From positions 4,216,001 to 4,280,000 of the forward strand of contig NZ_CP109078.1 of NCBI RefSeq assembly GCF_035917455.1: a stretch of 64,000 bases of DNA, given 5' to 3'. Positions 1 through 64,000 of the stretch are shown here, one piece after another; the stretch's first letter is position 1; each line of letters starts with the position of its first letter. The position numbers were made by a program, and so were the translations under genes. This DNA is from Micromonospora sp. NBC_01796 (lineage in GTDB: Bacteria > Actinomycetota > Actinomycetes > Mycobacteriales > Micromonosporaceae). Below the pieces are notes generated by a model. The model did no database searches, was not told the origin of the DNA, and worked only from the letters and a program-made list of their open reading frames with translations.

Positions 1-896
1 TGGGTGAGCGTGGTCTCCCCGTCCTGGCGGGCCTTGGCCAGGTGGGCCTCGCTGTCCTGCTTGGCCTTGGCCAGGGTGGCCTGGGCGACCTCCCGCAGCC
101 GGGCCGCCTCCTGCTGAGCCTTGGCGAGCGTCGACTCGCTCGACTGGCGGGCCTTGGTCAGGGTCGCTTCGCTCTCCTGCCGGGCCTTCGCGAGCGCCGC
201 CTCACCGTCCTGCTTGCCCTTGAGTCGGGTCGCTTCGCTCTCCTTGCGCGCCTTGGCCAGGGTCGCTTCGGCTTCCTGCCGGGCCTTCGCCAGTGCGGCC
301 TCGCCGGCCTGGCGCAGTTGCGCGCCCTCCCGGTGCCCCTGCTCGTGCGCGGACTTCCCGGCCTCCTGGAGCCGGGCGGCCTGCTCGGTCGCGGCGGCCA
401 CCGCGGCGTCCACCTTCGCCTTCCGGGCCGCGGCGGACTGTTCCTCCTCGCGTCGGCGGGAGGAGAGGGCGAGTTCGAAGTCGCGCAGTGCGGTGGCGGC
501 GTGGTCGCGTGCCTCGGTGAGGATCCGGTTGGCCTCGCTCCGGTGCGTCTCGGCCTCGCTCGTCGCATTCGCGAGAGTGAACTCGGCCTGCTCGTGGGCG
601 AGGGACAGGATCTGCCCGACCACCGGGCCGACGTGCAGCAGGGACGCCTGGTCCACCGTGCCGGCCTGGCGGCGTACCTCGACGAGGTCGCGTTGCAACT
701 GCTCGACCTGACCGGCGAGCTTGTGGATCTGGGTGAACGCCTGTTCGCGTTCGGCGGCGAGAGTGGTTATCTCGTTCTCCGCGCGGATGACGTACCGGTC
801 CACCTGTCGTCTGTCATAGCCTCGCAGGGCCGACTCGAAGCTGGGCTCCGTAGCCACTTCCCCACCAAGGGCGAACAGTTCCTCGCCGTGCGACAT
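1..896 (-). CDS. DivIVA-domain coiled-coil protein, 3' end outside the window
   Basis: The minus-strand frame is open from an ATG to the window edge, so at least 298 residues are present and the C-terminus is missing. Residues about 18-45 carry the DivIVA-type N-terminal signature (ALRGYDRRQVDRYV). The rest is almost pure Ala/Glu/Lys/Arg/Gln coiled coil. From about residue 190 it becomes a run of 11-residue repeats of the type ALAKARQEAEA, TLAKARKESEA, ALAKARQESEA. This hendecad periodicity is known from the Streptomyces polar-growth scaffolds Scy and FilP. A role as a cytoskeletal or polar scaffold is inferred from this architecture. The next gene upstream on the same strand encodes a second protein of the same design. 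The family call is firm; the cellular role is a proposal. Confidence 0.8.
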   Translation of the reverse strand, partial: MSHGEELFALGGEVATEPSFESALRGYDRRQVDRYVIRAENEITTLAAEREQAFTQIHKLAGQVEQLQRDLVEVRRQAGTVDQASLLHVGPVVGQILSLAHEQAEFTLANATSEAETHRSEANRILTEARDHAATALRDFELALSSRRREEEQSAAARKAKVDAAVAAATEQAARLQEAGKSAHEQGHREGAQLRQAGEAALAKARQEAEATLAKARKESEATRLKGKQDGEAALAKARQESEATLTKARQSSESTLAKAQQEAARLREVAQATLAKAKQDSEAHLAKARQDGETTLT

Positions 897-1051
897 GTCC
901 CCATCCTCACATGCGGCGTGGCGCGGCGCGGCGAATACCGTCCGGCCCGATGGGATGGAAGCAGGTACTTCCTTATTGTATGGGGTGTCCGTTTCGTTGG
1001 AGTAGGCCGGGGTTGATCCGCTGACCTGTACCGGAGTCCGGACAGGCCGCA

Positions 1052-1134
1052 GGGCCGTACCGGCACGATCCGGTACGGCCCCGCGCACTCTCCTGCCCCG
1101 CTCGGCGGGTCCCACCCGAAAACGGGTCGGACCC
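1052..1134 (-). terminator. Two tandem hairpins between the two coiled-coil genes
   Basis: The first hairpin pairs 1052-1063 with 1070-1081 (12 bp perfect, 6-nt loop). The second pairs 1107-1118 with 1123-1134 (11 of 12 bp, AAAA loop). They lie just downstream of the stop codon at 1179 on the minus strand, where the upstream gene's transcript would end. No U-tract follows, which is usual for actinobacterial terminators. The rest of the 897-1178 gap shows only a weak TACAAT-like -10 hexamer (975-980, minus strand) for the downstream gene. Confidence 0.6.
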
Positions 1135-1178
1135 GGACCGACAATCTGCCCGACGAACCCGCGTCTGACGGAACCCGG

Positions 1179-2426
1179 TCAGCTCGCGGCGTCGGCGGTC
1201 TTCCGCTCCTCCGCGTCGTCCGTCTTCGCGGCGGCGGCAGCGGCAGCCGGTGCCACCGGCACGATGCCGGCCAGACCGGAAAGCATCTGCCCGAGCTGCG
1301 AGGTGACCGCGTCCTTCTGCCGGGTCAGGTCCTCGACCTCGCGGCGAGCCGCCTGCGTGGTCAGGTCCGCCTCGGTACGCGCCTCGTTCAGCAGCCGGTT
1401 CGACTCCGCCCGAGCCTCGTTCAGGGTCTTGTCGGCGAGCGCCTTGGCCTTCTCCACCGTCTCGTGCGCGCTGCGCTCGGACTCGATCCTGCGCGCCTCG
1501 GCCCGCTGCTCGATCTCCTTGGCCCGCTCCTGGGCGGCCCGCGCCCGCTGCTCGGCCTCGCCGACCAGCTTCTGGGTCTGCGCCACCTGGGCGGCGTGCC
1601 GCTCGGACTCCTCGCGCTCGGACTTCTCCCGGCGCTCGGCCAACTGGAGCTCCAGCGCCTGGAGGTCCTTGTCCCGCTTGTCCCGGGCGTCGGTGAGCAG
1701 CTTGGTCGCCTCGGCGCGCTTCTCCTCGGCCTCGCGGGCCGCCTTCGCACGCTGCTGGGTGATCTCCCGCTCGGCGGTGGCGCGCAGGGTGGCGACCTCC
1801 CGCTCGACGGTGGACTTCAACTCGGCCACCTCGTGCGCGGTGACCGTACGGAGCTGCTTGGTCTCCCGGTCGGCGTCGGCGCGCAGCGTGTCCGCCTCAC
1901 GGCGGGCCTGCACCCGGACCTCGGCGGCCTCACGCTCGGCGGTGGTACGGACCGTGCCCGCCTCCCGCTCCGCGTTGGCCTTCATCGCGGCGGCCTCGGC
2001 CCGCGCCTTGTCGGTGATCTCGCGCGCCTCGAGCCGGGCGGCGGAGAGGATGCCCTCTGACTCGCGCTTGGCCTCGCTGCGGTGGTCGTTCGCCTGTTCC
2101 TCGGCGAGCCGGAGGATCTGCTCGACCCGGGTGCCGAGCCCGGAGAGGGTGGGCCGGCTGTTCTCTTCGAGCTGCTTGTTGGTGTCGGTGAGCTTCTGCT
2201 CCACCGAGGTCAGCCGTTGCTCGGCCTGGCGGAGCCGACGCTGGGCGTCGTTCATCCGCTGCTCGGCCTCGGCGCGGGCCTGCTCGGACTGGGCCAGCGC
2301 CGCGGTCAGCCGCCCGAGGTGGCCGTTGACCTGCTCGCGGTCGTAGCCGCGGAGGGCCACCGTGAAGTCGGGTTGCGAGTTCGCGTTCTCGAAGAACGTA
2401 AGAGGGGAGGACTGCTGCTGGGGCAT
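1179..2426 (-). CDS. DivIVA-domain coiled-coil protein with hendecad repeats
   Basis: 415 residues. Residues about 16-45 hold the DivIVA-like segment (PDFTVALRGYDREQVNGHL). Heptad and then hendecad coiled coil follows, with at least eight consecutive 11-residue units in the middle (AEREAGTVRTT, AEREAAEVRVQ, ARREADTLRAD and so on), and an Ala-rich acidic tail closes the protein. An upstream in-frame ATG at 2483 would start inside the likely promoter, so MPQQQSSPLTFF is taken as the start. The GYDR(R/E)QV motif and the repeat grammar match the neighbouring partial gene, which suggests duplication. By analogy with Scy/FilP/DivIVA it probably assembles into filaments at growing tips or septa; this is inferred. 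Confidence 0.82.
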   Translation of the reverse strand: MPQQQSSPLTFFENANSQPDFTVALRGYDREQVNGHLGRLTAALAQSEQARAEAEQRMNDAQRRLRQAEQRLTSVEQKLTDTNKQLEENSRPTLSGLGTRVEQILRLAEEQANDHRSEAKRESEGILSAARLEAREITDKARAEAAAMKANAEREAGTVRTTAEREAAEVRVQARREADTLRADADRETKQLRTVTAHEVAELKSTVEREVATLRATAEREITQQRAKAAREAEEKRAEATKLLTDARDKRDKDLQALELQLAERREKSEREESERHAAQVAQTQKLVGEAEQRARAAQERAKEIEQRAEARRIESERSAHETVEKAKALADKTLNEARAESNRLLNEARTEADLTTQAARREVEDLTRQKDAVTSQLGQMLSGLAGIVPVAPAAAAAAAKTDDAEERKTADAAS

Positions 2427-2474
2427 TGGGACATACTGGCAGACACACCGGGGTCCTTCGCAAGAGCTGACCGG

Positions 2475-2502
2475 CGTTATCACGCCCCGTTCACATGGTC
2501 AA
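2475..2502 (-). promoter_or_regulatory. Candidate promoter of the coiled-coil gene
   Basis: On the minus strand TTGACC (2497-2502) is followed after 15-16 bp by GATAAC/ATAACG (2475-2481). This places transcription start about 40 nt upstream of the ATG at 2426. The -35 is good; the -10 is only partial. Confidence 0.4.
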
Positions 2503-2580
2503 CGAGGAGTCGTCGGCCTGGCGTACCCTGGTGTGATCTTGGCAGCTCCCGGGGCCGGCGGCGGCCGTCGCGCCGCCCGC

Positions 2581-2607
2581 GCGACGACCGAACGCACCGG
2601 TCGTCGC
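2581..2607 (-). terminator. Hairpin in the 356-bp gap downstream of the F420 oxidoreductase
   Basis: GCGACGACCG (2581-2590) pairs perfectly with 2598-2607 across a 7-nt loop. It lies downstream of the minus-strand gene ending at 2783, so it is a plausible terminator for it. Apart from this and the promoter near 2475-2502, nothing coding or structured was recognised between 2427 and 2782. Confidence 0.4.
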
Positions 2608-2782
2608 TCCTTTCCCGAACGACGCGCTAACCGCTTCCCGAGTACGTCGCGACGATCGAATGGGCGCGGATCGAAGCGGACGAAAAGCAAATCCCCGTCC
2701 CTCGAAATGGTCGTCGAGGCGATGTCGTGGATAGCCCTGCGTAGCCGAACCGGTGGCGCCGACGCGGACCGGGCGGTCCCGG

Positions 2783-3763
2783 TCAACGGCCGGCGAGTCG
2801 CGCGACGATCGGAGCCGCGGCGTCGAGGTTGCCGCCCAGGTGCAGGTAGTTGATGCCGAACCGCTCGCGGAGCGCGAACAACCGGTCCACGCACTCCGGC
2901 ACCGAACCGTGCAGCACCGACGGCGAGGCGGCCAGCGCGGACGGATCGGCGAGCGCGGCGTGACTGGAGGTGGACCGGTGCTCCACCCCCCGGTGGGTGA
3001 CCCGTACGTCGAACATCCGTAGCTGGAACTCCAGTGCCGCCGGGTCCCGACCGGCCGCGACCGCCGCGTCCCGGGCCCAGGCGACCTTGCGGTCCATCCG
3101 CTCCGGACTCATCTCCGCCACCGCGGCGAGCGGATCGACGTCCGGCGCGAGCCTCGGGTTGATCCCGATGATGTCGGCGGTCCGCCCGGCCAGCTCCAGC
3201 ACCCGGCGGCTGCCGCCGCCGACCAGCAACGGTGGCCGGGGCCGCTGCACCGGCTTGGGCAGCCCGTCCAACTCGGTGAGCTGGTAGTGCCGGCCCGCGA
3301 AGCTGACCGGCTTGTCGCCGAACAGACCGGTGATCACCTCGATCGCCTCGGCCAGCCGGTCGACACGTACGCCCGGCGGGTCGAACGGGAGGCCGGCGGC
3401 GTCGTGGTCGTCGCGCAACCAGCCGGCGCCCAGCCCCACCTCCACCCGCCCCCCGGAGAAGACGTCGAGGTTGGCCATCGACTTGTGCAGCAGCACCGGG
3501 TGCCGGAAGTCGTTGCAGAAGACCATGCCGAGCACCCGGAGCCGGGTGCTGGCCTCGGCCGCCACGGTCATCGCCACCAGCGGATCCATCGCCCAGCCAC
3601 CGGTGAAGTGGTCGGAGACCGAGACCGAGCTGAAGCCGAGCTGCTCGATCCGGCGGATCTCGTCGCGCCACTGCGGCACCGGCCGGTTCAACGCCGGCAT
3701 CGAGGCGGTGAACCGGAACGGCCGTGGCCCGGCGACGCCGGTACGGTCCGGAGGTGGGGGCAT
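2783..3763 (-). CDS. LLM-class F420-dependent oxidoreductase
   Basis: 326 residues with the luciferase-like monooxygenase TIM-barrel pattern: VSDHFTGGWAMDPLVAM early, a LRVLGMVFCNDFRHPVLLHKS strand, GRVEVGLGAGW, and the C-terminal FGINYLHLGG segment. It resembles the actinobacterial probable F420-dependent oxidoreductases of the MSMEG_2516 type (TIGR03621). Such enzymes use reduced deazaflavin F420 for hydride transfer; the substrate is unknown. The ATG is preceded at 7 nt by TACAGT and has only a poorly spaced GGAGGA, so leaderless expression is possible. It stands alone, divergent from the 2OG oxygenase gene across 170 bp. Confidence 0.85.
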   Translation of the reverse strand: MPPPPDRTGVAGPRPFRFTASMPALNRPVPQWRDEIRRIEQLGFSSVSVSDHFTGGWAMDPLVAMTVAAEASTRLRVLGMVFCNDFRHPVLLHKSMANLDVFSGGRVEVGLGAGWLRDDHDAAGLPFDPPGVRVDRLAEAIEVITGLFGDKPVSFAGRHYQLTELDGLPKPVQRPRPPLLVGGGSRRVLELAGRTADIIGINPRLAPDVDPLAAVAEMSPERMDRKVAWARDAAVAAGRDPAALEFQLRMFDVRVTHRGVEHRSTSSHAALADPSALAASPSVLHGSVPECVDRLFALRERFGINYLHLGGNLDAAAPIVARLAGR

Positions 3764-3770
3764 TCCTCCG

Positions 3771-3776
3771 ACTGTA
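3771..3776 (-). promoter_or_regulatory. Candidate -10 element for leaderless transcription
   Basis: TACAGT on the minus strand fits TANNNT and lies 7 nt before the ATG at 3763, the spacing expected when transcription begins at the start codon. No clear -35 was found. Confidence 0.35.
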
Positions 3777-3933
3777 GGCGGGTCGCCGACCCGTACGCGC
3801 GGTCCGTGTGGCCAGGACCGCTACCCAGTCGGATTCTCGACAGCCGGCCCCGAGCAGCCCCGAAGTCCTTTCGGCTTCGCCCCGGTGCGGCATACCGTGA
3901 CCCCCGGCTGGGATCTCTTCGCAGGAGGCCGCG

Positions 3934-4815
3934 ATGACGGTGGTGTACTTCGATTCGCCCATGTCCGACGACGAGCGGCGGCGCAGGCTCTTCGGCGGGG
4001 ACCTGTTCGTCTACTCGCCCACCCCGCACTCGATGGCCCTGGTCGCCTTCGCGCGGGAGATGGCCGAGTCGGCGTTCGCGCCGCACTTCCCGCCGGACGC
4101 CCAGCACCACCTCTCCGGGCCCGAGTACGTGCAGGTGCTGGCCGACCTCAAGCCGACCTTCATCAACCACCCGCGCAGCAAGGAACTCGTCCGGGGCATG
4201 CTCGCCGACCTGGGCGCGGACGTGGAGCAGACCTACTTCGACGTGCCCCGGCTGCGGAGCATGACCAGCGAGTACCTGAACGCCGGGCTGACCCTCCAGT
4301 TCGAGTCGCACCGGGACACCTGGTTCTCCGCGCCGATGTCGCAGCTCAACTTCTGGATGCCGGTGTACGACGTCGAGGAGGCCAACGTGATGGCCTTCCA
4401 CCCGCCGTACTTCTCCAACGGGGTGCGCAACAGTTCCCGCGACTACAACTACGCGCAGTGGGTGGCGCACGGGCGTACCGCCGCGGCGCAGCAGATCGAC
4501 ATGGAGACCCGCAAGCAGCCCGAGGCAGAGGAGCAGATCGCGCGCGAGCCGGACATCCGGGTGATCACGCCGCCCGGGGGCGTACTGCTCTTCTCGGGGG
4601 CGCAACTGCACACCACGGTGCCGAACACCTCCGGCAGGACCCGCTTCTCCATCGACTTCCGGGCGGTCAACCGGCGTGACGTCGAGCAGCGGGTCGGCGC
4701 CGAGAACGTCGACTCCGACTGCACCGGCACCACGCTCGGTGACTTCCTGCGCGCGACCGATCTGGAGCCGCTGCCGGCCGACCTGATCGAGTCGTACGAC
4801 ACCGTGCCGGCCTGA
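3934..4815 (+). CDS. Fe(II)/2-oxoglutarate-dependent oxygenase-like protein
   Basis: 293 residues. The middle holds ESHRDTWFSAPMSQLNFWMPVY, whose HRD supplies the His-x-Asp of the double-stranded beta-helix iron site. The C-terminal third has QLHTTVPNTSGRTRFSIDFR, giving the distal His and, ten residues on, an Arg placed to bind 2-oxoglutarate. Spacing and order fit the cupin-fold 2OG-Fe(II) oxygenases. The substrate cannot be read from the sequence. The start is supported by GCAGGAGG 5 nt upstream. The gene is monocistronic, divergent from the F420 enzyme and convergent with the epimerase gene. Confidence 0.72.
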   Translation: MTVVYFDSPMSDDERRRRLFGGDLFVYSPTPHSMALVAFAREMAESAFAPHFPPDAQHHLSGPEYVQVLADLKPTFINHPRSKELVRGMLADLGADVEQTYFDVPRLRSMTSEYLNAGLTLQFESHRDTWFSAPMSQLNFWMPVYDVEEANVMAFHPPYFSNGVRNSSRDYNYAQWVAHGRTAAAQQIDMETRKQPEAEEQIAREPDIRVITPPGGVLLFSGAQLHTTVPNTSGRTRFSIDFRAVNRRDVEQRVGAENVDSDCTGTTLGDFLRATDLEPLPADLIESYDTVPA

Positions 4816-4829
4816 CCCGGTCGCGGTAA

Positions 4830-4872
4830 CCGCCCCGGGCCGTCCGGCTCCCCCCGAACCGGCCCGGGGCGG
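4830..4872. terminator. Bidirectional terminator between convergent genes
   Basis: CCGCCCCGGGCC (4830-4841) and its exact reverse complement (4861-4872) form a 12-bp GC stem. It fills the 66-bp gap between the oxygenase and epimerase stop codons and so can serve both strands. Confidence 0.7.
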
Positions 4873-4881
4873 TCTCACATC

Positions 4882-5352
4882 TCAGTGCCGGGCGGGCTCG
4901 ACCAGTTCGACCAGTACGCCACCGGCGTCCTTGGGGTGGACGAAGTTGATCCGGGAGCCGGCGGTACCGCGCCTCGGGGTGTCGAACAGCAGGCGCATGC
5001 CGCGCTCGCGCAGCGCCGCACCGGCCGCGTCGACGTCGGTGACGGTGTACGCCACCTGCTGCACCCCCGGACCGGACCGGTCGAGGAACTTCGCGATGGT
5101 CGACTCCGGTGACAGCGGCGCCAGCAGTTGCAGGTGGCCCCCGTCGGGGGTCGGGCCGACCTGGAGCATCGCCTCGCGTACGCCCTGTTCGTTGTTGACC
5201 TCGGTGTGTACGCACCGCATCCCGAAGACCCGCTGGTAGAACTCGATCGCGGTGTCAAGGTCGGCGACCGCTATACCGACGTGGTCGATACGTTGGAGGC
5301 CGATGCCTGTGATTTTGTCCGCAGCGGTCTCGACGGGGTGCTCTTCTGCCAT
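4882..5352 (-). CDS. mce: Methylmalonyl-CoA epimerase
   Basis: 156 residues from the ATG at MAEEHPVETAAD. It has the glyoxalase/vicinal-oxygen-chelate fold: RIDHVGIAVADLDTAIEFYQRVFG at the N-terminus with metal ligand His24, GGHLQLLAPLSPES in the middle, then GVQQVAYTVTDVDAA and GGVLVELVEP with the ligand Glu. It interconverts (S)- and (R)-methylmalonyl-CoA. It is divergent, across 65 bp, from the thiolase-meaB genes, an arrangement also known from streptomycetes. An upstream ATG would add seven residues (MFGQTSA), but these would lie in the divergent promoter space. Confidence 0.92.
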   Translation of the reverse strand: MAEEHPVETAADKITGIGLQRIDHVGIAVADLDTAIEFYQRVFGMRCVHTEVNNEQGVREAMLQVGPTPDGGHLQLLAPLSPESTIAKFLDRSGPGVQQVAYTVTDVDAAGAALRERGMRLLFDTPRRGTAGSRINFVHPKDAGGVLVELVEPARH

Positions 5353-5417
5353 AGCGCTAGTCTGGCCGAACAATCGTTAAGGTGCACGATCGGCCCACCC
5401 CTCGGAGGCGGAGAGTC

Positions 5418-6617
5418 ATGGCTTCGGTGATCGTCAGCGGTGCGCGTACCCCGATGGGGCGGCTGCTGGGCAACCTCAAGGACCTGTCGGCGAGCAAGCT
5501 CGGCGGGATCGCCATCCGGGGTGCGCTGGAGCGTTCCGGGGTCGCCGCCGACCAGGTCCAGTACGTGATCATGGGGCAGGTGCTCCAGGCGGGTGCCGGT
5601 CAGATCCCGGCCCGGCAGGCTGCCGTCGAGGCGGGCATCCCGATGTCCGTACCGGCGCTGACGATCAACAAGGTCTGCCTCTCCGGCCTCGACGCGATCG
5701 CCCTGGCCGACCAGCTCATCCGGGCCGGCGAGTTCGACATCGTGGTGGCCGGCGGGATGGAGTCGATGACCAACGCCCCGCACCTGCTGCTCAACCAGCG
5801 CACCGGCTACAAGTACGGCGACGTGACGATCAAGGATCACATGGCGCTGGACGGGCTCACCGACCCGTGGGACTGCTGCGCGATGGGGGAGTCGACCGAG
5901 CGGCACGGGGTGAAGCACGGCATCACCCGGCAGGAGCAGGACGCCTTCGCGGTGGCCAGCCACCAGCGGGCCGCCGCCGCCCAGAAGAACGGCGTCTTCG
6001 CCGACGAGATCGTCCCGGTGGAGTTGCCGCAGCGCAAGGGCGACCCGCTGGTGATCAGCGCGGACGAGGGGGTCCGCCCGGACACCACGGTCGAGACGCT
6101 GGCCCGGCTGCGCCCGGCCTTCACCCCGGACGGGACGATCACCGCGGGCAGCTCCTCGCCGATCTCCGACGGTGCCGCGGCCGTGGTCGTGATGAGCAAG
6201 ACCAAGGCGATCGAGCTGGGGCTGACCTGGCTGGCCGAGGTCGGCGCGCACGGCAACGTCGCCGGACCGGACAACTCGCTGCACTCGCAGCCGTCCAACG
6301 CGATCAACCAGGCGCTGCGCAAGGCCGGGCTCGGCGTCGCCGACCTGGACCTGGTCGAGATCAACGAGGCGTTCGCCGCGGTCGGCATCAAGTCCACCCG
6401 TGACCTCGGGATCAGCAGCGAGATCGTCAACGTCAACGGTGGCGCGATCGCCCTCGGGCACCCGCTCGGCATGTCCGGGGCGCGCCTGGTCCTCACCCTC
6501 GCCCTGGAGCTGCGCCGGCGCGGCGGGGGCACCGGGGCGGCGGCACTCTGCGGTGGCGGTGGACAGGGCGACGCGCTGATCATCCACGTACCGAGCGGTG
6601 CCGGCGAGCGGGAGTGA
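5418..6617 (+). CDS. Acetyl-CoA C-acetyltransferase (thiolase)
   Basis: 399 residues. The nucleophilic Cys87 lies in NKVCLSGL, the NEAF motif is present, His348 lies in [11 protein letters not shown], and Cys378 in the [10 protein letters not shown] motif. These are the full catalytic residues of biosynthetic or degradative thiolases, which condense two acetyl-CoA to acetoacetyl-CoA or reverse this. The start is set by GGAGGCGGAGAG just before ATGGCTTCG. Its stop overlaps the GTG of meaB (GTGA), so the two are translationally coupled. This places acetoacetyl-CoA metabolism beside methylmalonyl/isobutyryl-CoA chemistry. Confidence 0.93.
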
Positions 6618-7591
6618 CGGTGCGACGGGGTCGGGACGTACCGCTGCTGGTCGACCGGGCCCGCGACGGTGACGCCCGCGCGGTGGCCCGGCTGATCACC
6701 CTGGTCGAGTCCGGGGACGAACTGCTGCCGCAGGTGGCCGCGGCGCTCGCGCCGTACACCGGTCGGGCGCAGGTGATCGGGCTGACCGGGGCTCCCGGGG
6801 TGGGGAAGTCGACCACGACCAACGAGCTGGTCCGGGCTCTGCGGGCCGGCGGCCACCGGGTCGGGGTGCTCGCCGTGGACCCGTCGAGCCCGTTCACCGG
6901 CGGGGCGATCCTGGGCGACAGGGTCCGGATGCAGGAGCACGCCACCGACCCGGGCGTCTACATCCGCTCCATGTCCAGCCGGGGTCACCTCGGCGGGCTG
7001 GCCTCGGCGACACCGCAGGCGGTCCGGGTGCTGGAGGGCGCCGGCTGCGACGTGGTGCTGGTCGAGACGGTGGGGGTCGGCCAGGCCGAGGTGGAGGTCG
7101 CCTCGCTGGCCGACACCACGCTGGTGCTGCTCGCACCGGGCATGGGTGACGCGATCCAGGCGGTGAAGGCCGGCATCCTGGAGATCGCCGACATCTTCGT
7201 GGTCAACAAGGCGGACCGGGACGGGGCAGACGCCACCGTCCGCGACATCCAGGGCATGATCGCCCTGGGTGAGCGGGGGCCGGGCCAGTGGCGCCCGCAG
7301 GTGCTGCGGGCGATCGCCTCGCGGGCCGAGGGGATCGACGAGATCGTCGCCGGGATCGAGCGGCACCGGGCCTGGCTGGTCGAGCACGACGAGCTGCGGC
7401 GGCGCCGGGAGGCGCGGGCCGCCGCCGAGGTCGAGGCGATCGCGTTGGGCGCGCTGCGGGCCCGGCTGGGCTCACTGCGCGACGGTACGGGGTTGGCCAC
7501 GCTCGCGGCCAAGGTCGCCGCCGGTTCGCTGGATCCGTACGCCGCCGCCGGTGACCTGCTCGCGGAGCTGGACGACCGGTCCGCGGGCTAG
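6614..7591 (+). CDS. meaB: MeaB-type GTPase, chaperone of B12-dependent acyl-CoA mutases
   Basis: 325 residues of the G3E/ArgK family. The P-loop GAPGVGKST is at about residues 59-67, followed by [41 protein letters not shown] with switch elements, and NKAD for guanine recognition. The C-terminal helices form the dimerisation arm. MeaB loads and protects adenosylcobalamin in methylmalonyl-CoA mutase and related mutases. The mutase nearby (9.2-10.8 kb) is predicted here to be isobutyryl-CoA mutase, so this protein may serve that enzyme, methylmalonyl-CoA mutase elsewhere, or both. The GTG start overlaps the thiolase stop by 4 bp. Confidence 0.93.
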
Positions 7592-7635
7592 GTCGACGGC
7601 AACCGTCGGGGGTCACGGCGCGACCGCTTCGCCGG

Positions 7636-7641
7636 TAACCT
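7636..7641 (+). promoter_or_regulatory. Candidate -10 element for leaderless transcription
   Basis: TAACCT lies 7 nt before the GTG start of the ABC ATPase gene. No Shine-Dalgarno sequence is present, so the mRNA may begin at the start codon. Confidence 0.35.
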
Positions 7642-7648
7642 TCGCGGC

Positions 7649-8338
7649 GTGGGTACGACGGTTCGGGTCGACGGGATCACGGTCGGGTACGGCCGGGGTG
7701 AGCCGGTGCTGCGCGAGGTGTCGGTCACCGTGCGGCCGGGTGAGGTGCTCGCGGTGACCGGGCCCTCCGGCGCCGGCAAGACCACCCTGCTCTGGGCGAT
7801 GGCCGGCCTGGTCCGTCCGGCGGTCGGTCGGGTCGAGGTGGACGGTGCGGCGCTGCGGGACCGGGACGACGCGGTTGCCCGCCGGGTGGTGCTGGTGCCG
7901 CAGGACAACGGCCTGGCCGAGATCCTCACCGCGGGCGAGAACCTCCAGGTGGCGTTGATCGCCGGGGGGAACTCTCCGGCCGAGGCCCGCCGGTTGACCG
8001 CGGAGTCGCTGGGCCGGCTCGGGCTGTCCGGGCAGACCGACCAGCTCGTCGAGGAGCTTTCCGGCGGGCAGCAGCAGCGCACCGCGATCGCCCGCGGGCT
8101 GGCGCTCGGCGGTGCGGTCCTGCTCGCCGACGAGGTCACCAGCGAGTTGGACGCGGGCAACCGGCAGCGGGTGATCGAACTGCTCCGGGCCGAGGCCGAC
8201 CGGGGTGTGGCGGTGGTCTTCGCGACGCACGACCCGGAGGCGGCCGCCGCCTGCGACGCCGAACTGCACCTGTTGGACGGTCGCGCCGAACTGGTCCGTC
8301 CGGCTCCACCGGTGCCGACCGCCCCGGTGTCCGGCTAG
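7649..8338 (+). CDS. ABC transporter ATP-binding protein
   Basis: 229 residues. Walker A is GPSGAGKTT (about 38-46), the Q-loop is VPQDNGLAE, the signature is ELSGGQQQRTAIARG, Walker B is AVLLADEVTSELD, and the switch His lies in FATHDP. It is of the short MacB/LolD class that pairs with FtsX-type permeases. No permease adjoins it. The nearest candidates are the two giant permeases at 11.9-18.0 kb, which already have an ATPase of their own, so this protein may be an additional or alternative motor. The GTG start is chosen because it fits a leaderless arrangement and directly precedes the domain. Confidence 0.85.
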   Translation: MGTTVRVDGITVGYGRGEPVLREVSVTVRPGEVLAVTGPSGAGKTTLLWAMAGLVRPAVGRVEVDGAALRDRDDAVARRVVLVPQDNGLAEILTAGENLQVALIAGGNSPAEARRLTAESLGRLGLSGQTDQLVEELSGGQQQRTAIARGLALGGAVLLADEVTSELDAGNRQRVIELLRAEADRGVAVVFATHDPEAAAACDAELHLLDGRAELVRPAPPVPTAPVSG

Positions 8339-8498
8339 CCGTTCCGGTGCGCCGAGGTTCGCCGGTCGACGACGGTTCGCCCCGCCCGTCCTGGGTGGAC
8401 ACTATCCGTCAGGCCATCCCGCGAACGGGTCGCGCCGAGTAGGCTCCCTCATCGCGCAGGGCGCCGGGGTCGGCGCCGAGACCAGGGGAGAAGTCAGC

Positions 8499-8951
8499 AT
8501 GAGCGAGGTTGTGCAGAACACCGAGGGCGACGCCGCGGGCAGCGCCGTACCCGAGGCGGCAGCGGCCCCCGCGCCGGCCGCCGCACCGCGCGGAACCACC
8601 GCGGTGTCCGAGGAGGTCGTGGAGAAGATCGCCGGTACGGCGGCGCGTGAGGTGCCGGGTGTCGCCGAGCTCGGCGGCGACGTGGCGCGTTTCTTCAACA
8701 GCGTCCTGGACCGGATCGGGCTGGACGAGGTGGGTGACGCCGGCCGTGGTGTCTCGGTGGACGTGAAGGGTACGGCCGCGACCATCAACGTCGTCATCGT
8801 GCTCGAGGCCGGTCACGTGGTGGGCGAGGTGACCGAGGCGGTACGGGCCAAGGTCATCGAGGCGGTCGAGAAGTACGGCCTCCAGGTGACCCAGGTGAAC
8901 GTCAAGGTCGACGACATCGAGCTGCCCGCCGCGCCGGCCGCCGGAGCCTGA
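8499..8951 (+). CDS. Asp23/Gls24-family envelope stress protein
   Basis: 150 residues. An Ala/Pro-rich N-terminal segment of about 30 residues precedes the Asp23 domain: VSEEVVEKIAGTAAREVPGVAELGG, then GVSVDVKGTAATINVVIVLEAG and the C-terminal VTQVNVKVDDIELP. Proteins of this family associate with the membrane and are linked to alkaline or envelope stress; the molecular function is undefined. GGGGAGAAG precedes the ATG by 6 nt. It is transcribed separately from or together with the ATPase gene 160 bp upstream. Confidence 0.88.
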   Translation: MSEVVQNTEGDAAGSAVPEAAAAPAPAAAPRGTTAVSEEVVEKIAGTAAREVPGVAELGGDVARFFNSVLDRIGLDEVGDAGRGVSVDVKGTAATINVVIVLEAGHVVGEVTEAVRAKVIEAVEKYGLQVTQVNVKVDDIELPAAPAAGA

Positions 8952-9024
8952 GTCACCGGTCGACCGCCGGTGCCCGGTCGGCCGTGGCAGGTCGCCGGTC
9001 ATCAAGCACAATTGCCGCGATTTT

Positions 9025-9072
9025 AGGACCTTTCGCTCCGGATCACCCTCCGATCCGGTGGCGGGAGGTCCT
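9025..9072 (+). terminator. Nested palindrome between the asp23-like gene and icmA
   Basis: AGGACCT (9025-9031) pairs with AGGTCCT (9066-9072), and inside it CCGGATC (9038-9044) pairs with GATCCGG (9052-9058). The two stems are separated by 6-7 nt on each side. It could terminate the upstream gene or act as a 5' element for icmA, whose ATG is 84 nt downstream. It lacks the sequence features of a B12 riboswitch. Confidence 0.4.
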
Positions 9073-9155
9073 TGATCGTAGGCTGGCTTAGCGATCGTTC
9101 AGGAAAGCCCTCTATGCTCGACTGGCAGTCGAGGACTCGAGGAGGAGCTCTCCGG

Positions 9156-10844
9156 ATGAACGCCGACGAGATCGATGCCGGCCGGGCCCGTTGGCAGGCC
9201 CGGTATGACGCGGCCCGCAAACGGGACGCCGACTTCACCACCCTGTCGGGCGCGCCCGTCGAACCGGTCTACGGCCCGCCACCCGGCACCGACCACCCCG
9301 GCTTCGAGCGGATCGGCTGGCCGGGGGAGTACCCGTACACCCGGGGTCTCTATCCGACCGGATACCGGGGACGGACCTGGACCATCCGGCAGTTCGCCGG
9401 CTTCGGCAACGCCCAGCAGACCAACGAGCGCTACAAGATGATCCTCGGCGCCGGTGGCGGCGGGCTCTCGGTCGCCTTCGACATGCCGACCCTGATGGGG
9501 CGCGACTCCGACGACCCGCAGTCGCTCGGCGAGGTCGGGCACTGCGGCGTGGCCATCGACTCGGCCGCCGACATGGAGACCCTCTTCGACGGCATCGGCC
9601 TGGCCGGGACCACCACCTCGATGACCATCTCCGGACCGGCCGTACCGGTCTTCTGCATGTACCTCGTCGCCGCCGAACGCCAGGGCGCCGATCTGTCCAA
9701 GCTGGACGGCACGTTGCAGACCGACATCTTCAAGGAGTACATCGCGCAGAAGGAGTGGCTCTTCGAACCCGAGCCGCACCTGCGCCTGATCGGCGACCTG
9801 ATGGAGTACTGCGCCCGGGAGATCCCGCGCTACAAGCCGCTGTCGGTCTCCGGCTACCACATCCGGGAGGCCGGTTCGACCGCCGCCCAGGAGCTGGCGT
9901 ACACGCTCGCGGACGGGTTCGGCTACGTCGAACTCGGCCTGTCCCGGGGACTGGACGTCAACGTCTTCGCCCCCGGACTCAGCTTCTTCTTCGACGCCCA
10001 CCTCGACTTCTTCGAGGAGATCGCCAAGTTCCGGGCCGCCCGCCGGATCTGGGCCCGGTGGCTGCGCGAGGTCTACGGCGCCACCGACGAACGGGCGCTC
10101 TGGCTGCGCTTCCACACCCAGACCGCCGGCGTCTCGCTGACCGCGCAACAGCCGGTCAACAACGTCGTACGGACCGCGGTCGAGGCGCTCGCCGCCGTCC
10201 TCGGCGGCACCAACTCGCTGCACACCAACGCCCTGGACGAGACCCTCGCCCTGCCGACCGACGAATCGGCCGAGATCGCGCTGCGGACCCAACAGGTGCT
10301 GATGGAGGAGATCGGCGTCACCAACGTCGCCGACCCGCTCGGCGGCTCCTGGTACGTCGAGGCGCTCACCGACCGGATCGAGGCCGAGGCGGAGGAGATC
10401 TTCGCCCGGATCCGCCAGCTCGGCGGCGAGGGACCGCACCAGATCGGCCCGATGACCTCCGGCATCCTGCGCGGGATCGAGGACGGCTGGTTCACCGGCC
10501 ACATCGCCGAGGCGGCGTTCACGTACCAGCAGGCCCTGGAGAAGGGCGAGAAGAAGATCGTCGGGGTGAACGTACACACCGGGACGACGGCCAAGGAGCT
10601 GGAGATCCTGCGCATCTCGCACGAGGTGGAGGTGGAGCAGCGCCGGGTGCTCGCCGAACGCAAGACCGGCCGGGACACCGCCGAGGTCAAGGCCGCCGTG
10701 GACCGGATGGTGGCGGTCTCGCGTACCGGGGAGAACATGATCCCGGCGATGCTCGACGCCGTACGCGCCGAAGCCACCCTCGGCGAGATCTGCGACGCCC
10801 TGCGCGCCGAATGGGGCGTCTACCGCGAACCCGCCCGCTTCTGA
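9156..10844 (+). CDS. icmA: Isobutyryl-CoA mutase, large (substrate-binding) subunit
   Basis: 562 residues, the length of stand-alone mutase large subunits (Streptomyces IcmA is 566), with no B12-binding domain. The TIM barrel shows WTIRQFAGFGNAQQTNERY, LSVAFDMPTLMGRDSD, SVSGYHIREAGSTAAQE and the mutase core TGVNVHTG-like end. At the two positions that separate mutases by substrate it has Phe80 (RQFAGF) and Gln198 (YIAQKE). Methylmalonyl-CoA mutase has Tyr and Arg there; IcmA has Phe and Gln at these same numbers. It should therefore interconvert isobutyryl- and n-butyryl-CoA with an IcmB subunit encoded elsewhere. AGGAGGAGCTCTCCGG precedes the ATG. MeaB is encoded 1.6 kb upstream. Confidence 0.88.
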   Translation: MNADEIDAGRARWQARYDAARKRDADFTTLSGAPVEPVYGPPPGTDHPGFERIGWPGEYPYTRGLYPTGYRGRTWTIRQFAGFGNAQQTNERYKMILGAGGGGLSVAFDMPTLMGRDSDDPQSLGEVGHCGVAIDSAADMETLFDGIGLAGTTTSMTISGPAVPVFCMYLVAAERQGADLSKLDGTLQTDIFKEYIAQKEWLFEPEPHLRLIGDLMEYCAREIPRYKPLSVSGYHIREAGSTAAQELAYTLADGFGYVELGLSRGLDVNVFAPGLSFFFDAHLDFFEEIAKFRAARRIWARWLREVYGATDERALWLRFHTQTAGVSLTAQQPVNNVVRTAVEALAAVLGGTNSLHTNALDETLALPTDESAEIALRTQQVLMEEIGVTNVADPLGGSWYVEALTDRIEAEAEEIFARIRQLGGEGPHQIGPMTSGILRGIEDGWFTGHIAEAAFTYQQALEKGEKKIVGVNVHTGTTAKELEILRISHEVEVEQRRVLAERKTGRDTAEVKAAVDRMVAVSRTGENMIPAMLDAVRAEATLGEICDALRAEWGVYREPARF

Positions 10845-10890
10845 CCGCCACGGGGTGGTTTCGCGGGTGAGCTTGTGATAGCTATCAGCG

Positions 10891-11757
10891 ATGACTGGGT
10901 TGGCGGTGGCGTGTCGGCGGGTGGTGCACATCTACCGGGCCGAGGCGGGTGACGTGGTCGCTCTCTCCGGGGTGGACATCTCGATCAACCCCGGGGAGAT
11001 GCTCGCCCTCGTCGGCCCGTCCGGGTCGGGCAAGTCGACCCTGGTCGCCCTGCTCGCCGGGCTGATGCGCCCGTCCGCCGGACGGGTCAGCGTCGGCACG
11101 TACGACCTCGGCAAGCTGAGCGACCGGGAGATCTCCCGGCTGCGCGGCACCGAGATCGGGGTGGTCCTCCAGGGTGCCGCCCGCAACCTGCTCCCGTACG
11201 CCTCGCTCCAGCGCAACGTGTGGCTGGCCCAACGCAGGGCGGCGGCCACCTCCGGCATCACCCTGGACGACCCCGAGCGGATCCTCGACCTCGTCGGCCT
11301 GCGCGGCCAGGGCGGCGTACGCATCGACACCCTCGCCCCCGGCGCCCGGCAGCGGGCCGCGCTCGCCGTCGGCATCGCCGCCTCGCCCGGGTTGCTCCTG
11401 GTCGACGAGCCGACCAGCCAGCTCGACACCCGGGGACGGGACGAGGTCCTCGACGCCCTGGAGACCGTCAACGCCGAACGCGGGACCACCATCGTGGTGG
11501 TCACCCACGACAGCGTGGTGGGCAACCGGTTCGGTCGGGCGGTGACCATCCGGGACGGTCGGGTCGGCGCCGAGGGGCGCGACGGGCAGGACTTCGCGGT
11601 GGTGGCCGGCGACGGCACCGTGCAACTGCCGCCCGAGGTGTTGGGCGAGTTCCCGCCCGGCACGCTGTTCACCGTCGACCGGACCGACGGCGTGGTGACG
11701 CTGGTGATCGGCGGCGTCGGAGTGGCGCCACCGGCGCAACGGGAGCCGGCCGGCTGA
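10891..11757 (+). CDS. ABC transporter ATPase with atypical signature motif
   Basis: 288 residues. Walker A is GPSGSGKST, the Q-loop is VLQGAARN, Walker B is LLLVDEPTSQLD and the H-loop is VVTHDS. The usual LSGGQ signature is replaced by LAPGARQRAAL, which predicts weakened ATP sandwiching in that half-site. About 50 C-terminal residues beyond the ATPase fold are unassigned. It is followed by two FtsX-type permease genes, so it is their likely motor. No Shine-Dalgarno is visible; a GATAGCTATC palindrome lies at 10877-10886 just before the ATG. Confidence 0.85.
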   Translation: MTGLAVACRRVVHIYRAEAGDVVALSGVDISINPGEMLALVGPSGSGKSTLVALLAGLMRPSAGRVSVGTYDLGKLSDREISRLRGTEIGVVLQGAARNLLPYASLQRNVWLAQRRAAATSGITLDDPERILDLVGLRGQGGVRIDTLAPGARQRAALAVGIAASPGLLLVDEPTSQLDTRGRDEVLDALETVNAERGTTIVVVTHDSVVGNRFGRAVTIRDGRVGAEGRDGQDFAVVAGDGTVQLPPEVLGEFPPGTLFTVDRTDGVVTLVIGGVGVAPPAQREPAG

Positions 11758-11876
11758 GGTGGCGGCGACCCGGCCGGTCCGATGCGCCCCGGTCCGGGTC
11801 ACGGGACAGATTTTCGGTGGTCCGGGGCGATAGGGTCGGCGCTGGTCCGCATCGACGACCGTCGCCCGGAGGTGCC

Positions 11877-14800
11877 ATGCTCGGCCTGGTCCTGAGCGCG
11901 ATCCGGGTGCGCCGGGCGCAGGCCGCGATCCTCTTCGTGCTGACCGGCCTCGCCGTGGCCGCCGCCACCGCCGCCCCGTGGTACGTCATGGCCACCGCCC
12001 GTACCGTGGCGCTCGCCCAGGTCGAGGGCGCCGACCCGAGATTCCTCGCCGCCCGCGCGACCGGATCCGTGGTCAAACCACCGGCCGAGAACGTGACCGG
12101 TGAGGCACTGCTGACCGCCGCCCGGACCAACGGTGGACGGGCCCTCACCGTGCCGGGTACGAGTCCGACCGTGGCGCTGCGGTACAGCGGCAACGCCGCC
12201 GGCCCGACCGGCCGGCTCCGGCTCACCATCGCCTACCGGGACAGGGTCTGCCCCGAACTGGTGGTCGACGGGGCCTGCCCGGACGGGCCGGGGCAGGCGG
12301 TGCTGAGCCGGCGTACCGCCGAACTGCTCCAGGTGGGCATCGGGGACGAGGTCGTCTTCGAGGCCGGACTGTCGGGCGACCTGCCGGTGCGGGTGGTCGG
12401 CCTCTACGAGCTGCGCGATCCGGCGTCGGCTTACTGGGCGCTGAGCGAGCTGGGCGGTGTGACCGGCAACGAGTCGAGCGCGACCAACTCCGGCGACTCG
12501 ATGTTCGTCACGGCGGAGACGATGGCAGCCCTCCCGCTGCGCGAGATCAACGCCGACTACCACCTGGAGCTGCCGGCCTCGGCCTTCCTCCGGATCGACG
12601 GGTACGACCTGGTCGCCGACATCGCCCGGCAGGGCCAGGGGGCCACCTCCTGGCGGGTGGAGACGAACGCCCGACGGCTGGCCGAGCGGGTGTACCGGGA
12701 ACAGGACCTGCTCAACCTCGGGGTCACCGTCGCCGCCGTCGAGCTGCTGCTGCTCTGCTGGTTCGCCCTCTACTTCGCCGTACGGCACACCGCCGAGCAG
12801 CGCCGCGCCGACATCGGCCTGGTCAAGCTGCGCGGTGGAGCCCGGTGGCGGGTCACCGCCCTGGTGATGCTCCAGAGCGCGCTGCCGATGGTCACCGGCG
12901 CGCTGGTCGGCGTCGGGCTGGGCGTACTCGCCGCCCGCCTGCTCTCCGGCGCGATCGCCGACCCGGGACGGTCCGCGACCGCCACCGCCCTCTCCCTCGC
13001 CGCCGCCGGGACCGCGATGGCCGGGGCACTGGTCGCCGTCGTGTTCGCCGACTCGCGGGCGATCGGCTCGGGTGTGGTCGAGCTGCTGCGCCACGTACCG
13101 CCGCGCCGGCGCGGGTGGCGGGCCGACGTCGTCGACCTGGTACTCGTCGCGGTCGCCGGTGCCGGGATCTACCAGGCGGCGGTGACCGACCGGGAGCCCG
13201 GCAGCGCCACCGGGCTGGTCCTCGTCGCCCCGGCCCTGGTCGCCGTGGTGGTGGCCCTGGTGGCGGGGCGGCTGCTCGGCCCGCTCGGGGTCCGCGCCGG
13301 CCGCCGGGCGCTGCGGGCCGGTCGGCTGCCGGTCCTGCTGGCCGCCCTGCAGGTCGCCCGCCGGCCCGGCACGCACCGGATCTTCGCCCTCATGACGGTC
13401 GCGGTCGCGATCTTCACCACCGCGGTCACCGGGTGGTCCGCCAGTGGGCAGGCACGGGACCGCCGGTCGGCACAGGAACTCGGCGCCGACCGGGTGCTCA
13501 CCGTCCAGGTCCGCAACCGCGCGCACCTGCTCGCCGCGGTCCGGGCCGTCGACCCCGGCGGTACGCAGGCGATGGCGGTCGTACGCAACAGCGTCAGCGG
13601 GGGCAACGGGCAGACCATGCTGGCGGTCGACTCACCCCGGTTCGCGCGGATCGCCATCGGCCAGCCGGAGTACACCCCGGCCGGCACCTCGGAACTGGTC
13701 GGCCTGCTGCGTCCGGCCGTACCCGAATCGGTGCTGGTGCCGGACGGCGCCCTGACCCTCGACCTGACCGCCGAGGCGAGCCAGGTCCCGCCCGAACCGG
13801 GTCGGGTGGCCCCGCCGCTGCTGGTGATCGCGCAACTGCTCAACCCCGCCGGTGAGCCGGTGCCGGTGCTGTTCGGCCCGGTCACCACCGGGCGGGCCGA
13901 ATACACCGCGCCCGCCGCCGACTGCGGTACGGCGGCCTCGGCGGAGCCGTCCACCGCCCCGGCCGGCTGCCGCCTGGTCGGGTTCGACCTGGCCAGCCGT
14001 GACTCCTCCGGGCAGTTGATCACGGCGGCCGGGCGCAGCGTCGAACTGCACGGACTGGCCGGTCCGACCGATCCGTTGCTCACCCCGGCCGTGCTCGCCG
14101 ATCCGCTGCGCTGGCGGGCCCAGGATTTCCTGGACCTGCCCGCCCCGATCGTGGCCGCCGGACCGGGCGGGCTCACCGTGACCACCCGGCCCGGGATACC
14201 GACCGGGGCGCTGCCCCTGGCACGGGCGTACGTCATCGACGCACCGGTCCCGCTGCCGGTGCTGGGGACCGGCCGGATACCGGTCGTGGTCCCGGGTGAT
14301 CCGCAACTACGGCTGTTCGGCGGAACCGCCATCCCGATCCGGGTCCCTCCCTCGGCCGGGGCATTGCCACAGGTCCCGGGCACCGGGTTCCTGGTCGACC
14401 TGGAGTACGCCGACCGGCTCGCCGCCGGCGGTTTCGGTGACGAGCCACAGGTCTGGCTCGCCCCCGACGCCCCCGAGGACCTGCCCGACCGGCTCCGGGC
14501 GCAGGGACTGACCATCGTCGACACCGACTCGATGGCGTCGGTGCAGGACCGGCTGGGCCGGCAGGGGCCGCCGTCGACGCTGCGGTTCCAACTCCTCGCG
14601 GGGGTGATCGGCCTGCTGCTCGCCGCCGGTGCGTTCACCGTCGCCGCCGCCGTCGAGCGGGGCGACCGCCGGGCCGACCTGGTGGCACTGCGGGTGCAGG
14701 GTCTGCCCCCGGGCGCCGTGCGCCGGGTCGCGTACGGGGGTGACCTGCTCCTGGTCGGTTGCGCGGTGCTGCTCGGCGTCGGTGCGGCCGTGCTGGCCGG

Positions 14801-15011
14801 GGCGGTCCTGCGGTCCACCATGCCGCTGTTCGTGGACGGGTGGCGGCTGCTGCCGACGTCCACCGCCCCCGGTGGCCCCGCCCTGCTGCTCGCCGCGCTC
14901 GGCGGCCTGGTCGTGCTCGGCGGGGCGGCGGCGATCGCGTCGACCCAGCTGGTCCGTGCGGTCACCGCCCGAACCGCCGGTGGGGTCCGGGCACCGAGGG
15001 AGGCACCGTGA
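11877..15011 (+). CDS. FtsX-like ABC permease, 1044 residues
   Basis: The N-terminal membrane helix (AAILFVLTGLAVAAATAAPWYV) is followed by a large extracytoplasmic domain with Cys residues (VCPELVVDGACPDG). Then comes a core FtsX module (LLNLGVTVAAVELLLLCWFALYF, RRADIGLVKLRG), a second membrane block around GARWRVTALVMLQSALPMV, another extracytoplasmic domain with a Cys pair, and a last FtsX module near the C-terminus (LLAGVIGLLLAAGAFTVAAA). The duplicated layout suits MacB/LolC-type mechanotransmission rather than a channel. GGAGGTGCC precedes the ATG. It overlaps the next permease gene by 4 bp (GTGA), indicating obligate co-expression. The substrate is unknown. Confidence 0.85.
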   Translation: MLGLVLSAIRVRRAQAAILFVLTGLAVAAATAAPWYVMATARTVALAQVEGADPRFLAARATGSVVKPPAENVTGEALLTAARTNGGRALTVPGTSPTVALRYSGNAAGPTGRLRLTIAYRDRVCPELVVDGACPDGPGQAVLSRRTAELLQVGIGDEVVFEAGLSGDLPVRVVGLYELRDPASAYWALSELGGVTGNESSATNSGDSMFVTAETMAALPLREINADYHLELPASAFLRIDGYDLVADIARQGQGATSWRVETNARRLAERVYREQDLLNLGVTVAAVELLLLCWFALYFAVRHTAEQRRADIGLVKLRGGARWRVTALVMLQSALPMVTGALVGVGLGVLAARLLSGAIADPGRSATATALSLAAAGTAMAGALVAVVFADSRAIGSGVVELLRHVPPRRRGWRADVVDLVLVAVAGAGIYQAAVTDREPGSATGLVLVAPALVAVVVALVAGRLLGPLGVRAGRRALRAGRLPVLLAALQVARRPGTHRIFALMTVAVAIFTTAVTGWSASGQARDRRSAQELGADRVLTVQVRNRAHLLAAVRAVDPGGTQAMAVVRNSVSGGNGQTMLAVDSPRFARIAIGQPEYTPAGTSELVGLLRPAVPESVLVPDGALTLDLTAEASQVPPEPGRVAPPLLVIAQLLNPAGEPVPVLFGPVTTGRAEYTAPAADCGTAASAEPSTAPAGCRLVGFDLASRDSSGQLITAAGRSVELHGLAGPTDPLLTPAVLADPLRWRAQDFLDLPAPIVAAGPGGLTVTTRPGIPTGALPLARAYVIDAPVPLPVLGTGRIPVVVPGDPQLRLFGGTAIPIRVPPSAGALPQVPGTGFLVDLEYADRLAAGGFGDEPQVWLAPDAPEDLPDRLRAQGLTIVDTDSMASVQDRLGRQGPPSTLRFQLLAGVIGLLLAAGAFTVAAAVERGDRRADLVALRVQGLPPGAVRRVAYGGDLLLVGCAVLLGVGAAVLAGAVLRSTMPLFVDGWRLLPTSTAPGGPALLLAALGGLVVLGGAAAIASTQLVRAVTARTAGGVRAPREAP

Positions 15012-18010
15012 TCGGGCTGGTCTGGTCGATGCTGGCGGCCCGGCGCGGGCCGGCGGTGGTGCTGCTCCTGCTGAGCATCTTCGCCACCGGTGCGGCGGTC
15101 GCCGGCCCGGTGTACCTGGCCGCCGTCGACCGGGCCAGCAGCGCCGTGGTGGTGGCGGAAGCACCCCGTCGGGAACGTACGGTCAGCCTCACGACCGTGC
15201 TCAACGAGCCGGACATCCAGGACACCCGGTTCGACTCGATGACCTCGTCGCTGCTCACCCTGCCCGGCTTCAGCCCGGTGTACTCGGCCCAGTTCGGCAT
15301 CCTCGGGATCGAGGTCGGGGACGCCGAGCAGTCCTCGGTGGTGTTCCGGGAGGATGTCTGCTCGCACCTGGTCCTGGTCCGGGGCAGGTGCGCGGTGGCC
15401 AACAGCGAGTTGCTGATCGGTGAGTCGACCGGCACCCGGCGCGGGCTCGTGCCGGGGGCCGAGGTGACCGTCGTGGCCTGCATGTTCGACCCGATCCGGA
15501 ACAGGTACGTCCCGATCGCCCAACCGGCGACCCTCGTGGTCGTCGGGGTCTACCGGCCGACCGATCCGGAGGAGGTCTACTGGGGACGGTCGGGCTACTT
15601 CGTGCCGGGGGCGCCGGACACGGCCCGCGAGCCGGTTTTCGTGACCCGGTCCGGGCTGGACGTGATCCCGCACCCGACCGACCTGCGGCAGGTCGACAGC
15701 ATTCCGGGACCGGACGCGTTGACGCCCGACCGGCTGCCCGCACTCCGGGCCGAGTACGAGGAGCTGAAGGACGACCTGGGCGGCAGCGCCGGTGGGGCCG
15801 GGTACGCGACGATGCTGGCCGACCTCCCGGATCTGCTGGACCGGATCGAGGACTCCCGAGGGCTGGCCCGGCAGGTGGTGCCGGTGGCGGCCGTACCGCT
15901 GGTGGCGCTCTGCTGGTTCGTCATCTTCCTCGCGGTCGCGTTCGGCACCGCCGCCCGCCGGCACGAGCTGGGGCTGGTGGCGCTGCGCGGCATCCGTACG
16001 CCGACCCGGTGGTGGCTCTCCGGCGGCGAGAGTGTGCTGGCGATCCTGATCGGCGCGCCGATCGGTTTCCTGGTCGGCACGCTCGGGGTGCAGTTGATCG
16101 CCCGCTCCCGGATGGACGCCGAGTTCGGTGTCCTGCCGCCGCGATCCGCCCTGACCGCGGCCCTGGTCGCGGTCGCCGGTGCCCTGATCGCCGGCCTCCT
16201 GGCCCAGCGACGGGTGGTGGCCAGCCCGGTGGTCGACCTGCTGCGCCGGGTACCGGCCCGGTCGGTGAGCTGGCGCTCGGTCGCGGTCGAGGCGATCGCG
16301 GTGGTGCTGGCGGTGGTGGCCGCGTTCCAGTTGCGGGGTTTCGACGGTGAGCTGGTCGGGCTCTCCCTGCTGGTGCCCGGCCTGGTGGCGCTCGCGGTGG
16401 CACTGGTCGCGGCGCGGCTGCTGATGCCGCTCGCCGGTCGGCTCGGCGCGGTCGCGTTGCGCCGTGGTCGGGTCGGTCCGGCGCTGGGTCTGCTCCAACT
16501 CGCCCGCCGGCCGGGCAGTCAACGACTCTTCGTGCTGGTCACGGTCGCGGTCGCGTCGCTCTCCTTCGCCGCCGCGGCGGTCGACGTGGCGGGCCGGGCC
16601 CGCGCCGAGCGGGCCAGCGTGCAGACCGGGGCGGACCGGGCGTTGCGCGTACTGCCGGTGGACGCCGGGGTGCTGCTGGGCGCGGCCCGCGCGGTCGACC
16701 CCGCCGGGGGGTACGCGATGGCCGTCGGCGTCCTGCCGGCGCAGGACGACAACGCAACGTCGGTGCTGCTGGTGGATTCGAAGGCACTGCCACGGGTGCC
16801 GACCTGGCGGGCCGAGTTCGGGCTGCCGGCCGACCAGGCGGCGGCCCGGTTGGGCGCGCCCGTGTCGGCCCCGTTCACCCTGCGGGCGTCCCGGGCGGCG
16901 CTCACCGTGGAGGTTCCCGCGCAGCCCGAAGGGGCCGAACTGGAGGCGACCCTGGTCCTGCGGGCACTGGCCGGTGGCCCGCCGCTGCGCGTACCGCTCG
17001 GGGTGCTGGACACGGGCCGGCACGAGTATCCGGTCGACGTGCCGGGGTGCGTGTCGGGTTGCCGGGTGGTCGGGGTCCAGGCCAGGTACCAGCGCCCCGG
17101 TACGGAACCGGGCGAGTTGCTGCTGGTCGAGCTGCGGGCCCTCGACTCCGGTGAGGTGGCGGTCGGTCCGGCGGACTTCGCCGACGCCCAACGGTGGCGC
17201 GGTACGCCCGATTCGGCGCCCGACCCGGCCGGGCGGGGACTGCGGTTGCCGATCACCGGGTCGGCGTACGAGGAACTGGCCTGGGCTCTGCCGTTGGACG
17301 TACCGGTCCGGCTGCCGGCACTGGTCGCCGGAGGGCTGCCGGGCCGGCTCCCCGGACTCGACGCCGACCTGCACGAGGTGGACCCGGTCCTCGACGCCGG
17401 GGTGCTGCCCCGGGTGGGTGGTCGGGGCATCCTGCTCGACCTGGAGTACGCCGAGCGACAGTCGGTCAGCGGAACCCTGCTGCCGGCGGCCGAGGTGTGG
17501 TTGACGGCGGATGCGCCGGCGGACGTGGTCGACCGGTTGGAGGCCCAGGGGCTCCAGGTGATCGGGGAGATGACGGCGGCCGGGGAACGGGACCGGCTGG
17601 CCCGGCAGGCGCCCGCGCTCGCGGTCTGGTTCCACCTGCTCGCCGGTGGGTTCGCCATCCTGCTCGCCCTGTCCGGTCTGGTGCTGATGGTCACCGTCGA
17701 CCGGCGGCGGCGGGTCGAGGACGGTCGGGCGTTGCGTCGTCAGGGTCTGCCGGCCCGGGTGGTCGGCGCCGCCGCCCGGTGGTCGTACCTACCCGTGGTG
17801 ACCAGCGCGTCGCTGGCCGGGTTGCTCGCCGCCGGGGCGGCCTGGTGGCTGGCCGGTGACTATCTGCCGATCTTCGTCGACCGGGATTTCCGGCTGACCC
17901 CGCCACGCTGGCCGGATTTATTCCCGGTTTTCGGGCCATGGGCGCTGGCCGGGGTGATGTTCGTGGCCGTGGCGGTGGCTCTGGGTTACGCGTCGCGCGT
18001 GCGAGACTAG
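15008..18010 (+). CDS. FtsX-like ABC permease, 1000 residues
   Basis: Paralogue of the preceding permease with the same plan. It has an N-terminal helix (AVVLLLLSIFATGAAVAGPVYL), an extracytoplasmic domain with Cys-containing loop VCSHLVLVRGRC, an FtsX block (VVPVAAVPLVALCWFVIFLAV, RRHELGLVALRG), a second membrane block, a second extracytoplasmic domain with GCVSGCRVVG, and a terminal FtsX block. The GTG start overlaps the stop of the first permease. The pair probably forms a heterodimer driven by the ATPase encoded upstream. The gene ends 6 bp before the thioredoxin-like gene. Confidence 0.85.
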   Translation: MIGLVWSMLAARRGPAVVLLLLSIFATGAAVAGPVYLAAVDRASSAVVVAEAPRRERTVSLTTVLNEPDIQDTRFDSMTSSLLTLPGFSPVYSAQFGILGIEVGDAEQSSVVFREDVCSHLVLVRGRCAVANSELLIGESTGTRRGLVPGAEVTVVACMFDPIRNRYVPIAQPATLVVVGVYRPTDPEEVYWGRSGYFVPGAPDTAREPVFVTRSGLDVIPHPTDLRQVDSIPGPDALTPDRLPALRAEYEELKDDLGGSAGGAGYATMLADLPDLLDRIEDSRGLARQVVPVAAVPLVALCWFVIFLAVAFGTAARRHELGLVALRGIRTPTRWWLSGGESVLAILIGAPIGFLVGTLGVQLIARSRMDAEFGVLPPRSALTAALVAVAGALIAGLLAQRRVVASPVVDLLRRVPARSVSWRSVAVEAIAVVLAVVAAFQLRGFDGELVGLSLLVPGLVALAVALVAARLLMPLAGRLGAVALRRGRVGPALGLLQLARRPGSQRLFVLVTVAVASLSFAAAAVDVAGRARAERASVQTGADRALRVLPVDAGVLLGAARAVDPAGGYAMAVGVLPAQDDNATSVLLVDSKALPRVPTWRAEFGLPADQAAARLGAPVSAPFTLRASRAALTVEVPAQPEGAELEATLVLRALAGGPPLRVPLGVLDTGRHEYPVDVPGCVSGCRVVGVQARYQRPGTEPGELLLVELRALDSGEVAVGPADFADAQRWRGTPDSAPDPAGRGLRLPITGSAYEELAWALPLDVPVRLPALVAGGLPGRLPGLDADLHEVDPVLDAGVLPRVGGRGILLDLEYAERQSVSGTLLPAAEVWLTADAPADVVDRLEAQGLQVIGEMTAAGERDRLARQAPALAVWFHLLAGGFAILLALSGLVLMVTVDRRRRVEDGRALRRQGLPARVVGAAARWSYLPVVTSASLAGLLAAGAAWWLAGDYLPIFVDRDFRLTPPRWPDLFPVFGPWALAGVMFVAVAVALGYASRVRD

Positions 18011-18016
18011 ACAACC

Positions 18017-18946
18017 ATGAGCGACCCACGGATCACCTCGTCGATCTTCACCCGCGGCGCGGTAGACCTCGGCGCGCTGCGCAGCGCCGCCCAGCCGACC
18101 GCCCGACCCGCCGGCCAGCCGCCGGCCACCCCGTCCGCACCCGCTGCCGCGCCGGCCGGCGCCGCAGGTGGAGGCGGGGTCACCGTCATCGACGTCAGCG
18201 AGGCGACGTTCCAGACGGAGGTGCTGGAGCGGTCCCTCACCACCCCAGTGGTGATCGACTTCTGGGCCGAGTGGTGCGAGCCGTGCAAGCAGCTCTCGCC
18301 GGTCCTGGAGCGGCTGGCGGTGGAGGGCGGCGGCGCCTGGGTGCTCGCCAAGATCGATGTCGACGCCAACCCGCGGATCGCCCAGATGTTCCGGGTCCAG
18401 GGCATCCCGATGGTCTACGCCGTGATCGGCGGCCAGCCGGTGGACGCCTTCTCCGGCGTGGTGCCCGAGGCGCAGTTGCGGCAGTGGCTCGACGCCGTGC
18501 TCAAGGCCGGCGGGGTGGCGGTCGACACGCCCGAGGATCCCCGGCTGGGCGAGGCCGACGAGGCGCTCATCACCGGCGACCTCGACACGGCCGAACGGGC
18601 GTACAAGAAGATCCTGTCGGACGCACCGGCGGACGCCGCGGCCGAAGCCGGCCTGGCGCACGTCGCGCTCGCCCGCCGGGTCACCGGGGTCGACCCGAAC
18701 GCCGCCATCGCCGCCGCCGATGCCAACCCCGACGACGTCCCGGCCCACCTGCTGGCCGCCGACATCGAGGTGCTCTCCGGCCAGGCGGAGCAGGCGTACG
18801 CGCGCCTGGTCAACCTGATCCGGCGCAGCTCGGGCGACGACCGCGAGGGCATCCGTCGCCACCTGCTCTCCCTGTTCACCGTTGCCGGCCCGGACGACCC
18901 GGCCGTCGCCGGAGCCCGCCGGGCGCTGGCCAGCGCGCTGTTCTGA
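18017..18946 (+). CDS. Thioredoxin-domain co-chaperone of the YbbN/CnoX type
   Basis: 309 residues. A flexible Ala/Pro-rich N-terminus (about 25-55) precedes a thioredoxin fold with active site WCEPCK (Cys87, Cys90). A C-terminal tetratricopeptide-like region follows (EADEALITGDLDTAERAYKKIL and AYARLVNLIRRSSGDDREGIRRHLLSLF). This is the plan of YbbN/CnoX, which guards proteins from oxidation and hands them to chaperones. Unlike E. coli YbbN both cysteines are kept, so disulfide exchange is possible. No Shine-Dalgarno is seen in the 6-bp gap after the permease gene. Confidence 0.88.
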   Translation: MSDPRITSSIFTRGAVDLGALRSAAQPTARPAGQPPATPSAPAAAPAGAAGGGGVTVIDVSEATFQTEVLERSLTTPVVIDFWAEWCEPCKQLSPVLERLAVEGGGAWVLAKIDVDANPRIAQMFRVQGIPMVYAVIGGQPVDAFSGVVPEAQLRQWLDAVLKAGGVAVDTPEDPRLGEADEALITGDLDTAERAYKKILSDAPADAAAEAGLAHVALARRVTGVDPNAAIAAADANPDDVPAHLLAADIEVLSGQAEQAYARLVNLIRRSSGDDREGIRRHLLSLFTVAGPDDPAVAGARRALASALF

Positions 18947-18980
18947 CCGGTGCCCGGTCGGACGGGCGGCCGGGGTGTTC

Positions 18981-19090
18981 CGGGTAACGGTTGACCATGG
19001 AGCGTGAAAAGTCTGACGAGGCTAGTGCGAAATGCCTGACCCTGGGTGCGGGAAAAGTGTGATCACATGGGTTCGGAAGGCCTGACCAGG
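18981..19090 (+). repeat. Five phased TGAC(C) repeats upstream of the arginase-like gene
   Basis: The pentamer TGACC or a one-base variant starts at 18992, 19014, 19037, 19060 and 19083, giving spacings of 22, 23, 23 and 23 bp. Each is preceded by a G-rich, A-rich half such as GTGCGAAATGCC and is followed within a few bases by GG in four of five units. The array ends 55 bp before the start codon. Same-face phasing of two helical turns suggests cooperative binding of a regulator or nucleoid protein. No function is known from the sequence. Confidence 0.6.
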
Positions 19091-19145
19091 TGAGTACGAG
19101 CTGCGTACCGGTCGGCACCGGGGTCGGGAACGAGGACGGGAGCCC

Positions 19146-20957
19146 ATGATGCGCCGGATCGCCGTCCTCGACGCACCCTCGAACCTGGGCCTGCGTCCGC
19201 CCACCGCCACGTCAGTGCCGGGGTGCGCGAAGGCCCCGGGGGCGTTGCGCGACCAGGACCTGATCGCCCGCCTCGGGGCCCGGGACGCCGGCTGCCTCAC
19301 CCCGTCGCGGTACGACCCCGGCGACTGGCGCCCCGGCGACGGGGTCAGCCACGCCGGGGCGATCGGGGCGTACTCGCGATCGCTGGCCGACCGGATCGGC
19401 GCGATCATCGACCGGGGCGAGTTCCCGGTGGTCCTCGGCGGCGACTGCTCGATCGTGCTCGGCTCCGCGCTCGCCATGCACCGGCTCGGCGAGGCCGTCG
19501 GTGGCCGGATCGGGCTGGTCTACGTCGACGGCCACTCCGACTTCCGGCACCCGGGCAACGCCTCGTACGTCGGCGCCGCCGCCGGTGAGGGACTGGCCCT
19601 GGTCACCGGGCGGGGGCAGCCCGACCTCGCCTCGATCGAGGGGCGCCGGCCGTACTTCCGGGACGTCGACGTGGTGGTCCTCGGCATCCGGGCCCAGGAC
19701 GAGTACCGGCTCGACCTCCAGGCGGCCGGCATCGTGACCCGGCCGGTGCCGACGCTGCGCGCCGAGGGGGCGGCCCGTACCGCCCAGTGGGCGCACGACC
19801 AGCTCGCCGACTGTGCCGGGTACTGGGTGCACATCGACGTGGACGTACTCGACCCGGCGGTGATGCCGGCGGTCGACGCGCCCGACCCGGGCGGGATCGC
19901 GTTCCCCGAGCTGGAGCTGCTGCTCGCCGGACTCGTCGACACCCCGCACTGCCTCGGCGTGGAGATCACCGTCTTCGACCCCGACTACGACCAGGACGGC
20001 GCGTACGCGGCCGAGATCGTCGCCACCCTCGCCGCCGGTCTGGCCCCGGTCGCCGCCCCGGAGACGCCTCCCGCCCGGCTGCTGCCGAACCAGTCCTCGG
20101 CGACAGGGCGTGGCGGCCTGCGCCCGGTCCGCAAGAACTCCTCCGGTACGTCGTCCGGCGCGCGGGCCTCGGCGAGCGCGTTCGGACCGGTCAGCGCCCT
20201 CGGTACGGACATGGTGAACGCCGGTACGGAACGCCACCCGTCCCGCCCGGTGAAATCGGCCAGCACACTGCGCCGGGGGCTCTCCTCGGTCGCCGGGATG
20301 GGCGTCGACGACGCGCCGGGTCCGGTCGACCCACCGGTCCAGGCAGCGCACGTGGCCGACCTGTCCCCGACCACCGACCCGTTCCCGGACGCCGACCCGA
20401 CCACCGATGACGAGCCGTTCCTGGTCAGCGCCCCGACCACCGATGACGAGCCGTTCCTGATCAGCGCCCCGACCGCCGATGACGAATGGTCCCCGGTCAG
20501 CGACCCGGACGCCGTCAGTGGGCCGTTCTCGGTCGATGACCCGACCGGTGTCGGTGGGCCCTTTCCGGTCGATGATCAACCTGCCGTCAGTGAGCCGTTC
20601 CTGGTGAGCCACCCGAACGCCGTCCCGGGGTCGGTCCCGGTCGGCGAGCCGGACCCGGTCACCGACGGCGTGGTCGTCTTCGAACCCGTCGCCGCGCCAA
20701 CCGAGACGATCCCGCCCGCCGATCCTCTCGGGGACCTGCCCGCCGCCCTGCAACAGTGGCGCGATGCCGGCGGCCGGGACCGGTTGGGGGGCGACGGCGA
20801 CGAGCCCCGGAGCGCCGCCACCGCTGCGGCGCACTCCTGGGCACCGGAGCCGGTCGGCCCCCCACCCTCCGCCGGACCGGGCCGCCTGCGCCGCAACCCG
20901 CCCCCCGACCCGCCCTCCACACCCGAACCCCCCGGCCCCGCCGCCGCACCCGCCTGA
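19146..20957 (+). CDS. Arginase/ureohydrolase-fold protein with long acidic repetitive tail
   Basis: 603 residues. Residues 1 to about 305 form the arginase fold: VVLGGDCSI (98-102), YVDGHSDF (127-133), HIDVDVLDPAVMPAVDAPDPGG (229-250) and GVEITVFDPDYD. Metal-ligand Asp and His residues of the second and third motifs are present. The first motif has Cys101 where arginases usually have His (GGDHS). Residues 306-603 are predicted disordered: basic at first, then Asp/Pro/Thr-rich, with three 12-residue repeats starting TTDDEPFLVSAP and a Pro-rich end. Arginase, agmatinase or formimidoylglutamase activity cannot be decided. GAGGACGGGAG precedes tandem ATG codons. Confidence 0.75.
   Translation: MMRRIAVLDAPSNLGLRPPTATSVPGCAKAPGALRDQDLIARLGARDAGCLTPSRYDPGDWRPGDGVSHAGAIGAYSRSLADRIGAIIDRGEFPVVLGGDCSIVLGSALAMHRLGEAVGGRIGLVYVDGHSDFRHPGNASYVGAAAGEGLALVTGRGQPDLASIEGRRPYFRDVDVVVLGIRAQDEYRLDLQAAGIVTRPVPTLRAEGAARTAQWAHDQLADCAGYWVHIDVDVLDPAVMPAVDAPDPGGIAFPELELLLAGLVDTPHCLGVEITVFDPDYDQDGAYAAEIVATLAAGLAPVAAPETPPARLLPNQSSATGRGGLRPVRKNSSGTSSGARASASAFGPVSALGTDMVNAGTERHPSRPVKSASTLRRGLSSVAGMGVDDAPGPVDPPVQAAHVADLSPTTDPFPDADPTTDDEPFLVSAPTTDDEPFLISAPTADDEWSPVSDPDAVSGPFSVDDPTGVGGPFPVDDQPAVSEPFLVSHPNAVPGSVPVGEPDPVTDGVVVFEPVAAPTETIPPADPLGDLPAALQQWRDAGGRDRLGGDGDEPRSAATAAAHSWAPEPVGPPPSAGPGRLRRNPPPDPPSTPEPPGPAAAPA
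20400..20507 (+). repeat. Three tandem 36-bp coding repeats
   Basis: Units at 20400-20435, 20436-20471 and 20472-20507 encode 12 residues each (TTDDEPFLVSAP, TTDDEPFLISAP, TADDEWSPVSDP). The first two differ by a single base. They lie in the disordered tail of the arginase-like protein. Confidence 0.85.
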
Positions 20958-20966
20958 CCGCCCCAC

Positions 20967-21029
20967 CCGCCACCCGCCACCCGCCACACGCCGCCCGCCG
21001 CCCGCCGCCCGCCACACGCCGCCCGCCCC
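20967..21029. repeat. Nine tandem heptamers (CCGCCAC/CCGCCGC)
   Basis: A period-7 G/C tract directly follows the stop codon of the arginase-like gene. Units read CCGCCAC three times, then ACGCCGC, CCGCCGC twice, CCGCCAC, ACGCCGC and CCGCCCC. Such tracts are prone to slippage. Confidence 0.8.
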
Positions 21030-21048
21030 GCTAGGCCGATACCTCGAC

Positions 21049-21104
21049 TAATACAGAGAATGAGTGGCTATCCGAGCTGGGATAACCACTCATTCTCTGT
21101 ATTA
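21049..21104. repeat. Type A intergenic palindrome, copy 1
   Basis: Arms 21049-21067 and 21086-21104 are perfect 19-bp complements (core GAGAATGAGTGG). After one mismatch, a further 5 bp (21069-21073 with 21080-21084) extend the stem to a 6-nt loop. It is far more AT-rich than its surroundings and lies between the convergent arginase-like and penicillin-binding genes. It may act as a bidirectional terminator. A second copy of the core lies at 28.5 kb. Confidence 0.8.
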
Positions 21105-21153
21105 GCGCCCAGCAGCGGGCGGGAGCGGGGCGGGGCGGGCGGGGGTGGATGGG

Positions 21154-23118
21154 TTAGCGGGGGGACAGGTTGCGGAGGAAGCGTTCGGCGATCGGGACGG
21201 CGGTGTCGCCGCTGCCGCCGCCCTTCTCCACGAAGACCGCGAACGCGACGTCGCCCTGCCACCCGACGAACCAGGCGTGGGTGTTGGCCGGGTTGTCGTC
21301 GTACTCGGCGGTTCCGGTCTTGCCGTGGACGGGCGAGCCGGGGACGTCCTTGAGCGCGGTCGCGCTGCCGACGGTGACCACCTCGCGCATCATGGTCCGC
21401 AGCGGCTCGACCGAGGCGGCCTTGAGTTGCGGGCCGGCGGGTGCCGGTGCGCCGGGGGCGGGGTCGAGGACCAGCTTCGGCTGCTGCCACTGACCCTTGG
21501 CGACGGCGGCGGTGGCGGCGGCCATCGCGATCGGGCTGACCAGGTTGGTGCCCTGACCGAAGGTGGCGGCGGCCCGTTCGGCGGCGGAGCCCCCGGTGGA
21601 GATCTTGCCGGAGAACGCCTCCACCCCCAGATCCCACTTGGCCTCCAGGCCGAGGTTCCGGCCCGCCTCGGCCAGCCCGGTGTCACCGAGCTTCGGCGCC
21701 AGGGCCGCGAACGCGGTGTTGCAGGACTTGGCGAAGTCGGTCCGGAACGGCACCTTGCCCAGCTCGAAGTCGTTCGAGTTCTTGAACGACCGCCCGTCCA
21801 CGGTGAAGTTCTTCGGGCAGTCGACCGGGCCGTCCAGGCTGACCGCGTTCAGGTCGAGCAGGCCCAGCGTGCTGACCATCTTGAAGGTCGACCCCGGCGG
21901 GACCTGGGCGGTCAGGGCCAGGTTCTCGGTGCCGCCACCGGGGCCGTTGGCGGCGGCGAGGACCGACCCGTCGCTGATCCTGATCGCCACCAGGGCGGTA
22001 CGGTGCGGATCCGGGCCGAGCGCGGCGTCGGCGGCGTTCTGGGTCTTGACGTCGAGCGTGGTCTTCAGCGCCGTACCCGGCTTCGGTTCGATCCGGTACA
22101 ACTCCTGGTCGGTCGGGGCGAGCTCACCCGCGGCGTTGCGCTTGCTGATCACCACGGTGCCGCCCGGTGTGCCGCGCAGCGGCTTCTCGTACTGGCCCTG
22201 TAGGCCGCCGTGGCCGACCAGGTCGCCTTCGGCGTACACGCCGGGGTTGGCGTCGAGGTCGTCCTTGAGCGCCGGGTCGACCGAGCCGAGCAGGGCGCGG
22301 GCGAACTCACGGGTGGGCGCCAACTCGCGCTGCTCCTCCCGGAACTTCGTCCCCGGCAGGTCGTAGATGCGGGGTTTGATCTGCTGGTACGCCTCTTTCC
22401 GGAGACTCACCACGTCGACGAAGGCGTCCGGTTTGGCCTCCTTCATCCGGGCCGGCAGGTCGGCGAGGTCGATCGGCGGGCTGATCGCCGGCCGGATCGC
22501 CTTGAACGCCGCGTCCAGGTTCTTGACCAGGCCCGGTACGTCGGTCACCTCGCTCGGTTGCACGCCCACCAGCACGACCGACCGGGCCGCCACGATCGGC
22601 TGGCCGGCACCGTCCAGGATCTGGCCGCGAGGTGCGGCGACCCGCCGTACGGTCAGCGTGTCGCCAGCGGTCAGCTTCTCCTGCGCCATCCGGGGTTCCC
22701 AGATGATCCGCCAGTGGTCCTCGGTGTCACGCTTGAGCCGTACCGTCGAGGGGTAGGCCCAGTGGGTGCCACCGGGCAGGGTCCAGTCGATCGTCAGGTT
22801 CGCCGTCGCGGCGTCCTCACGGACCTGCGCCTCGCCCTCCCGGCGCAGCTTCGCGGTCAGCTCGCCGGAGAGCACTTTGATCTCCTCGGCGACCTTGGCG
22901 CCGGCGACTCCCTGGCCCTGCGTGTCGACGAAGCGGAGCTGGTCGAGTTTCCCGTCCTGCCAACCGCTCAGGAAGGCGTCCACCGCCTGTTCCGGCGACT
23001 CCGATCCCGAGCAGGCGGTCAGTAGCCCGGCCACCAGGCCCAGCCCGACGAGCGCGGCGACGACGGGTCGGCGGCGGCTGATGGACGTTGCGCGGGTTCG
23101 CTGTTGGTACGGGCGCAT
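21154..23118 (-). CDS. Penicillin-binding transpeptidase lipoprotein
   Basis: 654 residues. The N-terminus has a basic stretch, a hydrophobic segment and a lipobox (LVAGLLTAC), so it is probably a lipoprotein. An NTF2-like MecA-N domain follows (EQAVDAFLSGWQDGKLDQL), then a dimerisation region. The transpeptidase domain has S410-x-x-K (STFK), S465-C-N and K600-T-G. All three catalytic motifs are intact, so it should cross-link peptidoglycan and bind beta-lactams. A much longer in-frame extension upstream is opposite the glutamate dehydrogenase gene and is not credible. It is divergent from that gene across 294 bp. Confidence 0.9.
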   Translation of the reverse strand: MRPYQQRTRATSISRRRPVVAALVGLGLVAGLLTACSGSESPEQAVDAFLSGWQDGKLDQLRFVDTQGQGVAGAKVAEEIKVLSGELTAKLRREGEAQVREDAATANLTIDWTLPGGTHWAYPSTVRLKRDTEDHWRIIWEPRMAQEKLTAGDTLTVRRVAAPRGQILDGAGQPIVAARSVVLVGVQPSEVTDVPGLVKNLDAAFKAIRPAISPPIDLADLPARMKEAKPDAFVDVVSLRKEAYQQIKPRIYDLPGTKFREEQRELAPTREFARALLGSVDPALKDDLDANPGVYAEGDLVGHGGLQGQYEKPLRGTPGGTVVISKRNAAGELAPTDQELYRIEPKPGTALKTTLDVKTQNAADAALGPDPHRTALVAIRISDGSVLAAANGPGGGTENLALTAQVPPGSTFKMVSTLGLLDLNAVSLDGPVDCPKNFTVDGRSFKNSNDFELGKVPFRTDFAKSCNTAFAALAPKLGDTGLAEAGRNLGLEAKWDLGVEAFSGKISTGGSAAERAAATFGQGTNLVSPIAMAAATAAVAKGQWQQPKLVLDPAPGAPAPAGPQLKAASVEPLRTMMREVVTVGSATALKDVPGSPVHGKTGTAEYDDNPANTHAWFVGWQGDVAFAVFVEKGGGSGDTAVPIAERFLRNLSPR

Positions 23119-23412
23119 GTGGCGGCAGCCACCTTTCGGTCGTTCGTCCCCGATTCGATCCCTGAAGGTAGTACGCCCGCGCTGCTGGTGGTGGTTGCGT
23201 GCCGGGTTCGGAGGCAACCGAGATCCAGGTGTGATGACCTGCTGAGTGGGGGTACTCAGGAACACCTGTGCTCCGTACCCACAAGGGGTGAAAGGGCGAA
23301 GTCGCGATCCGGACGTCCGGTGCGTCGGTCCGCCGATCAAGGGGCGAACCGGCAAGGCATAGGCTGGGCGCAGAGTGACCCACAACGCGGTGGGTCGAGG
23401 GGAGTGGCACCG

Positions 23413-26400
23413 ATGGACCGGCGTCCGGCGATTAAGTTTCCGGAGTCCGATCTCCGGCAGGTCGATACCGGCCGGGACGACAACTTCGATCCCGCGAGCG
23501 ACGACGACGGCCACGGCCCTCGGGTCGAGGGCGGGGTTACGGGTGCCAGCGTCGACACCCTTTACGATCTGGGACTGCCACCGGACGCGCTGACCGATGA
23601 CGTCGAGGACGCGGATCTCGACGAACCGGTCCCGAACGCCGAACGGCTCGTTGCCCAGGCGGTGGCGCTGGCTGGTAACGATCATGACGTGGCCACCCTG
23701 GTCGACCGGTTCTGGCGGTTCGCGCCGGACGAGGAGCTGATCGGGTTCACCGCCGCGGAGATGCTCGCCGCCGCCCAGGCCCACCGCGACCTGGCCCAGC
23801 AGCGGGTGCCGGGCGAGCTGAAGCTGCGCATCCACGAGCCGGCACCGGAACAGCAGCACACCGTGATCGAGATCGTCACGGACGACATGCCCTTCCTGGT
23901 CGACTCGGTGACGGCCCTGCTCACCGCCCAGCACCTCGACCTGCACATGCTGATCCACCCGCTGGTCGTGGTACGCCGGGAGCCGCTCGGCCGGCTCGCC
24001 GAGGTCGCCGCCGACGTGGAGCCGGACGACGCGATCGACGGCGACGTGGTGGAGAGCTGGATGCGGATCGAGATCGATCCGGTCCGGGACGCGGGTGCCC
24101 GCGACAAACTCCGCAGCGAGCTGCAGCGGGTGCTCACCGATGTCCGCGAGGCGGTCGAAGACTGGCCGAAGATGCGGCAGCGGGCGCTCGCCCTCGCCGA
24201 CGAGCTGGCCGCCGCCCGTACGTCCGAGACCCGGCCGCCGGTGCCGGAGAAGGACATCACCGACTCGGTGGAACTGCTCCGCTGGCTGGCCCACGAGCAC
24301 TTCACCTTCCTCGGTTACCGGGAGTACCGGCTGGTCGACACGGACGGTGCGGACACCGCCGGTGCCGAGCAGGCGCTGGAGGCGGTGCTCGGCACCGGAC
24401 TGGGCATCCTCCGGCAGGACTCGACGGCACCCCGGGCGCTCACCTCGATGACGCCGGAGGCGCACGACAAGGTGCTGGAAAAGCGCCTGTTGATCATCAC
24501 GAAGGCGAACTCCCGCGCCACCGTGCACCGGTCCGCCTACCTCGACTACATCGGGTTCAAGATCTTCAACGACGCGGGTGAGGTGGTCGGCGAGCGCCGG
24601 TTCCTCGGCCTCTTCTCCACCTCGGCGTACCGGACCAGCGTCCGGGAGCTGCCGGTGGTCCGCCGTAAGGTCGCCGAGGTGCTGGACCGCTCCGGGCTGA
24701 GCCCGCGCAGCCACTCCGGCAAGGACCTGCTCCAGATCCTGGAGACGTACCCGCGCGACGAGCTGTTCCAGATCAAGACCGACGACCTGTACCACGCGGT
24801 GATCGGCGTACTGCGGATGGCGGGGCGCCGGCAACTGCGGCTGTTCCTGCGCCGGGACGGCTACGGACGGTTCATCTCCTGCCTGATCTACCTGCCCCGG
24901 GACCGGTTCACCACCCAGAACCGGCTGCGGATGCAGGAGATCCTGCTGCGCGAGCTGAACGGCATCGGGGTCGACTACACCACCCGGGTCACCGAGTCGA
25001 TGCTCGCCCGGGTGCACTTCATCGTCCGTACCGATCCGTCGAACCCGCCCGGTGGGGTGGACGCGGACCTGCTCGCCGAACGGCTCGCCGACGCCACTCG
25101 GCTCTGGGACGACGACTACCGTCTCGTCCTCGAACGCAAGCTCGGCGACGAGCAGGCCAAGCGCCTGTTCAGCCGGTACTCCGACGCCTTCCCCGAGGGG
25201 TACAAGGACGACCACACGCCGTACGAGGCGATGAAGGACCTGGCCAAGCTCGAACTGCTGGAGGAGCCCGGCCAGCTGGCCATGCACATGTTCCGCAAGC
25301 AGCGCTCGCCCCGGCCGGGCAGCACCGCCGTGCCCTCCGACGAGGAGTTGGAGGTCAGGTTCAAGGTCTACCGGTACGGCGAGCCGATGGTCCTCTCCGC
25401 CGTCCTGCCCGTCCTGCACTCCCTCGGGGTGAGCGTCGTCGACGAGCACCCGTACGAGGTCGACCGGGTCGACGGCCGGATCTACCTGTACGACTTCGGC
25501 CTGCACCTCCAGGACGGCGCACGGGACCTCGCCGAGGTACGCCCACACGTGGAGAACGCGTTCTCCGCCACCTGGCGCGGCGAGGCCGAGGTGGACGGCT
25601 TCAACGAGCTGGTCCTGCGCGGCGGCCTCACCTGGCGGCAGGTGGTGGTCCTGCGGGCGTACGCGAAGTACCTCCGTCAGGCCGGGACGGTCTTCTCCCA
25701 GGAGTACATGGAGTCGACGTTCATCGCGTACCCGGAGATCGCCGGTCTGCTGGTGCAGCTCTTCGAGGTCCGGTTCTCGCCGTCGTCGCAACTCGACGCG
25801 AGCCAGCGTGAGGTGCAGAGCAAGCAGTTGGTGGAGAGCATCGGTGACGCGCTGGACGAGGTGAGCAGCCTCGACCAGGACCGGATCCTGCGCTCGTACC
25901 TGACGCTGATCCAGGCGACCCTGCGGACCAGCTTCTACCAGCGGGCCACCGACGGGCGCCCCAAGGCGTACGTGGCCTTCAAGCTCGACCCGCAGGCGAT
26001 TCCGGAGCTGCCGGCACCCCGCCCGAAGTACGAGATCTTCGTCTACTCGCCCCGGTTCGAGGGTGTGCACCTGCGGTTCGGGCCGGTGGCCCGGGGCGGG
26101 TTGCGTTGGTCCGACCGGCGCGAGGACTTCCGTACCGAGGTGCTGGGCCTGGTCAAGGCGCAGATGGTGAAGAACGCGGTGATCGTGCCGGTCGGCGCCA
26201 AGGGCGGCTTCGTGTTGAAGCAGAAGCCGGGCGACCGGGACGAGGCGGTCATCTGCTACAAGGAGTTCATCTCCGCCCTGCTCGACGTCACCGACAACCT
26301 GGTCGGTGGGCAGATCGTGCCGCCGCGCGAGGTGGTCCGGCACGACGGCGACGACCCGTACCTGGTGGTCGCGGCGGACAAGGGCACCGCCACCTTCTCC

Positions 26401-28482
26401 GACATCGCCAACGAGATCTCGGTGTCGCACGGCTTCTGGCTGGCCGACGCGTTCGCCTCCGGCGGTTCCGCCGGTTACGACCACAAGAAGATGGGCATCA
26501 CCGCGCGTGGTGCCTGGGAGTCGGTCAAGCGGCACTTCCGCGACATGGGGATCGACACCCAGACCCAGGACTTCACCGTCGTCGGCGTCGGTGACATGTC
26601 CGGTGACGTGTTCGGTAACGGGATGCTGCTCTCCGAGCACATCAGGCTGGTGGCCGCGTTCGACCACCGGCACATCATCCTCGACCCCGATCCCGATCCG
26701 GCGGCCTCGTTCGCCGAACGGCGGCGGCTGTTCGACCTACCGCGCTCGTCGTGGGAGGACTACGACACCAGCCTGATCTCCGAAGGCGGCGGCATCTTCC
26801 CGCGTACGTCGAAGACCATCCCGGTCACGCCGCAGGTCCGGGCGGTGCTCGCCCTCGACGAGGGGATCGACAGCATCTCGCCGCAGGACCTGATGAAGGC
26901 GATCCTGACCGCGCCGGTCGACCTGTTCTGGAACGGCGGCATCGGCACCTACGTCAAGGGTGCCGCCGAGTCGAACAGCCAGGTCGGCGACAAGTCCAAC
27001 GACGCGATCCGGGTCGACGGCAAGGCGCTGCGGGCCAAGGTCGTCGGCGAGGGCGGCAACCTCGGTTTCACCCAGCTCGGCCGGATCGAGTACGCCCTGG
27101 CCGGCGGCCGGATGTACACCGACTTCATCGACAACGCGGCCGGGGTGGACACCTCCGACCACGAGGTCAACATCAAGATCCTGCTCGGTGCCGCGGTCGC
27201 GGACGGCGAGCTGACCGTGCCCGAGCGCGACGAACTGCTCGCCGAGATGACGGACGAGATCGCCGAGCACGTGCTCCGGGACAACTACGACCAGGCCCGC
27301 GCCATCGGTAACGCCCAGGCCCAGGCCGCGTCGCTGCTGCCGGTGCACCGCCGGATGATCAGCGACCTGGAGAAGTCCGGTGCGCTCAACCGGGAGCTGG
27401 AGGCGCTGCCGCCGGACGAGGAACTGGCGGTACGGACCGAGTCCGGACTGACCGCGCCCGAGTTCGCGGTGCTGCTCGCGTACGTGAAGATCGTGCTGGA
27501 GCGGGAGATCCTGGCCGACGGACTGCCGGACGAGCCGTGGACGGCCGAGGTGCTGGCCGGGTACTTCCCGAGCCCGCTGCGCGAGCGGTACGCCAGCCGG
27601 ATGGCCGACCACCGGCTGCACCGGGACATCGTCACCACCGTGCTGGTGAACGAGGCCGTCAACCGGGGCGGGATCTCGTTCATCTACCGGGTGGTCGAGG
27701 AGACCGCCGCCTCTGCCGCGGACGTGATCCGGGCGTACGTGGTGGTCCGGGAGGTCTTCAAGCTGCGCGAGATCTGGGCCGCCGTCGAGGACCTGGACAA
27801 CAAGGTCCCGACCGAGGTGCAGACCGGCGTCTACCTGGACACCCGGCGACTGCTCGACCGGGCGGTGCGCTGGCTGGTCACCAACCGGCGCTCGCCGATC
27901 GACGTACCCGCCGAGATCGCCCGGCTCCGCGACGGTGTCTCCCGGCTGCTGCCGGAGCTGGACCAGCTCTTCTGCGGCTCGGAGCGGCAGGCCCTGGACG
28001 CGCACGTCGACCTGCTGATGTCGCGCGGCATCGAGCGGGAGCTGGCCCAGCAGGTCACCCGGCTGATGTACAGCTTCGGTCTGCTCGACGTGGTGGAGAC
28101 CGCGGCGACCAACGGGCGGGACGTGGGTGAGGTGGCCTCGGTCTACTTCGTCCTCTCCGACCGGTTCCGGGTCGACGCCCTCCTGTCGAAGATCTCGCTG
28201 CTGCCACGGGAGGACCGCTGGCAGACCCTGGCCCGGATGGCGCTCCGCTACGACCTGTACGCGGCGCTCGCCGCACTCACCGCCGAGGTGCTCCACTCGA
28301 CCGCCGACTCGGTTCCGGCCGACCGACGGGTACGCGAGTGGGAGGAGTCGAACGCGACCTCGATCACCCGTACGCAGAAGGCGATGGGCGAGTTCGACGA
28401 GTCCCGTTCGGATCTGGCCGCACTGTCCGTACTGCTGCGTCAGATCCGTACCCTCGTCCGCACCTCCGCCGCCAGTAAGTAA
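23413..28482 (+). CDS. gdh: Large NAD-specific glutamate dehydrogenase
   Basis: 1689 residues, the size of the 180-kDa NAD-GDH family. N-terminal ACT-like segments ([20 protein letters not shown]) are followed by long helical regions. The catalytic core contains [39 protein letters not shown], the dinucleotide-binding part near [17 protein letters not shown], and [12 protein letters not shown]. It oxidises glutamate to 2-oxoglutarate and ammonium, feeding the TCA cycle. CGAGGGGAG precedes the ATG. Acidic residues 20-70 form an extra N-terminal stretch. The type A palindrome begins at the base after its stop. Confidence 0.93.
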   Translation: [1689 protein letters not shown]

Positions 28483-28548
28483 CGCACGGTTTCGGAGAAT
28501 GAGTGGTTGTCCCGTCGTGGACAGCCACTCATTCTCAGTATCCGTGCG
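28483..28548. repeat. Type A intergenic palindrome, copy 2
   Basis: It begins immediately after the glutamate dehydrogenase stop codon. Inner arms 28495-28512 and 28519-28536 share GAGAATGAGTGG with copy 1 and pair over 18 bp with one G-U. Outer arms CGCACGG (28483-28489) and CCGTGCG (28542-28548) extend it. Here the flanking genes are co-directional, which fits a terminator for the dehydrogenase. Confidence 0.78.
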
Positions 28549-28646
28549 GTGCGTCTGATCCACCGGTCATTGCGGTCCTCGATCCGGCGGCGGGATACGC
28601 TGCCTGCGATGCCTGGAACCGCGTGACCGGAGGAGTCGATGCTGGG

Positions 28647-29603
28647 ATGACGGCAGTGCGACCGATGCCCACCCGGGACGACGTGCTCGGGTACTTCGAC
28701 ACGCTGTCGAACTGGGGACGGTGGGGCGACGAGGACGAGCGCGGAACGCTGAACCACATCACCGACGACGTCCGGGTGGCGGCGGCGCGGGCCGTGCGCC
28801 ACGGCAGGAGCGTGTCGTGCGCGTGGGAGGTTGGCGTACCGGGTGACATGGAGCGGTCGACGACGACGTGCCCGTGCGCCGCCGACATGCCGGGTGGCGA
28901 GAACATGCCGGTGCCCGCCTTCCACGCCGACCGGCGCTGGGGCTTCTCGTCCGAGCGGCTCGGCATCACGTTCCACGGCAACACCCTGACCCACGTCGAC
29001 TCACCGTGCCATCTCTTCTGGGACGGCAAGATGTACAACGGGCGGTCGCACTCGTTGGTCGACGCCGAAACGGGGTCGGCGTGGGCGGCCGTGACGGCGG
29101 CGGCGAACGGGATCATCACGCGTGGTGTCCTGCTCGACGTCGCGAGGGCCCGCGAGGTGCCGTGGTTGGAACCGGGGGAGGGTGTGTTCCCCGAAGATCT
29201 CGAGGAGGCCGAGCGTCGCCAGGGTGTACGGGTGCGACCGGGCGATGCGGTGCTCCTGCGTACCGGCTATGGCCGTGCCCGGCACGAGGGCGGTGAGGCC
29301 AGCGGTTTCACGCAGGCCGGCTGGCACGCGTCCTGCCTGCCATGGCTGCACGAACGCGGCGTCGCGCTGATCGGGGCCGACACCCCCCAGGACGTCCAGC
29401 CGTCGGGGTACGACGACGTGTTGATGCCGGTTCACGCCGTGAGTCTCGTCGCGATGGGTTTGTGGCTGCTCGACAACTGCGACCTGGAGGCGTGCGCGAC
29501 AACCGCCGCGGAACTCGGCCAGTGGGACTTCCACCTCGCAGTCGCACCGGTCCGCTTCGCCGGTACGTCCGGCAGCCCGGTCAACCCGATCGCCACCTTC
29601 TGA
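28647..29603 (+). CDS. Cyclase-family metal-dependent hydrolase (kynurenine formamidase-like fold)
   Basis: 318 residues with the PF04199 metal motif HGNTLTHVDSPCH starting at His110, where HxxTHxDxPxH is typical. RGVLLDVARARE follows, then RPGDAVLLRTG and the C-terminal PVHAVSLVAMGLWLLDNCDLE. The family hydrolyses formyl-amide or cyclic imide/lactone-like substrates using a divalent metal; the substrate here is not known. GGAGGAG lies 11 nt before the ATG, a rather long spacing, so MPTRDD five codons later is an alternative start. It has no obvious partner genes. Confidence 0.8.
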   Translation: MTAVRPMPTRDDVLGYFDTLSNWGRWGDEDERGTLNHITDDVRVAAARAVRHGRSVSCAWEVGVPGDMERSTTTCPCAADMPGGENMPVPAFHADRRWGFSSERLGITFHGNTLTHVDSPCHLFWDGKMYNGRSHSLVDAETGSAWAAVTAAANGIITRGVLLDVARAREVPWLEPGEGVFPEDLEEAERRQGVRVRPGDAVLLRTGYGRARHEGGEASGFTQAGWHASCLPWLHERGVALIGADTPQDVQPSGYDDVLMPVHAVSLVAMGLWLLDNCDLEACATTAAELGQWDFHLAVAPVRFAGTSGSPVNPIATF

Positions 29604-29859
29604 CCCTGTACTTCATGAGCGGGTGTCAACCCGCATGTCGGGTGTGCGAGGTTTTTGGGCTTGATCAACTCTCGTCGGGGGGCCGTTCGCGGAATGCCGG
29701 CGGGCCCGGGGCGGTTATACATCGCGTACGACCGGAGCAGCGCCGGGGCAATGATCGCCTCGCCTCGTGTGTGCTGTGGCCTCGTACTTCTTTCCCCGAG
29801 CGCCAGCGCCTCCCCCTGTAGGCGCGCGTCGGGTACCCCCGATTGGAAGGTGAACCATC

Positions 29860-30486
29860 GTGAAGACGACTTTCACCGGTATTACTGAGACTTCGTTTGT
29901 TCGTAAGACCGCTCTGGGTGTTGCCAGCCTGGCGTTTGTTGGTGGTGCGGTGGCGGGTCCTGTGGGTCACGCGTTCGCGTCCCCGGCTGAGCATGCGGCT
30001 CCGGCGATGACCACGGTCGCCGCCGTGACCAGTGACAAGCCGGGCATGGACAAGCTGATCCCGCACGGTACTCAGGGTGCGCAGTCGAGCATTGACCTGA
30101 GCAAGGAGCAGACCGACAACGCCAAGGCCATCACGGAGACGGCGAAGAAGTTGGGTATGGGTGAGCGTGGTGCCGTGATCGCGGTTGCTACCTCGATGCA
30201 GGAGTCGAAGTTGGAGAACCTGGGTCATCTGGGTGACATGAACGACCACGACTCGCTGGGTCTGTTCCAGCAGCGCCCGTCGTCGGGTTGGGGTACGCCT
30301 GAGCAGATCACCGACCCGACCTACGCTTCGACGGCCTTCCTGAGCAACCTGAAGCAGGTTGACGGGTGGCAGGACATGCCGTTGACGGATGCGGCGCAGA
30401 AGGTTCAGGTGTCGGCGTTCCCGGATGCGTACGCGCAGTGGGAGAACCAGGCCGCGCACATCGTGCAGGACGTCTGGACCAAGTAA
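29860..30486 (+). CDS. Secreted lysozyme-like / transglycosylase-like small protein
   Basis: 208 residues. An N-terminal signal sequence (TALGVASLAFVGGAVAGPVGHAFA, likely cut after FA at about 40) is followed by a linker. A helical domain contains GAVIAVATSMQESKLENLGH, NDHDSLGLFQQRPSSGWGT and FLSNLKQVDGWQDMPL. The Glu in MQESKLEN and the LGLFQQRPS turn recall goose-lysozyme and transglycosylase folds, so peptidoglycan binding or cleavage is likely but unproven. GGAAGGTGAACC precedes the GTG. Its codon use is unusual for the window, rich in GGT, GTT, GCT and CGT, which may reflect very high expression. A TATACA hexamer at 29716-29721 is a possible -10, giving a leader of about 135 nt. Confidence 0.65.
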   Translation: MKTTFTGITETSFVRKTALGVASLAFVGGAVAGPVGHAFASPAEHAAPAMTTVAAVTSDKPGMDKLIPHGTQGAQSSIDLSKEQTDNAKAITETAKKLGMGERGAVIAVATSMQESKLENLGHLGDMNDHDSLGLFQQRPSSGWGTPEQITDPTYASTAFLSNLKQVDGWQDMPLTDAAQKVQVSAFPDAYAQWENQAAHIVQDVWTK

Positions 30487-30493
30487 GCAACAG

Positions 30494-30536
30494 GCCGATG
30501 GCCGGGTCCCCAAACTGCGGGGACCCGGCCATCGGC
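30494..30536. terminator. Strong bidirectional terminator
   Basis: Arms 30494-30511 and 30519-30536 form a perfect 18-bp stem with a 7-nt loop (AAACTGC). It lies between the converging lysozyme-like and phytase-like genes. Confidence 0.85.
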
Positions 30537-30553
30537 GTCTGCCGAGTGGGGAC

Positions 30554-32857
30554 CTATCGCTGGCCGAAGACCCGCTTGCTCGTACCGAGGTGCAGGAACA
30601 CCGTCTCACCGGTGGCGTCCTGGACCGCGTCGTTGTCGGTGATCGCGTAGACCTGACCGTCACCGGCGACGGTCATACCCTCGAGCTTCTCCTGGGTCCA
30701 GCCGTTCGTCGCCCGCAGGTCGGGCAGCACGTCGTACGCCAGGGTCTTGGGCAGGACCCGCAGCGGACCCGGCGCCGCGGCGGTGCGCGGCAGGTCCACG
30801 GTGTAGATCCGCTTGATCCGGGCGGCCGGTCCGTTGAGCTTGTCCCGCTCGATCACCGCGAGCTTGTCGCCGACCACGGTGATCTCGGAGAGGCCGATCC
30901 AGTCACCGGGCGTGCTGGTGCTGGCCAGGCGGTATCCGAACCAGCTCCAGGTGCCCGCCGACACGTCGTACCGGCCCAGCCGGACCGTGCCGGCCGGGTC
31001 GGTGGCGACCTCCCGTTGCAGGGCGGCCCAGACCACCTCGCGACCACGCGAGTCGGTGGTCGCGGTGACGCCCTCGAAGCCCTGCTTGGCCAGGCCGGCG
31101 GCAACCTCGGCCGGCAGCTCCACCACCTGCTGGGTCACGCCCTTGCGGTCGAGCCGGACCAGCTTGTTGCCGGCACCGGTGGTGCCCTCGACGGCGAGCC
31201 AGAACCCGCCCTGCGGGCGGGCGTAGATGCCCTCCGCGTCGTAGCCGACCGGCTGGCCCGCGGCGTCCGACACGGTCAGCGCGGTGGTGATGACCGCCGG
31301 CGTACGGGTCGGGTCGACGGTGAGGATCCGGGTCGGGGTGTACGCGGCGTCGGTGACGCTGTAGAGCAGGTGCGACTTGCCGGGTACGGCCGACAGCGCG
31401 CCGAGCGCACCCCAGCCGATCGGGGCCTTCGCCTTGTCGGCGGAGACGATGGTCGGGAAGGCGGGCTTGCCCTTGCCGAGCTGGTACACGGTCACCGAGG
31501 CCCGTACGCCGACCTCGGCGTCGTCCTCCTCGCTGGAGATCGCGAGCAGGTTGCGTCCCGGAATCGGGAGCAGCCCCTCCGGTCCGTTGGTGGCCGGCAG
31601 CACCTGCTGGAAGACCGGCTTGGTCGGCCGGCTGATGTCGTAGACGGCGACGAAGTTGCTCCGCTCCGAGCCGACGAAGGCGTACCGGGTGCCGTTGTAC
31701 TCGGCGACCGCGACGCCCTCGGGCTCGGTGCCCTTGTTCTCGGCCCGGTCCTCGTTGTGCAGCCCGTACGTGACGGCGAGCCGCTCGAAGGTGTTGCCCG
31801 CGTCCCAGGCCACCCGCCCGGTACGGCCGTCGAAGACGGTCCACCCACGGGTGCCGCCGTGCCAGTCGCCCTCGTTCGCGGTGGCGAGGTAGTGGTCGTC
31901 GATCCAGGCCACGGCGTCGGGCTCGCGCGGGACGTCGGTGATCGAGCCGGTCAGGTCGATCGCGCCGTCCTCGACCGTGTCGATGCCGCTGACCGAGGCG
32001 GTACCCGCGCTGAACACGCGGATGATCCGACCGGTCGGCAGGTCGACGATGGCAACGCCGTTGTTCTCCTGGAGGGTGACCGCGACCTCGTTGTCACCGT
32101 TGATGGAGACGTACTCCGGCTCGGGGTCGGTCGGTGCGGCGAAGCCGGCACCGACGAACGCGGGCAGTGCCTGGCCGTCGGCGGCGGTGAACGCCACCGG
32201 ACGGGTCTTCCACCGGGTCGGGTTGTTGCCGGTCAGGTCGACGATCTGGAGGAAACCGGCCGGGGCCTGCGGCAGGTCACCCTCCTCGCCGCCGGGCGGG
32301 GCCACCTCCTCGTCCCGCTCGTTCTCGATCGCGATGGCGGCGTACCGCTTGTCCTTGCTGATCGCGATGGAGTCGGGCTGGCCGCCGAGGTCGAAGCTCG
32401 CCACCCGCTGGCGGGTGCGCAGCGCGATGACGTCCAACCGGCCGGACGGTGCGGTGAAGCTGGGGCTGGTGTTGACCACGACCAGGACGTACTGGCCGAC
32501 CACGGCGACCGAGGTCGGCTCGTCTTCGGCGTCGCCGAGCTGGTCCAGGGCGAGGGTGCCCAGGCCACGGGGCTTGTCCGGGTTGGTCAGGTCGAGGAAG
32601 CCGATCCGCCGGGCCAGCGCGTCGGTGTAGATCAGCGTCCGGCCGTCCTCGCTGACCGCCGAGATCTCGGCGACGGTCGGGGTGGTCGGGTCCTCGCTCT
32701 CGGGCCGGTTCTGGAAGACCGGGTACGTGGCGGTCCGGTCGAACGACAGCGGTTGCCGGTCCGACTTCTGGTGCGCGGTGGCCGCTCCGGCACCGCTGAG
32801 GGTGCTGACGGCGACGGCCGCGACGGTGAGCGCCGTATATAGCTTTCTGGCAGGCAT
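30554..32857 (-). CDS. Secreted esterase-like/phytase-like beta-propeller protein
   Basis: 767 residues with a Sec signal peptide (ALTVAAVAVSTLSGAGAATA). The N-terminal 400 residues are a propeller of the choice-of-anchor/LVIVD kind (FLDLTNPDKP, SGRLDVIALRTRQRV, EPDAVAWIDDHYLATANEGDWHGG). The C-terminal part fits the esterase-like activity of phytase domain (GYDAEGIYARPQGGFWLAVEG, GLSEITVVGDKLAVIERD, KLEGMTVAGDGQVYAITDND). Such proteins are exported and often phosphate-linked; the substrate is uncertain. GGAGA precedes the ATG. It follows the sortase gene by 100 bp on the same strand. Confidence 0.8.
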   Translation of the reverse strand: MPARKLYTALTVAAVAVSTLSGAGAATAHQKSDRQPLSFDRTATYPVFQNRPESEDPTTPTVAEISAVSEDGRTLIYTDALARRIGFLDLTNPDKPRGLGTLALDQLGDAEDEPTSVAVVGQYVLVVVNTSPSFTAPSGRLDVIALRTRQRVASFDLGGQPDSIAISKDKRYAAIAIENERDEEVAPPGGEEGDLPQAPAGFLQIVDLTGNNPTRWKTRPVAFTAADGQALPAFVGAGFAAPTDPEPEYVSINGDNEVAVTLQENNGVAIVDLPTGRIIRVFSAGTASVSGIDTVEDGAIDLTGSITDVPREPDAVAWIDDHYLATANEGDWHGGTRGWTVFDGRTGRVAWDAGNTFERLAVTYGLHNEDRAENKGTEPEGVAVAEYNGTRYAFVGSERSNFVAVYDISRPTKPVFQQVLPATNGPEGLLPIPGRNLLAISSEEDDAEVGVRASVTVYQLGKGKPAFPTIVSADKAKAPIGWGALGALSAVPGKSHLLYSVTDAAYTPTRILTVDPTRTPAVITTALTVSDAAGQPVGYDAEGIYARPQGGFWLAVEGTTGAGNKLVRLDRKGVTQQVVELPAEVAAGLAKQGFEGVTATTDSRGREVVWAALQREVATDPAGTVRLGRYDVSAGTWSWFGYRLASTSTPGDWIGLSEITVVGDKLAVIERDKLNGPAARIKRIYTVDLPRTAAAPGPLRVLPKTLAYDVLPDLRATNGWTQEKLEGMTVAGDGQVYAITDNDAVQDATGETVFLHLGTSKRVFGQR

Positions 32858-32957
32858 CAAGTCTCCGTTGCTGCTCGGGTCCCGACCATGGAAGTTCGCA
32901 CGGGCAGACGAGCGGTAACGATCTCGCGGATGAACAGTGGACGAAGAAAGTTGATCC

Positions 32958-33680
32958 CTACCGCTTACCGGTTTCGGTGGCGGAGGCGAAGACGATGATG
33001 TTGTCCGGGTAGCTGCGTTTCTTCCGGTCGAACCTGCCACCGCAGGTGACCAGGCGCAGTCCCGCCCTGTCCGACGGTCCGTAGACCAGGTCGGTGGGAA
33101 AGGCGGTCTTCGGGTACGACTTGACGCCGTCGACGGTGAACTCGGCGACGCTTCCGTCCTTGCGGGGCACCTGGATCCTGTCCCCGGCCTTCAACGCGCC
33201 GAGATCGAAGAAGACCGCAGGTCCGGTTTCGTGGGAGTCGACGTGCCCGACGATCACCGCGTTGCCGATCTCGCCGGGGCTGGGACCGAGCCGGTACCAA
33301 CCGGCGAGTTCGGCCTTGGCCAGCGGCGGCACCTCGATCATCCCGACCTTGTCGACCCCCAGCGACATCAGCTCGGCGTCAACGCCGATCTTCGGCACGG
33401 TGACCCGGACCGGTTCGGAGCGGGCCATCCCGGCCGACCGGCTCGCCGACGGGGTCGGTGCGGGCGGGGACAGGTCGGGGTCGACCGGCGAGTTGACGTA
33501 CCCGGGGGCGGCTTCCGCCGCGGGCTGGGGCGGCAGTTCCGCGGTCTGGTCCTGGGCAGCGCCGAGAAGACTGGCGCCACCCAGCGAGAGTACGGCGACG
33601 AGGACGTAGCCGGCGGTACGCCGGGCGGCGACGTGTCGGCCGCCGGCCCGTCCGCTCGACCCTTCAGACGACCGAGCCAT
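32958..33680 (-). CDS. Sortase, class E/F-like
   Basis: 240 residues. An N-terminal membrane helix (AGYVLVAVLSLGGASLLGAAQ) and Pro-rich linker precede the sortase barrel. The catalytic His lies in VIVGHVDSHE, the Cys in LRLVTCGGRFD and the Arg-containing end is KKRSYPDNIIVFA. It should join a surface protein to the cell wall by transpeptidation. Its start lies 17 bp inside the end of the upstream gene, whose product has a C-terminal sorting-like tail and is the probable substrate. Confidence 0.87.
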   Translation of the reverse strand: MARSSEGSSGRAGGRHVAARRTAGYVLVAVLSLGGASLLGAAQDQTAELPPQPAAEAAPGYVNSPVDPDLSPPAPTPSASRSAGMARSEPVRVTVPKIGVDAELMSLGVDKVGMIEVPPLAKAELAGWYRLGPSPGEIGNAVIVGHVDSHETGPAVFFDLGALKAGDRIQVPRKDGSVAEFTVDGVKSYPKTAFPTDLVYGPSDRAGLRLVTCGGRFDRKKRSYPDNIIVFASATETGKR

Positions 33681-34434
33681 CGGTCCGACGTCGCCGCATC
33701 AGGACGATCCCGCCGATCGCCGCCGCGCCCAGCATCGCTGCTCCGCCGGTCGCGAGACCGTTGTCGCCCGCCCCACCGTCGCCGCCCTCGACCCAGCCGG
33801 TCGGTACGACCACCAGGGTTCCGAATCCGCAGGAGCCCTTGAGCTTGTAGTGCCCGGGCGTGGCGTCGGCCGGGATCTCGGTGGTGGCCCAGTAGGTGTG
33901 GGCACCGCTCTGCTCGCCGTCGGCCGGCTCCTCGACCGCTGCCGGCCCGTCCGCGTCGGCATGGCCGTCGGCATGGTCGTTCGCGTGGCTGTCGGCATGG
34001 ACGTCCGGCTCGGCGATCGGCTCGGCGGTCGGCTCCACCGCCTGGGGTGCGTACTCCTCGACCGGTCCCAGGTCGGCGGCGGGCGGGGCCTCCTCGGGTG
34101 CGGGCGGGGTGTCGCCCGGTGCGGCCGGAATCCCCAGTGCCTGCGGCCTCTCGGGAGCGGGAGCGGGAGCTGCCTCTTCCGGAGCGGGCTGCGGCTCCAG
34201 TTCCAGTTTTCCGGTCACCTCGGACCAGATCCAGGGGCTCTCCTGTGCCTCCGTACAGACCTCGACGAGGGTGACTTCCTCGCCGGGCTTCGCCCACTGC
34301 GGCTTCGCCGACACCTGGCCCGGCTCGGTGGTGGGAGGGGCAGCCGCCGAGGCGATCCCGGGCGTACCGACAAGCATGCAGGCGCCACCGAGGGCGGCTC
34401 CGGCGACAACCCTGCCGAGATGTTTCCTGGGCAT
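33664..34434 (-). CDS. Secreted surface protein with C-terminal anchor, likely sortase substrate
   Basis: 256 residues from ATG (MPRKHLGRVV); AGGAG lies 11 nt upstream, while a GTG four codons earlier would have no spacing. A signal peptide ends near GTPGIASA. The body is Pro/Glu/Ala-rich and contains a His/Asp cluster (DVHADSHANDHADGHADADG) that looks suited to metal binding. The C-terminus has NGLATGG, a hydrophobic helix (AAMLGAAAIGGIVLM) and RRRR, the layout of a cell-wall sorting signal with LATGG in place of canonical LPXTG or LAXTG. The overlap with the sortase gene supports a substrate-enzyme pair. Function beyond that is unknown. Confidence 0.7.
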   Translation of the reverse strand: MPRKHLGRVVAGAALGGACMLVGTPGIASAAAPPTTEPGQVSAKPQWAKPGEEVTLVEVCTEAQESPWIWSEVTGKLELEPQPAPEEAAPAPAPERPQALGIPAAPGDTPPAPEEAPPAADLGPVEEYAPQAVEPTAEPIAEPDVHADSHANDHADGHADADGPAAVEEPADGEQSGAHTYWATTEIPADATPGHYKLKGSCGFGTLVVVPTGWVEGGDGGAGDNGLATGGAAMLGAAAIGGIVLMRRRRTDGSVV

Positions 34435-34976
34435 AACTTCCGTCACTCCTTCCCCTGTCCGCGTGGCCCGACGGCAGCCGAACCATGACCGAGGCTAACT
34501 GGTTTGTGAGCTTTGATCGGATTAATGCGCCTTTTGTTCTATCGCCCCCGTACGGGCGATGCCCTGTGCTATCCGGCCCTTGGTTGCGGTACGCGCCGTC
34601 TGTCGATCAATCGGGCCGGGGAGCCCAACCGGGCGCCAATGACGAGTTTTCCGGCAGGGTGCGAGGGGTGCGGGCAGGGGAAGGGATCGGTGGTTGTCGT
34701 TGGGGTGTTGTGGTGGAAGCGCTCCCATGCAAGAATTCATCCACTGTGTAGGGGAGCCATACCGCGCAGTGGACGTCGAGGGCATCCGGTCTCCGGACGA
34801 CGTCGACCCGGCCGGGAGCTACGGCCGGCACCACCACCGTTCTTTGCTGCCCGTCCGGGCCGGGCAATCGAAGTCCCCATGGCGCCTTGTGGACCACCCC
34901 ACCGGTTCACGTCCGCGAGGCCGCCGCGCGCCGGGCCCCGCCATCGCGGACCGGCTGGCCCAAGGAGATCAGTCGC
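34435..34976. other. 542-bp regulatory gap between surface-protein and cellulase genes
   Basis: The right half holds the CebR-type promoter/operator and a leader of about 230 nt for the cellulase gene. The left half is less GC-rich than the coding DNA and must contain the divergent promoter for the surface-protein/sortase genes, but no convincing hexamers were found. No small gene with a good ribosome site was recognised. Confidence 0.6.
34708..34736 (+). promoter_or_regulatory. Promoter with CebR/CelR-type operator in the spacer
   Basis: TGGAAGCGCTCCCA (34714-34727) differs at one base from TGGGAGCGCTCCCA, the operator of the LacI-family cellulose regulators CebR (Streptomyces) and CelR (Thermobifida). 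It lies inside a 17-bp spacer between TTGTGG (34708-34713) and AAGAAT (34731-34736). A bound repressor would block this promoter. The GH6 gene starts 250 bp downstream, so derepression by cello-oligosaccharides is predicted. Confidence 0.75.
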
Positions 34977-36776
34977 ATGAATTTACGGAGTAGATTGTCC
35001 GGCCGACGCAAAGCAGTGGTGCTGGCGGCCGCGAGCACGTTGGTGGCCGCCGGTCTCGTCACCCTTCCGGTCACCGTGGCCCACGCGGCCACCCAGTGCA
35101 GCGTCACGTACACCACCAGCCAGTGGCAGGGCGGCTTCAGCGCCAACCTGACCATCCGCAACATCGGCGACCCGCTGAACGGGTGGACGCTCGGCTTCAC
35201 CTTCCCCAACAGCAGCCAGCGGGTGCAGCAGGGCTGGTCGGCCACCTGGACCCAGTCGGGGAGCCAGGTGACCGCGCAGAGCATGTCGTGGAACGGCTCG
35301 CTGGCCACCGGAGCCTCGACCGGCATCGGCTTCAACGGCGCCTGGAGCGGCAGCAACCCCGCCCCGACCTCGTTCACCATCAACGGCACCGTGTGCAACG
35401 GCGGTAACCCCACAACTCCGCCGACCACCCCGCCGACAACGCCGCCGACCACCCCGCCGACGACTCCGCCCACCACCACCCCGCCGCCCACCACGACCCC
35501 GCCTCCCACGACCACGCCTCCGCCGGGTGGACCTCGGGTGGACAACCCGTACGTGGGTGCCACGGGTTATGTGAACCCGGACTGGAAGGCCAAGGCCGAC
35601 GCCGAGCCGGGCGGCAGCCGGATCTCGAACAACCCGACCGGCGTCTGGATGGACCGGATCGCGGCGATCAACGGTTCCGCCTCCGCCCGTGGTCTGCGCG
35701 CCCACCTCGACACCGCGCTGGCGCAGAACGCCGGCTACATCCAGATCGTCATCTACAACCTGCCCGGCCGGGACTGTTCGGCGCTGGCGTCCAATGGTGA
35801 GTTGGGGCCGACAGAGCTGGACCGGTACAAGACGGCGTACATCGACCCGATCGCGGCGATCATGGGTGAGGCCAAGTACCGCAACCTCCGGATCATCAAC
35901 ATCATCGAGATCGACTCGCTGCCGAACCTGGTCACCAACACGGGTAGCCGGCCCACCGCCGTCCCGGCGTGCGACGTCATGAAGGCGAACGGCAACTACG
36001 TCAACGGCGTCGGGTACGCCCTGGCGAAGCTGGGCGCGCTGCCGAACACGTACAACTACATCGACGCCGGCCACCATGGCTGGATCGGCTGGGACGACAA
36101 CTTCGGCCCGTCCGCGACCCTGTTCGCCGAGGCCGCTCGGGCCTCCGGCAGCACGGTGAACAACGTGCACGGCTTCATCGTGAACACCGCCAACTACGGC
36201 GCCCTGACCGAGCCGTACTTCAACATCAACAGCGCCGTCGGCGGTACGTCGGTGCGGCAGTCCAAGTGGGTCGACTGGAACCGGTACGTGGACGAGCAGT
36301 CGTTTGCACAGGGGTTCCGTACCCAGCTCATCAGCGCCGGGTTCAACTCCAACGTCGGCATGCTGATCGACACCAGTCGTAACGGTTGGGGTGGCTCGGC
36401 CCGGCCGACCGGCCCGGGCGCGACGACCAACGTGGACACCTTCGTCGACGGCGGCCGGACCGACCGGCGGATCCACACCGGCAACTGGTGCAACCAGAGC
36501 GGTGCCGGTATCGGCGAGCGCCCCCGGGCCGCGCCGGCCACCGGCATCGACGCCTACGTGTGGATCAAGCCCCCGGGTGAGTCCGACGGCGCCAGCCGGG
36601 AGATCCCGAACGACGAGGGCAAGGGCTTCGACCGGATGTGCGACCCGACGTACGGCGGCAACGCCCGTAACGGCAACAACATGAGTGGCGCCCTGGCCAA
36701 CGCCCCGCTCTCGGGACAATGGTTCTCGGCCCAGTTCCAGCAGCTCATGCAGAACGCGTACCCGCCGCTGTCGTAG
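34977..36776 (+). CDS. Secreted GH6 cellobiohydrolase with N-terminal CBM2
   Basis: 599 residues. A signal peptide ends at about VAHA (37). CBM2 covers about 40-140 with terminal Cys41 and Cys140 and the binding-face Trp residues (WQGG, GWSATW, SMSWNG). A Thr/Pro linker, largely (TPPT)n, spans about 144-185. The GH6 catalytic domain follows, with VIYNLPGRDCSALASNGELG carrying the catalytic Asp, YIDAGHHGWIGWDDN, and DAYVWIKPPGESDG. The loops match the exo-acting Cel6B type rather than short endoglucanases. It would release cellobiose from cellulose chain ends outside the cell. CAAGGAGATCAGTCGC precedes the ATG. Confidence 0.93.
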   Translation: MNLRSRLSGRRKAVVLAAASTLVAAGLVTLPVTVAHAATQCSVTYTTSQWQGGFSANLTIRNIGDPLNGWTLGFTFPNSSQRVQQGWSATWTQSGSQVTAQSMSWNGSLATGASTGIGFNGAWSGSNPAPTSFTINGTVCNGGNPTTPPTTPPTTPPTTPPTTPPTTTPPPTTTPPPTTTPPPGGPRVDNPYVGATGYVNPDWKAKADAEPGGSRISNNPTGVWMDRIAAINGSASARGLRAHLDTALAQNAGYIQIVIYNLPGRDCSALASNGELGPTELDRYKTAYIDPIAAIMGEAKYRNLRIINIIEIDSLPNLVTNTGSRPTAVPACDVMKANGNYVNGVGYALAKLGALPNTYNYIDAGHHGWIGWDDNFGPSATLFAEAARASGSTVNNVHGFIVNTANYGALTEPYFNINSAVGGTSVRQSKWVDWNRYVDEQSFAQGFRTQLISAGFNSNVGMLIDTSRNGWGGSARPTGPGATTNVDTFVDGGRTDRRIHTGNWCNQSGAGIGERPRAAPATGIDAYVWIKPPGESDGASREIPNDEGKGFDRMCDPTYGGNARNGNNMSGALANAPLSGQWFSAQFQQLMQNAYPPLS

Positions 36777-36805
36777 TGCTCGGGTAGGCACGCCGCACCA
36801 CCGCG

Positions 36806-36844
36806 GGATCCCTGGTCCGACCGTGACGGTCGGGCCAGGGATCC
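36806..36844. terminator. Terminator after the cellulase gene
   Basis: Arms 36806-36823 and 36827-36844 pair over 18 positions with one U-G, closing a TGA triloop. The gene on the other strand ends 13 bp further on, so it may serve both. Confidence 0.8.
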
Positions 36845-36856
36845 ATGCGTACGGGG

Positions 36857-37222
36857 TCAGGGAACGGTCTTCTCGATCGCGGCCGCGCCCTGTTCCGCCA
36901 ACATCCGGCGGGCTCGTTCGAGGTTGGCCGGGGTGGGGTCGGCACCCCACGCGGCCACCAGGTCCTCCGGTTCCCAGGGCTGTTCGGCCCCGGTACGCGT
37001 CTGGTCCGAACCGGGGTAGCCGCCGCCCTGTGAGTCGCCGATCAGCTCCTCGGTGGGCGGAAAGTCACCCGGTACGTCGTCCGGCCCGAGGAACTCGGGC
37101 GTGTTCGAATCCCGCCCGCCACCCGTTCTGAGCTGGGGCAGGGTGCTCTCGTCGTCGGCGGCCGAGGCCATCTCCGGGGACTCCTCCAGCGGCCGGTCCA
37201 GGCCCGGATCGCGCTCCGTCAT
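36857..37222 (-). CDS. Small acidic protein of unknown function
   Basis: 121 residues, mostly Asp/Glu/Pro/Gly-rich and probably disordered up to about residue 80. A short helical C-terminal segment follows (EPEDLVAAWGADPTPANLERARRMLAEQGAAAIEKT). No known domain was recognised and no export signal is seen. It is the third of three same-strand genes for small acidic proteins (101 bp after the second) and may belong to the same transcript. Confidence 0.6.
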   Translation of the reverse strand: MTERDPGLDRPLEESPEMASAADDESTLPQLRTGGGRDSNTPEFLGPDDVPGDFPPTEELIGDSQGGGYPGSDQTRTGAEQPWEPEDLVAAWGADPTPANLERARRMLAEQGAAAIEKTVP

Positions 37223-37323
37223 GTTGCTGCCCTCCTGTCCGGTAGCGGCGTCGTTCCCATCGGACTCGGCTACCCGGGATCGTCGCCGCCATGCCGACCC
37301 GTACCCGGTCGGGTGGGCGGGAG

Positions 37324-38166
37324 TCAGCGGTCGAGCACCCGGTCGAGGAAGTCGCGGTAGCGGCGGATGCTGAGCCGGATCCGTTCGGTCTCACCGGCGT
37401 CGTCCGCGCCGGCACCGCCGTCGTGGCCGCCGTCGAGCTTGTCGCGTTGCGCGGCGAGTGCGGAGGTGAGGGACTCGACGGCCTCGCCGACCAGTTCGCG
37501 TGCCTCGCCGAGGGCGGCCTGCGGGTCGTCCACGAAGCGCAACTGCACGTCGCGCCAGCGGTCCCGAAGCCCGGCGGTGGTCTCCTGGTCGAGCAGCGGC
37601 CCGGACCCGTCCCCGTCGACCGTGGCACTCGGAGCTGCGGTACTCGGAGTGGTCGCGGCCGTACCCGGTTCGGGGGTCTGGACGTCGAACGCCTCGCCGT
37701 CGGTCTGCCCGTTGTCGGGGCCGACGGTCTCGTCCACCCGGGCGTCGAACTCGTCGGTCCGGTTTCCGCTGGCCAGCGCCGACGCGGCGACCGCGCCGCC
37801 GACCGTCGGGGCGCCGAAGGTGGTCGGCAGCGGTGCCGGCTCGTGGTACTCGGTCCGGTCCGGATCGTCGGCCCGGTCCCGGCCGTCGACCCGGTCGAGA
37901 TCGTCGTCCAGCCGATCGCGGGCGAGGTCGTCGTCGAGCCGGTCCCGGTCGGGATCGTCCAGCGGGTCCCGGTCGTCGGTCCGGTCCGGGTCGTCGGTCC
38001 GGTCGAGATCGTCGACCCGCTCGGGGTCGTCGGTCCGGTCCCGGCCGTTCATCCGGTCGGCGTCGTCGGTCCGGTCCGGGTCGTCGGGCCAGTCCCGGTC
38101 GTCCACCTGTACGGGGGTGCGGGCGGTCTGCTGGTCGTCCTGGTTCTGCTGGTCGTGCTGACGCAT
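37324..38166 (-). CDS. Protein with Asp/Arg repeat region and a C-terminal helical domain
   Basis: 280 residues. Residues about 20-105 are a low-complexity charged tract built on DRTDDPDRTDD-type units, giving an almost pure Asp/Arg polyampholyte. An Ala/Thr-rich linker follows. The last 90 residues form a helical domain (LRDRWRDVQLRFVDDPQAAL to RRYRDFLDRVLD) with the same pattern as the domain in the next gene upstream: W-x-x-(V/I)-Q-x-x-FVD-x-P, ELV, and a terminal YR-x-(L/F) helix. No function is known. It starts 13 bp after the upstream gene's stop, so the two are co-transcribed. Confidence 0.7.
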   Translation of the reverse strand: MRQHDQQNQDDQQTARTPVQVDDRDWPDDPDRTDDADRMNGRDRTDDPERVDDLDRTDDPDRTDDRDPLDDPDRDRLDDDLARDRLDDDLDRVDGRDRADDPDRTEYHEPAPLPTTFGAPTVGGAVAASALASGNRTDEFDARVDETVGPDNGQTDGEAFDVQTPEPGTAATTPSTAAPSATVDGDGSGPLLDQETTAGLRDRWRDVQLRFVDDPQAALGEARELVGEAVESLTSALAAQRDKLDGGHDGGAGADDAGETERIRLSIRRYRDFLDRVLDR

Positions 38167-38179
38167 GGGGATGTACTCC

Positions 38180-38857
38180 TCACCGGCTTGGCGCGTCCTG
38201 CGGCGACTGCCGCGGGGCGGGCTCTGGGGTGTGCTGAGGCTTCTGGGGCTGGGGGTCCGATTCGGTGGTCTCGGGCGGGGTGACCGGCTCGTCGGGGCGT
38301 ACCGCTTCGGTTGTGGAGTCGGTGCCGAGGTCGGTGCCGAGCAGGTCGCCGAAGAGGGCCCGGTAGTGCACCAGGGCCTGACGCAGGTCCTCCGTGTCGG
38401 CTTCGCCGCGCTGGTCGCGCAGGCGGATCTCGTGGGCGTCGCGGTAGTGGGACAGGGTCCGGGCGTGCTCGACGGAGAGGGTGGCGAGCTGCTCGTCGTA
38501 GTCCCCGGTCGGGTAGCCGCGCTCGGCGATCAGGCGGGTGACCAGTTCGTCGGCCGCACCGACCGAGTCGTTGGGCGCGTCGACGAAGTTGGCCTGGATG
38601 TCCGCCCAGGTGGTGGCGTACCGCTGGCGGGACTCCTCGGAGAGCGGGGTGAGGGTCAGCTCGGCGTGCCGGCGGGTACGTTCGCGCAGTTCCCGCTCGG
38701 CCTCGCCGCGGCTCTCCCGTTCGGCGACGGCCTGGTCGTACTCCGGGCCGAACTGGCGTCGGAGCGCGGCCCGGCGGGTGACCGCCCAGATCGACGCGGC
38801 GATGACCACGACGAGTACGGCGGCCACGACAATGACGATGACCTGCGTGGGTGACAT
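38180..38857 (-). CDS. Single-pass membrane protein paralogous to the Asp/Arg protein
   Basis: 225 residues. One N-terminal membrane helix (VIVIVVAAVLVVVIAASIWAV) is followed by a charged helical segment. The domain shared with its neighbour comes next (TTWADIQANFVDAPNDSVGAADELV to LVHYRALFGDLL), and a Pro/Gln-rich tail ends the protein. With the helix at the N-terminus the domain is probably cytoplasmic. It is the first gene of the minus-strand cluster and is divergent from the catalase gene. The function is unknown. Confidence 0.75.
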   Translation of the reverse strand: MSPTQVIVIVVAAVLVVVIAASIWAVTRRAALRRQFGPEYDQAVAERESRGEAERELRERTRRHAELTLTPLSEESRQRYATTWADIQANFVDAPNDSVGAADELVTRLIAERGYPTGDYDEQLATLSVEHARTLSHYRDAHEIRLRDQRGEADTEDLRQALVHYRALFGDLLGTDLGTDSTTEAVRPDEPVTPPETTESDPQPQKPQHTPEPAPRQSPQDAPSR

Positions 38858-39191
38858 GGGATCCTCCTTCGCCCTCTGCTATTCCCGCTGCGAGGTGATC
38901 GCCAATCCCCGGTCGGGATATTTTCGTTCGATCCTCAGGCGAGTCGTGCCGTTCGTGGCGCTCTGTCTGGTATTAGGGGTGATTCGCGGCACCTCGATGG
39001 GAACCCGCCGACCCTGGTTGTTAACTTGACTCATTCCAAAAAACGCGCTTTGGTGGAGTGGTGCCGGTCGGCTCCATTGGGTTTGCGCCATCTGGGTGGG
39101 TTGACCGCTACCGGGCCGGTTCGCCGGTTTGAACCGAGATCATTTTTTGGGGCCGCCGTACGGGCTCCCAGGGATCGTCAGGAGGAGAACC
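38858..39191. other. 334-bp divergent promoter region before the catalase gene
   Basis: The DNA is AT-richer than its flanks. TTGACT at 39026-39031 could be a -35 towards catalase but lacks a good -10 at 17 bp (TTTGGT). GTTC (38951) followed by GGTATT (38969) is a loose match to a SigB-type stress promoter. Neither is convincing and no Fur-type palindrome was found. Confidence 0.35.
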
Positions 39192-40682
39192 ATGAGCGAT
39201 CTCCAGGCCGAGAAGGCAACGCTCACGACCCGTCAGGGTCACCCCGTGCACAACAACCAGCAGCAGCGCACCGTCGGGTCACGCGGCCCGGCGACCCTGG
39301 AGAACTACCACTTCCTCGAGAAGATCAGCCACTTCGACCGGGAGCGGATCCCGGAGCGGGTGGTGCACGCCCGCGGCTTCGTCGCGCACGGTGAGTTCGA
39401 GGCGTACGGCAGGATCGGTGCCGAGCCGGCCTCGACGTACACCCGGGCCAAGCTCTTCCAGGTCGAGGGCACGAAGACCCCGGTCTCGGTCCGCTTCTCC
39501 ACCGTCATCGGCGGCCGGGACTCGTCCGAGGCGACCCGCGACCCGCGCGGTTTCGCGGTGAAGTTCCGCACCGAGGACGGCAACTGGGACCTCGTCGGCA
39601 ACAACCTCCCGGTCTTCTTCATCCGGGACGCGATCAAGTTCCCGGACGTGATCCACTCGCTCAAGCCGGACCCGGTGACCTTCCGTCAGGAACCGAACCG
39701 GATCTTCGACTTCATGTCGAACACCCCCGAGTCGATGCACATGCTGACCTGGCTGTTCAGCCCGCGCGGCATCCCGGCCAACTACCGGACCCAGGACGGC
39801 TTCGGGGTGAACACGTACCGGATGGTCAACGCCGCCGGTGAGGGTGTGCTGGTCAAGTACCACTGGAAGTCGCGGCAGGGCATCGAGTCGCTGACCGAGG
39901 AGCAGGCCGCCGCGATCCAGGCCACCGAACTCGGCCACGCCTCGAAGGACCTCTACGAGGCGATCGAGCGCGGCGAGTACCCGCAGTGGGAGCTGAACGT
40001 CCAGATCATGAGCGACGACGAGCACCCGGAGCTGGACTTCGACCCGCTCGACGACACCAAGACCTGGCCGGAGGACATCTTCCCGCTCCGTCCGGTCGGC
40101 GTGATGACGCTCAACCGCAACGTCACCGACCACCACAACGAGAACGAGCAGATCGCGTTCGGCACCGGTGTGCTGGTCGACGGGCTGGACTTCAGCGACG
40201 ACAAGATGCTCGTCGGCCGGACCTTCTCCTACTCCGACACCCAGCGCTACCGGGTCGGCCCGAACTACCTCCAACTCCCGGTGAACGCGCCGCGCGAGGA
40301 CGTACGGGTGAGCACCAACCAGGGCGGCGGCCCGATGTCGTACGGGGTGGACAACCGGGGCGGCAACCCGCACATCAACTTCGAGCCGTCGTCGGTCGCC
40401 GGTCTCCGGGAGGCCGACGACTCCTACCGCGAGTACCGGCCGCACGTGTCGGGTCAGGTGCTGCGCGCACCGATCGAGCGGCAGAACAACTACGCCCAGG
40501 CCGGTGAGCGGTTCCGGACCATGCCGGAGTGGGAGCGCGACGACCTGGTGAAGAACTTCGTCAACCTGCTGGGCCAGTGCGACAAGCACATCCAGGAGAA
40601 AATGGTCTGGCACTTCGACCAGGCGGACGCGGCGTTTGGTCGCCGGGTGGCCGAGGGACTCGGCCTCACCGCCGACTCCTGA
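39192..40682 (+). CDS. katA: Monofunctional heme catalase
   Basis: 496 residues, the small-subunit catalase size. The distal His59 lies in [14 protein letters not shown], the distal Asn in [16 protein letters not shown], and the proximal heme-ligand Tyr in [18 protein letters not shown]. It converts hydrogen peroxide to water and oxygen in the cytoplasm. AGGAGGAGAACC precedes the ATG. It is monocistronic, with its own terminator. The symbol katA is by family convention. Confidence 0.95.
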
Positions 40683-40750
40683 TCCGATTGCTCGATGCCG
40701 GCCCCGCCATGAGCGGTCCCCGGTACGGCCCGAGTAACACCGAGTACTTG

Positions 40751-40785
40751 CGGGATGCCCCGGACGCATTCTCCGGGGCATCCCG
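40751..40785 (+). terminator. Rho-independent-like terminator of the catalase gene
   Basis: CGGGATGCCCCGGA (40751-40764) and its exact complement (40772-40785) form a 14-bp stem with a 7-nt loop, followed by TTTCTGCTGCTCTT. Confidence 0.82.
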
Positions 40786-40991
40786 TTTCTGCTGCTCTTC
40801 CCGTACGTGGTCGCTCTGCGGGGCGACGGAATGACCGGGTGTGCCGATCGCCGGCCCACCCCGTACGCCGATGGCTCACGCTTGTCCGGCAATAGCGGCG
40901 GCGTGACAGTGACAATGGCATCGGCGTGGTGGACCGATCGGGCACAGTACCGATATGGGTCGAGTTTGGACAGTGGTCGGGAAGCCCACCC

Positions 40992-41015
40992 GGAACGTCC
41001 GGTAGTGCATACGTC
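40992..41015 (+). promoter_or_regulatory. Candidate ECF-sigma promoter before the conservon
   Basis: GGAAC (40992-40996) and CGTC (41012-41015) are 15 bp apart, close to the ECF-type consensus GGAAC-N15/16-CGTT. The conservon begins 110 bp downstream. The rest of the 442-bp gap (40683-41124) holds the catalase terminator and no recognisable gene. Confidence 0.4.
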
Positions 41016-41124
41016 TCCGATTACGTATCCTGCCGGAGGCGCACGCTCGAATTCCGTGACCCCTCGCGAGGACACGGACCGGCCGGGCCCGGTTTTCCCT
41101 CCTGCCACCCCCGGGCGAGGTCCG

Positions 41125-43776
41125 ATGAATAGCCGTAACTGGACGATCCGTTCAAAGATCATCGCGTTGGTCGCCGTACCGATCGCCGCGTTGTTGGCGC
41201 TGTGGATCTTCGCCACCCTGCTCACCGTCGAGCCCGCCACCCGGCTGCTCTCCGCGCAGTCCCTGCTCGACAAGATCGGCCATCCGGGCACCGCCGTGGT
41301 CGGTGAACTACAGGCCGAACGCCGGCTCTCCATTCGCTACCTCGCCGGTGGTGACCTCGCCGCCCTGAACGAGCAGCGGGCGAAGACCGACCGGTCGGTG
41401 GCCGAGATGCGGCGCCTCACCTACGGCAGCGGTCTGCTCGACTCCGGTGGCGACCAGCTCCGCGGCCGGGTCGACCAGCTCTTCGTGGCCCTGGACGCGC
41501 TCCCCTCCGGCCGGGGCTTCATCGACCGCAAGGACATGGACCGGGCCGGGGCGTTCGGCCTCTACAGCAGCACGGTCTCGCTGACCTACCGGGTCTTCGA
41601 CTCGATGGCCGCGCTGGGCGTGGACGGCGTCAACGTGGAGTCCCTCAACGTGATCGCCCTCGGTCGCGCCCGCGAGGTACTCGACCAGGTCGACGCCGTA
41701 CTCGCCGGGGCGTTTGTCGCCGGCCGGTTCGCCGAGGGGGAGTACCCGCAGGTGGTGCAGGCGATCGGCACCCAGCGGTTCCTCTACGAGGAGTCGGTGG
41801 CGAACCTGCCGGACGGCGACCGGGCCGCGTACCAGCGGCTGGTCGACGGTGACGACTTCATCCGGGTCCGGGCGATGATGGCCGACGTGGTCGCCAAGGG
41901 CCGGACCGGTGCCGCGGTGCCGGTCAGCGCCGAGGCGTGGCGGACCAGCTACGACAACGTCCAACGGCAGTTGCACGACTTCGAACTGGCCGCCGCGGAC
42001 ACGCTCACCGACCGGGCCAAGCCGGTCGCGGTCCAGGTGCTGGTCCGGCTCGGCCTCGCCGGCCTGCTCGGGCTGGCCGCGGTCATCCTCTCCATGTTCA
42101 TCGCGATCCGGGTCGGCCGCTCCCTGATCGGCCGGCTGACCGGCCTGCGTACGGCAGCACTGGACCTCGCCGGCAACCGGCTGCCCGACGTCGTCGGGCG
42201 GTTGCGCCGGGGCGAGGAGGTCGACGTCGCCCGCGAGTCCCCGGACCTGGAGTACGGCCGGGACGAGATCGGCCAGGTCGGAAACGCGTTCAGCGAGGTC
42301 CAGCGCACCGCCGTACGTTCCGCGGTGGACGAGGCGGGACTGCGGCGCGGGATGAACGAGGTGTTCCTCAACATCGCCCGGCGCAGCCAGACCCTGCTGC
42401 ACCGCCAGCTCGCCCTGCTCGACAAGATGGAGCGGCGGGTCACCGAGCCGGAGGAACTGGAGGACCTGTTCCGGATCGACCACATGGCCACCCGGATGCG
42501 ACGGCACGCCGAGGACCTCGTCATCCTCGCCGGTGCCGCACCCGGTCGGGGTTGGCGCAACCCGGTCGCCATGGTCGACGTGATGCGCGGGGCGATCTCC
42601 GAGGTCGAGGACTACGCCCGGGTCGACGTGGCCGCCGTACAACCCGCGTCGACGGTCGGCCCGGCGGTCGGTGACGTCATCCACCTGCTGGCCGAGCTGA
42701 TCGAGAACGCCACCTCGTTCTCGCCGCCGCACACCCGGGTACGGGTCACCGGTCAACTCGTCCCGAACGGGTACGCCGTCGAGGTCGAGGACCGGGGCCT
42801 GGGCATGACCCCGGAGGCGCTGGAGCTGGCGAACCAGCGGTTGGCCGAGCCACCCGAGTTCGACCCGGTGAACAGCGCCCGGCTGGGCCTGTTCGTGGTC
42901 GCCCAGCTCGGTGCCCGGCACGGGGTCAGGGTGCAGCTCCGCCCGTCCCCGTACGGCGGGGTCACCGCGGTGGTGTTGATCCCCGGTGAGCTGGTGGCAC
43001 CCGGCAACGGCCCGCTCGCCCTGCCCGGACGACCGACCGAGCCGGTCAAGGCGATCGACACGGTCGAGTCCGGTGAGCTGGTGGAGCCGGGTTCCGGCCC
43101 GGCGCCCGGCGCGGTGTCGGCGACGCTCTCCGGGGCGCTGGCCGGTCGCGGCGGTGGCCCGGGTACCCGGGGCGGACTGACCGGCCGGGCCGGTTCCGCC
43201 CAACGGGCCGGCTCGGGGGCACCGGAGCGCCGGGCCCGGACCCTCGGACGGTTGACCGCGGTGCCGAGCACGGCCGACCGGGACACCCCGGACCGGACGG
43301 GCGGACCGTTCGCGGCGCCCGCCGCCGTGCCGATCGGTACGCCCGCCGAGACCCTGCCGCCGCCGCCGGCCGACCCCGCCACGGCTCCGCTGGGTGAGGA
43401 CGGGCTGCCCCGCCGGATCCGGCAGACCAGCCTGGCGCCGCAGTTGCGTGAGCCGGCGCTGCCCGACGAGCCGGCCGCCCGTACCGAGGGCGCAACGGAC
43501 CGGCGGACGAAGACGGCCGCCCGCTCCCCGGAGGAGGTCCGGGCGATGATGTCGGCGATGCAGGCCGGTACCGCGCGTGGCCGCCGGGACGCGGCGGGTC
43601 CGACCGACTCGCCCACCGTCCAACTGGCGACCCTCAAACCGCCCGCCCCCGCGCCGAACGCGGCTGCGGCTCCGTCCACCCCGGGGAACGACGAGCCGGT
43701 CACCGCCCCGCCGGCCAGCTCAGCCGATGCCCCGGTCACCGACCCGGGCTCCACCGATTCTGGAAGGGACGCGTAG
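41125..43776 (+). CDS. cvnA: Conservon sensor-kinase-like protein CvnA
   Basis: 883 residues. A first membrane helix (KIIALVAVPIAALLALWIFA) is followed by an extracytoplasmic nitrate/nitrite-sensing-type helical domain (about 50-300). A second helix (VLVRLGLAGLLGLAAVILSMF, about 304-325), a HAMP-like linker and a GHKL ATPase domain follow, with N-box LLAELIENATSFSPP (about 520) and G-box VEDRGLGMTPE. No canonical phospho-acceptor His box is evident, as is typical for CvnA. Residues from about 640 are a disordered Pro/Ala-rich tail. The next three genes overlap head to tail and complete the conservon, which acts like a membrane-bound G-protein complex. Confidence 0.92.
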   Translation: MNSRNWTIRSKIIALVAVPIAALLALWIFATLLTVEPATRLLSAQSLLDKIGHPGTAVVGELQAERRLSIRYLAGGDLAALNEQRAKTDRSVAEMRRLTYGSGLLDSGGDQLRGRVDQLFVALDALPSGRGFIDRKDMDRAGAFGLYSSTVSLTYRVFDSMAALGVDGVNVESLNVIALGRAREVLDQVDAVLAGAFVAGRFAEGEYPQVVQAIGTQRFLYEESVANLPDGDRAAYQRLVDGDDFIRVRAMMADVVAKGRTGAAVPVSAEAWRTSYDNVQRQLHDFELAAADTLTDRAKPVAVQVLVRLGLAGLLGLAAVILSMFIAIRVGRSLIGRLTGLRTAALDLAGNRLPDVVGRLRRGEEVDVARESPDLEYGRDEIGQVGNAFSEVQRTAVRSAVDEAGLRRGMNEVFLNIARRSQTLLHRQLALLDKMERRVTEPEELEDLFRIDHMATRMRRHAEDLVILAGAAPGRGWRNPVAMVDVMRGAISEVEDYARVDVAAVQPASTVGPAVGDVIHLLAELIENATSFSPPHTRVRVTGQLVPNGYAVEVEDRGLGMTPEALELANQRLAEPPEFDPVNSARLGLFVVAQLGARHGVRVQLRPSPYGGVTAVVLIPGELVAPGNGPLALPGRPTEPVKAIDTVESGELVEPGSGPAPGAVSATLSGALAGRGGGPGTRGGLTGRAGSAQRAGSGAPERRARTLGRLTAVPSTADRDTPDRTGGPFAAPAAVPIGTPAETLPPPPADPATAPLGEDGLPRRIRQTSLAPQLREPALPDEPAARTEGATDRRTKTAARSPEEVRAMMSAMQAGTARGRRDAAGPTDSPTVQLATLKPPAPAPNAAAAPSTPGNDEPVTAPPASSADAPVTDPGSTDSGRDA

Positions 43777-44195
43777 TGGTGCACCCGACGAGGCCGGCCG
43801 ATCTCGCCTGGCTCCTCGACGACCTGGTGGAGCGCGTACCGACGGCGGAACAGGCCGTGGTGCTCTCCGCGGACGGGTTGCTGATGGCCGCGTCCCGAGG
43901 GCTGTCGCAGGAGGACGCCGAGCACATGTCCGCCATGGCCGCCGGCTTCCAGAGCCTGGCCAAGGGGGCCAGCCGGCAGTTCGTCGCCGGCCCGGTACGG
44001 CAGACCGTGGTCGAGATGGAGTCGGCGTTCCTCTTCGTCACCGCCGCCGGTCAGGGTGCCTGCCTGGCCGTGCTCTGTGGCGCCGACTCCGACATCGGGC
44101 TGATCGCGTACGAGATGGCGATGCTGGTGACCCGGGTCGGCGAATACCTGAGTTCACCGAGCCGTGGTGCTGGGGTGACCGCCGATGCAAGATGA
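43776..44195 (+). CDS. cvnB: Roadblock/LC7-domain protein CvnB
   Basis: 139 residues, one roadblock/LC7 domain: LAWLLDDLVERVPTAEQAVVLSADGLLMAASRGL to ESAFLFVTAAGQGACLAVLCG. Such proteins act as GTPase-activating or scaffolding partners of the CvnD-type small GTPase. The GTG start shares one base with the cvnA stop (TAGTG) and is preceded by GGAAGGGA. Its end overlaps cvnC by 11 bp. Confidence 0.92.
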   Translation: MVHPTRPADLAWLLDDLVERVPTAEQAVVLSADGLLMAASRGLSQEDAEHMSAMAAGFQSLAKGASRQFVAGPVRQTVVEMESAFLFVTAAGQGACLAVLCGADSDIGLIAYEMAMLVTRVGEYLSSPSRGAGVTADAR

Positions 44196-44574
44196 CCAGC
44201 CCGGACCACACCACGACTGGCTGGATTCCGACGCCGGGCCGGTGGTCCGCCCGTACATGATGACGGGGGGTCGGGTCCGGCCGGCGATCGGCGGCTTCGA
44301 CCTGGTCGCGTTCGTGGTCGCGGCCGTGCCCAGCGGTGACGGCCGGGCCGAGGCGCTCCAGCCGGAGCATCGGCAGATCCTCCGGCTGAGCCAGGAGCCG
44401 ATCTCGGTCGCCGAGGTCGCCTCCTACCTCGACCTGCCGCTGGGTGTGGTCCGGATCCTCCTCGCCGACCTGCTCACGGCCGACCTGATCGCGATGTACG
44501 AGCCCTCGTCGGCGCCCAGTTTCCCCGAAGACGACATCCTCAAGGCGGTGGTCAATGGACTCCGTGCGCTCTGA
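44185..44574 (+). CDS. cvnC: DUF742 protein CvnC
   Basis: 129 residues of the DUF742 family. VRPYMMTGGRVRPA at the N-terminus is followed by a winged-helix-like part (EHRQILRLSQEPISVAEVASYLDLPLGVVRILLADL) and the terminal LKAVVNGLRAL. The molecular role is not established; it is a constant member of conservons. It overlaps both neighbours (11 bp upstream, 20 bp downstream), so it should be translated by coupling. Confidence 0.92.
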   Translation: MQDDQPGPHHDWLDSDAGPVVRPYMMTGGRVRPAIGGFDLVAFVVAAVPSGDGRAEALQPEHRQILRLSQEPISVAEVASYLDLPLGVVRILLADLLTADLIAMYEPSSAPSFPEDDILKAVVNGLRAL

Positions 44575-45157
44575 CCGGGACGGCTCCGCCCAGCGGATCC
44601 CGCTCGCGTTGAAGATCCTGATCGCCGGTGGCTTCGGGGCCGGCAAGACCACCCTGGTCGGTGCGGTGAGCGAGATCAAGCCGTTGCAGACCGAGGAGAT
44701 CCTCACCGACGCCGGGGTGGGCACCGACGACCTGGTCGGTGTCGAGAGCAAGACGACCACCACGGTGGCGATGGACTTCGGTCGGATCTCGATCAACGAG
44801 GACCTGCAGGTCTACCTCTTCGGCACCCCCGGTCAGGACCGGTTCTGGTTCCTCTGGGACGAGTTGGCGTTCGGGGCCCTCGGCGCGGTGGTGCTGGCCG
44901 ACACCCGCCGGCTCGCCGACTGTTTCCCGTCGGTGGACTACTTCGAGCGGCGGGGTACGCCGTTCGTGGTCGGGGTGAACTGCTTCGAGGGGGCGCAACA
45001 GTTCAGCCCGTCCTCGGTCCGGGTCGCACTGGATCTCGACCCGGACGTCCCGGTTGTCCTCTGCGACGCCCGCAGCCGCCAGTCCGGCAAGGGCGTACTG
45101 GTCAGCCTGGTCGAGCACGTCGCCGCGCGGCGCGGCGTACCGGTCTCGGCGAACTGA
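44555..45157 (+). CDS. cvnD: Small Ras-like GTPase CvnD
   Basis: 200 residues. The P-loop is GGFGAGKTT (about 25-33), followed by a switch region with ESKTTTTVAMDFGRI, FGTPGQDRFWFLWDEL (DxxG-like position occupied by GTPGQ), and VVGVNCFEG in place of NKxD. These changes match the bacterial MglA/CvnD GTPase group. It is the output GTPase of the conservon. The gene ends 13 bp before the convergent lutC end, with no terminator between. Confidence 0.92.
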   Translation: MDSVRSDRDGSAQRIPLALKILIAGGFGAGKTTLVGAVSEIKPLQTEEILTDAGVGTDDLVGVESKTTTTVAMDFGRISINEDLQVYLFGTPGQDRFWFLWDELAFGALGAVVLADTRRLADCFPSVDYFERRGTPFVVGVNCFEGAQQFSPSSVRVALDLDPDVPVVLCDARSRQSGKGVLVSLVEHVAARRGVPVSAN

Positions 45158-45170
45158 TCGTCGCCGCCGG

Positions 45171-45833
45171 TCAGGCGGCCACGATCAGCACGTCCAGCCG
45201 GCGCGGACCGTGCACCCCCTCGACCCGGTTCAGTTCGATGTCGCTGGTCGCCGACGGCCCGGAGACCAGGGTCAGCGGCCGGGTCGGGTCGGTGAGCCGG
45301 TGCAGCGCCTGCGGCACCCCGCCGACGACCTGACCGGCCCGCACCACGCAGACGTGATGGTCGGGGACCAGGGTGAGCAGCCGTCGTCCCTGGTCGGCGC
45401 CGGTGTCGAGGATCAGGGTGCCGGTCTGGGCGATCGCCACCGCGCACCCGGTCACCACGGCGAGCCCCGGCGCGTCCAGGTCGGTCACCGTCAGGGGCCT
45501 CGGCTCGCCGTCGCGCACGACCGTCCCCGGGTACGCGGACAGCCAGCCGGCCGGCAGTCCCGCCGCCACGGCCACCGCCGGTACGCCCTCCAGCAGCCCG
45601 CCCAGCGCCTCCGCCACCCCGCCGGGGGTGCAGTGGGTGACCGTCGCCTTGTAGTCGACCAGGCGGTCCACCAGCAACTCGACCAACGCCGGATCGGTGC
45701 CACCGTCGGTGCCGGGGGCGCCCGGCCGGGCGTCGGCCGGCTCCGGGTGGACGACGTACTGCCGGGGCACGGTGACCGGGGCGATCGGTGCGACCGCCCG
45801 GAGCCGGGCCATGATCTCGTCCCGCGCGCTCAT
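45171..45833 (-). CDS. lutC: Lactate utilisation protein C (LUD domain)
   Basis: 220 residues. The LUD/YkgG fold shows VTGCAVAIAQTGTLILDTGADQGRRLLTLVPDHHVCVV and the C-terminal SGPSATSDIELNRVEGVHGPRRLDVLIV, the hallmark of LutC. With LutA and LutB it forms the iron-sulfur complex that oxidises L-lactate to pyruvate. It is the last gene of the minus-strand lutA-lutB-lutC operon, 18 bp after lutB. Confidence 0.92.
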   Translation of the reverse strand: MSARDEIMARLRAVAPIAPVTVPRQYVVHPEPADARPGAPGTDGGTDPALVELLVDRLVDYKATVTHCTPGGVAEALGGLLEGVPAVAVAAGLPAGWLSAYPGTVVRDGEPRPLTVTDLDAPGLAVVTGCAVAIAQTGTLILDTGADQGRRLLTLVPDHHVCVVRAGQVVGGVPQALHRLTDPTRPLTLVSGPSATSDIELNRVEGVHGPRRLDVLIVAA

Positions 45834-45851
45834 GACAGCCCCTTCATGTGT

Positions 45852-47297
45852 TCAGTTCCGGCCACGGCCGGCCCACCATTCGCGGAAGGTCTCCGCCGCC
45901 GGCAGTGGTGCGTCCCGGGTGGAGGTCCAGCCGGACAGCGGCCAGGGCAGGTGCCGGACCGAGGTCTGCCGGCCACCCCGGCGCAGCGGGGCGGAACCGC
46001 GCCGGGCGGCGCGCAGGGCGGCGGTGTACCGGCGACGGTCCCGCATCACCCAGGACATCGCCCGCATCGCGGTCCGTTCCGCCGACGGTCGGCCCCGTTT
46101 CGCGTCGACACCCTGCTGGCGCAGGTGCACCAGCACCTCGGGGATGTCGATCCGGACCGGGCAGGCGTCGAAGCAGGCGCCGCAGAGCGTCGAGGCGTAC
46201 GGGAGGGTTCGGTTCGCGCCCGCGTCCGGCCCGGTCATCTGCGGTGACAGGATCGCGCCGATCGGGCCCGGGTAGACCGACCCGTACGCGTGCCCGCCGA
46301 CCCGTTCGTAGACCGGGCAGACGTTCAGGCAGGCCGAGCAGCGGATGCAGCGCAACGCCTGTCGCCCGACCGGGTCGGCCCGGACGTCGGTACGCCCGTT
46401 GTCCACCAGCACGATGTGCACCTGCTGCGGCCCGTCGCCCTCGGTGACCCCGGTCCACATCGAGGTGTACGGGTTCATCCGCTCACCGGTCGAGGAACGG
46501 GGCAGCAGTTGCAGGAACACCTCCAGGTCGTCGAAGGTGGGCAGCAGCTTCTCGATCCCGACCACGGAGATCAGCGTCTCCGGGAGGGTGAGGCACATCC
46601 GCCCGTTGCCCTCGGACTCGACCACCACCAGGGTGCCGGTGTCGGCGATGGCGAAGTTGGCGCCGGAGACGGCGACCTTGGCGGAGAGGAACTTGGCGCG
46701 CAGGTGCCGGCGGGCGGCCTCGGCGAGCGCGGCCGGTTCGTCGGTGAGCGACGAGGCGTCCACCCCGGGCATCCGCTCGGCGAAGATGTCGCGGATCTGG
46801 TGCCGGTTGTAGTGGATCGCCGGGACCAGGATGTGTGACGGCTGGTCGTCGGCGAGCTGCACGATCAGCTCGGCCAGGTCGGTCTCCACGGCGTCGATGC
46901 CGACCGCCTCGAGCGCCTCGTTCAGCCCGATCTCCTGGGTGGCCATCGACTTGACCTTGACCACCTCGCGGGTGCCGGTCTGCTGGACCAGCCGGGTGAC
47001 GACGGCGCAGGCCTCGGTCGCGTCGCGGGCCCAGTGCACGGTCGCCCCGGCCGCGGTGGCTGCGGCCTCGAACCGGTCGAGCAGTTCGGGGAGCCGGGCC
47101 AGCACGTCGTCCTTGATCGCCGCGCCGGAGACCCGGAGCGCCTCCCAGTCGGGCACCTCGCCGACCATCCGCAGCCGTTTGTCGCGGATGGTGTGGGTGG
47201 CCCGGCGCAGGTTGGCCCGCAACTGCGGGTCGGCGAGCTTGGTCCGCGCGGCGACCGGAAACGGCAGCCGCGCGACGATGTTCCCGGTGCCGGTCAT
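45852..47297 (-). CDS. lutB: Lactate utilisation iron-sulfur protein B
   Basis: 481 residues. An N-terminal LUD-like domain (VKVKSMATQEIGLNEALEAVG, GANFAIADTGTLVVVESEGNGRM) is followed by two 4Fe-4S motifs, CIRCSACLNVCPVY and CGACFDACPVRI, and a C-terminal tail ending in EWWAGRGRN. This is the LutB architecture. The ATG is preceded by CGTGGAGGCAACGGG. A 32-bp tandem duplication places a second copy of this start region just upstream and makes a short leader ORF ending on the lutB start. Confidence 0.94.
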   Translation of the reverse strand: MTGTGNIVARLPFPVAARTKLADPQLRANLRRATHTIRDKRLRMVGEVPDWEALRVSGAAIKDDVLARLPELLDRFEAAATAAGATVHWARDATEACAVVTRLVQQTGTREVVKVKSMATQEIGLNEALEAVGIDAVETDLAELIVQLADDQPSHILVPAIHYNRHQIRDIFAERMPGVDASSLTDEPAALAEAARRHLRAKFLSAKVAVSGANFAIADTGTLVVVESEGNGRMCLTLPETLISVVGIEKLLPTFDDLEVFLQLLPRSSTGERMNPYTSMWTGVTEGDGPQQVHIVLVDNGRTDVRADPVGRQALRCIRCSACLNVCPVYERVGGHAYGSVYPGPIGAILSPQMTGPDAGANRTLPYASTLCGACFDACPVRIDIPEVLVHLRQQGVDAKRGRPSAERTAMRAMSWVMRDRRRYTAALRAARRGSAPLRRGGRQTSVRHLPWPLSGWTSTRDAPLPAAETFREWWAGRGRN

Positions 47298-47344
47298 CCC
47301 GTTGCCTCCACGTTCCCGGTGCCGGTCATCTCGCTGCCTCCACG
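47281..47344 (-). repeat. 32-bp tandem duplication of the lutB start region, with leader ORF
   Basis: 47281-47312 and 47313-47344 are two 32-bp units differing at two positions. Each carries GTGGAGGCA, then ATGACCGGCACCGGGAA on the minus strand; a third degenerate unit continues towards lutA. Because 32 is not a multiple of 3, the upstream ATG (47329) reads only 11 codons, MTGTGNVEATG, and stops at a TGA overlapping the lutB ATG (ATGA). This could couple or tune lutB translation. Confidence 0.8.
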
Positions 47345-47372
47345 TTTCCGGTGGGAGTCACCCGGTTGCCGG

Positions 47373-48158
47373 TCACCTGGCGCCCTCCGCCGTGCCGGCG
47401 AGTACGTCCGCGGTGCCGGCCAGGATCTCCGCGTAGTGGATGGCCCGTAACTCGGGGCGGGTGCCGCCGTCGCCGTCGGGTTGGCCGGTCCGGCGGGACA
47501 GGCCCCCGCCGATGTGCGCCAGGCAGGAGTTGTCGGCCGCGGCGACGTACCGGGCGCCGGTCGAGCAGACCGCGTCGCACTTGTCGGCCAGCATCGCGCC
47601 GGAGACCCCGGCGTTCTTGACCGCGAAGGTGCCGCCGAAGCCGCAGCACTCCTGTGCGCCCGGCAACTCGACCAGGTCGATGTCGCGTACGGCGCGGAGC
47701 AGTTGCAGCGGCCGGTCGCCGAGGCGCAGCATGCGCAGGCCGTGGCAGGTCGGGTGGTACGTGACCCGGTGCGGGAACGAGGCGCCGAGGTCGGTCACGC
47801 CGAGCACGTCGACCAGCAGTTCGGAGAGTTCGTACGTCCGTGGTGCGAGGTGTGCGACCCGCTCGGCGAGCGCCGGCTCGGAGGCGGCCAGCCGGGGGTA
47901 CGACTCACGCACCATCGCCACGCACGAGCCGGACGGGGCCACCACGGCGTCGTACGCCTCGAAGGTGTCGACGAACCGACGGACCAGCGGCATCGCCTCG
48001 GCCCGGTAGCCGCTGTTGGCGTGCATCTGGCCGCAGCAGCTCTGTTCGAGGGGGAACTCGACGGTGTGGCCGAGCCGTTCCAGGATCGTCACCACCGCCT
48101 TCCCGGTGCCGGGGAACACCAGGTCGTTGACGCAGGTCACGAAGAGCGCGATGCGCAC
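47373..48158 (-). CDS. lutA: Lactate utilisation protein A (CCG-domain Fe-S protein)
   Basis: 261 residues with two cysteine-rich CCG domains: SCCGQMHANSGYRAEA in the first half and QECCGFGGTFAVKNAG in the second, plus TYHPTCHGLRML. This is the glycolate-oxidase-subunit-F/heterodisulfide-reductase-type module of LutA. GGAGAAT lies upstream of the ATG. The gntR-type regulator gene ends 141 bp upstream on the same strand. Confidence 0.94.
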   Translation of the reverse strand: MRIALFVTCVNDLVFPGTGKAVVTILERLGHTVEFPLEQSCCGQMHANSGYRAEAMPLVRRFVDTFEAYDAVVAPSGSCVAMVRESYPRLAASEPALAERVAHLAPRTYELSELLVDVLGVTDLGASFPHRVTYHPTCHGLRMLRLGDRPLQLLRAVRDIDLVELPGAQECCGFGGTFAVKNAGVSGAMLADKCDAVCSTGARYVAAADNSCLAHIGGGLSRRTGQPDGDGGTRPELRAIHYAEILAGTADVLAGTAEGAR

Positions 48159-48199
48159 GGATTCTCCTTTCGCGGCAGGTCGGTCCGGTCCGCCACGTA

Positions 48200-48266
48200 C
48201 GGCGGGTTGGCTGGTCGCCAGGGGTTGCCGCCCGGTCGCGGCGGGTTGGCTGGTCGCCAGGGGTTG
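48200..48266. repeat. Direct repeat of 28 bp between gntR and lutA
   Basis: 48200-48227 and 48239-48266 are identical 28-bp copies beginning CGGCGGGTTGGCTGGTCGCC, 39 bp apart. A further partial GGTTGGCTGGT follows. They occupy most of the 141-bp gap and may be slippage products or a regulator target. Confidence 0.7.
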
Positions 48267-48299
48267 GCTGGTGGCGGCGGCACGGCTGGGCGGGACACG

Positions 48300-48986
48300 T
48301 CAGGCCGTCTCGAAGAAGGGCAGGTGCCGGTCGCGGGCGGCGAGCAGGTGGGCGCGCATGGCGGCACCCGCCGCGTCCGCGTCCGCGGCGGTGACCGCGT
48401 CCACGATCCGGTGGTGTTCGCGGGCGCTGATCCCGTGGTGGGTGGCCGGGAAGTAGAGCCGGAACAGGTGCAGGTGGGACCGGAGTCGGACGATCGCGTC
48501 GTGCAGGAGCCGGTTGCCGGCCTGCTCGGCGACGAGGTGGTGGAACCGGGCGTCCTGGTTGGTGAACTCGGCGATGGCGGCGAAGCCCTCGGTGCCCGGT
48601 GCCGGGCCGGGGAGTTCGGCCGCGCCCCGGAGGGCGGCGAGTGCCTCGGCGGGTTCGGGGAGTCCGGCGATCCGGTGGGCGGCCCGTTCGGTGGCGACCG
48701 GTTCGAGGAGGAGTCGCATCTCGACCAGTTCGTCGAACTCGGCGCGGGTGAGCAGCGGGGTGGCGGTGTATCCGGCGAGGGCGCGCTTGCGGACCAGCCC
48801 GTCGGATTCGAGCCGGGCGAGCGCCTCCCGGACCGGGGTGGGGGAGACCTGCAACTGTCGGGCCAGGGCGTCGATGTTGATCCGTTCGCCGGGCGCCACC
48901 GCATGGTCCATCACCAACGTACGCACCGACTCGTAGACGTCGTCGGCGAGTGTTGTCCGTCGCGCGGGCCGCAATACCTCCACCAC
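48300..48986 (-). CDS. GntR-family (FCD/FadR subgroup) regulator, probable lut regulator
   Basis: 228 residues. The N-terminal winged helix has LADDVYESVRTLVMDHAVAPGERINIDALARQLQVSPTPVREALARLE. The FCD ligand domain follows, with FTNQDARFHHLVAEQAGN and AREHHRIVDAV, whose Asp and His residues fit the usual metal site. Ligand-binding FCD proteins commonly sense carboxylates, and lactate would suit the adjoining lutABC genes; this is inferred. The GTG at 48986 is chosen because TAGGAT ends 8 nt upstream, suggesting a leaderless mRNA. A 14-bp palindrome covers that -10. Confidence 0.85.
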   Translation of the reverse strand: MVEVLRPARRTTLADDVYESVRTLVMDHAVAPGERINIDALARQLQVSPTPVREALARLESDGLVRKRALAGYTATPLLTRAEFDELVEMRLLLEPVATERAAHRIAGLPEPAEALAALRGAAELPGPAPGTEGFAAIAEFTNQDARFHHLVAEQAGNRLLHDAIVRLRSHLHLFRLYFPATHHGISAREHHRIVDAVTAADADAAGAAMRAHLLAARDRHLPFFETA

Positions 48987-48993
48987 GATCGAA

Positions 48994-49007
48994 GATCCTA
49001 TAGGATC
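48994..49007 (-). promoter_or_regulatory. Palindromic operator over the gntR -10 element
   Basis: GATCCTATAGGATC is a perfect 14-bp palindrome. It contains the TAGGAT -10 (48995-49000, minus strand) of the regulator gene and lies between it and the divergent lactonase gene. Autoregulation by the GntR protein is the simplest reading. Confidence 0.6.
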
Positions 49008-49030
49008 GGCCACTCCGATAGGAAGGGCCC

Positions 49031-49066
49031 CCGTTCCACGAAAACCGGCCCGGTTCCACGGAAACC
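49031..49066 (+). promoter_or_regulatory. Two 16-bp direct repeats before the lactonase gene
   Basis: CCGTTCCACGAAAACC (49031-49046) and CGGTTCCACGGAAACC (49051-49066) match at 14 of 16 positions and are 20 bp apart, about two helical turns. The regulator that would bind is unknown. Confidence 0.45.
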
Positions 49067-49172
49067 CAGGACAAGCGACTCGTCCCGCCGGGCGGAAGCG
49101 GCCGTGCTCTGGTTGGATCAAGCGGGTGCGACGGCACCGGCAACCGGGCACGGCGGCGGACGGAGCGATGCG

Positions 49173-50237
49173 ATGACTGACGGCGGCGAGCTTGTCTACC
49201 TCGGGTGTTACACCGCGGAGGCGGACGGGCGCGGGACCGGGGTCGTCGCGGCGCGACGGGATCCGGTGACCGGGGCGCTCGAAACGCTCGGCACGGTCGC
49301 CCCGACCGAATCGCCGTCCTTCCTGGCCCGACACCCGACCCAACCGGTGCTGTACGCGGTGAACGAGCGGGCCGAGGGGACGGTCAGTGCCTGGGCCGTC
49401 GACGGCGACGCCTCCCTGCGCCCGCTCGGCACCTGGTCCACCGGTGGGGACAGCCCCTGTCACCTGGCGGTCGCACCCGACGGCAGCCACCTGTTCGCGG
49501 CCAACTACGGCAGCGGCAGTGTGTCCGTACACCCGTTGGACCTGGCGGGGGTGCCGGGTGAGCGGACCGACCTGCGGGTGCACGACGGACATGGTGTCGA
49601 CCCGGACCGGCAGGAGGGTCCGCACGCCCACATGGTCTCGCCGGACCCGGACGGCGGGTCGCTGCTCGCGGTGGACCTGGGCACCGACACCCTCTACCGG
49701 TACGACCTGGACACGCTCGGCGGGCGCCTGCTGCCGCGTGAGCCGTTCACCCGGACCCGCCCCGGCACCGGTCCCCGGCATCTGGCCCGCCATCCCGACG
49801 GGCGGCGGTGTTACCTGGCCGGCGAGCTGGACGCCACGGTGACGGCGTACAGCGTGGAGGGTGACGGCACGCTGCGCGAGCGCGGGCGGGTCGCGGCGAG
49901 CGCCAGGCACGGGCTCGTCCAGCCCTCCGAGATCGCGGTACGACCGGACGGCCGTTTTCTCTACCTCGCGAACCGGGGAGTGGGCACGATCTCGGTGTTC
50001 GCGCTCGACGACGAGATCCCGAGATACGTCACCGAGGTGGCCACCGGCGGCACCTGGCCGAGGCATTTCGCATTGATCGGTACCCACCTCTATGTCGCCG
50101 ACGAACGGGCCGACGTGGTGAGTGTGTTCGTGGTCGACCCGGCCGCCGGGATCCCCGAGCCGGCCGGCTCGGTCGCGGTGTCGAGTCCCACCTGCGTGCT
50201 CGGACCGCTGCCCTCGGTGGCCGTCGCGGACCGGTGA
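49173..50237 (+). CDS. Lactonase-family beta-propeller protein (6-phosphogluconolactonase type)
   Basis: 354 residues, the length of the YbhE/Pgl seven-bladed propeller family. Repeated blades include ESPSFLARHPTQPVLYAVNE, SPCHLAVAPDGSHLFAANYGSGSVSVH, GPHAHMVSPDPDG, GPRHLARHPDGRRCYLAGE, PSEIAVRPDGRFLYLANRG and WPRHFALIGTHLYVADE. The GPHAHMV segment and the conserved Arg/His of GPRHLA fit the lactonase site. It may hydrolyse 6-phosphogluconolactone or another sugar lactone. The start is ATG ACT GAC; an ATG 5 nt earlier is out of frame. Confidence 0.85.
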   Translation: MTDGGELVYLGCYTAEADGRGTGVVAARRDPVTGALETLGTVAPTESPSFLARHPTQPVLYAVNERAEGTVSAWAVDGDASLRPLGTWSTGGDSPCHLAVAPDGSHLFAANYGSGSVSVHPLDLAGVPGERTDLRVHDGHGVDPDRQEGPHAHMVSPDPDGGSLLAVDLGTDTLYRYDLDTLGGRLLPREPFTRTRPGTGPRHLARHPDGRRCYLAGELDATVTAYSVEGDGTLRERGRVAASARHGLVQPSEIAVRPDGRFLYLANRGVGTISVFALDDEIPRYVTEVATGGTWPRHFALIGTHLYVADERADVVSVFVVDPAAGIPEPAGSVAVSSPTCVLGPLPSVAVADR

Positions 50238-50419
50238 ACGGTCCCGGTGATGGTGATAATTTTTACCGGGATAAATGCTAATCGGTCACACCTGTCAAAT
50301 GCGCGACATGCTCCGGTTGGAAGGCATGAGCACGAAAGCTCACCCGCTGGGCGGATTACCCGACAGTTTGACGTCAATCAGCTACGCAGTGTGAAATTCG
50401 GGGTGCGATCCGTATCTCC

Positions 50420-50469
50420 TGCGTAACTTTCGACCGAACGTAGGTGGCATTATGCGGAGTCGTTACGCA
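50420..50469. promoter_or_regulatory. Inverted TGCGTAAC/GTTACGCA pair at the 5' end of the VWA gene
   Basis: TGCGTAAC (50420-50427) and its complement (50462-50469) flank a CATTAT hexamer (50448-50453) that could be a -10. A third TGCGTAAC overlaps codons 10-12 of the gene (50500-50507). Spacings of 42 and 38 bp suggest a looped or cooperative operator. The rest of the 50238-50471 gap is AT-richer than average with nothing else recognised. Confidence 0.45.
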
Positions 50470-50471
50470 AG

Positions 50472-52244
50472 ATGGTCACCGTGTCGGGCCGCCATCGCAT
50501 GCGTAACAGTATTCGTGGAGCAGGCGCCATCGCAGCGGCGATGGCGCTTGTCCTTGTCGTGGTGGGAGCGTGGTTCGGCTATCGGCAGTTGGCCGAGCCG
50601 GCTTGCACCGGACAACTGCGTCTGAACGTCGACGCCGCTCCCGAGATCGAACCGGCCGTCGAGGCCGCCGCCGCCCAGTGGGCGGAGAACGGCGCCGCGG
50701 CCGAGGGGGTCTGCGTCGAGGTCGCGGTAACCGCCAGCGATCCGGCCGACGTGGCCGCCATCCTCGCCGGGAAGCACGGGGTGTCGCTGTCCGGTGTGGG
50801 CCAGGCGCCCGGCACCGCGGTCGCACCGGACGTGTGGATTCCGGACTCCAGCACCTGGCTGCTGCGGTTGAGCAAGGAGGCGGCCGGTTTCGCGCCGACC
50901 AACAACGCGCCGATCGGCCGCAGCCCGGTGGTGGTCGCGATGCCGCAACCGGTGGCCGCCTCGGCGGGCTGGCCGGAGAAGAAGATCACCTGGACCGACC
51001 TGCTCAAGCAGGTCACCACCGGCACCAAACTCCGTACCGGGATCGTCGAGCCGACCCGCGACGCCGCCGGCCTGTCCGGGCTGCTCGCGCTCGGTGCCGC
51101 CGCCGGCGCGGCCGGTGGCGCGCAGGCCCAGCAGGCCACCACCTCGGCGTTGCGGGCGCTGGCGGCCGGCCGGTCCGCGGTGCGGCAGGACCTGCTGGCC
51201 AAGTTCCCGAGGGCCACCGACCCGGCGACGATCGCCTCCGCGCTCAGCGCCGCCGCGCTGTCGGAGGAGGACGTCATGGAGTACAACGCGAAGCAGCCGG
51301 CGATCCCGCTCGCCGCGGTCTACGTGGAACCGACGCCGCTGTCACTGGACTACCCGTTCGCGGTCATGCCCGGCATCGACCCGGCGCGGGTCGCCGCGGC
51401 CGAGGGCCTGTTCAAGGTGCTCACCGAGGCCAGCTTCAAGGACCGGCTCGCCAAGCAGAACCTGCGCGGACCGGACGGCACCTGGGGTGAGGGGTTCAGC
51501 GCACCGCAGGGCGCCCCCAGCCCGGCCGGTACGCCCGTGGCCACCGGTTCACCGGCCGAGGGCGGTACGGCAGCCGGCGGACCCGATCCCGCCGCCGTCA
51601 CCCGCGCCCTCTCCACCTGGACCGCGATCACCCTGCCGTCCCGGATGCTCGCCGTCATCGACGTGTCCGGCTCGATGCTCGAGGTGGTGCCGACCGCCAA
51701 CAACGCCACCCGCGCACAGGTCACCCTGGCCGCCGCGCAGGGCGGTCTCGACCTCTTCGACGAGTCGTGGGCGGTCGGTCTGTGGATCTTCTCCACCGAG
51801 CTGGTCGGTGCCCGGGACTACCGGGAACTGGTGCCGATCGGTCCGCTGACCAGCCAGCGTGGACAGCTCAAGTCGGCGCTCGCGGGCATCCAGCCGAAGA
51901 AGCTCGGCGACACCGGGCTGTACGACACCGTGCTCGCGGCGTACAAGGCGGTCCAGGACGGGTGGGAGCCGGGTCGGGTCAACTCGGTGGTGATGCTGAC
52001 CGACGGCAAGAACGAGGACGACAACGGCATCACCCAGGCGAAGCTGCTGGCCGACCTGAAGGCGGCGGCCGACCCGGAACGACCGATCCAGGTCGTGATC
52101 ATCGGTATCGGCAACGGGGTCAACCGCGGGGAACTGGACGCGATCACCAAGGTGACCGGTGGCGGCGTCTTCGTGACCGAGGACCCGGCGAAGATCGGCG
52201 ACATCTTCCTGCAGGCGATCGCGCTGCGGCCGGCGCCCCGCTGA
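50472..52244 (+). CDS. Membrane-anchored substrate-binding and von Willebrand factor A protein
   Basis: 590 residues. One N-terminal helix (GAIAAAMALVLVVVGAWFGY) anchors it. Residues about 45-340 resemble an ABC-type solute-binding domain (LRLNVDAAPEIEPAVEAAAAQW, DVWIPDSSTWLLRL, PFAVMPGID). After a Thr/Pro/Gly linker, a VWA domain (about 390-585) carries an intact MIDAS: DVSGSM from Asp397, later DTGLYDT and MLTDGKNEDD. The combination is common in actinobacteria, but its role is not established; ligand capture coupled to protein adhesion is plausible. MRNSIRG (nine codons later) is an alternative start; neither has a Shine-Dalgarno. Confidence 0.85.
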   Translation: MVTVSGRHRMRNSIRGAGAIAAAMALVLVVVGAWFGYRQLAEPACTGQLRLNVDAAPEIEPAVEAAAAQWAENGAAAEGVCVEVAVTASDPADVAAILAGKHGVSLSGVGQAPGTAVAPDVWIPDSSTWLLRLSKEAAGFAPTNNAPIGRSPVVVAMPQPVAASAGWPEKKITWTDLLKQVTTGTKLRTGIVEPTRDAAGLSGLLALGAAAGAAGGAQAQQATTSALRALAAGRSAVRQDLLAKFPRATDPATIASALSAAALSEEDVMEYNAKQPAIPLAAVYVEPTPLSLDYPFAVMPGIDPARVAAAEGLFKVLTEASFKDRLAKQNLRGPDGTWGEGFSAPQGAPSPAGTPVATGSPAEGGTAAGGPDPAAVTRALSTWTAITLPSRMLAVIDVSGSMLEVVPTANNATRAQVTLAAAQGGLDLFDESWAVGLWIFSTELVGARDYRELVPIGPLTSQRGQLKSALAGIQPKKLGDTGLYDTVLAAYKAVQDGWEPGRVNSVVMLTDGKNEDDNGITQAKLLADLKAAADPERPIQVVIIGIGNGVNRGELDAITKVTGGGVFVTEDPAKIGDIFLQAIALRPAPR

Positions 52245-52255
52245 CCTGAACCCCC

Positions 52256-52286
52256 ATGGCCGGCCGGCTGAACACCGGCCGGCCAT
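52256..52286 (+). terminator. Terminator of the VWA gene
   Basis: ATGGCCGGCCGG (52256-52267) and its complement (52275-52286) make a 12-bp stem with a 7-nt loop, 12 bp after the stop codon. The remainder of the gap up to 52526 shows no further structure I can name. Confidence 0.75.
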
Positions 52287-52526
52287 CCGGCGAAACATCC
52301 ACCGTACGGCCGGACATCGGACGATTCACCGACGCGGATCGCGCGCTTCGGGGGTTAGGGTACGCCCGGCGGGTGCCCGGCCCCACGGGAAGTGACAGTA
52401 ATCTGTCCGAAGCTCTCCGTAATCGGATCCGTAGGTGAAGATGTTCGAGGTGTCCCGGCACCGTCGGTCCGATGGGGAGGATCGGCGGTTGAACCGGGAT
52501 TCTCCGTAAGTGCTGGGGAGGGCCGG

Positions 52527-54011
52527 GTGACGTCGGCAACACTGCTTAGCTCCGAGACTCTGCCTCCGGAACTGCCACCGGAGGCGTCCGCTGTCACGAC
52601 CAGGTCAAGGCATCGGGCTTACCTCCGAACCACCCTCGTCTTCGACACCATCACCCTCGGGGTCGCCGTACTGGTCGGATACTTCGGCCGGTTCGGGGGG
52701 GACGATCCACGGGGCTCCGACATCTCGTACCTGATCATCGCCCCCGCGCTGGTGCTGATCTGGTTGCTCTCGCTACGCGGCATGCGCGCGTACGACGACC
52801 GGGTGCTGGGGTACGGCGCGGACGAGTACCGGCGGGTCACCGCGGCGAGCCTGAGGCTGGCCGGCGGGATCGCGATCGCCGGCTACATCGCCGACGTGGG
52901 AGTGTCCCGGGGTTTCCTCGGCATCTCCTTCGCGGTCGGCACGGTCGGCCTGGTGGTCGCCCGGTTCGCCGCCCGCAAACGACTGCACCGGGCCCGCGCC
53001 CGTGGGGTCGGGTGGGCCAGGCAGGTGCTGGTGGTCGGAGACACCCCGCACGTCCTGGAGTTGGTGCACACGCTGCGTCGGGAGCCGCACGCCGGTTACC
53101 AGGTGGTCGGTGCCTGCATCCCGGACGCCCTGCTGGCTCCGGTGCCGCAGCGGTTGGGTGACGTACCGGTGGTCGGGTCGTTGCGCGGGGTCGCGGACGC
53201 CGCGGTCGCGGTCGGTGCCGACACGGTCGCGGTGACCGCGTCCAGCGAACTCACCGCCACCCGGCTGCGTCGCCTCGGCTGGCAGCTCGAGGGGACCGGG
53301 ATCGACCTGGTCCTGGCACCGGCGCTGACCGACGTGGCCGGCCCGCGCATCCACACCACACCCGTGGCCGGGCTGCCGCTGATCCACGTGGAGGCACCCG
53401 AGTTCCGGGGCGCCCGCAAGGTCGTGAAGGGTTTCGTGGACCGGGCGGCGGCCTTCGCGGCGCTCACCGTGGCCCTGCCGATCCTGGCCGTGCTGGCGCT
53501 GGCGATCAAGCTGGACAGCCGGGGGCCGGTGATCTTCCGGCAGATCCGGGTCGGCCAGGGCGGCCGGGAGTTCGGTGTCTACAAGTTCCGCACCATGGTG
53601 ACCAACGCGGATGCCCTGCTGGCCGAGTTGACCGCCCGGAACGAGACCGACGGCCTGATGTTCAAGATGCGCGACGACCCCCGGGTGACCCGGGTGGGCA
53701 AGTTCCTGCGCAAGTGGTCGCTGGACGAGTTGCCGCAGCTCGCGAACGTTCTGTTCGGTCACATGAGCCTCGTGGGCCCGCGCCCGCCGCTCCCCTCCGA
53801 GGTGGCCCGCTACGACGGCGACGTGGCCCGCCGCCTGCTGGTCAAGCCCGGCATGACCGGCCTCTGGCAGGTCAGCGGCCGCTCCGACCTAACCTGGGAA
53901 GACGGCATCCGCCTGGACCTCTACTACGTAGAAAACTGGTCCCTAGCCGCCGACCTAACCATCCTCTGGAAAACCTTCGGCGCCGTAATAAACAGCCGAG
54001 GCGCCTACTAA
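52527..54011 (+). CDS. Polyprenyl-phosphate sugar-1-phosphate transferase
   Basis: 494 residues, the WbaP/CpsE-type plan. Four N-terminal membrane helices (LVFDTITLGVAVLVGYFGRFG, DISYLIIAPALVLIWLLSL and two more) precede a CoA-binding-like domain (ARQVLVVGDTPHVLELVHTL) and a fifth hydrophobic segment (AAAFAALTVALPILAVLALAI). The bacterial sugar transferase domain follows, with KFRTM, KWSLDELPQLANVLFGHMSLVGPRPPLPSEV and KPGMTGLWQVSGRS. It would start assembly of an exopolysaccharide or glycan unit on undecaprenyl phosphate. GGGGAGGGCCGG precedes the GTG; a longer GTG start 135 bp upstream is unlikely. Confidence 0.9.
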   Translation: MTSATLLSSETLPPELPPEASAVTTRSRHRAYLRTTLVFDTITLGVAVLVGYFGRFGGDDPRGSDISYLIIAPALVLIWLLSLRGMRAYDDRVLGYGADEYRRVTAASLRLAGGIAIAGYIADVGVSRGFLGISFAVGTVGLVVARFAARKRLHRARARGVGWARQVLVVGDTPHVLELVHTLRREPHAGYQVVGACIPDALLAPVPQRLGDVPVVGSLRGVADAAVAVGADTVAVTASSELTATRLRRLGWQLEGTGIDLVLAPALTDVAGPRIHTTPVAGLPLIHVEAPEFRGARKVVKGFVDRAAAFAALTVALPILAVLALAIKLDSRGPVIFRQIRVGQGGREFGVYKFRTMVTNADALLAELTARNETDGLMFKMRDDPRVTRVGKFLRKWSLDELPQLANVLFGHMSLVGPRPPLPSEVARYDGDVARRLLVKPGMTGLWQVSGRSDLTWEDGIRLDLYYVENWSLAADLTILWKTFGAVINSRGAY

Positions 54012-54043
54012 CCCCCCCAACCCCCCACCCCACCCCCGATCTT

Positions 54044-54110
54044 CCCGTTGATCATGAAGTTAGCGACGCGATCCGGCTCGTTGGACGTCGCTAACTTCAT
54101 GATCAACGGG
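54044..54110. repeat. Type B intergenic palindrome, copy 1
   Basis: Arms 54044-54068 and 54086-54110 are perfect 25-bp complements with a 17-nt loop. The arm contains CGTTGATCATGAAGTTAGCG. It sits between the convergent transferase and ROK-regulator genes and ends 2 bp before the latter's stop codon. The same arm recurs at 58.3 kb and a related one at 62.9 kb. Confidence 0.85.
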
Positions 54111-54112
54111 CT

Positions 54113-55453
54113 TTACGGGGTCAGCCAGGGGGCGGGGTTGGCGAGGACGGTGCGGACTATGGAGCCGGCGGCGCCTAGGACGGCGGCGTCGCGGGTGAGG
54201 AGGGACGGGCGTATGGAGACGGGGGACCAGGCGGCGGTGAGGACCCGGGTGCGGATCTCGATTTCCAGGGGTGGGCGGAGCCACTGGGCCAGTGGGGCGT
54301 AGATCCCGCCGAGCACGACGGTGTCCAGATCCAGCAGGTTGATCACCCCGGCGATAGCCACACCGAGCGCGGTGGCCGCCTCGGTCAGCGCGGCGAGCGC
54401 CGCCGGGTCGCCGGTGCCGGCCAGCTCGGCCAGCCGGGCGATCGCCGCGTCGGCGGGCAGCCCCCGGCCGGCGAGCCCGGCACCGGTCAGGATCGCCTCC
54501 TGGCCGGCGTACTGCTCCAGGCAGCCACGGGAGCCGCAGCGGCAGGGACGGCCGGTCGGGTGGACCGGCAGGTGGCCGAGTTCACCGCTCCAGCCCCTGG
54601 CCCCCCGGAACAGGGTGCCGTGCAGCACGATTCCGGCCCCGATGCCGATCTCGCCGGAGACGTACAGGAAGGTTGCCGGGCCGGGTGGCCCCGCGTGCAG
54701 CTCGCCGAGAGCGGCCAGGTTCGCCTCGTTGTCGATGGTCAACCAACCACCGTTGCCGGCCCGCCGACGCGGGTTGGCGGGGCCGGGGATCCGGGCCGCC
54801 GGCCGGGTCGGCGCCGGGATGACCGCGCCCGGTTGACCGGGTACGGACAGCCGGTGACCGGCCAGCGCCGGGTGCGTGTTGAGCCCGCCGACCAGGTCGA
54901 CGTCGCGCCAACCCAGGTTCGGCGCCAGCCGTACCACGCCGGACTCGGTGACCAGCCCCGGTACGGCCAGCGCGGTCCCGGCGAGGGTCAGGCGCTGGCG
55001 AGCGGCCTCGGCGCGGGCGGTGGCGGCGAGGTCACCGAGGTCGTTGAGCACCTCGGCGGGCGAAATCGGGCGCAGGTCGACCCGGCGGACCGCCCGGTGC
55101 CGGACGGCTCCGGTCAGGTCGACCACGCAGGCGGCCAGGTAGTCGACGTTGATCTCCAGGCCGAGTCCGGCCGGCCCGTCGGTGGCCAGCACCAGGCCGA
55201 GGGCGGGTCGGCCGGCACCGGTACGGGGAGCCGGGTCGACCTCGGTCAGCAGGTGCCCGCCGATCAGGTCGTCGACCAGGGCGGAGACGGTGGCCCGGGT
55301 GAGTCCGGTGGCGGTGGCGAGATCGGCGCGCGAGGGTGGACGGGGCGCGTCGGCGATGTGCCGCAGCAGCAGGGCCAGGTTGTGCTCACGCAGGCTCGCC
55401 TGGCGTACGGCCGTGCCCGCCGTACCCACCTGGCCGTTGCCGGGTTGCGTCAC
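54113..55453 (-). CDS. ROK-family transcriptional regulator (XylR type)
   Basis: 446 residues. The N-terminal winged helix has [47 protein letters not shown] sugar-kinase-like domain follows, with [19 protein letters not shown], the [11 protein letters not shown] region, and the zinc motif [14 protein letters not shown] with its three cysteines. Divergence from xylA across 74 bp makes it the likely xylose-responsive repressor of xylAB. GTG (VTQPGNGQ) is taken as the start; a longer ATG start would run across the operator-like DNA. Confidence 0.88.
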
Positions 55454-55475
55454 GTCTTGACAATGCCACAGGCCG

Positions 55476-55490
55476 GTCAAATAATTCAAC
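55476..55490. promoter_or_regulatory. Candidate operator between the ROK regulator and xylA
   Basis: GTCAAATAATTCAAC is an imperfect palindrome (10 of 15 positions) in an AT-rich island within the 74-bp divergent region. It contains TTGACC for the minus strand at 55475-55480. Its place makes it the obvious site for the adjacent ROK regulator. Confidence 0.4.
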
Positions 55491-55527
55491 GGGTAAACAA
55501 ATCAAAGATGTTACGTGGAGGTCATCG

Positions 55528-56715
55528 ATGGCTGCCCAACCCACTCGCGCCGACAAGTTCTCGTTCGGACTCTGGACCGTGGGCTGGGAGGCCCGCGACC
55601 CGTTCGGTGACGCCACCCGCGCCCCGCTGGACGCGGTGGAGGCCGTGCACAAGCTCTCCGAGCTCGGTGCGTACGGCATCACCTTCCACGACGACGACCT
55701 GATCCCGTTCGGCTCCGACGACGCCAAGCGCGAGCACCACATCAGCCGCTTCCGCAAGGCGCTGGACGAGACCGGCCTGGTGGTGCCGATGGTCACCACC
55801 AACCTGTTCACCCACCCGATCTTCAAGGACGGCGGGTTCACCAGCAACGACCGCGACGTACGCCGGTTCGCCCTGCGCAAGGTCCTGCGCAACGTCGACC
55901 TCGCCGCCGAGCTGGGTGCCAAGACCTTCGTGATGTGGGGCGGCCGGGAGGGCTCGGAGTACGACGTCGCCAAGGACATCCGGGCGGCCCTGGACCGCTA
56001 CCGCGAGGCGGTCAACCTGCTCTCCCAGTACGTGATCGACAAGGGCTACGACATCAAGTTCGCGATCGAGCCGAAGCCGAACGAGCCCCGGGGCGACATC
56101 CTGCTCCCGACCGTCGGCCACGCCCTGGCCTTCATCAACGAGCTGGAGCACCCGGAGCTGGTCGGCCTCAACCCGGAGACCGGGCACGAGCAGATGGCCG
56201 GCCTCAACTACGCGCACGGCATCGCGCAGGCGCTCTGGGCCGGCAAGCTGTTCCACCTCGACCTCAACGGCCAGCGCGGCATCAAGTACGACCAGGACCT
56301 GGTCTTCGGTCACGGTGACCTGATGAACTCGTTCGCCCTGGTCGACCTGCTCGAGTTCGGTGGCCCGCAGGGCGCCCCGGCGTACGAGGGGCCGAGGCAC
56401 TTCGACTACAAGCCGTCCCGGACCGAGAACTTCGACGGGGTCTGGGCGTCGGCCGCCGCCAACATGCGCACCTATCTCCTGCTCAAGGAGCGGGCGGCGG
56501 CGTTCCGGGCCGACCCGGAGGTGCAGGCCGCCCTCGCCGCCAGCAAGGTCGACGAGCTGTCCACCCCGACCGTCGGTGCCGGCGAGACGTACGCCGACCT
56601 GATCGCCGACCGGACCGCGTTCGAGGACCTCGACGTGGCCGAGGTGTCGGCGCGCGGCTTCGGTTTCGTGCGCCTGAACCAGCTCGCGGTCGAGCACCTG
56701 CTCGGCGCTCGTTGA
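55528..56715 (+). CDS. xylA: Xylose isomerase
   Basis: 395 residues, the short (class I) actinobacterial xylose isomerase. [21 protein letters not shown] precedes the catalytic region [14 protein letters not shown] (His and Asp), [34 protein letters not shown] (metal Glu), [14 protein letters not shown] and [18 protein letters not shown] with metal Asp/His residues. It converts D-xylose to D-xylulose. GTGGAGGTCATCG precedes the ATG. It is followed after 76 bp by xylB. Confidence 0.96.
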
Positions 56716-56791
56716 TCCGTACGCCCCTTCCTATCCGTACCCCTGCCCGCTAGACCACCCACCAACCCTCAGCCAGCCACGGAGGCCGGAC

Positions 56792-58249
56792 ATGGCGCTC
56801 GTCGCCGGGGTCGACTCGTCGACCCAGTCGTGCAAGGTGATGATCCGCGACGCGGAGACCGGCGAACTCGTCCGCTCCGGACGGGCCGCCCATCCGGCCG
56901 GCACCGAGGTGGATCCGCAGGCGTGGTGGGATGCGTTGCAGGATGCCGTGGCGCAGGCCGGCGGCCTGGCGGACGTGGCTGCCGCCTCGGTCGCCGGCCA
57001 GCAGCACGGCATGGTCTGTCTCGACGAGCAGGGCGGGGTCGTCCGCCCCGCCCTGCTCTGGAACGACACCCGTTCGGCCGGTGCGGCGGTCGACCTGATC
57101 GAGGAACTCGGCGGGGCCGGTGACGGCGGCTCCGGTGGCGACCGGGTCGGTGCCCTGGTGGCCGGTCGGCACGCCTGGGCCGAGGCGGTCGGCAGCGTAC
57201 CGGTGGCCAGCTTCACCGTGACCAAGCTCCGCTGGCTGGCCCGCAACGAGCCGGCGTCGGCGGAACGTACGGCGGCGGTCTGCCTGCCGCACGACTGGCT
57301 CACCTGGCGGCTGGCCGGTGCCACCGGGCTGGACGCCCTGCGTACCGACCGGGGCGACGCGAGCGGCACCGGTTACTGGTCGCCGCGCACCGGCGAGTAC
57401 CGGCTCGACCTGCTGGAACAGGCGTTCGGCCGGCGACCGGTGCTCCCGGTCGTGCTCGGCCCGACCGGTCGGGCCGGCGAACTGCCCAACGGCGCCCCGC
57501 TCGGCCCCGGCACCGGCGACAACGCCGCCGCGGCGCTCGGCGTCGGCGCGCTGCCCGGTGACGTGATCGTCTCCATCGGCACCTCGGGCACCGTGTTCAG
57601 CGTGGCCGAGACACCCTCGCAGGACAGCTCCGGCGCGGTGGCCGGTTTCGCCGACGCCACCGGCCGTTTCCTGCCCCTGGTCGCCACGCTCAACGCGGCG
57701 CGGGTGCTGGACGCGGCGGCGAAGATGCTCGGCGTCGACCTCGACGAACTGGCCCGGCTGGCCCTCTCAGCGCCCTCGGGCGCGGACGGGCTGGTCATGG
57801 TGCCGTACCTGGAGGGCGAGCGGACCCCCAACCGCCCCCTGGCAACCGGCGCGGTGCACGGCCTGACCCTGCGTACGTCCACCCCCGCCCACCTGGCGCG
57901 GGCGGCGGTCGAGGGCCTGCTCTGCGGCCTCGCGGACGGCCTGGACGCGATGGTCGCCCAGGGTGCCACGGTCAACCGGGTGATCCTGGTCGGCGGCGGT
58001 GCCCGCTCCGAGGCGGTACGCCGGATCGCTCCCGAGGTGTTCGGCTGCCCGGTCCTGGTCCCCGCCCCCGGCGAGTACGTAGCCGACGGCGCCGCCCGCC
58101 AGGCCGCCTGGGTAGCCCTCGGCGGCGAAGCCCCACCCCCCTGGGCCGCCACCACCACCGAGCAGTACGACGCCCCTCCCGCCCCCCACATCCGCGACCA
58201 ATACACCACCGCCCGCGACCTCTTCACCAACCGCCCCGCCCCCGCCTAA
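56792..58249 (+). CDS. xylB: Xylulokinase
   Basis: 485 residues of the FGGY carbohydrate kinase family: [14 protein letters not shown] (phosphate loop), [51 protein letters not shown] with the catalytic Asp, and [22 protein letters not shown]. It phosphorylates D-xylulose to xylulose 5-phosphate for the pentose phosphate pathway. GGAGGCCGGAC precedes the ATG. A type B palindrome lies 17 bp after its stop. Confidence 0.95.
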
Positions 58250-58266
58250 CCACCCCCGGCTCACCT

Positions 58267-58328
58267 CGTTGATCATGAAGTTAGCGCAGGTTTGATCTCT
58301 GCTGGGCGCGCTAACTTCATGATCAACG
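58267..58328. repeat. Type B intergenic palindrome, copy 2
   Basis: Arms 58267-58287 and 58308-58328 are perfect 21-bp complements; 20 bases (CGTTGATCATGAAGTTAGCG) are identical to copy 1. The 20-nt loop is unrelated to that of copy 1. It lies between the convergent xylB and propeller-protein genes. Confidence 0.85.
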
Positions 58329-58336
58329 GCAGAGGG

Positions 58337-59560
58337 TCAGAAGGTGGTTGCTGTGGTGGTGGGGGGGAGGGCGTTGGAGGGGCCGATGAACTGTTGTGCG
58401 GGGCGTTCGCCGGTGATGGTCGGTATCGAATTCACCACTCGTCCGGTCAGGTCGACCACGATCAGTTCGTGATTCACTTCGGCAACTGGTGTGCTGGTGG
58501 CGGCGGACGGGCCCGTTGACGGAAGCCGCCTGACGTTCGACCGGTTCAGCAGCAGGTGCTCGGTGTCGTACCAGCCGATCATCGCGTTGAAACGGGGCGT
58601 CGTCAGCGTGTGCCGTACCGCCCCGGTGGTCGGGTCGGCGATGACGATGGAGCCGGAACCGGCGCCCCCCGGTCCCATCAGGAGGGCCATGCTGTTGCCG
58701 TCGGGGGAGAAATCGGGCGGTAGGGCGACGACTCCGGGACCGGTGCTGACGTCGCGCACCAGCGCGCCGGTCAGGTCGTAGAAGCGGATGCTCGTCACCG
58801 TCGCCCTGCCCCCCTCGGCGACCAGGGTCAGCGCCAGGGCGACGTTGTTGCCATCCGGCGTCCATTCCAGACTCGGCGGGCGGTCCAGGGACGCGAGTCC
58901 GGGCAGCGGCACGAAGGTGGTTTTCAGCGTTTCCGGGTCGACCAGCGCGAAGCCGGGTTCGCCCGGTCGCGGTAACTGGGTGAAGAGGATCCGCTGCCCG
59001 TCCGGCGACCACCGGCCGTCGCCCGGATACCGCGAGCCGGCCGCGCCGGCACCGCCGAGGTCGTCGATCCACCGTACGTTCCCGCTGGCCCGGTCCATCA
59101 CGCCCACCCGCCCCGGGTGGGCCGTACTGCCGTCGCCCGCGCCGACCACCACGCGGGAGCCGTCCGGTGACGGCATGACGTACCGGTAGGGCACCCGTTC
59201 GTACCGGCCGGTCTTCGGGTCGAGCAGGAGTGAGTGCCAGAACCGTGGACTCGAATCCGCGATCGTCACGTCCCGGATGCCGCTGTACGCCGTGACCACG
59301 TGCGGCTTCAGCGTGGTGCCGGCGACCGGTCCGGTGCTGTCGGGCGGGGTGGTCGTACCGCTGGTCGGGGCGACCGCAGCGACCACCCCGACCAGGGCGG
59401 CGCAGACGCCGGTGGCCACCCCGCCACCTGCCACCCGTCGGGCGACCCGTTGCCGTCGGGCGGTGAGCAGCACGGACGAGGCCAGCCCGGCCGGCGGGGA
59501 AGCCGTCTCGGCCAACTCCTCGAACGTGTTCCGGAGCGCTCCGGTGAGGTACGGATTCAT
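58337..59560 (-). CDS. Single-pass membrane beta-propeller protein, partner of the sigma factor
   Basis: 407 residues. A cytoplasmic N-terminus of about 45 residues (LRNTFEELAETASPPAGLASSVLLTARRQ) precedes one membrane helix (GGGVATGVCAALVGVVAAVA). An outer domain of TolB/WD40-like blades follows (YRYVMPSPDGSRVVVGAGD, DGRWSPDGQRILFTQ, SLEWTPDGNNVALAL, PPDFSPDGNSMALLM). The ATG overlaps the sigma-factor stop (ATGA), so the two are made together. It may be a membrane anti-sigma or sensor protein, but no known anti-sigma domain is visible. AAGGAGAGGACAAGCCG precedes the start. Confidence 0.75.
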   Translation of the reverse strand: MNPYLTGALRNTFEELAETASPPAGLASSVLLTARRQRVARRVAGGGVATGVCAALVGVVAAVAPTSGTTTPPDSTGPVAGTTLKPHVVTAYSGIRDVTIADSSPRFWHSLLLDPKTGRYERVPYRYVMPSPDGSRVVVGAGDGSTAHPGRVGVMDRASGNVRWIDDLGGAGAAGSRYPGDGRWSPDGQRILFTQLPRPGEPGFALVDPETLKTTFVPLPGLASLDRPPSLEWTPDGNNVALALTLVAEGGRATVTSIRFYDLTGALVRDVSTGPGVVALPPDFSPDGNSMALLMGPGGAGSGSIVIADPTTGAVRHTLTTPRFNAMIGWYDTEHLLLNRSNVRRLPSTGPSAATSTPVAEVNHELIVVDLTGRVVNSIPTITGERPAQQFIGPSNALPPTTTATTF

Positions 59561-60081
59561 CGGCTTGTCCTCTCCTTCGTACCGAGGAGGTCGAGGTCGG
59601 GGCAGAGCACACGCAGCCGGGCGAGGGCACGGGCGTGCTGGCTGCGTACCGTCGATTCGGTGCAGCTCAGGATCAGCGCGATCTCGCTGTCCGGGCGGTC
59701 CTCGAAGTAACGCAGCACCAGCACCGCCCGGTGTTTCGGGGCGAGTCGCGCCAGCGCCCGTCTGAGCGTCAGATGAAGGTCGACCGTGGCACTGTCGTCC
59801 CCCGGTGCCCGGACCTCCGGCACCCGTTCGATGCTCACCTCGCGCCGCCGCCGTACGCTGCGCCACCAGCTCGTCTGCTCGCGGTAGAGCGCGGTACGCA
59901 GGTACGCCTCGGGATTGCCGGTACGGATCCGCCCCCAGTGCCGTACGCCCCTGGCCAGCACCGTCTGGAGCAGGTCCTCGGCCTGTTGGCGGTGCCCGGT
60001 GAGGGCGAGCGCGGTGCGGAACAGCGAGTGTGAGCGCGTCTCGACGAAGTCGGTGAACTCCCGTTCGAGCTCAGCGTTCAT
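59557..60081 (-). CDS. SigE-family ECF-like RNA polymerase sigma factor
   Basis: 174 residues with region 2 (FTDFVETRSHSLFRTALALTGHRQQAEDLLQTVLARGVRHWGRI) and region 4 (ALARLAPKHRAVLVLRYFEDRPDSEIALILSCTESTVRSQHARALARLRV). It belongs to the actinobacterial SigE-type group of small sigma-70 factors. The target promoters are not known. It is translationally coupled to the downstream membrane propeller gene. No Shine-Dalgarno is obvious at the ATG. Confidence 0.9.
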   Translation of the reverse strand: MNAELEREFTDFVETRSHSLFRTALALTGHRQQAEDLLQTVLARGVRHWGRIRTGNPEAYLRTALYREQTSWWRSVRRRREVSIERVPEVRAPGDDSATVDLHLTLRRALARLAPKHRAVLVLRYFEDRPDSEIALILSCTESTVRSQHARALARLRVLCPDLDLLGTKERTSR

Positions 60082-60158
60082 CTAAATGCCTATCCCTCAT
60101 GCCGATGACAACGCCGGACAGGGGACGGCTGCTGCTTTCCCGAAGGAGTCTTCAATCA

Positions 60159-60224
60159 AAGATCTGAGATCTTGGTACGGAATCGTCGTGGCGACGACGT
60201 CGCGATTCCAAGATCTCGGATCTT
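60159..60224. repeat. AAGATC double palindrome upstream of the sigma-factor gene
   Basis: Arms 60159-60175 (AAGATCTGAGATCTTGG) and 60208-60224 are complementary at 16 of 17 positions, and each arm is itself near-palindromic. Shorter inner pairs (GAATCG with CGATTC) add to the stem. It lies between the DUF397 and sigma-factor genes, both on the minus strand. Confidence 0.7.
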
Positions 60225-60239
60225 GCCCGGTGGTACGGG

Positions 60240-60428
60240 TCAGGGGTGGCGGAGGCCGGATACGAAGGTGCGCCAAGTGGCGGGCGTGAAGGTGAGGGTG
60301 CCGCCGTCCCGGTCCTTTGTGTCCCGTACCAGCACCCGGCCGGGCAGGTTGTCCGCCACCTCCACACAGGCGCCGTTGTTCGCACCGCTGCGCGTGCTGG
60401 TCCGCCACCGTGCACCGGTCAGATCCAT
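60240..60428 (-). CDS. DUF397 small protein
   Basis: 62 residues: WRTSTRSGANNGACVEVADNLPGRVLVRDTKDRDGGTLTFTPATWRTFV is the full DUF397 domain. Such proteins are nearly always encoded beside an HTH/DUF5753 regulator, and may act as a partner, possibly antitoxin- or anti-regulator-like. Here it overlaps the end of such a regulator gene by 10 bp, but that gene carries a nonsense codon. Confidence 0.92.
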   Translation of the reverse strand: MDLTGARWRTSTRSGANNGACVEVADNLPGRVLVRDTKDRDGGTLTFTPATWRTFVSGLRHP

Positions 60429-61222
60429 GTCTCCGCGACCTCCATGAGCTTGTCGATCGACTGCTGGGGCGCCAGCGCCTCACCAAGTATCGCCTCCCAG
60501 ACGTCGCGCACCTCGGCGATATCGGTCTCGCGGGCCACCACCTGGCCCAGCAACTGATTGTCCAGGTAGACGACCTCCTCGCCGCCGGTCACGCGGGCGA
60601 TGATGAAAGGCCCGTCGAGTCCCGCGTAGGCACCGGCACTCGACGGGACCACATGGAGCCGGACCCGGGGATGTTCGGCGGCCAGATTGGCCAGGTGCAA
60701 CACCTGTTCGCGCATCACCTTCGGGCCGCCGATCGGTCGGCGCAACACCGACTCGTCCAGCGTCGCGACCAGCAGGGACAGGTTTTCACCATCCAGAACC
60801 CGCTGCTGCTCCAGTCGGCGCACGACCCGCCGTTCCGCCTCCTCCGTGCTGATCCGATCGTTGCAGGCGTAGACCGCACGGACATACGCCTCGGTCTGCA
60901 GCAGGCCGGGCACCCAGCCGTGCTCGTACCAGCGCAACATGGTCGCCTCGCGCAACATCTCGGTCCGTTCACGGACCCACGGCGGTATGAGGTCCAGGTC
61001 ACCCAGTTCGACCCAGAGCCGCTCGAACAGGCCGCCGTTCCTGAGTCCCCGGTCGACCGCGCGGATGTATTCAATCGTCGGTGGGCGGGTGCCGTTCTCG
61101 ACCGCACTGACGTGGGACGGGGAGAAGTTGCACCTCCTGCCGAACTACTCCTGGGTCTCCTCGACCAACATCCGCGCCCGGCGGATCTCCCGTACGACGA
61201 ATGCCTGAACCGATACGTCCAT
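60419..61222 (-). pseudogene. HTH/DUF5753 regulator interrupted by an in-frame TAG
   Basis: From ATG at 61222 the frame reads MDVSVQAFVVREIRRARMLVEETQE and then TAG (61145-61147, codon 26). It continues in the same frame as FGRRCNFSPSHVSAVENGTRPPTIEY, the rest of a typical XRE helix-turn-helix, and then DUF5753 to the end (MLRWYEHGWVPGLLQTEAYVRAVY). Without the stop it would be 267 residues, the normal family length. The first later ATG (60958) would give a 179-residue protein without the HTH. So it is either a recent pseudogene, a suppressed codon or a sequencing error. Confidence 0.85.
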
Positions 61223-61389
61223 CTGCCGTCCAATCCCTGGATCGAGCTGCGCTGGCCAGCCATCAAGCCTAGAGATGGGGACGACTCAACGTGAACCCAT
61301 GACTCCCCAGAGCTGCCCAAATCCGCCCCGTGATTCCCCACCGGGCCCGGATGCGGCCCTATCCGGGGTCGTTGCCGCATGCTGTTCGG

Positions 61390-62865
61390 GTGTCGGAGAT
61401 GACCAAGACCGGTGGTGGAGGCAGGGTGGCCCGGGGCGGTGGCCCCGGACACCGGTTCTACAGCGTGCTGGTTTTTGTCGTGCTCGCCTCGCTGGACAAC
61501 GTCGCCATCGGCCTGGTGCCACCGCTGTACGCGCCGATCAGCTCCACCCTCGGCGTCAACACCTCGGCGATCGGGCTGGTCACCGCGATCAGTTTCCTGG
61601 TCAGCGCGATAGCGGCGGTCGGCTGGGCGTACTTCGGTGATCGGACCAACCGCAAACCGCTGCTGATGATCGGCACCCTGCTGTGGGCGGTCGGTACTGC
61701 CGGCAGTGCCGCCGCCGGCAACTACCCGGACTTCTTCGGCGCCGCCGGGGGGTACCCCGCGTTCTTCCTCGCCCAGGCGGTGGCCGCGATCGGTCTCGGT
61801 GCCGTCGGCTCGGTCGGGTTCTCGGTGGTCACCGACCTCATCTCGCCCCGCCGCCGGGGACTGGTGATGAGCTTCTGGGGACTGTCGCAGGGTATCGGCA
61901 CCCTCGCCGGGACCCTGCTCGGCGGCATCCTCGGCTCGACCGACTGGCGGCTGCCGTTTCTCGTACTGAGCGTTGCCGGGCTGGTCGCCACGGTTTTGTA
62001 CCTGTTCACGTACGACATCCAGCGGGGGCAGAGCGAGCCGGAACTCGCGCAGGCGCTCGCCACCGGGCACGAGTACGACTACCGGATCAGCCGGGCCGAC
62101 CTGCCGAGAATCCTGAACCGGCGGACCAACCGGTGGCTGATCCTCCAGGGGCTGACCGCGCAGGCGGCCTTCGGCTCACTGGTCTGGCTGCCGGTCCTGT
62201 TCCAGGAACGGGCGCAGGACCAGGGTTTCTCCAGCTCGACCGCGATCATCATCGGGAGCGTCTTCGCCACCCTGTTCCAACTCGGCGGGGTGCTCTCCAT
62301 CGTCGGTGGACTCGTCGGCGACGCACTGCAGCGGCGTACGCCCAGGGGCCGGGCGTTGGTCGCGGCCGTCGGCATTCTCGCGGCCGTGCCGTTCTACCTG
62401 GTCCTGTTCTTCGTGCCGATCCGGATCGACGTCCCCGACGGCGCCGGCGCCGGTACGGTCATCAGCTCCGTGGTGGGCAGTGTGTTCACCGAACCGACGG
62501 TCGGCTTCAGTCTGCTCACCGCGCTCCTCGCGCTCGCCCTGACCTCGGCGAACTCGCCGAACTGGTTCGCGCTGATCGCCGACGTGAACCCGCCCGAGCA
62601 CCGGGGCACCGTCTACAGCCTCGGCAACCTGGTCAACGGGGTCGGCCGGGCCGCCGGCAACGGCCTGGTCGGGATCGCCTTCCAGGGGCTGCGGGCGGCG
62701 TTCCCGCCCCCGCTGAACTTCGCCGTCGGCCTGGCCGCCTTCCAGCTCTTCTTCATTCCCACCGGAATCATGTACTGGCTCGCCTCCCGCACCTCCCCCA
62801 AGGACATCAAGAACGTCCACACCCTCCTCCAGTCCCGCGCCGACGACGCGGCCCCCCACCCCTGA
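61390..62865 (+). CDS. Major facilitator superfamily transporter
   Basis: 491 residues from GTG (VSEMTKTGG), 12 predicted membrane helices. Helix 1 is SVLVFVVLASLDNVAIGLVPPLY, and the A-motif-like loop is GWAYFGDRTNRKPLLMIG. RRRGLVMSFWGLSQGIGTLAG lies in the N-half, a long central loop (DIQRGQSEPELAQALATGHEYDYRISR) separates the halves, and GTVYSLGNLVNGVGRAAGNGLVG lies in the C-half. It resembles Spinster-type MFS carriers. The substrate is unknown. CATGCT six nt before the GTG suggests a leaderless start; ATG three codons later is the alternative. Confidence 0.82.
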   Translation: MSEMTKTGGGGRVARGGGPGHRFYSVLVFVVLASLDNVAIGLVPPLYAPISSTLGVNTSAIGLVTAISFLVSAIAAVGWAYFGDRTNRKPLLMIGTLLWAVGTAGSAAAGNYPDFFGAAGGYPAFFLAQAVAAIGLGAVGSVGFSVVTDLISPRRRGLVMSFWGLSQGIGTLAGTLLGGILGSTDWRLPFLVLSVAGLVATVLYLFTYDIQRGQSEPELAQALATGHEYDYRISRADLPRILNRRTNRWLILQGLTAQAAFGSLVWLPVLFQERAQDQGFSSSTAIIIGSVFATLFQLGGVLSIVGGLVGDALQRRTPRGRALVAAVGILAAVPFYLVLFFVPIRIDVPDGAGAGTVISSVVGSVFTEPTVGFSLLTALLALALTSANSPNWFALIADVNPPEHRGTVYSLGNLVNGVGRAAGNGLVGIAFQGLRAAFPPPLNFAVGLAAFQLFFIPTGIMYWLASRTSPKDIKNVHTLLQSRADDAAPHP

Positions 62866-62872
62866 CCGCGCC

Positions 62873-62941
62873 GATCTTGCAGTTGTGGCGCCCAGCTCAT
62901 CCCGATTCGGGGCTTATCCGAGCAACCACAACTGCAAGATC
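62873..62941. repeat. Type C intergenic palindrome, related to type B
   Basis: Arms 62873-62888 (GATCTTGCAGTTGTGG) and 62926-62941 are perfect 16-bp complements around a 37-nt loop. Reading the right arm outward gives GTTGATCTTGCAGTTGTGG, which matches the type B arm GTTGATCATGAAGTTAGCG at most positions. It lies between the convergent MFS and alpha-glucosidase genes. Confidence 0.8.
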
Positions 62942-62977
62942 AACGCACGGAGAGGAGGGCGGGAGGGCGGGGAGGGG

Positions 62978-64000
62978 TCAGGGGTGGAACCAGACGGTTA
63001 CGTCGGTGGGGACGTGGTTGTCGGGGTTGAGGGGTTCGGTGGATTGGAGCACGGTGGCGCCCTCGGGCAGCGGCGCCGGGTCGGGGCCGAAGTTGGTCAG
63101 GACCGAGAGGTTGCCGTTGCGGAAGTGGATGACGTCGTCGGGGCTGGTGAGCCAGTAGACGGTGCCTCGGCCGAGGGCCAGTTCGCGGCGCAGTCGCAGG
63201 GCGGTCCGGTACAGCTCGTACGTCGACCCGGCCACGCCGCGTTGCAGGTCGAGGGCGTACTCGGCGTAGAGGGCCGGCTGCGGCAGCCAGCTCCGGTCGG
63301 TGGGGCCGAAGCCGTACGACGGGGCGTCGGACTCCCACGGGATCGGCACCCGGCAGCCGTCCCGACCCTTGTGGGCGTGTCCGCTGCGCTCCCAGGTCGG
63401 GTCCTGGCGGGCCTCGTCCGGCATCGTGGTGTGCTCGGGCAGGCCCAGTTCCTCACCCTGGAACAGGTACGCCGAGCCGGGCAGAGCCAGCATCAGCAGG
63501 GTCGCCGCACGGGCCCGACGCAACCCGAGTACGGCGTCCGGCTGTGGGTCGTCGGCGCCGATCCCGTTCGGCCGGGTCTGGCCGACCGGGAGCCCGAGCC
63601 GGGTCGCGTGCCGGATCACGTCGTGGTTGGAGAGCACCCAGGTGGTGGGGGCGTTGACCGCCGCACTCGCCTCCAGTGAGCGGGTGATGACCGCGTACTG
63701 GGCGGGTGCGGTCCAGGCCGCCTCCAGGTACTCGAAGTTGAACGCCTGGTGCATCTCGTCCGGGCGGACGTACGCGGCCAGCCGCTCCGCGGGCTGCACC
63801 CACGCCTCGGCGACCAGGATCCGCTCACCCGGATAGCTGTTCAGCACCTGCCGCCAGTCCCGGTAGATGTCGTGCACCCCGTCCTGGTCCCACATCGGCG
63901 GGCGGGGACGGTCGGTGCCCTCGCCGGAGAGCGGTTCGAGCGGGTAGCTCCAGTCGGCGAGATCGGCCTGCTTGATCAGCCCGTGGGCGACGTCGACCCG
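62978..64000 (-). CDS. GH13 alpha-glucosidase, N-terminal part outside the window
   Basis: The frame is open from the right edge, giving 340 residues plus the stop. At the very edge is conserved region II (RVDVAHGLIKQADL), whose Asp is the GH13 nucleophile. Region III (RILVAEAWV) has the acid/base Glu and region IV (VLSNHDVIRHATRLG) the transition-state Asp. FQGEELGLPEHTTMPDEARQDPTWERSGH is typical of oligo-1,6-glucosidase/alpha-glucosidases. A C-terminal beta domain ends in NHVPTDVTVWFHP. It would hydrolyse maltose-type or isomaltose-type oligosaccharides, or sucrose. About 200 N-terminal residues are missing. Confidence 0.92.
   Translation of the reverse strand, partial: RVDVAHGLIKQADLADWSYPLEPLSGEGTDRPRPPMWDQDGVHDIYRDWRQVLNSYPGERILVAEAWVQPAERLAAYVRPDEMHQAFNFEYLEAAWTAPAQYAVITRSLEASAAVNAPTTWVLSNHDVIRHATRLGLPVGQTRPNGIGADDPQPDAVLGLRRARAATLLMLALPGSAYLFQGEELGLPEHTTMPDEARQDPTWERSGHAHKGRDGCRVPIPWESDAPSYGFGPTDRSWLPQPALYAEYALDLQRGVAGSTYELYRTALRLRRELALGRGTVYWLTSPDDVIHFRNGNLSVLTNFGPDPAPLPEGATVLQSTEPLNPDNHVPTDVTVWFHP

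Follow-up and report, generated by a model that had tools for sequence, protein, structure and literature searches.

Dispersed hairpin element families in Micromonospora and the strand-skewed DNA that flanks them

Palindromes of the window and their neighboring genes

The window, a stretch of 64,000 nucleotides from Micromonospora sp. NBC_01796, contains three intergenic palindromes, each located between two converging genes. Gene calls throughout are those of our own dicodon caller; they place the flanking stops at 54011/54113, 58249/58337, and 62865/62978 and agree with the arrangement described in a sequence-only reading of this DNA. The features are as follows.

21048..21105, no strand: family C element with CTAATACAGAGAATGAGTGG arms; halo like that of A and B copies
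28483..28548, no strand: family C relative; halo weak
52527..54011, plus strand: bacterial sugar transferase (PF02397); stop towards the first element
53844..54043, plus strand: C-rich, G-poor halo running into the sugar-transferase gene end; skew 0.52 in the nearest 100 nt, 0.12 in the next 100
54044..54110, no strand: first element, family A; 25-bp perfect arms, 17-nt loop; GTTGATC..GATCAAC at 54047-54107
54111..54310, plus strand: halo on the right-hand side of the first element, rich in G and poor in C; skew 0.39 in the nearest 100 nt, 0.30 in the next 100
54113..55453, minus strand: ROK family protein (PF00480); stop towards the first element
56792..58249, plus strand: FGGY carbohydrate kinase; stop towards the second element
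58267..58328, no strand: second element, family A; 21-bp perfect arms, 20-nt loop
58337..59560, minus strand: protein with a weak PD40 match; stop towards the second element
61426..62865, plus strand: MFS transporter (PF07690); stop towards the third element
62870..62944, no strand: third element, family B; 16-bp perfect core arms 62873-62888 and 62926-62941, 37 nt between
62978..64000, minus strand, continuing past the window: alpha-amylase family protein (PF00128; the domain scan covered the 305 aa within the window); stop towards the third element

The arms of the hairpins at 54044-54110, 58267-58328, and 62873-62941 are perfect complements over 25, 21, and 16 bp, which confirmed the coordinates first proposed, and the first two hairpins do have 20 arm bases in common (CGTTGATCATGAAGTTAGCG). 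The framework GTTGATC(A/T)TG(A/C)AGTT, which had been assigned to the third hairpin as well, fits its right arm and does not fit its left arm, which begins GCCGATC. With up to 2 mismatches, the arm core has 8 matches in the window, 6 of which lie in the three hairpins, versus 0.22 expected from shuffles. RNA folding z-scores of the hairpins were -11.3, -7.7, and -5.8, and the window had no Rfam match at gathering scores. The three palindromes are members of families of short hairpin elements that are dispersed in Micromonospora and its relatives.

Copy number, architecture, and position

That the palindromes belong to a dispersed, amplified family was borne out: 62 places in the genome match the combined arm pattern (control, 0), copies are present or absent at orthologous junctions, and within the bacterial family 129 of the 300 genomes carry the pattern, with copy numbers ranging from 0 to 84 inside a single genus. 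A 1.664-Mb sample of the same genome, searched with up to 3 mismatches permitted per 16-nt arm, yielded 18 family A copies, a count that was unchanged at 2 mismatches per 19-nt arm. With the latter setting, the sample holds 18 forward and 18 reverse arms; all 18 forward arms are paired, and none of the 36 stands alone. The 15-nt core with 2 mismatches gave 23 forward and 21 reverse matches, with 18 paired, 4 in the reversed control, and an unpaired excess near chance. A set of 97 loci, whose arm conservation is biased because they were picked by exact 19-mer, comprises 94 arm pairs, 4 lone arms (2 with a damaged partner), and 4 more at locus edges. Families C and D were defined via loose word patterns. 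In viral contigs, A arm words were seen in 13 stretches and B arm words in 29, with one match each; such 16-mers may occur by chance in so large a collection, a point that was judged and not computed.

The family A span is exactly 61 nt in 85 of the 94 pairs, and the GATC-to-GATC distance is 54 to 55 nt in 43 of 43 copies, including 25 A copies from the genome-wide search whose first 12 arm positions were fixed beforehand by the search pattern. Among 129 distinct 61-nt family A copies, arm positions 4-7, 10, and 13-15 are nearly invariant, and two-sided paired changes at positions 9, 11, 16-18, 20, and 21 exceeded all 300 shuffles, which ignore the relatedness of copies. The filter that selected these copies demanded pairing in 14 of the first 15 positions, counting wobble pairs, and an A at position 8; it therefore favors pairing at positions 1-15 and fixes position 8 in advance, and it leaves positions 16-21 untouched. 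The near-invariant positions and the compensatory changes indirectly support the earlier suggestion that a protein or RNA recognizes the elements as structured targets. An RNA-level origin of the pairing found no support in wobble pairs, which in tandem contexts number 25 on the transcribed strand versus 19 on the other (p 0.45). In the 19-nt family A arm, 8 bases are G or C, versus a fraction of 0.709 for the genome stretch.

Loop sequence varies among family A copies while the arms are kept, as the sequence-only reading had noted for the three hairpins. In 53 copy pairs with both flanks alignable, the loops have the same orientation in 13, are inverted in 10, and are neither in 30; without 8 within-array pairs (four L147/L222, four L193), the counts are 11, 8, and 26 of 45, and the pairs are non-independent. 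Measured against unrelated copies in the same loop class, the inverted pairs do not go beyond the 95th percentile, so inversion is inseparable from replacement of the copy or loop.

The claim that every copy lies between converging genes stands for the three window hairpins and fails in the 1.664 Mb, where 6 of 17 intergenic A copies and 11 of 17 B copies are convergent and one extra copy of each family lies inside a called gene. In this genome, convergent ends are significantly preferred by B, but p is 0.08 for A; among the pooled copies, the preference is strong (94 of 163) without being exclusive. The nearest gene end is a stop for 13 of 17 A copies and 14 of 17 B copies. Several tandem or divergent copies seem to adjoin an uncalled gene end, so the convergent share is likely underestimated and some start-facing sides are probably stop-facing in truth. 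The first element is found in relative G048 with a different loop and is missing in G010; the junction orthologous to that of the second is also filled in G010, with arms GTCGATCATGAAGTTGGCGC; and the third is also found in G048, while at its junction G010 carries a hairpin unrelated to it. Inspection of empty and filled sites by eye, across flanks too diverged for a firm call, revealed no apparent target-site duplication, the mark of a MITE of a DNA transposon.

Strand skew around the elements

Around families A to D, C is abundant and G scarce, on either side, in the strand running towards the palindrome, and the effect decays by ∼200 nt. Most copies are covered by this halo, which leans towards C inbound and towards G outbound over ∼200 bases per side. 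In the window, skew towards the element over 100 nt (left, right) was 0.52 and 0.39 at 54044..54110, 0.64 and 0.58 at 58267..58328, 0.46 and 0.62 at 62870..62944, and 0.49 and 0.49 at 21048..21105, which an element-blind scan placed among the window's four strongest C-to-G switches; at 28483..28548, it was only 0.11 and 0.12. In a blind scan of 1.66 Mb, A-D elements coincided with 24 of the 25 strongest switches from C to G skew and with none of the top 100 switches of the opposite direction. Skew exceeds 0.2 on at least one side of 51 of 52 copies and on both sides of 42.

The halo is linked to the element itself. Orthologs without the element have skews of 0.04 versus 0.15 with it at 100-200 nt and 0.16 versus 0.35 at 50-100 nt; at 0-50 nt, they retain 0.30. 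Hairpins outside the families have no halo (0.00 to 0.09). Nor is the halo general to REP-like elements, because dispersed palindromes of families E and K, and weakly F, show little or none, and 17 REP-like clusters in 150 kb of E. coli, found with a REP consensus and 3 mismatches allowed, show none, several of these being single 15- to 17-nt matches that are possibly chance. Coding sequence is affected: in 58 genes, G at third codon positions drops from 0.41 to 0.14 ahead of the stop, versus 0.42 to 0.36 in 1037 others, TAA stops accompany the C-rich, G-poor 3' ends (38% versus 6%), and the amino acid composition of neighboring protein ends is likewise shifted.

Substitutions were polarized by two empty relatives; the test comprised 17 elements, all from families B, C, and D, with family A unrepresented. 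At 4-fold sites within 200 nt, G>C changes numbered 58 of 182 versus 47 of 597 beyond 300 nt, a ratio of 4.0 (95% interval, 2.8 to 5.7). Near the element, the C>G ratio was 0.51 (0.20 to 0.94), C>T was below background, and C>A was raised (9 of 218 near versus 8 of 709 far). The changes on the outgoing strand are C>G, C>T, and A>G, and substitutions on the element-bearing side follow the direction of the skew. The sub-background C>G and C>T are unlike a purely additive mutational process, and selection would also fit them; the raised C>A fits neither simple reading. Pure additive mutation and pure selection were both rejected, as neither accommodates the raised G>C, the lowered C>G, and the raised C>A jointly.

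Interpretation and comparison with known systems

We give about an even chance to the explanation that we favor, namely, that these are REPIN-like hairpins whose sequence and structure are both recognized and that an outward-running process at the DNA level starts from them and reshapes the flanks. It builds on dispersed families of near-fixed length, arms with invariant and covarying positions, loop turnover, presence and absence at junctions, and a symmetric halo of ∼200 nt. The elements would be short non-coding units of two inverted arms at near-fixed spacing, recognized through sequence and pairing, that would multiply within a genome and come to rest mainly past the ends of genes. A candidate protein, of which our own analysis found none, would act on the arms and might repeatedly launch the outward process at the palindrome by strand opening, by a nick or break with repair, or by outward transcription. 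The outgoing strand would thereby be exposed, with G→C and G→A changes on the palindrome-ward strand, and transcription termination would be a possible side effect and not the reason for arms or halo. Several results sit poorly with this explanation: the sub-background C>G and C>T, the raised C>A, the residual skew of empty orthologs at 0-50 nt, the polarized test without family A, the dispersed palindromes with little or no halo, and the empty and filled sites at which no target-site duplication is apparent by eye. More tentatively, and with somewhat more doubt than belief, we suggest that the arms are the target of a putative enzyme that repeatedly opens or cuts the chromosome at these sites; each copy would then be a focus of strand-asymmetric substitution that remodels ∼200 bp per side, stop codons, synonymous positions, and the C-terminal residues of neighboring proteins among them, while loops are flipped or exchanged.

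The sequence-only reading offered, as one option, bidirectional terminators, a role that now looks unlikely and that we treat as an unproven candidate. Each of two converging transcripts would run into a C-rich, G-poor stretch open to Rho loading and then into a hairpin that stops RNA polymerase or protects the 3' end, and selection for this RNA property would make the skew. Strong, stable hairpins do lie behind stop codons, though not for all copies, and the majority of pooled copies are convergent; the C-rich, G-poor gene ends with their TAA stops, the different hairpin that G010 carries in place of the G000 element at two sites, and the compatibility of sub-background C>G and C>T with selection point the same way. 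Against this, the halo of the A-D families is equally strong on start-facing sides, some of which adjoin an uncalled gene end (family A, 13 start-facing sides: 0.68, 0.77, 0.42, and 0.25 at 0-25, 25-50, 50-100, and 100-150 nt; 21 stop-facing sides: 0.64, 0.65, 0.44, and 0.24). Other post-stop hairpins have no halo, 192 convergent junctions free of A-D elements average 0.06, and at 21 of the 44 orthologous convergent junctions, palindromes with an arm of at least 11 are lacking in every species compared. A T-rich tract (at least 4 T in the first 6 nt) follows 0 of 58 hairpins, as it does only 2 of 87 other hairpins of this genome. The unbiased wobble pairs and the shifted protein ends also argue against termination, and the halo is not easily accounted for by ordinary transcription terminators.

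More doubtful still are outward promoters, by which bidirectional transcription from the palindrome would form R-loops that expose the outgoing strand and leave it G-rich, as occurs downstream of strong start sites. The sign of the skew (G over C outwards) and the outgoing-strand changes match such exposure, and the low GC content of the family A arm speaks for promoters too, but the arms of A, B, C, and D share no promoter motif by eye, and transcripts would enter many neighbors' ends antisense. It is very improbable that the elements are true REPINs mobilized by a RAYT tyrosine transposase: their architecture agrees with the published description (PMC3116915), but PF01797 (Y1 transposase) has no match in this genome or in 18 of 20 element-carrying relatives (2 of 20 match), family A arms read GTTGATC... 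and carry no GTAG tag, and the 1.664 Mb held no lone 19-nt arms such as decay to single REPs would leave. A RAYT-type mover was rejected on the PF01797 search. Least credible is preferential insertion where C-rich DNA already switches to G-rich, since element-free orthologous flanks are clearly less skewed and element-side substitutions run along the skew, even though nearly all copies are skewed and empty orthologs keep some skew close in.

A local switch in skew is usually read as the signature of a replication origin or a transcription unit. In this one genome, tens of short elements each bear such a switch, stronger than in element-free orthologs, and what generates local strand asymmetry in bacteria can thus be tested on many replicates, with naturally empty sites as controls. 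If the favored explanation is true, a non-coding repeat can alter the protein ends of its neighbors. A literature search, thin on subscription journals, found no report of Micromonosporaceae palindromes or of skew around REPs.

In chloroplast DNA, hairpin loops undergo minute inversions. The present elements likewise have loops between inverted arms that lie in opposite orientations in relatives; unlike in chloroplasts, this occurs among dispersed copies, where inversion and replacement look alike. DNA uptake sequences of Neisseria and Pasteurellaceae, paired as terminators, are also conserved words in inverted pairs behind genes, but their words are frequent singly as well (PMC1852404), whereas here lone 19-nt arms and T tails are absent. 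CGTC-tagged REPs, reported from five other phyla (PMC3733652), are dispersed palindromes, mainly behind genes, for which, as here, no dedicated transposase was found; they have stems of 8 to 9 bp and loops of 4 to 5 nt, whereas the window arms are 16 to 25 bp with 17 to 37 nt between, and family A has no CGTC tag. From REPINs of Pseudomonas (PMC3116915), the elements differ in lacking a detected Y1 transposase, the GTAG tag, and single arms in 1.664 Mb, in belonging to Actinobacteria, and in a halo that the E. coli REP-like clusters do not have. Like REPINs, they are extragenic, multicopy hairpins with two inverted invariant ends of ∼16 nt (an invariance partly set by the search patterns), a variable spacer of constant length, and compensatory stem changes, including those outside the pairing filter. 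If the favored explanation is true, REPIN-like elements can exist and spread without a RAYT.

Dispersed palindrome families and their placement

The sequence-only reading had placed three long hairpins between convergent genes and proposed that they belong to a dispersed palindrome family. Their coordinates and perfect arms proved exact, and convergent called genes flank each of them:

54044-54110: hairpin of family A, arms perfect over 25 bp
58267-58328: hairpin of family A, arms perfect over 21 bp
62873-62941: hairpin of family B, arms perfect over 16 bp
Adjoining genes: sugar transferase, ROK protein, FGGY kinase, weak PD40 match, MFS transporter, alpha-amylase family

These genes are ordinary. 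The arm core matched 8 times in the window (0.22 expected), RNA folding z-scores of the hairpins were -11.3, -7.7, and -5.8, and Rfam at gathering scores gave no match within the window. The family is indeed dispersed: in the organism's own genome (one contig, 8.56 Mb), 62 places fit GATCNTGNAGTT..AACTNCANGATC, and none fit the reversed control. The family-A pattern occurred at 45 places, 34 of them no farther than a quarter genome from dnaA (2.966 Mb); a 2.45-Mb stretch including the presumed terminus had none. In 1.664 Mb made up of the window and 80 stretches around it, 19-nt family-A arms (two mismatches at most) were found 18 times forward and 18 times in reverse; all 18 forward arms were paired, which makes the palindrome the unit. 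Additional long-palindrome families in the same 1.664 Mb were named B to F, and family K (AAGGGGCCCTT type) was a later addition.

In the bacterial family, the combined pattern was present in 129 of the 300 genomes and in 16 of the 44 genera, and a phylum draw of 396 genomes gave matches only in the own genome and one other of the same family. The loci listed for the exact 19-nt arm numbered 80, of which 71 were titled Micromonospora. Among the places listed, arms were often largely uniform inside one genome and different across genomes; some relatives (G105, G094, and G265) had mixed arm types.

Convergent placement, true of all three window hairpins, did not extend to family A as a rule: 6 of 17 intergenic copies in the 1.664 Mb were convergent (p = 0.08), with a stop nearest in 13 of 17 (p = 0.006). 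Family B was convergent in 11 of 17 (p = 4e-5), with a stop nearest in 14 of 17, and other palindromes with arms of at least 16 were convergent in 27 of 54. For A/B copies from all sources with both neighbors called, 94 of 163 were convergent; 24 more lay inside called genes or at edges.

In a three-way comparison of ∼400 kb with two collinear relatives, elements in one species corresponded to a short stop-to-stop gap in others, and 121 A-D flank-to-orthologue comparisons found the element absent in 87 and present in 34. Of 44 orthologous convergent junctions, 21 had no palindrome with arms of at least 11 in any compared species. A search for Y1 transposases had no hit in the own genome, nor in 18 of 20 selected element-carrying relatives.

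Other repeats were observed alongside. A long palindrome with AAGATCTGAGATCTTGGTACGGAATCG arms (60159-60224), between called genes and not assignable to A-F, had weak, uneven flank skew; the adjacent region at ∼60240-60950 had many matches (∼65 to 85% identity) in each of two same-genus genomes and would be a multicopy coding or repeat family. Another family, with TGATCACGAAGGGTTCGGC-like arms, lies at strong C-to-G skew switches in the own genome (G000:C1 ∼4961681, 5001621, and 5002701). In the relative G010, a dispersed palindrome of that genome, GTAAGGAAGGGCCCCTTGTTAACGC, sits in tight stop-to-stop gaps and has a small halo (0.13 to 0.17 within 100 nt); it occupies one junction where the own genome and relative G048 hold family B.

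Arms and loops

At loci with the exact 19-nt arm, 94 pairs were found, and in 85 of them the GTTGATC-to-GATCAAC span was 61 nt. Arm variation was analyzed in 129 distinct 61-nt copies from all sources; each was required to carry A at position 8 and to form pairs, wobble included, at 14 or more of the 15 outer positions. Almost no variation was seen at positions 4-7, 10, and 13-15; paired changes on both sides exceeded all 300 shuffles, which ignore relatedness, at positions 9, 11, 16-18, 20, and 21; and pairing fell to 0.19 to 0.42 inwards from position 22. Because of the near-invariant positions and the paired changes, arm sequence and arm pairing both appear to matter, insofar as shuffles that ignore relatedness can indicate.

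Loops, read by eye and by word classes, fall into a few loose groups. Where a junction was occupied in two species, the arms mostly differed at few of 36 positions, and the loop was often inverted or of another class: 53 pairs, which are not independent, comprised 13 same, 10 inverted, and 30 neither. Eight of these pairs match array neighbors with each other; leaving them aside gives 11, 8, and 26 of 45. Inverted pairs scored at or below the 95th percentile of unrelated copies of the same loop class, a level at which inversion and replacement look alike. Nearly unchanged arms with inverted or class-swapped loops were seen at orthologous junctions of L163/L175, L131/L190, L122/L125, L201/L196, and others. 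Two copies, at G000:C1 5054014 (in L054) and in G048 at the first window junction, have almost perfectly palindromic loops (arms 30-31, loop 2-3), which could be a product of template switching at the hairpin.

The composition halo

Most A-D elements are surrounded by a halo in which the strand reading towards the element is C-rich and G-poor on both sides (skew is given as C over G in that direction). When C-to-G switches in the 1.664 Mb were ranked by an element-blind scan, A-D elements lay at 24 of the strongest 25, 40 of the strongest 50, and 47 of the strongest 100, and at none of the 100 strongest opposite switches; several of the 17 other switch places listed held imperfect copies of C or members of one more palindrome family. 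The top four switches in the window were the three hairpins and a C element (21048-21105). Both sides exceeded 0.2 in 42 of 52 elements, and 29 of 52 lay beyond the 99.9th percentile of random positions. For A/B copies from all sources (n = 179), both sides exceeded 0.2 in 132, and the mean was negative in one. The halo was also present in G048 (A, B, and D), G010 (A and D), and 31 copies of loci L096-L125. G+C was unaltered (0.718 in 100-nt flanks versus 0.709 overall).

Skew was 0.00 to 0.09 near non-family hairpins (150 sides), none to 0.10 at 183 other hairpins and the E and K palindromes of the own genome, 0.09 to 0.19 within 200 nt for its family F (3 copies), -0.11 to 0.30 on E/F sides, and 0.13 to 0.17 within 100 nt for K in G010 (11 copies). 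Escherichia coli REP-like clusters (n = 17), identified in 150 kb by a consensus with up to 3 mismatches, had no halo; several of them are lone matches of 15 to 17 nt, possibly due to chance.

Most non-convergent A-D copies were C-rich on the left and G-rich on the right regardless of gene orientation, and sides facing starts had about the same skew as those facing stops in A, B, C/D, and the exact-19-nt-arm copies (174 sides). The bias extended into coding sequence: in 58 genes whose stop lay no more than 120 nt from an A-D element, third-position G fell from 0.41 to 0.14 across the last 100 codons while C rose from 0.52 to 0.72; gene-end G was 0.36 both in 1037 element-free genes and in 87 genes with other hairpins. 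The last 30 residues of proteins adjoining A-D elements in the 1.664 Mb were enriched in Pro (0.127 versus 0.071) and Thr (0.110 versus 0.067) and depleted in Gly (0.052 versus 0.093) and Val (0.047 versus 0.081).

Origin of the halo and relation to known repeats

Element-free orthologous flanks had lower skew, yet 0.30 was left at 0 to 50 nt, and substitution asymmetry was clear only where the partner lacked the element. Changes were polarized by two empty relatives (28 sides of 17 elements, families B, C, and D). Within 100 nt, the incoming strand was enriched in G>C (39; 5.8-fold), G>A (14; 2.5-fold), T>C (7; 2.3-fold), and also C>A (8; 2.9-fold); within 200 nt of other hairpins (94 sides), G>C, C>G, G>A, and C>T ratios were 0.7 to 1.1. 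At four-fold sites, G>C was 58/182 within 200 nt versus 47/597 beyond 300 nt, C>G was 8/218 versus 54/709, and C>A was 9/218 versus 8/709. Since elements present in both species had a stronger halo (0.69 versus 0.46 at 0 to 50 nt), the halo may build up with age.

Because the halo does not depend on gene orientation, is limited to certain families, and accompanies the element, it would arise at the DNA level with the palindrome as its center. Its sign, G over C outwards, would be that of the origin of an outward process. On the outgoing strand, the substitutions read chiefly as C>G, C>T, and A>G, a pattern that exposure of that strand could yield. The main rival is that the elements are terminators, each a C-rich approach plus a hairpin; simple added mutation does not predict the lowered C>G and C>T, which leaves an opening for the selection that this reading entails. 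The preferred reading, that these are REPIN-like elements acted on by a protein, has, as a full statement, roughly an even chance of being correct.

A literature search brought up no account of a halo like this one at such repeats. REPINs (PMC3116915) have the same anatomy, but three of their features (transposase, tag, and single units) fail here. The CGTC REPs (PMC3733652) are alike in being without a known transposase and unlike in anatomy. The palindromes are placed as a variant among dispersed palindromic repeats.
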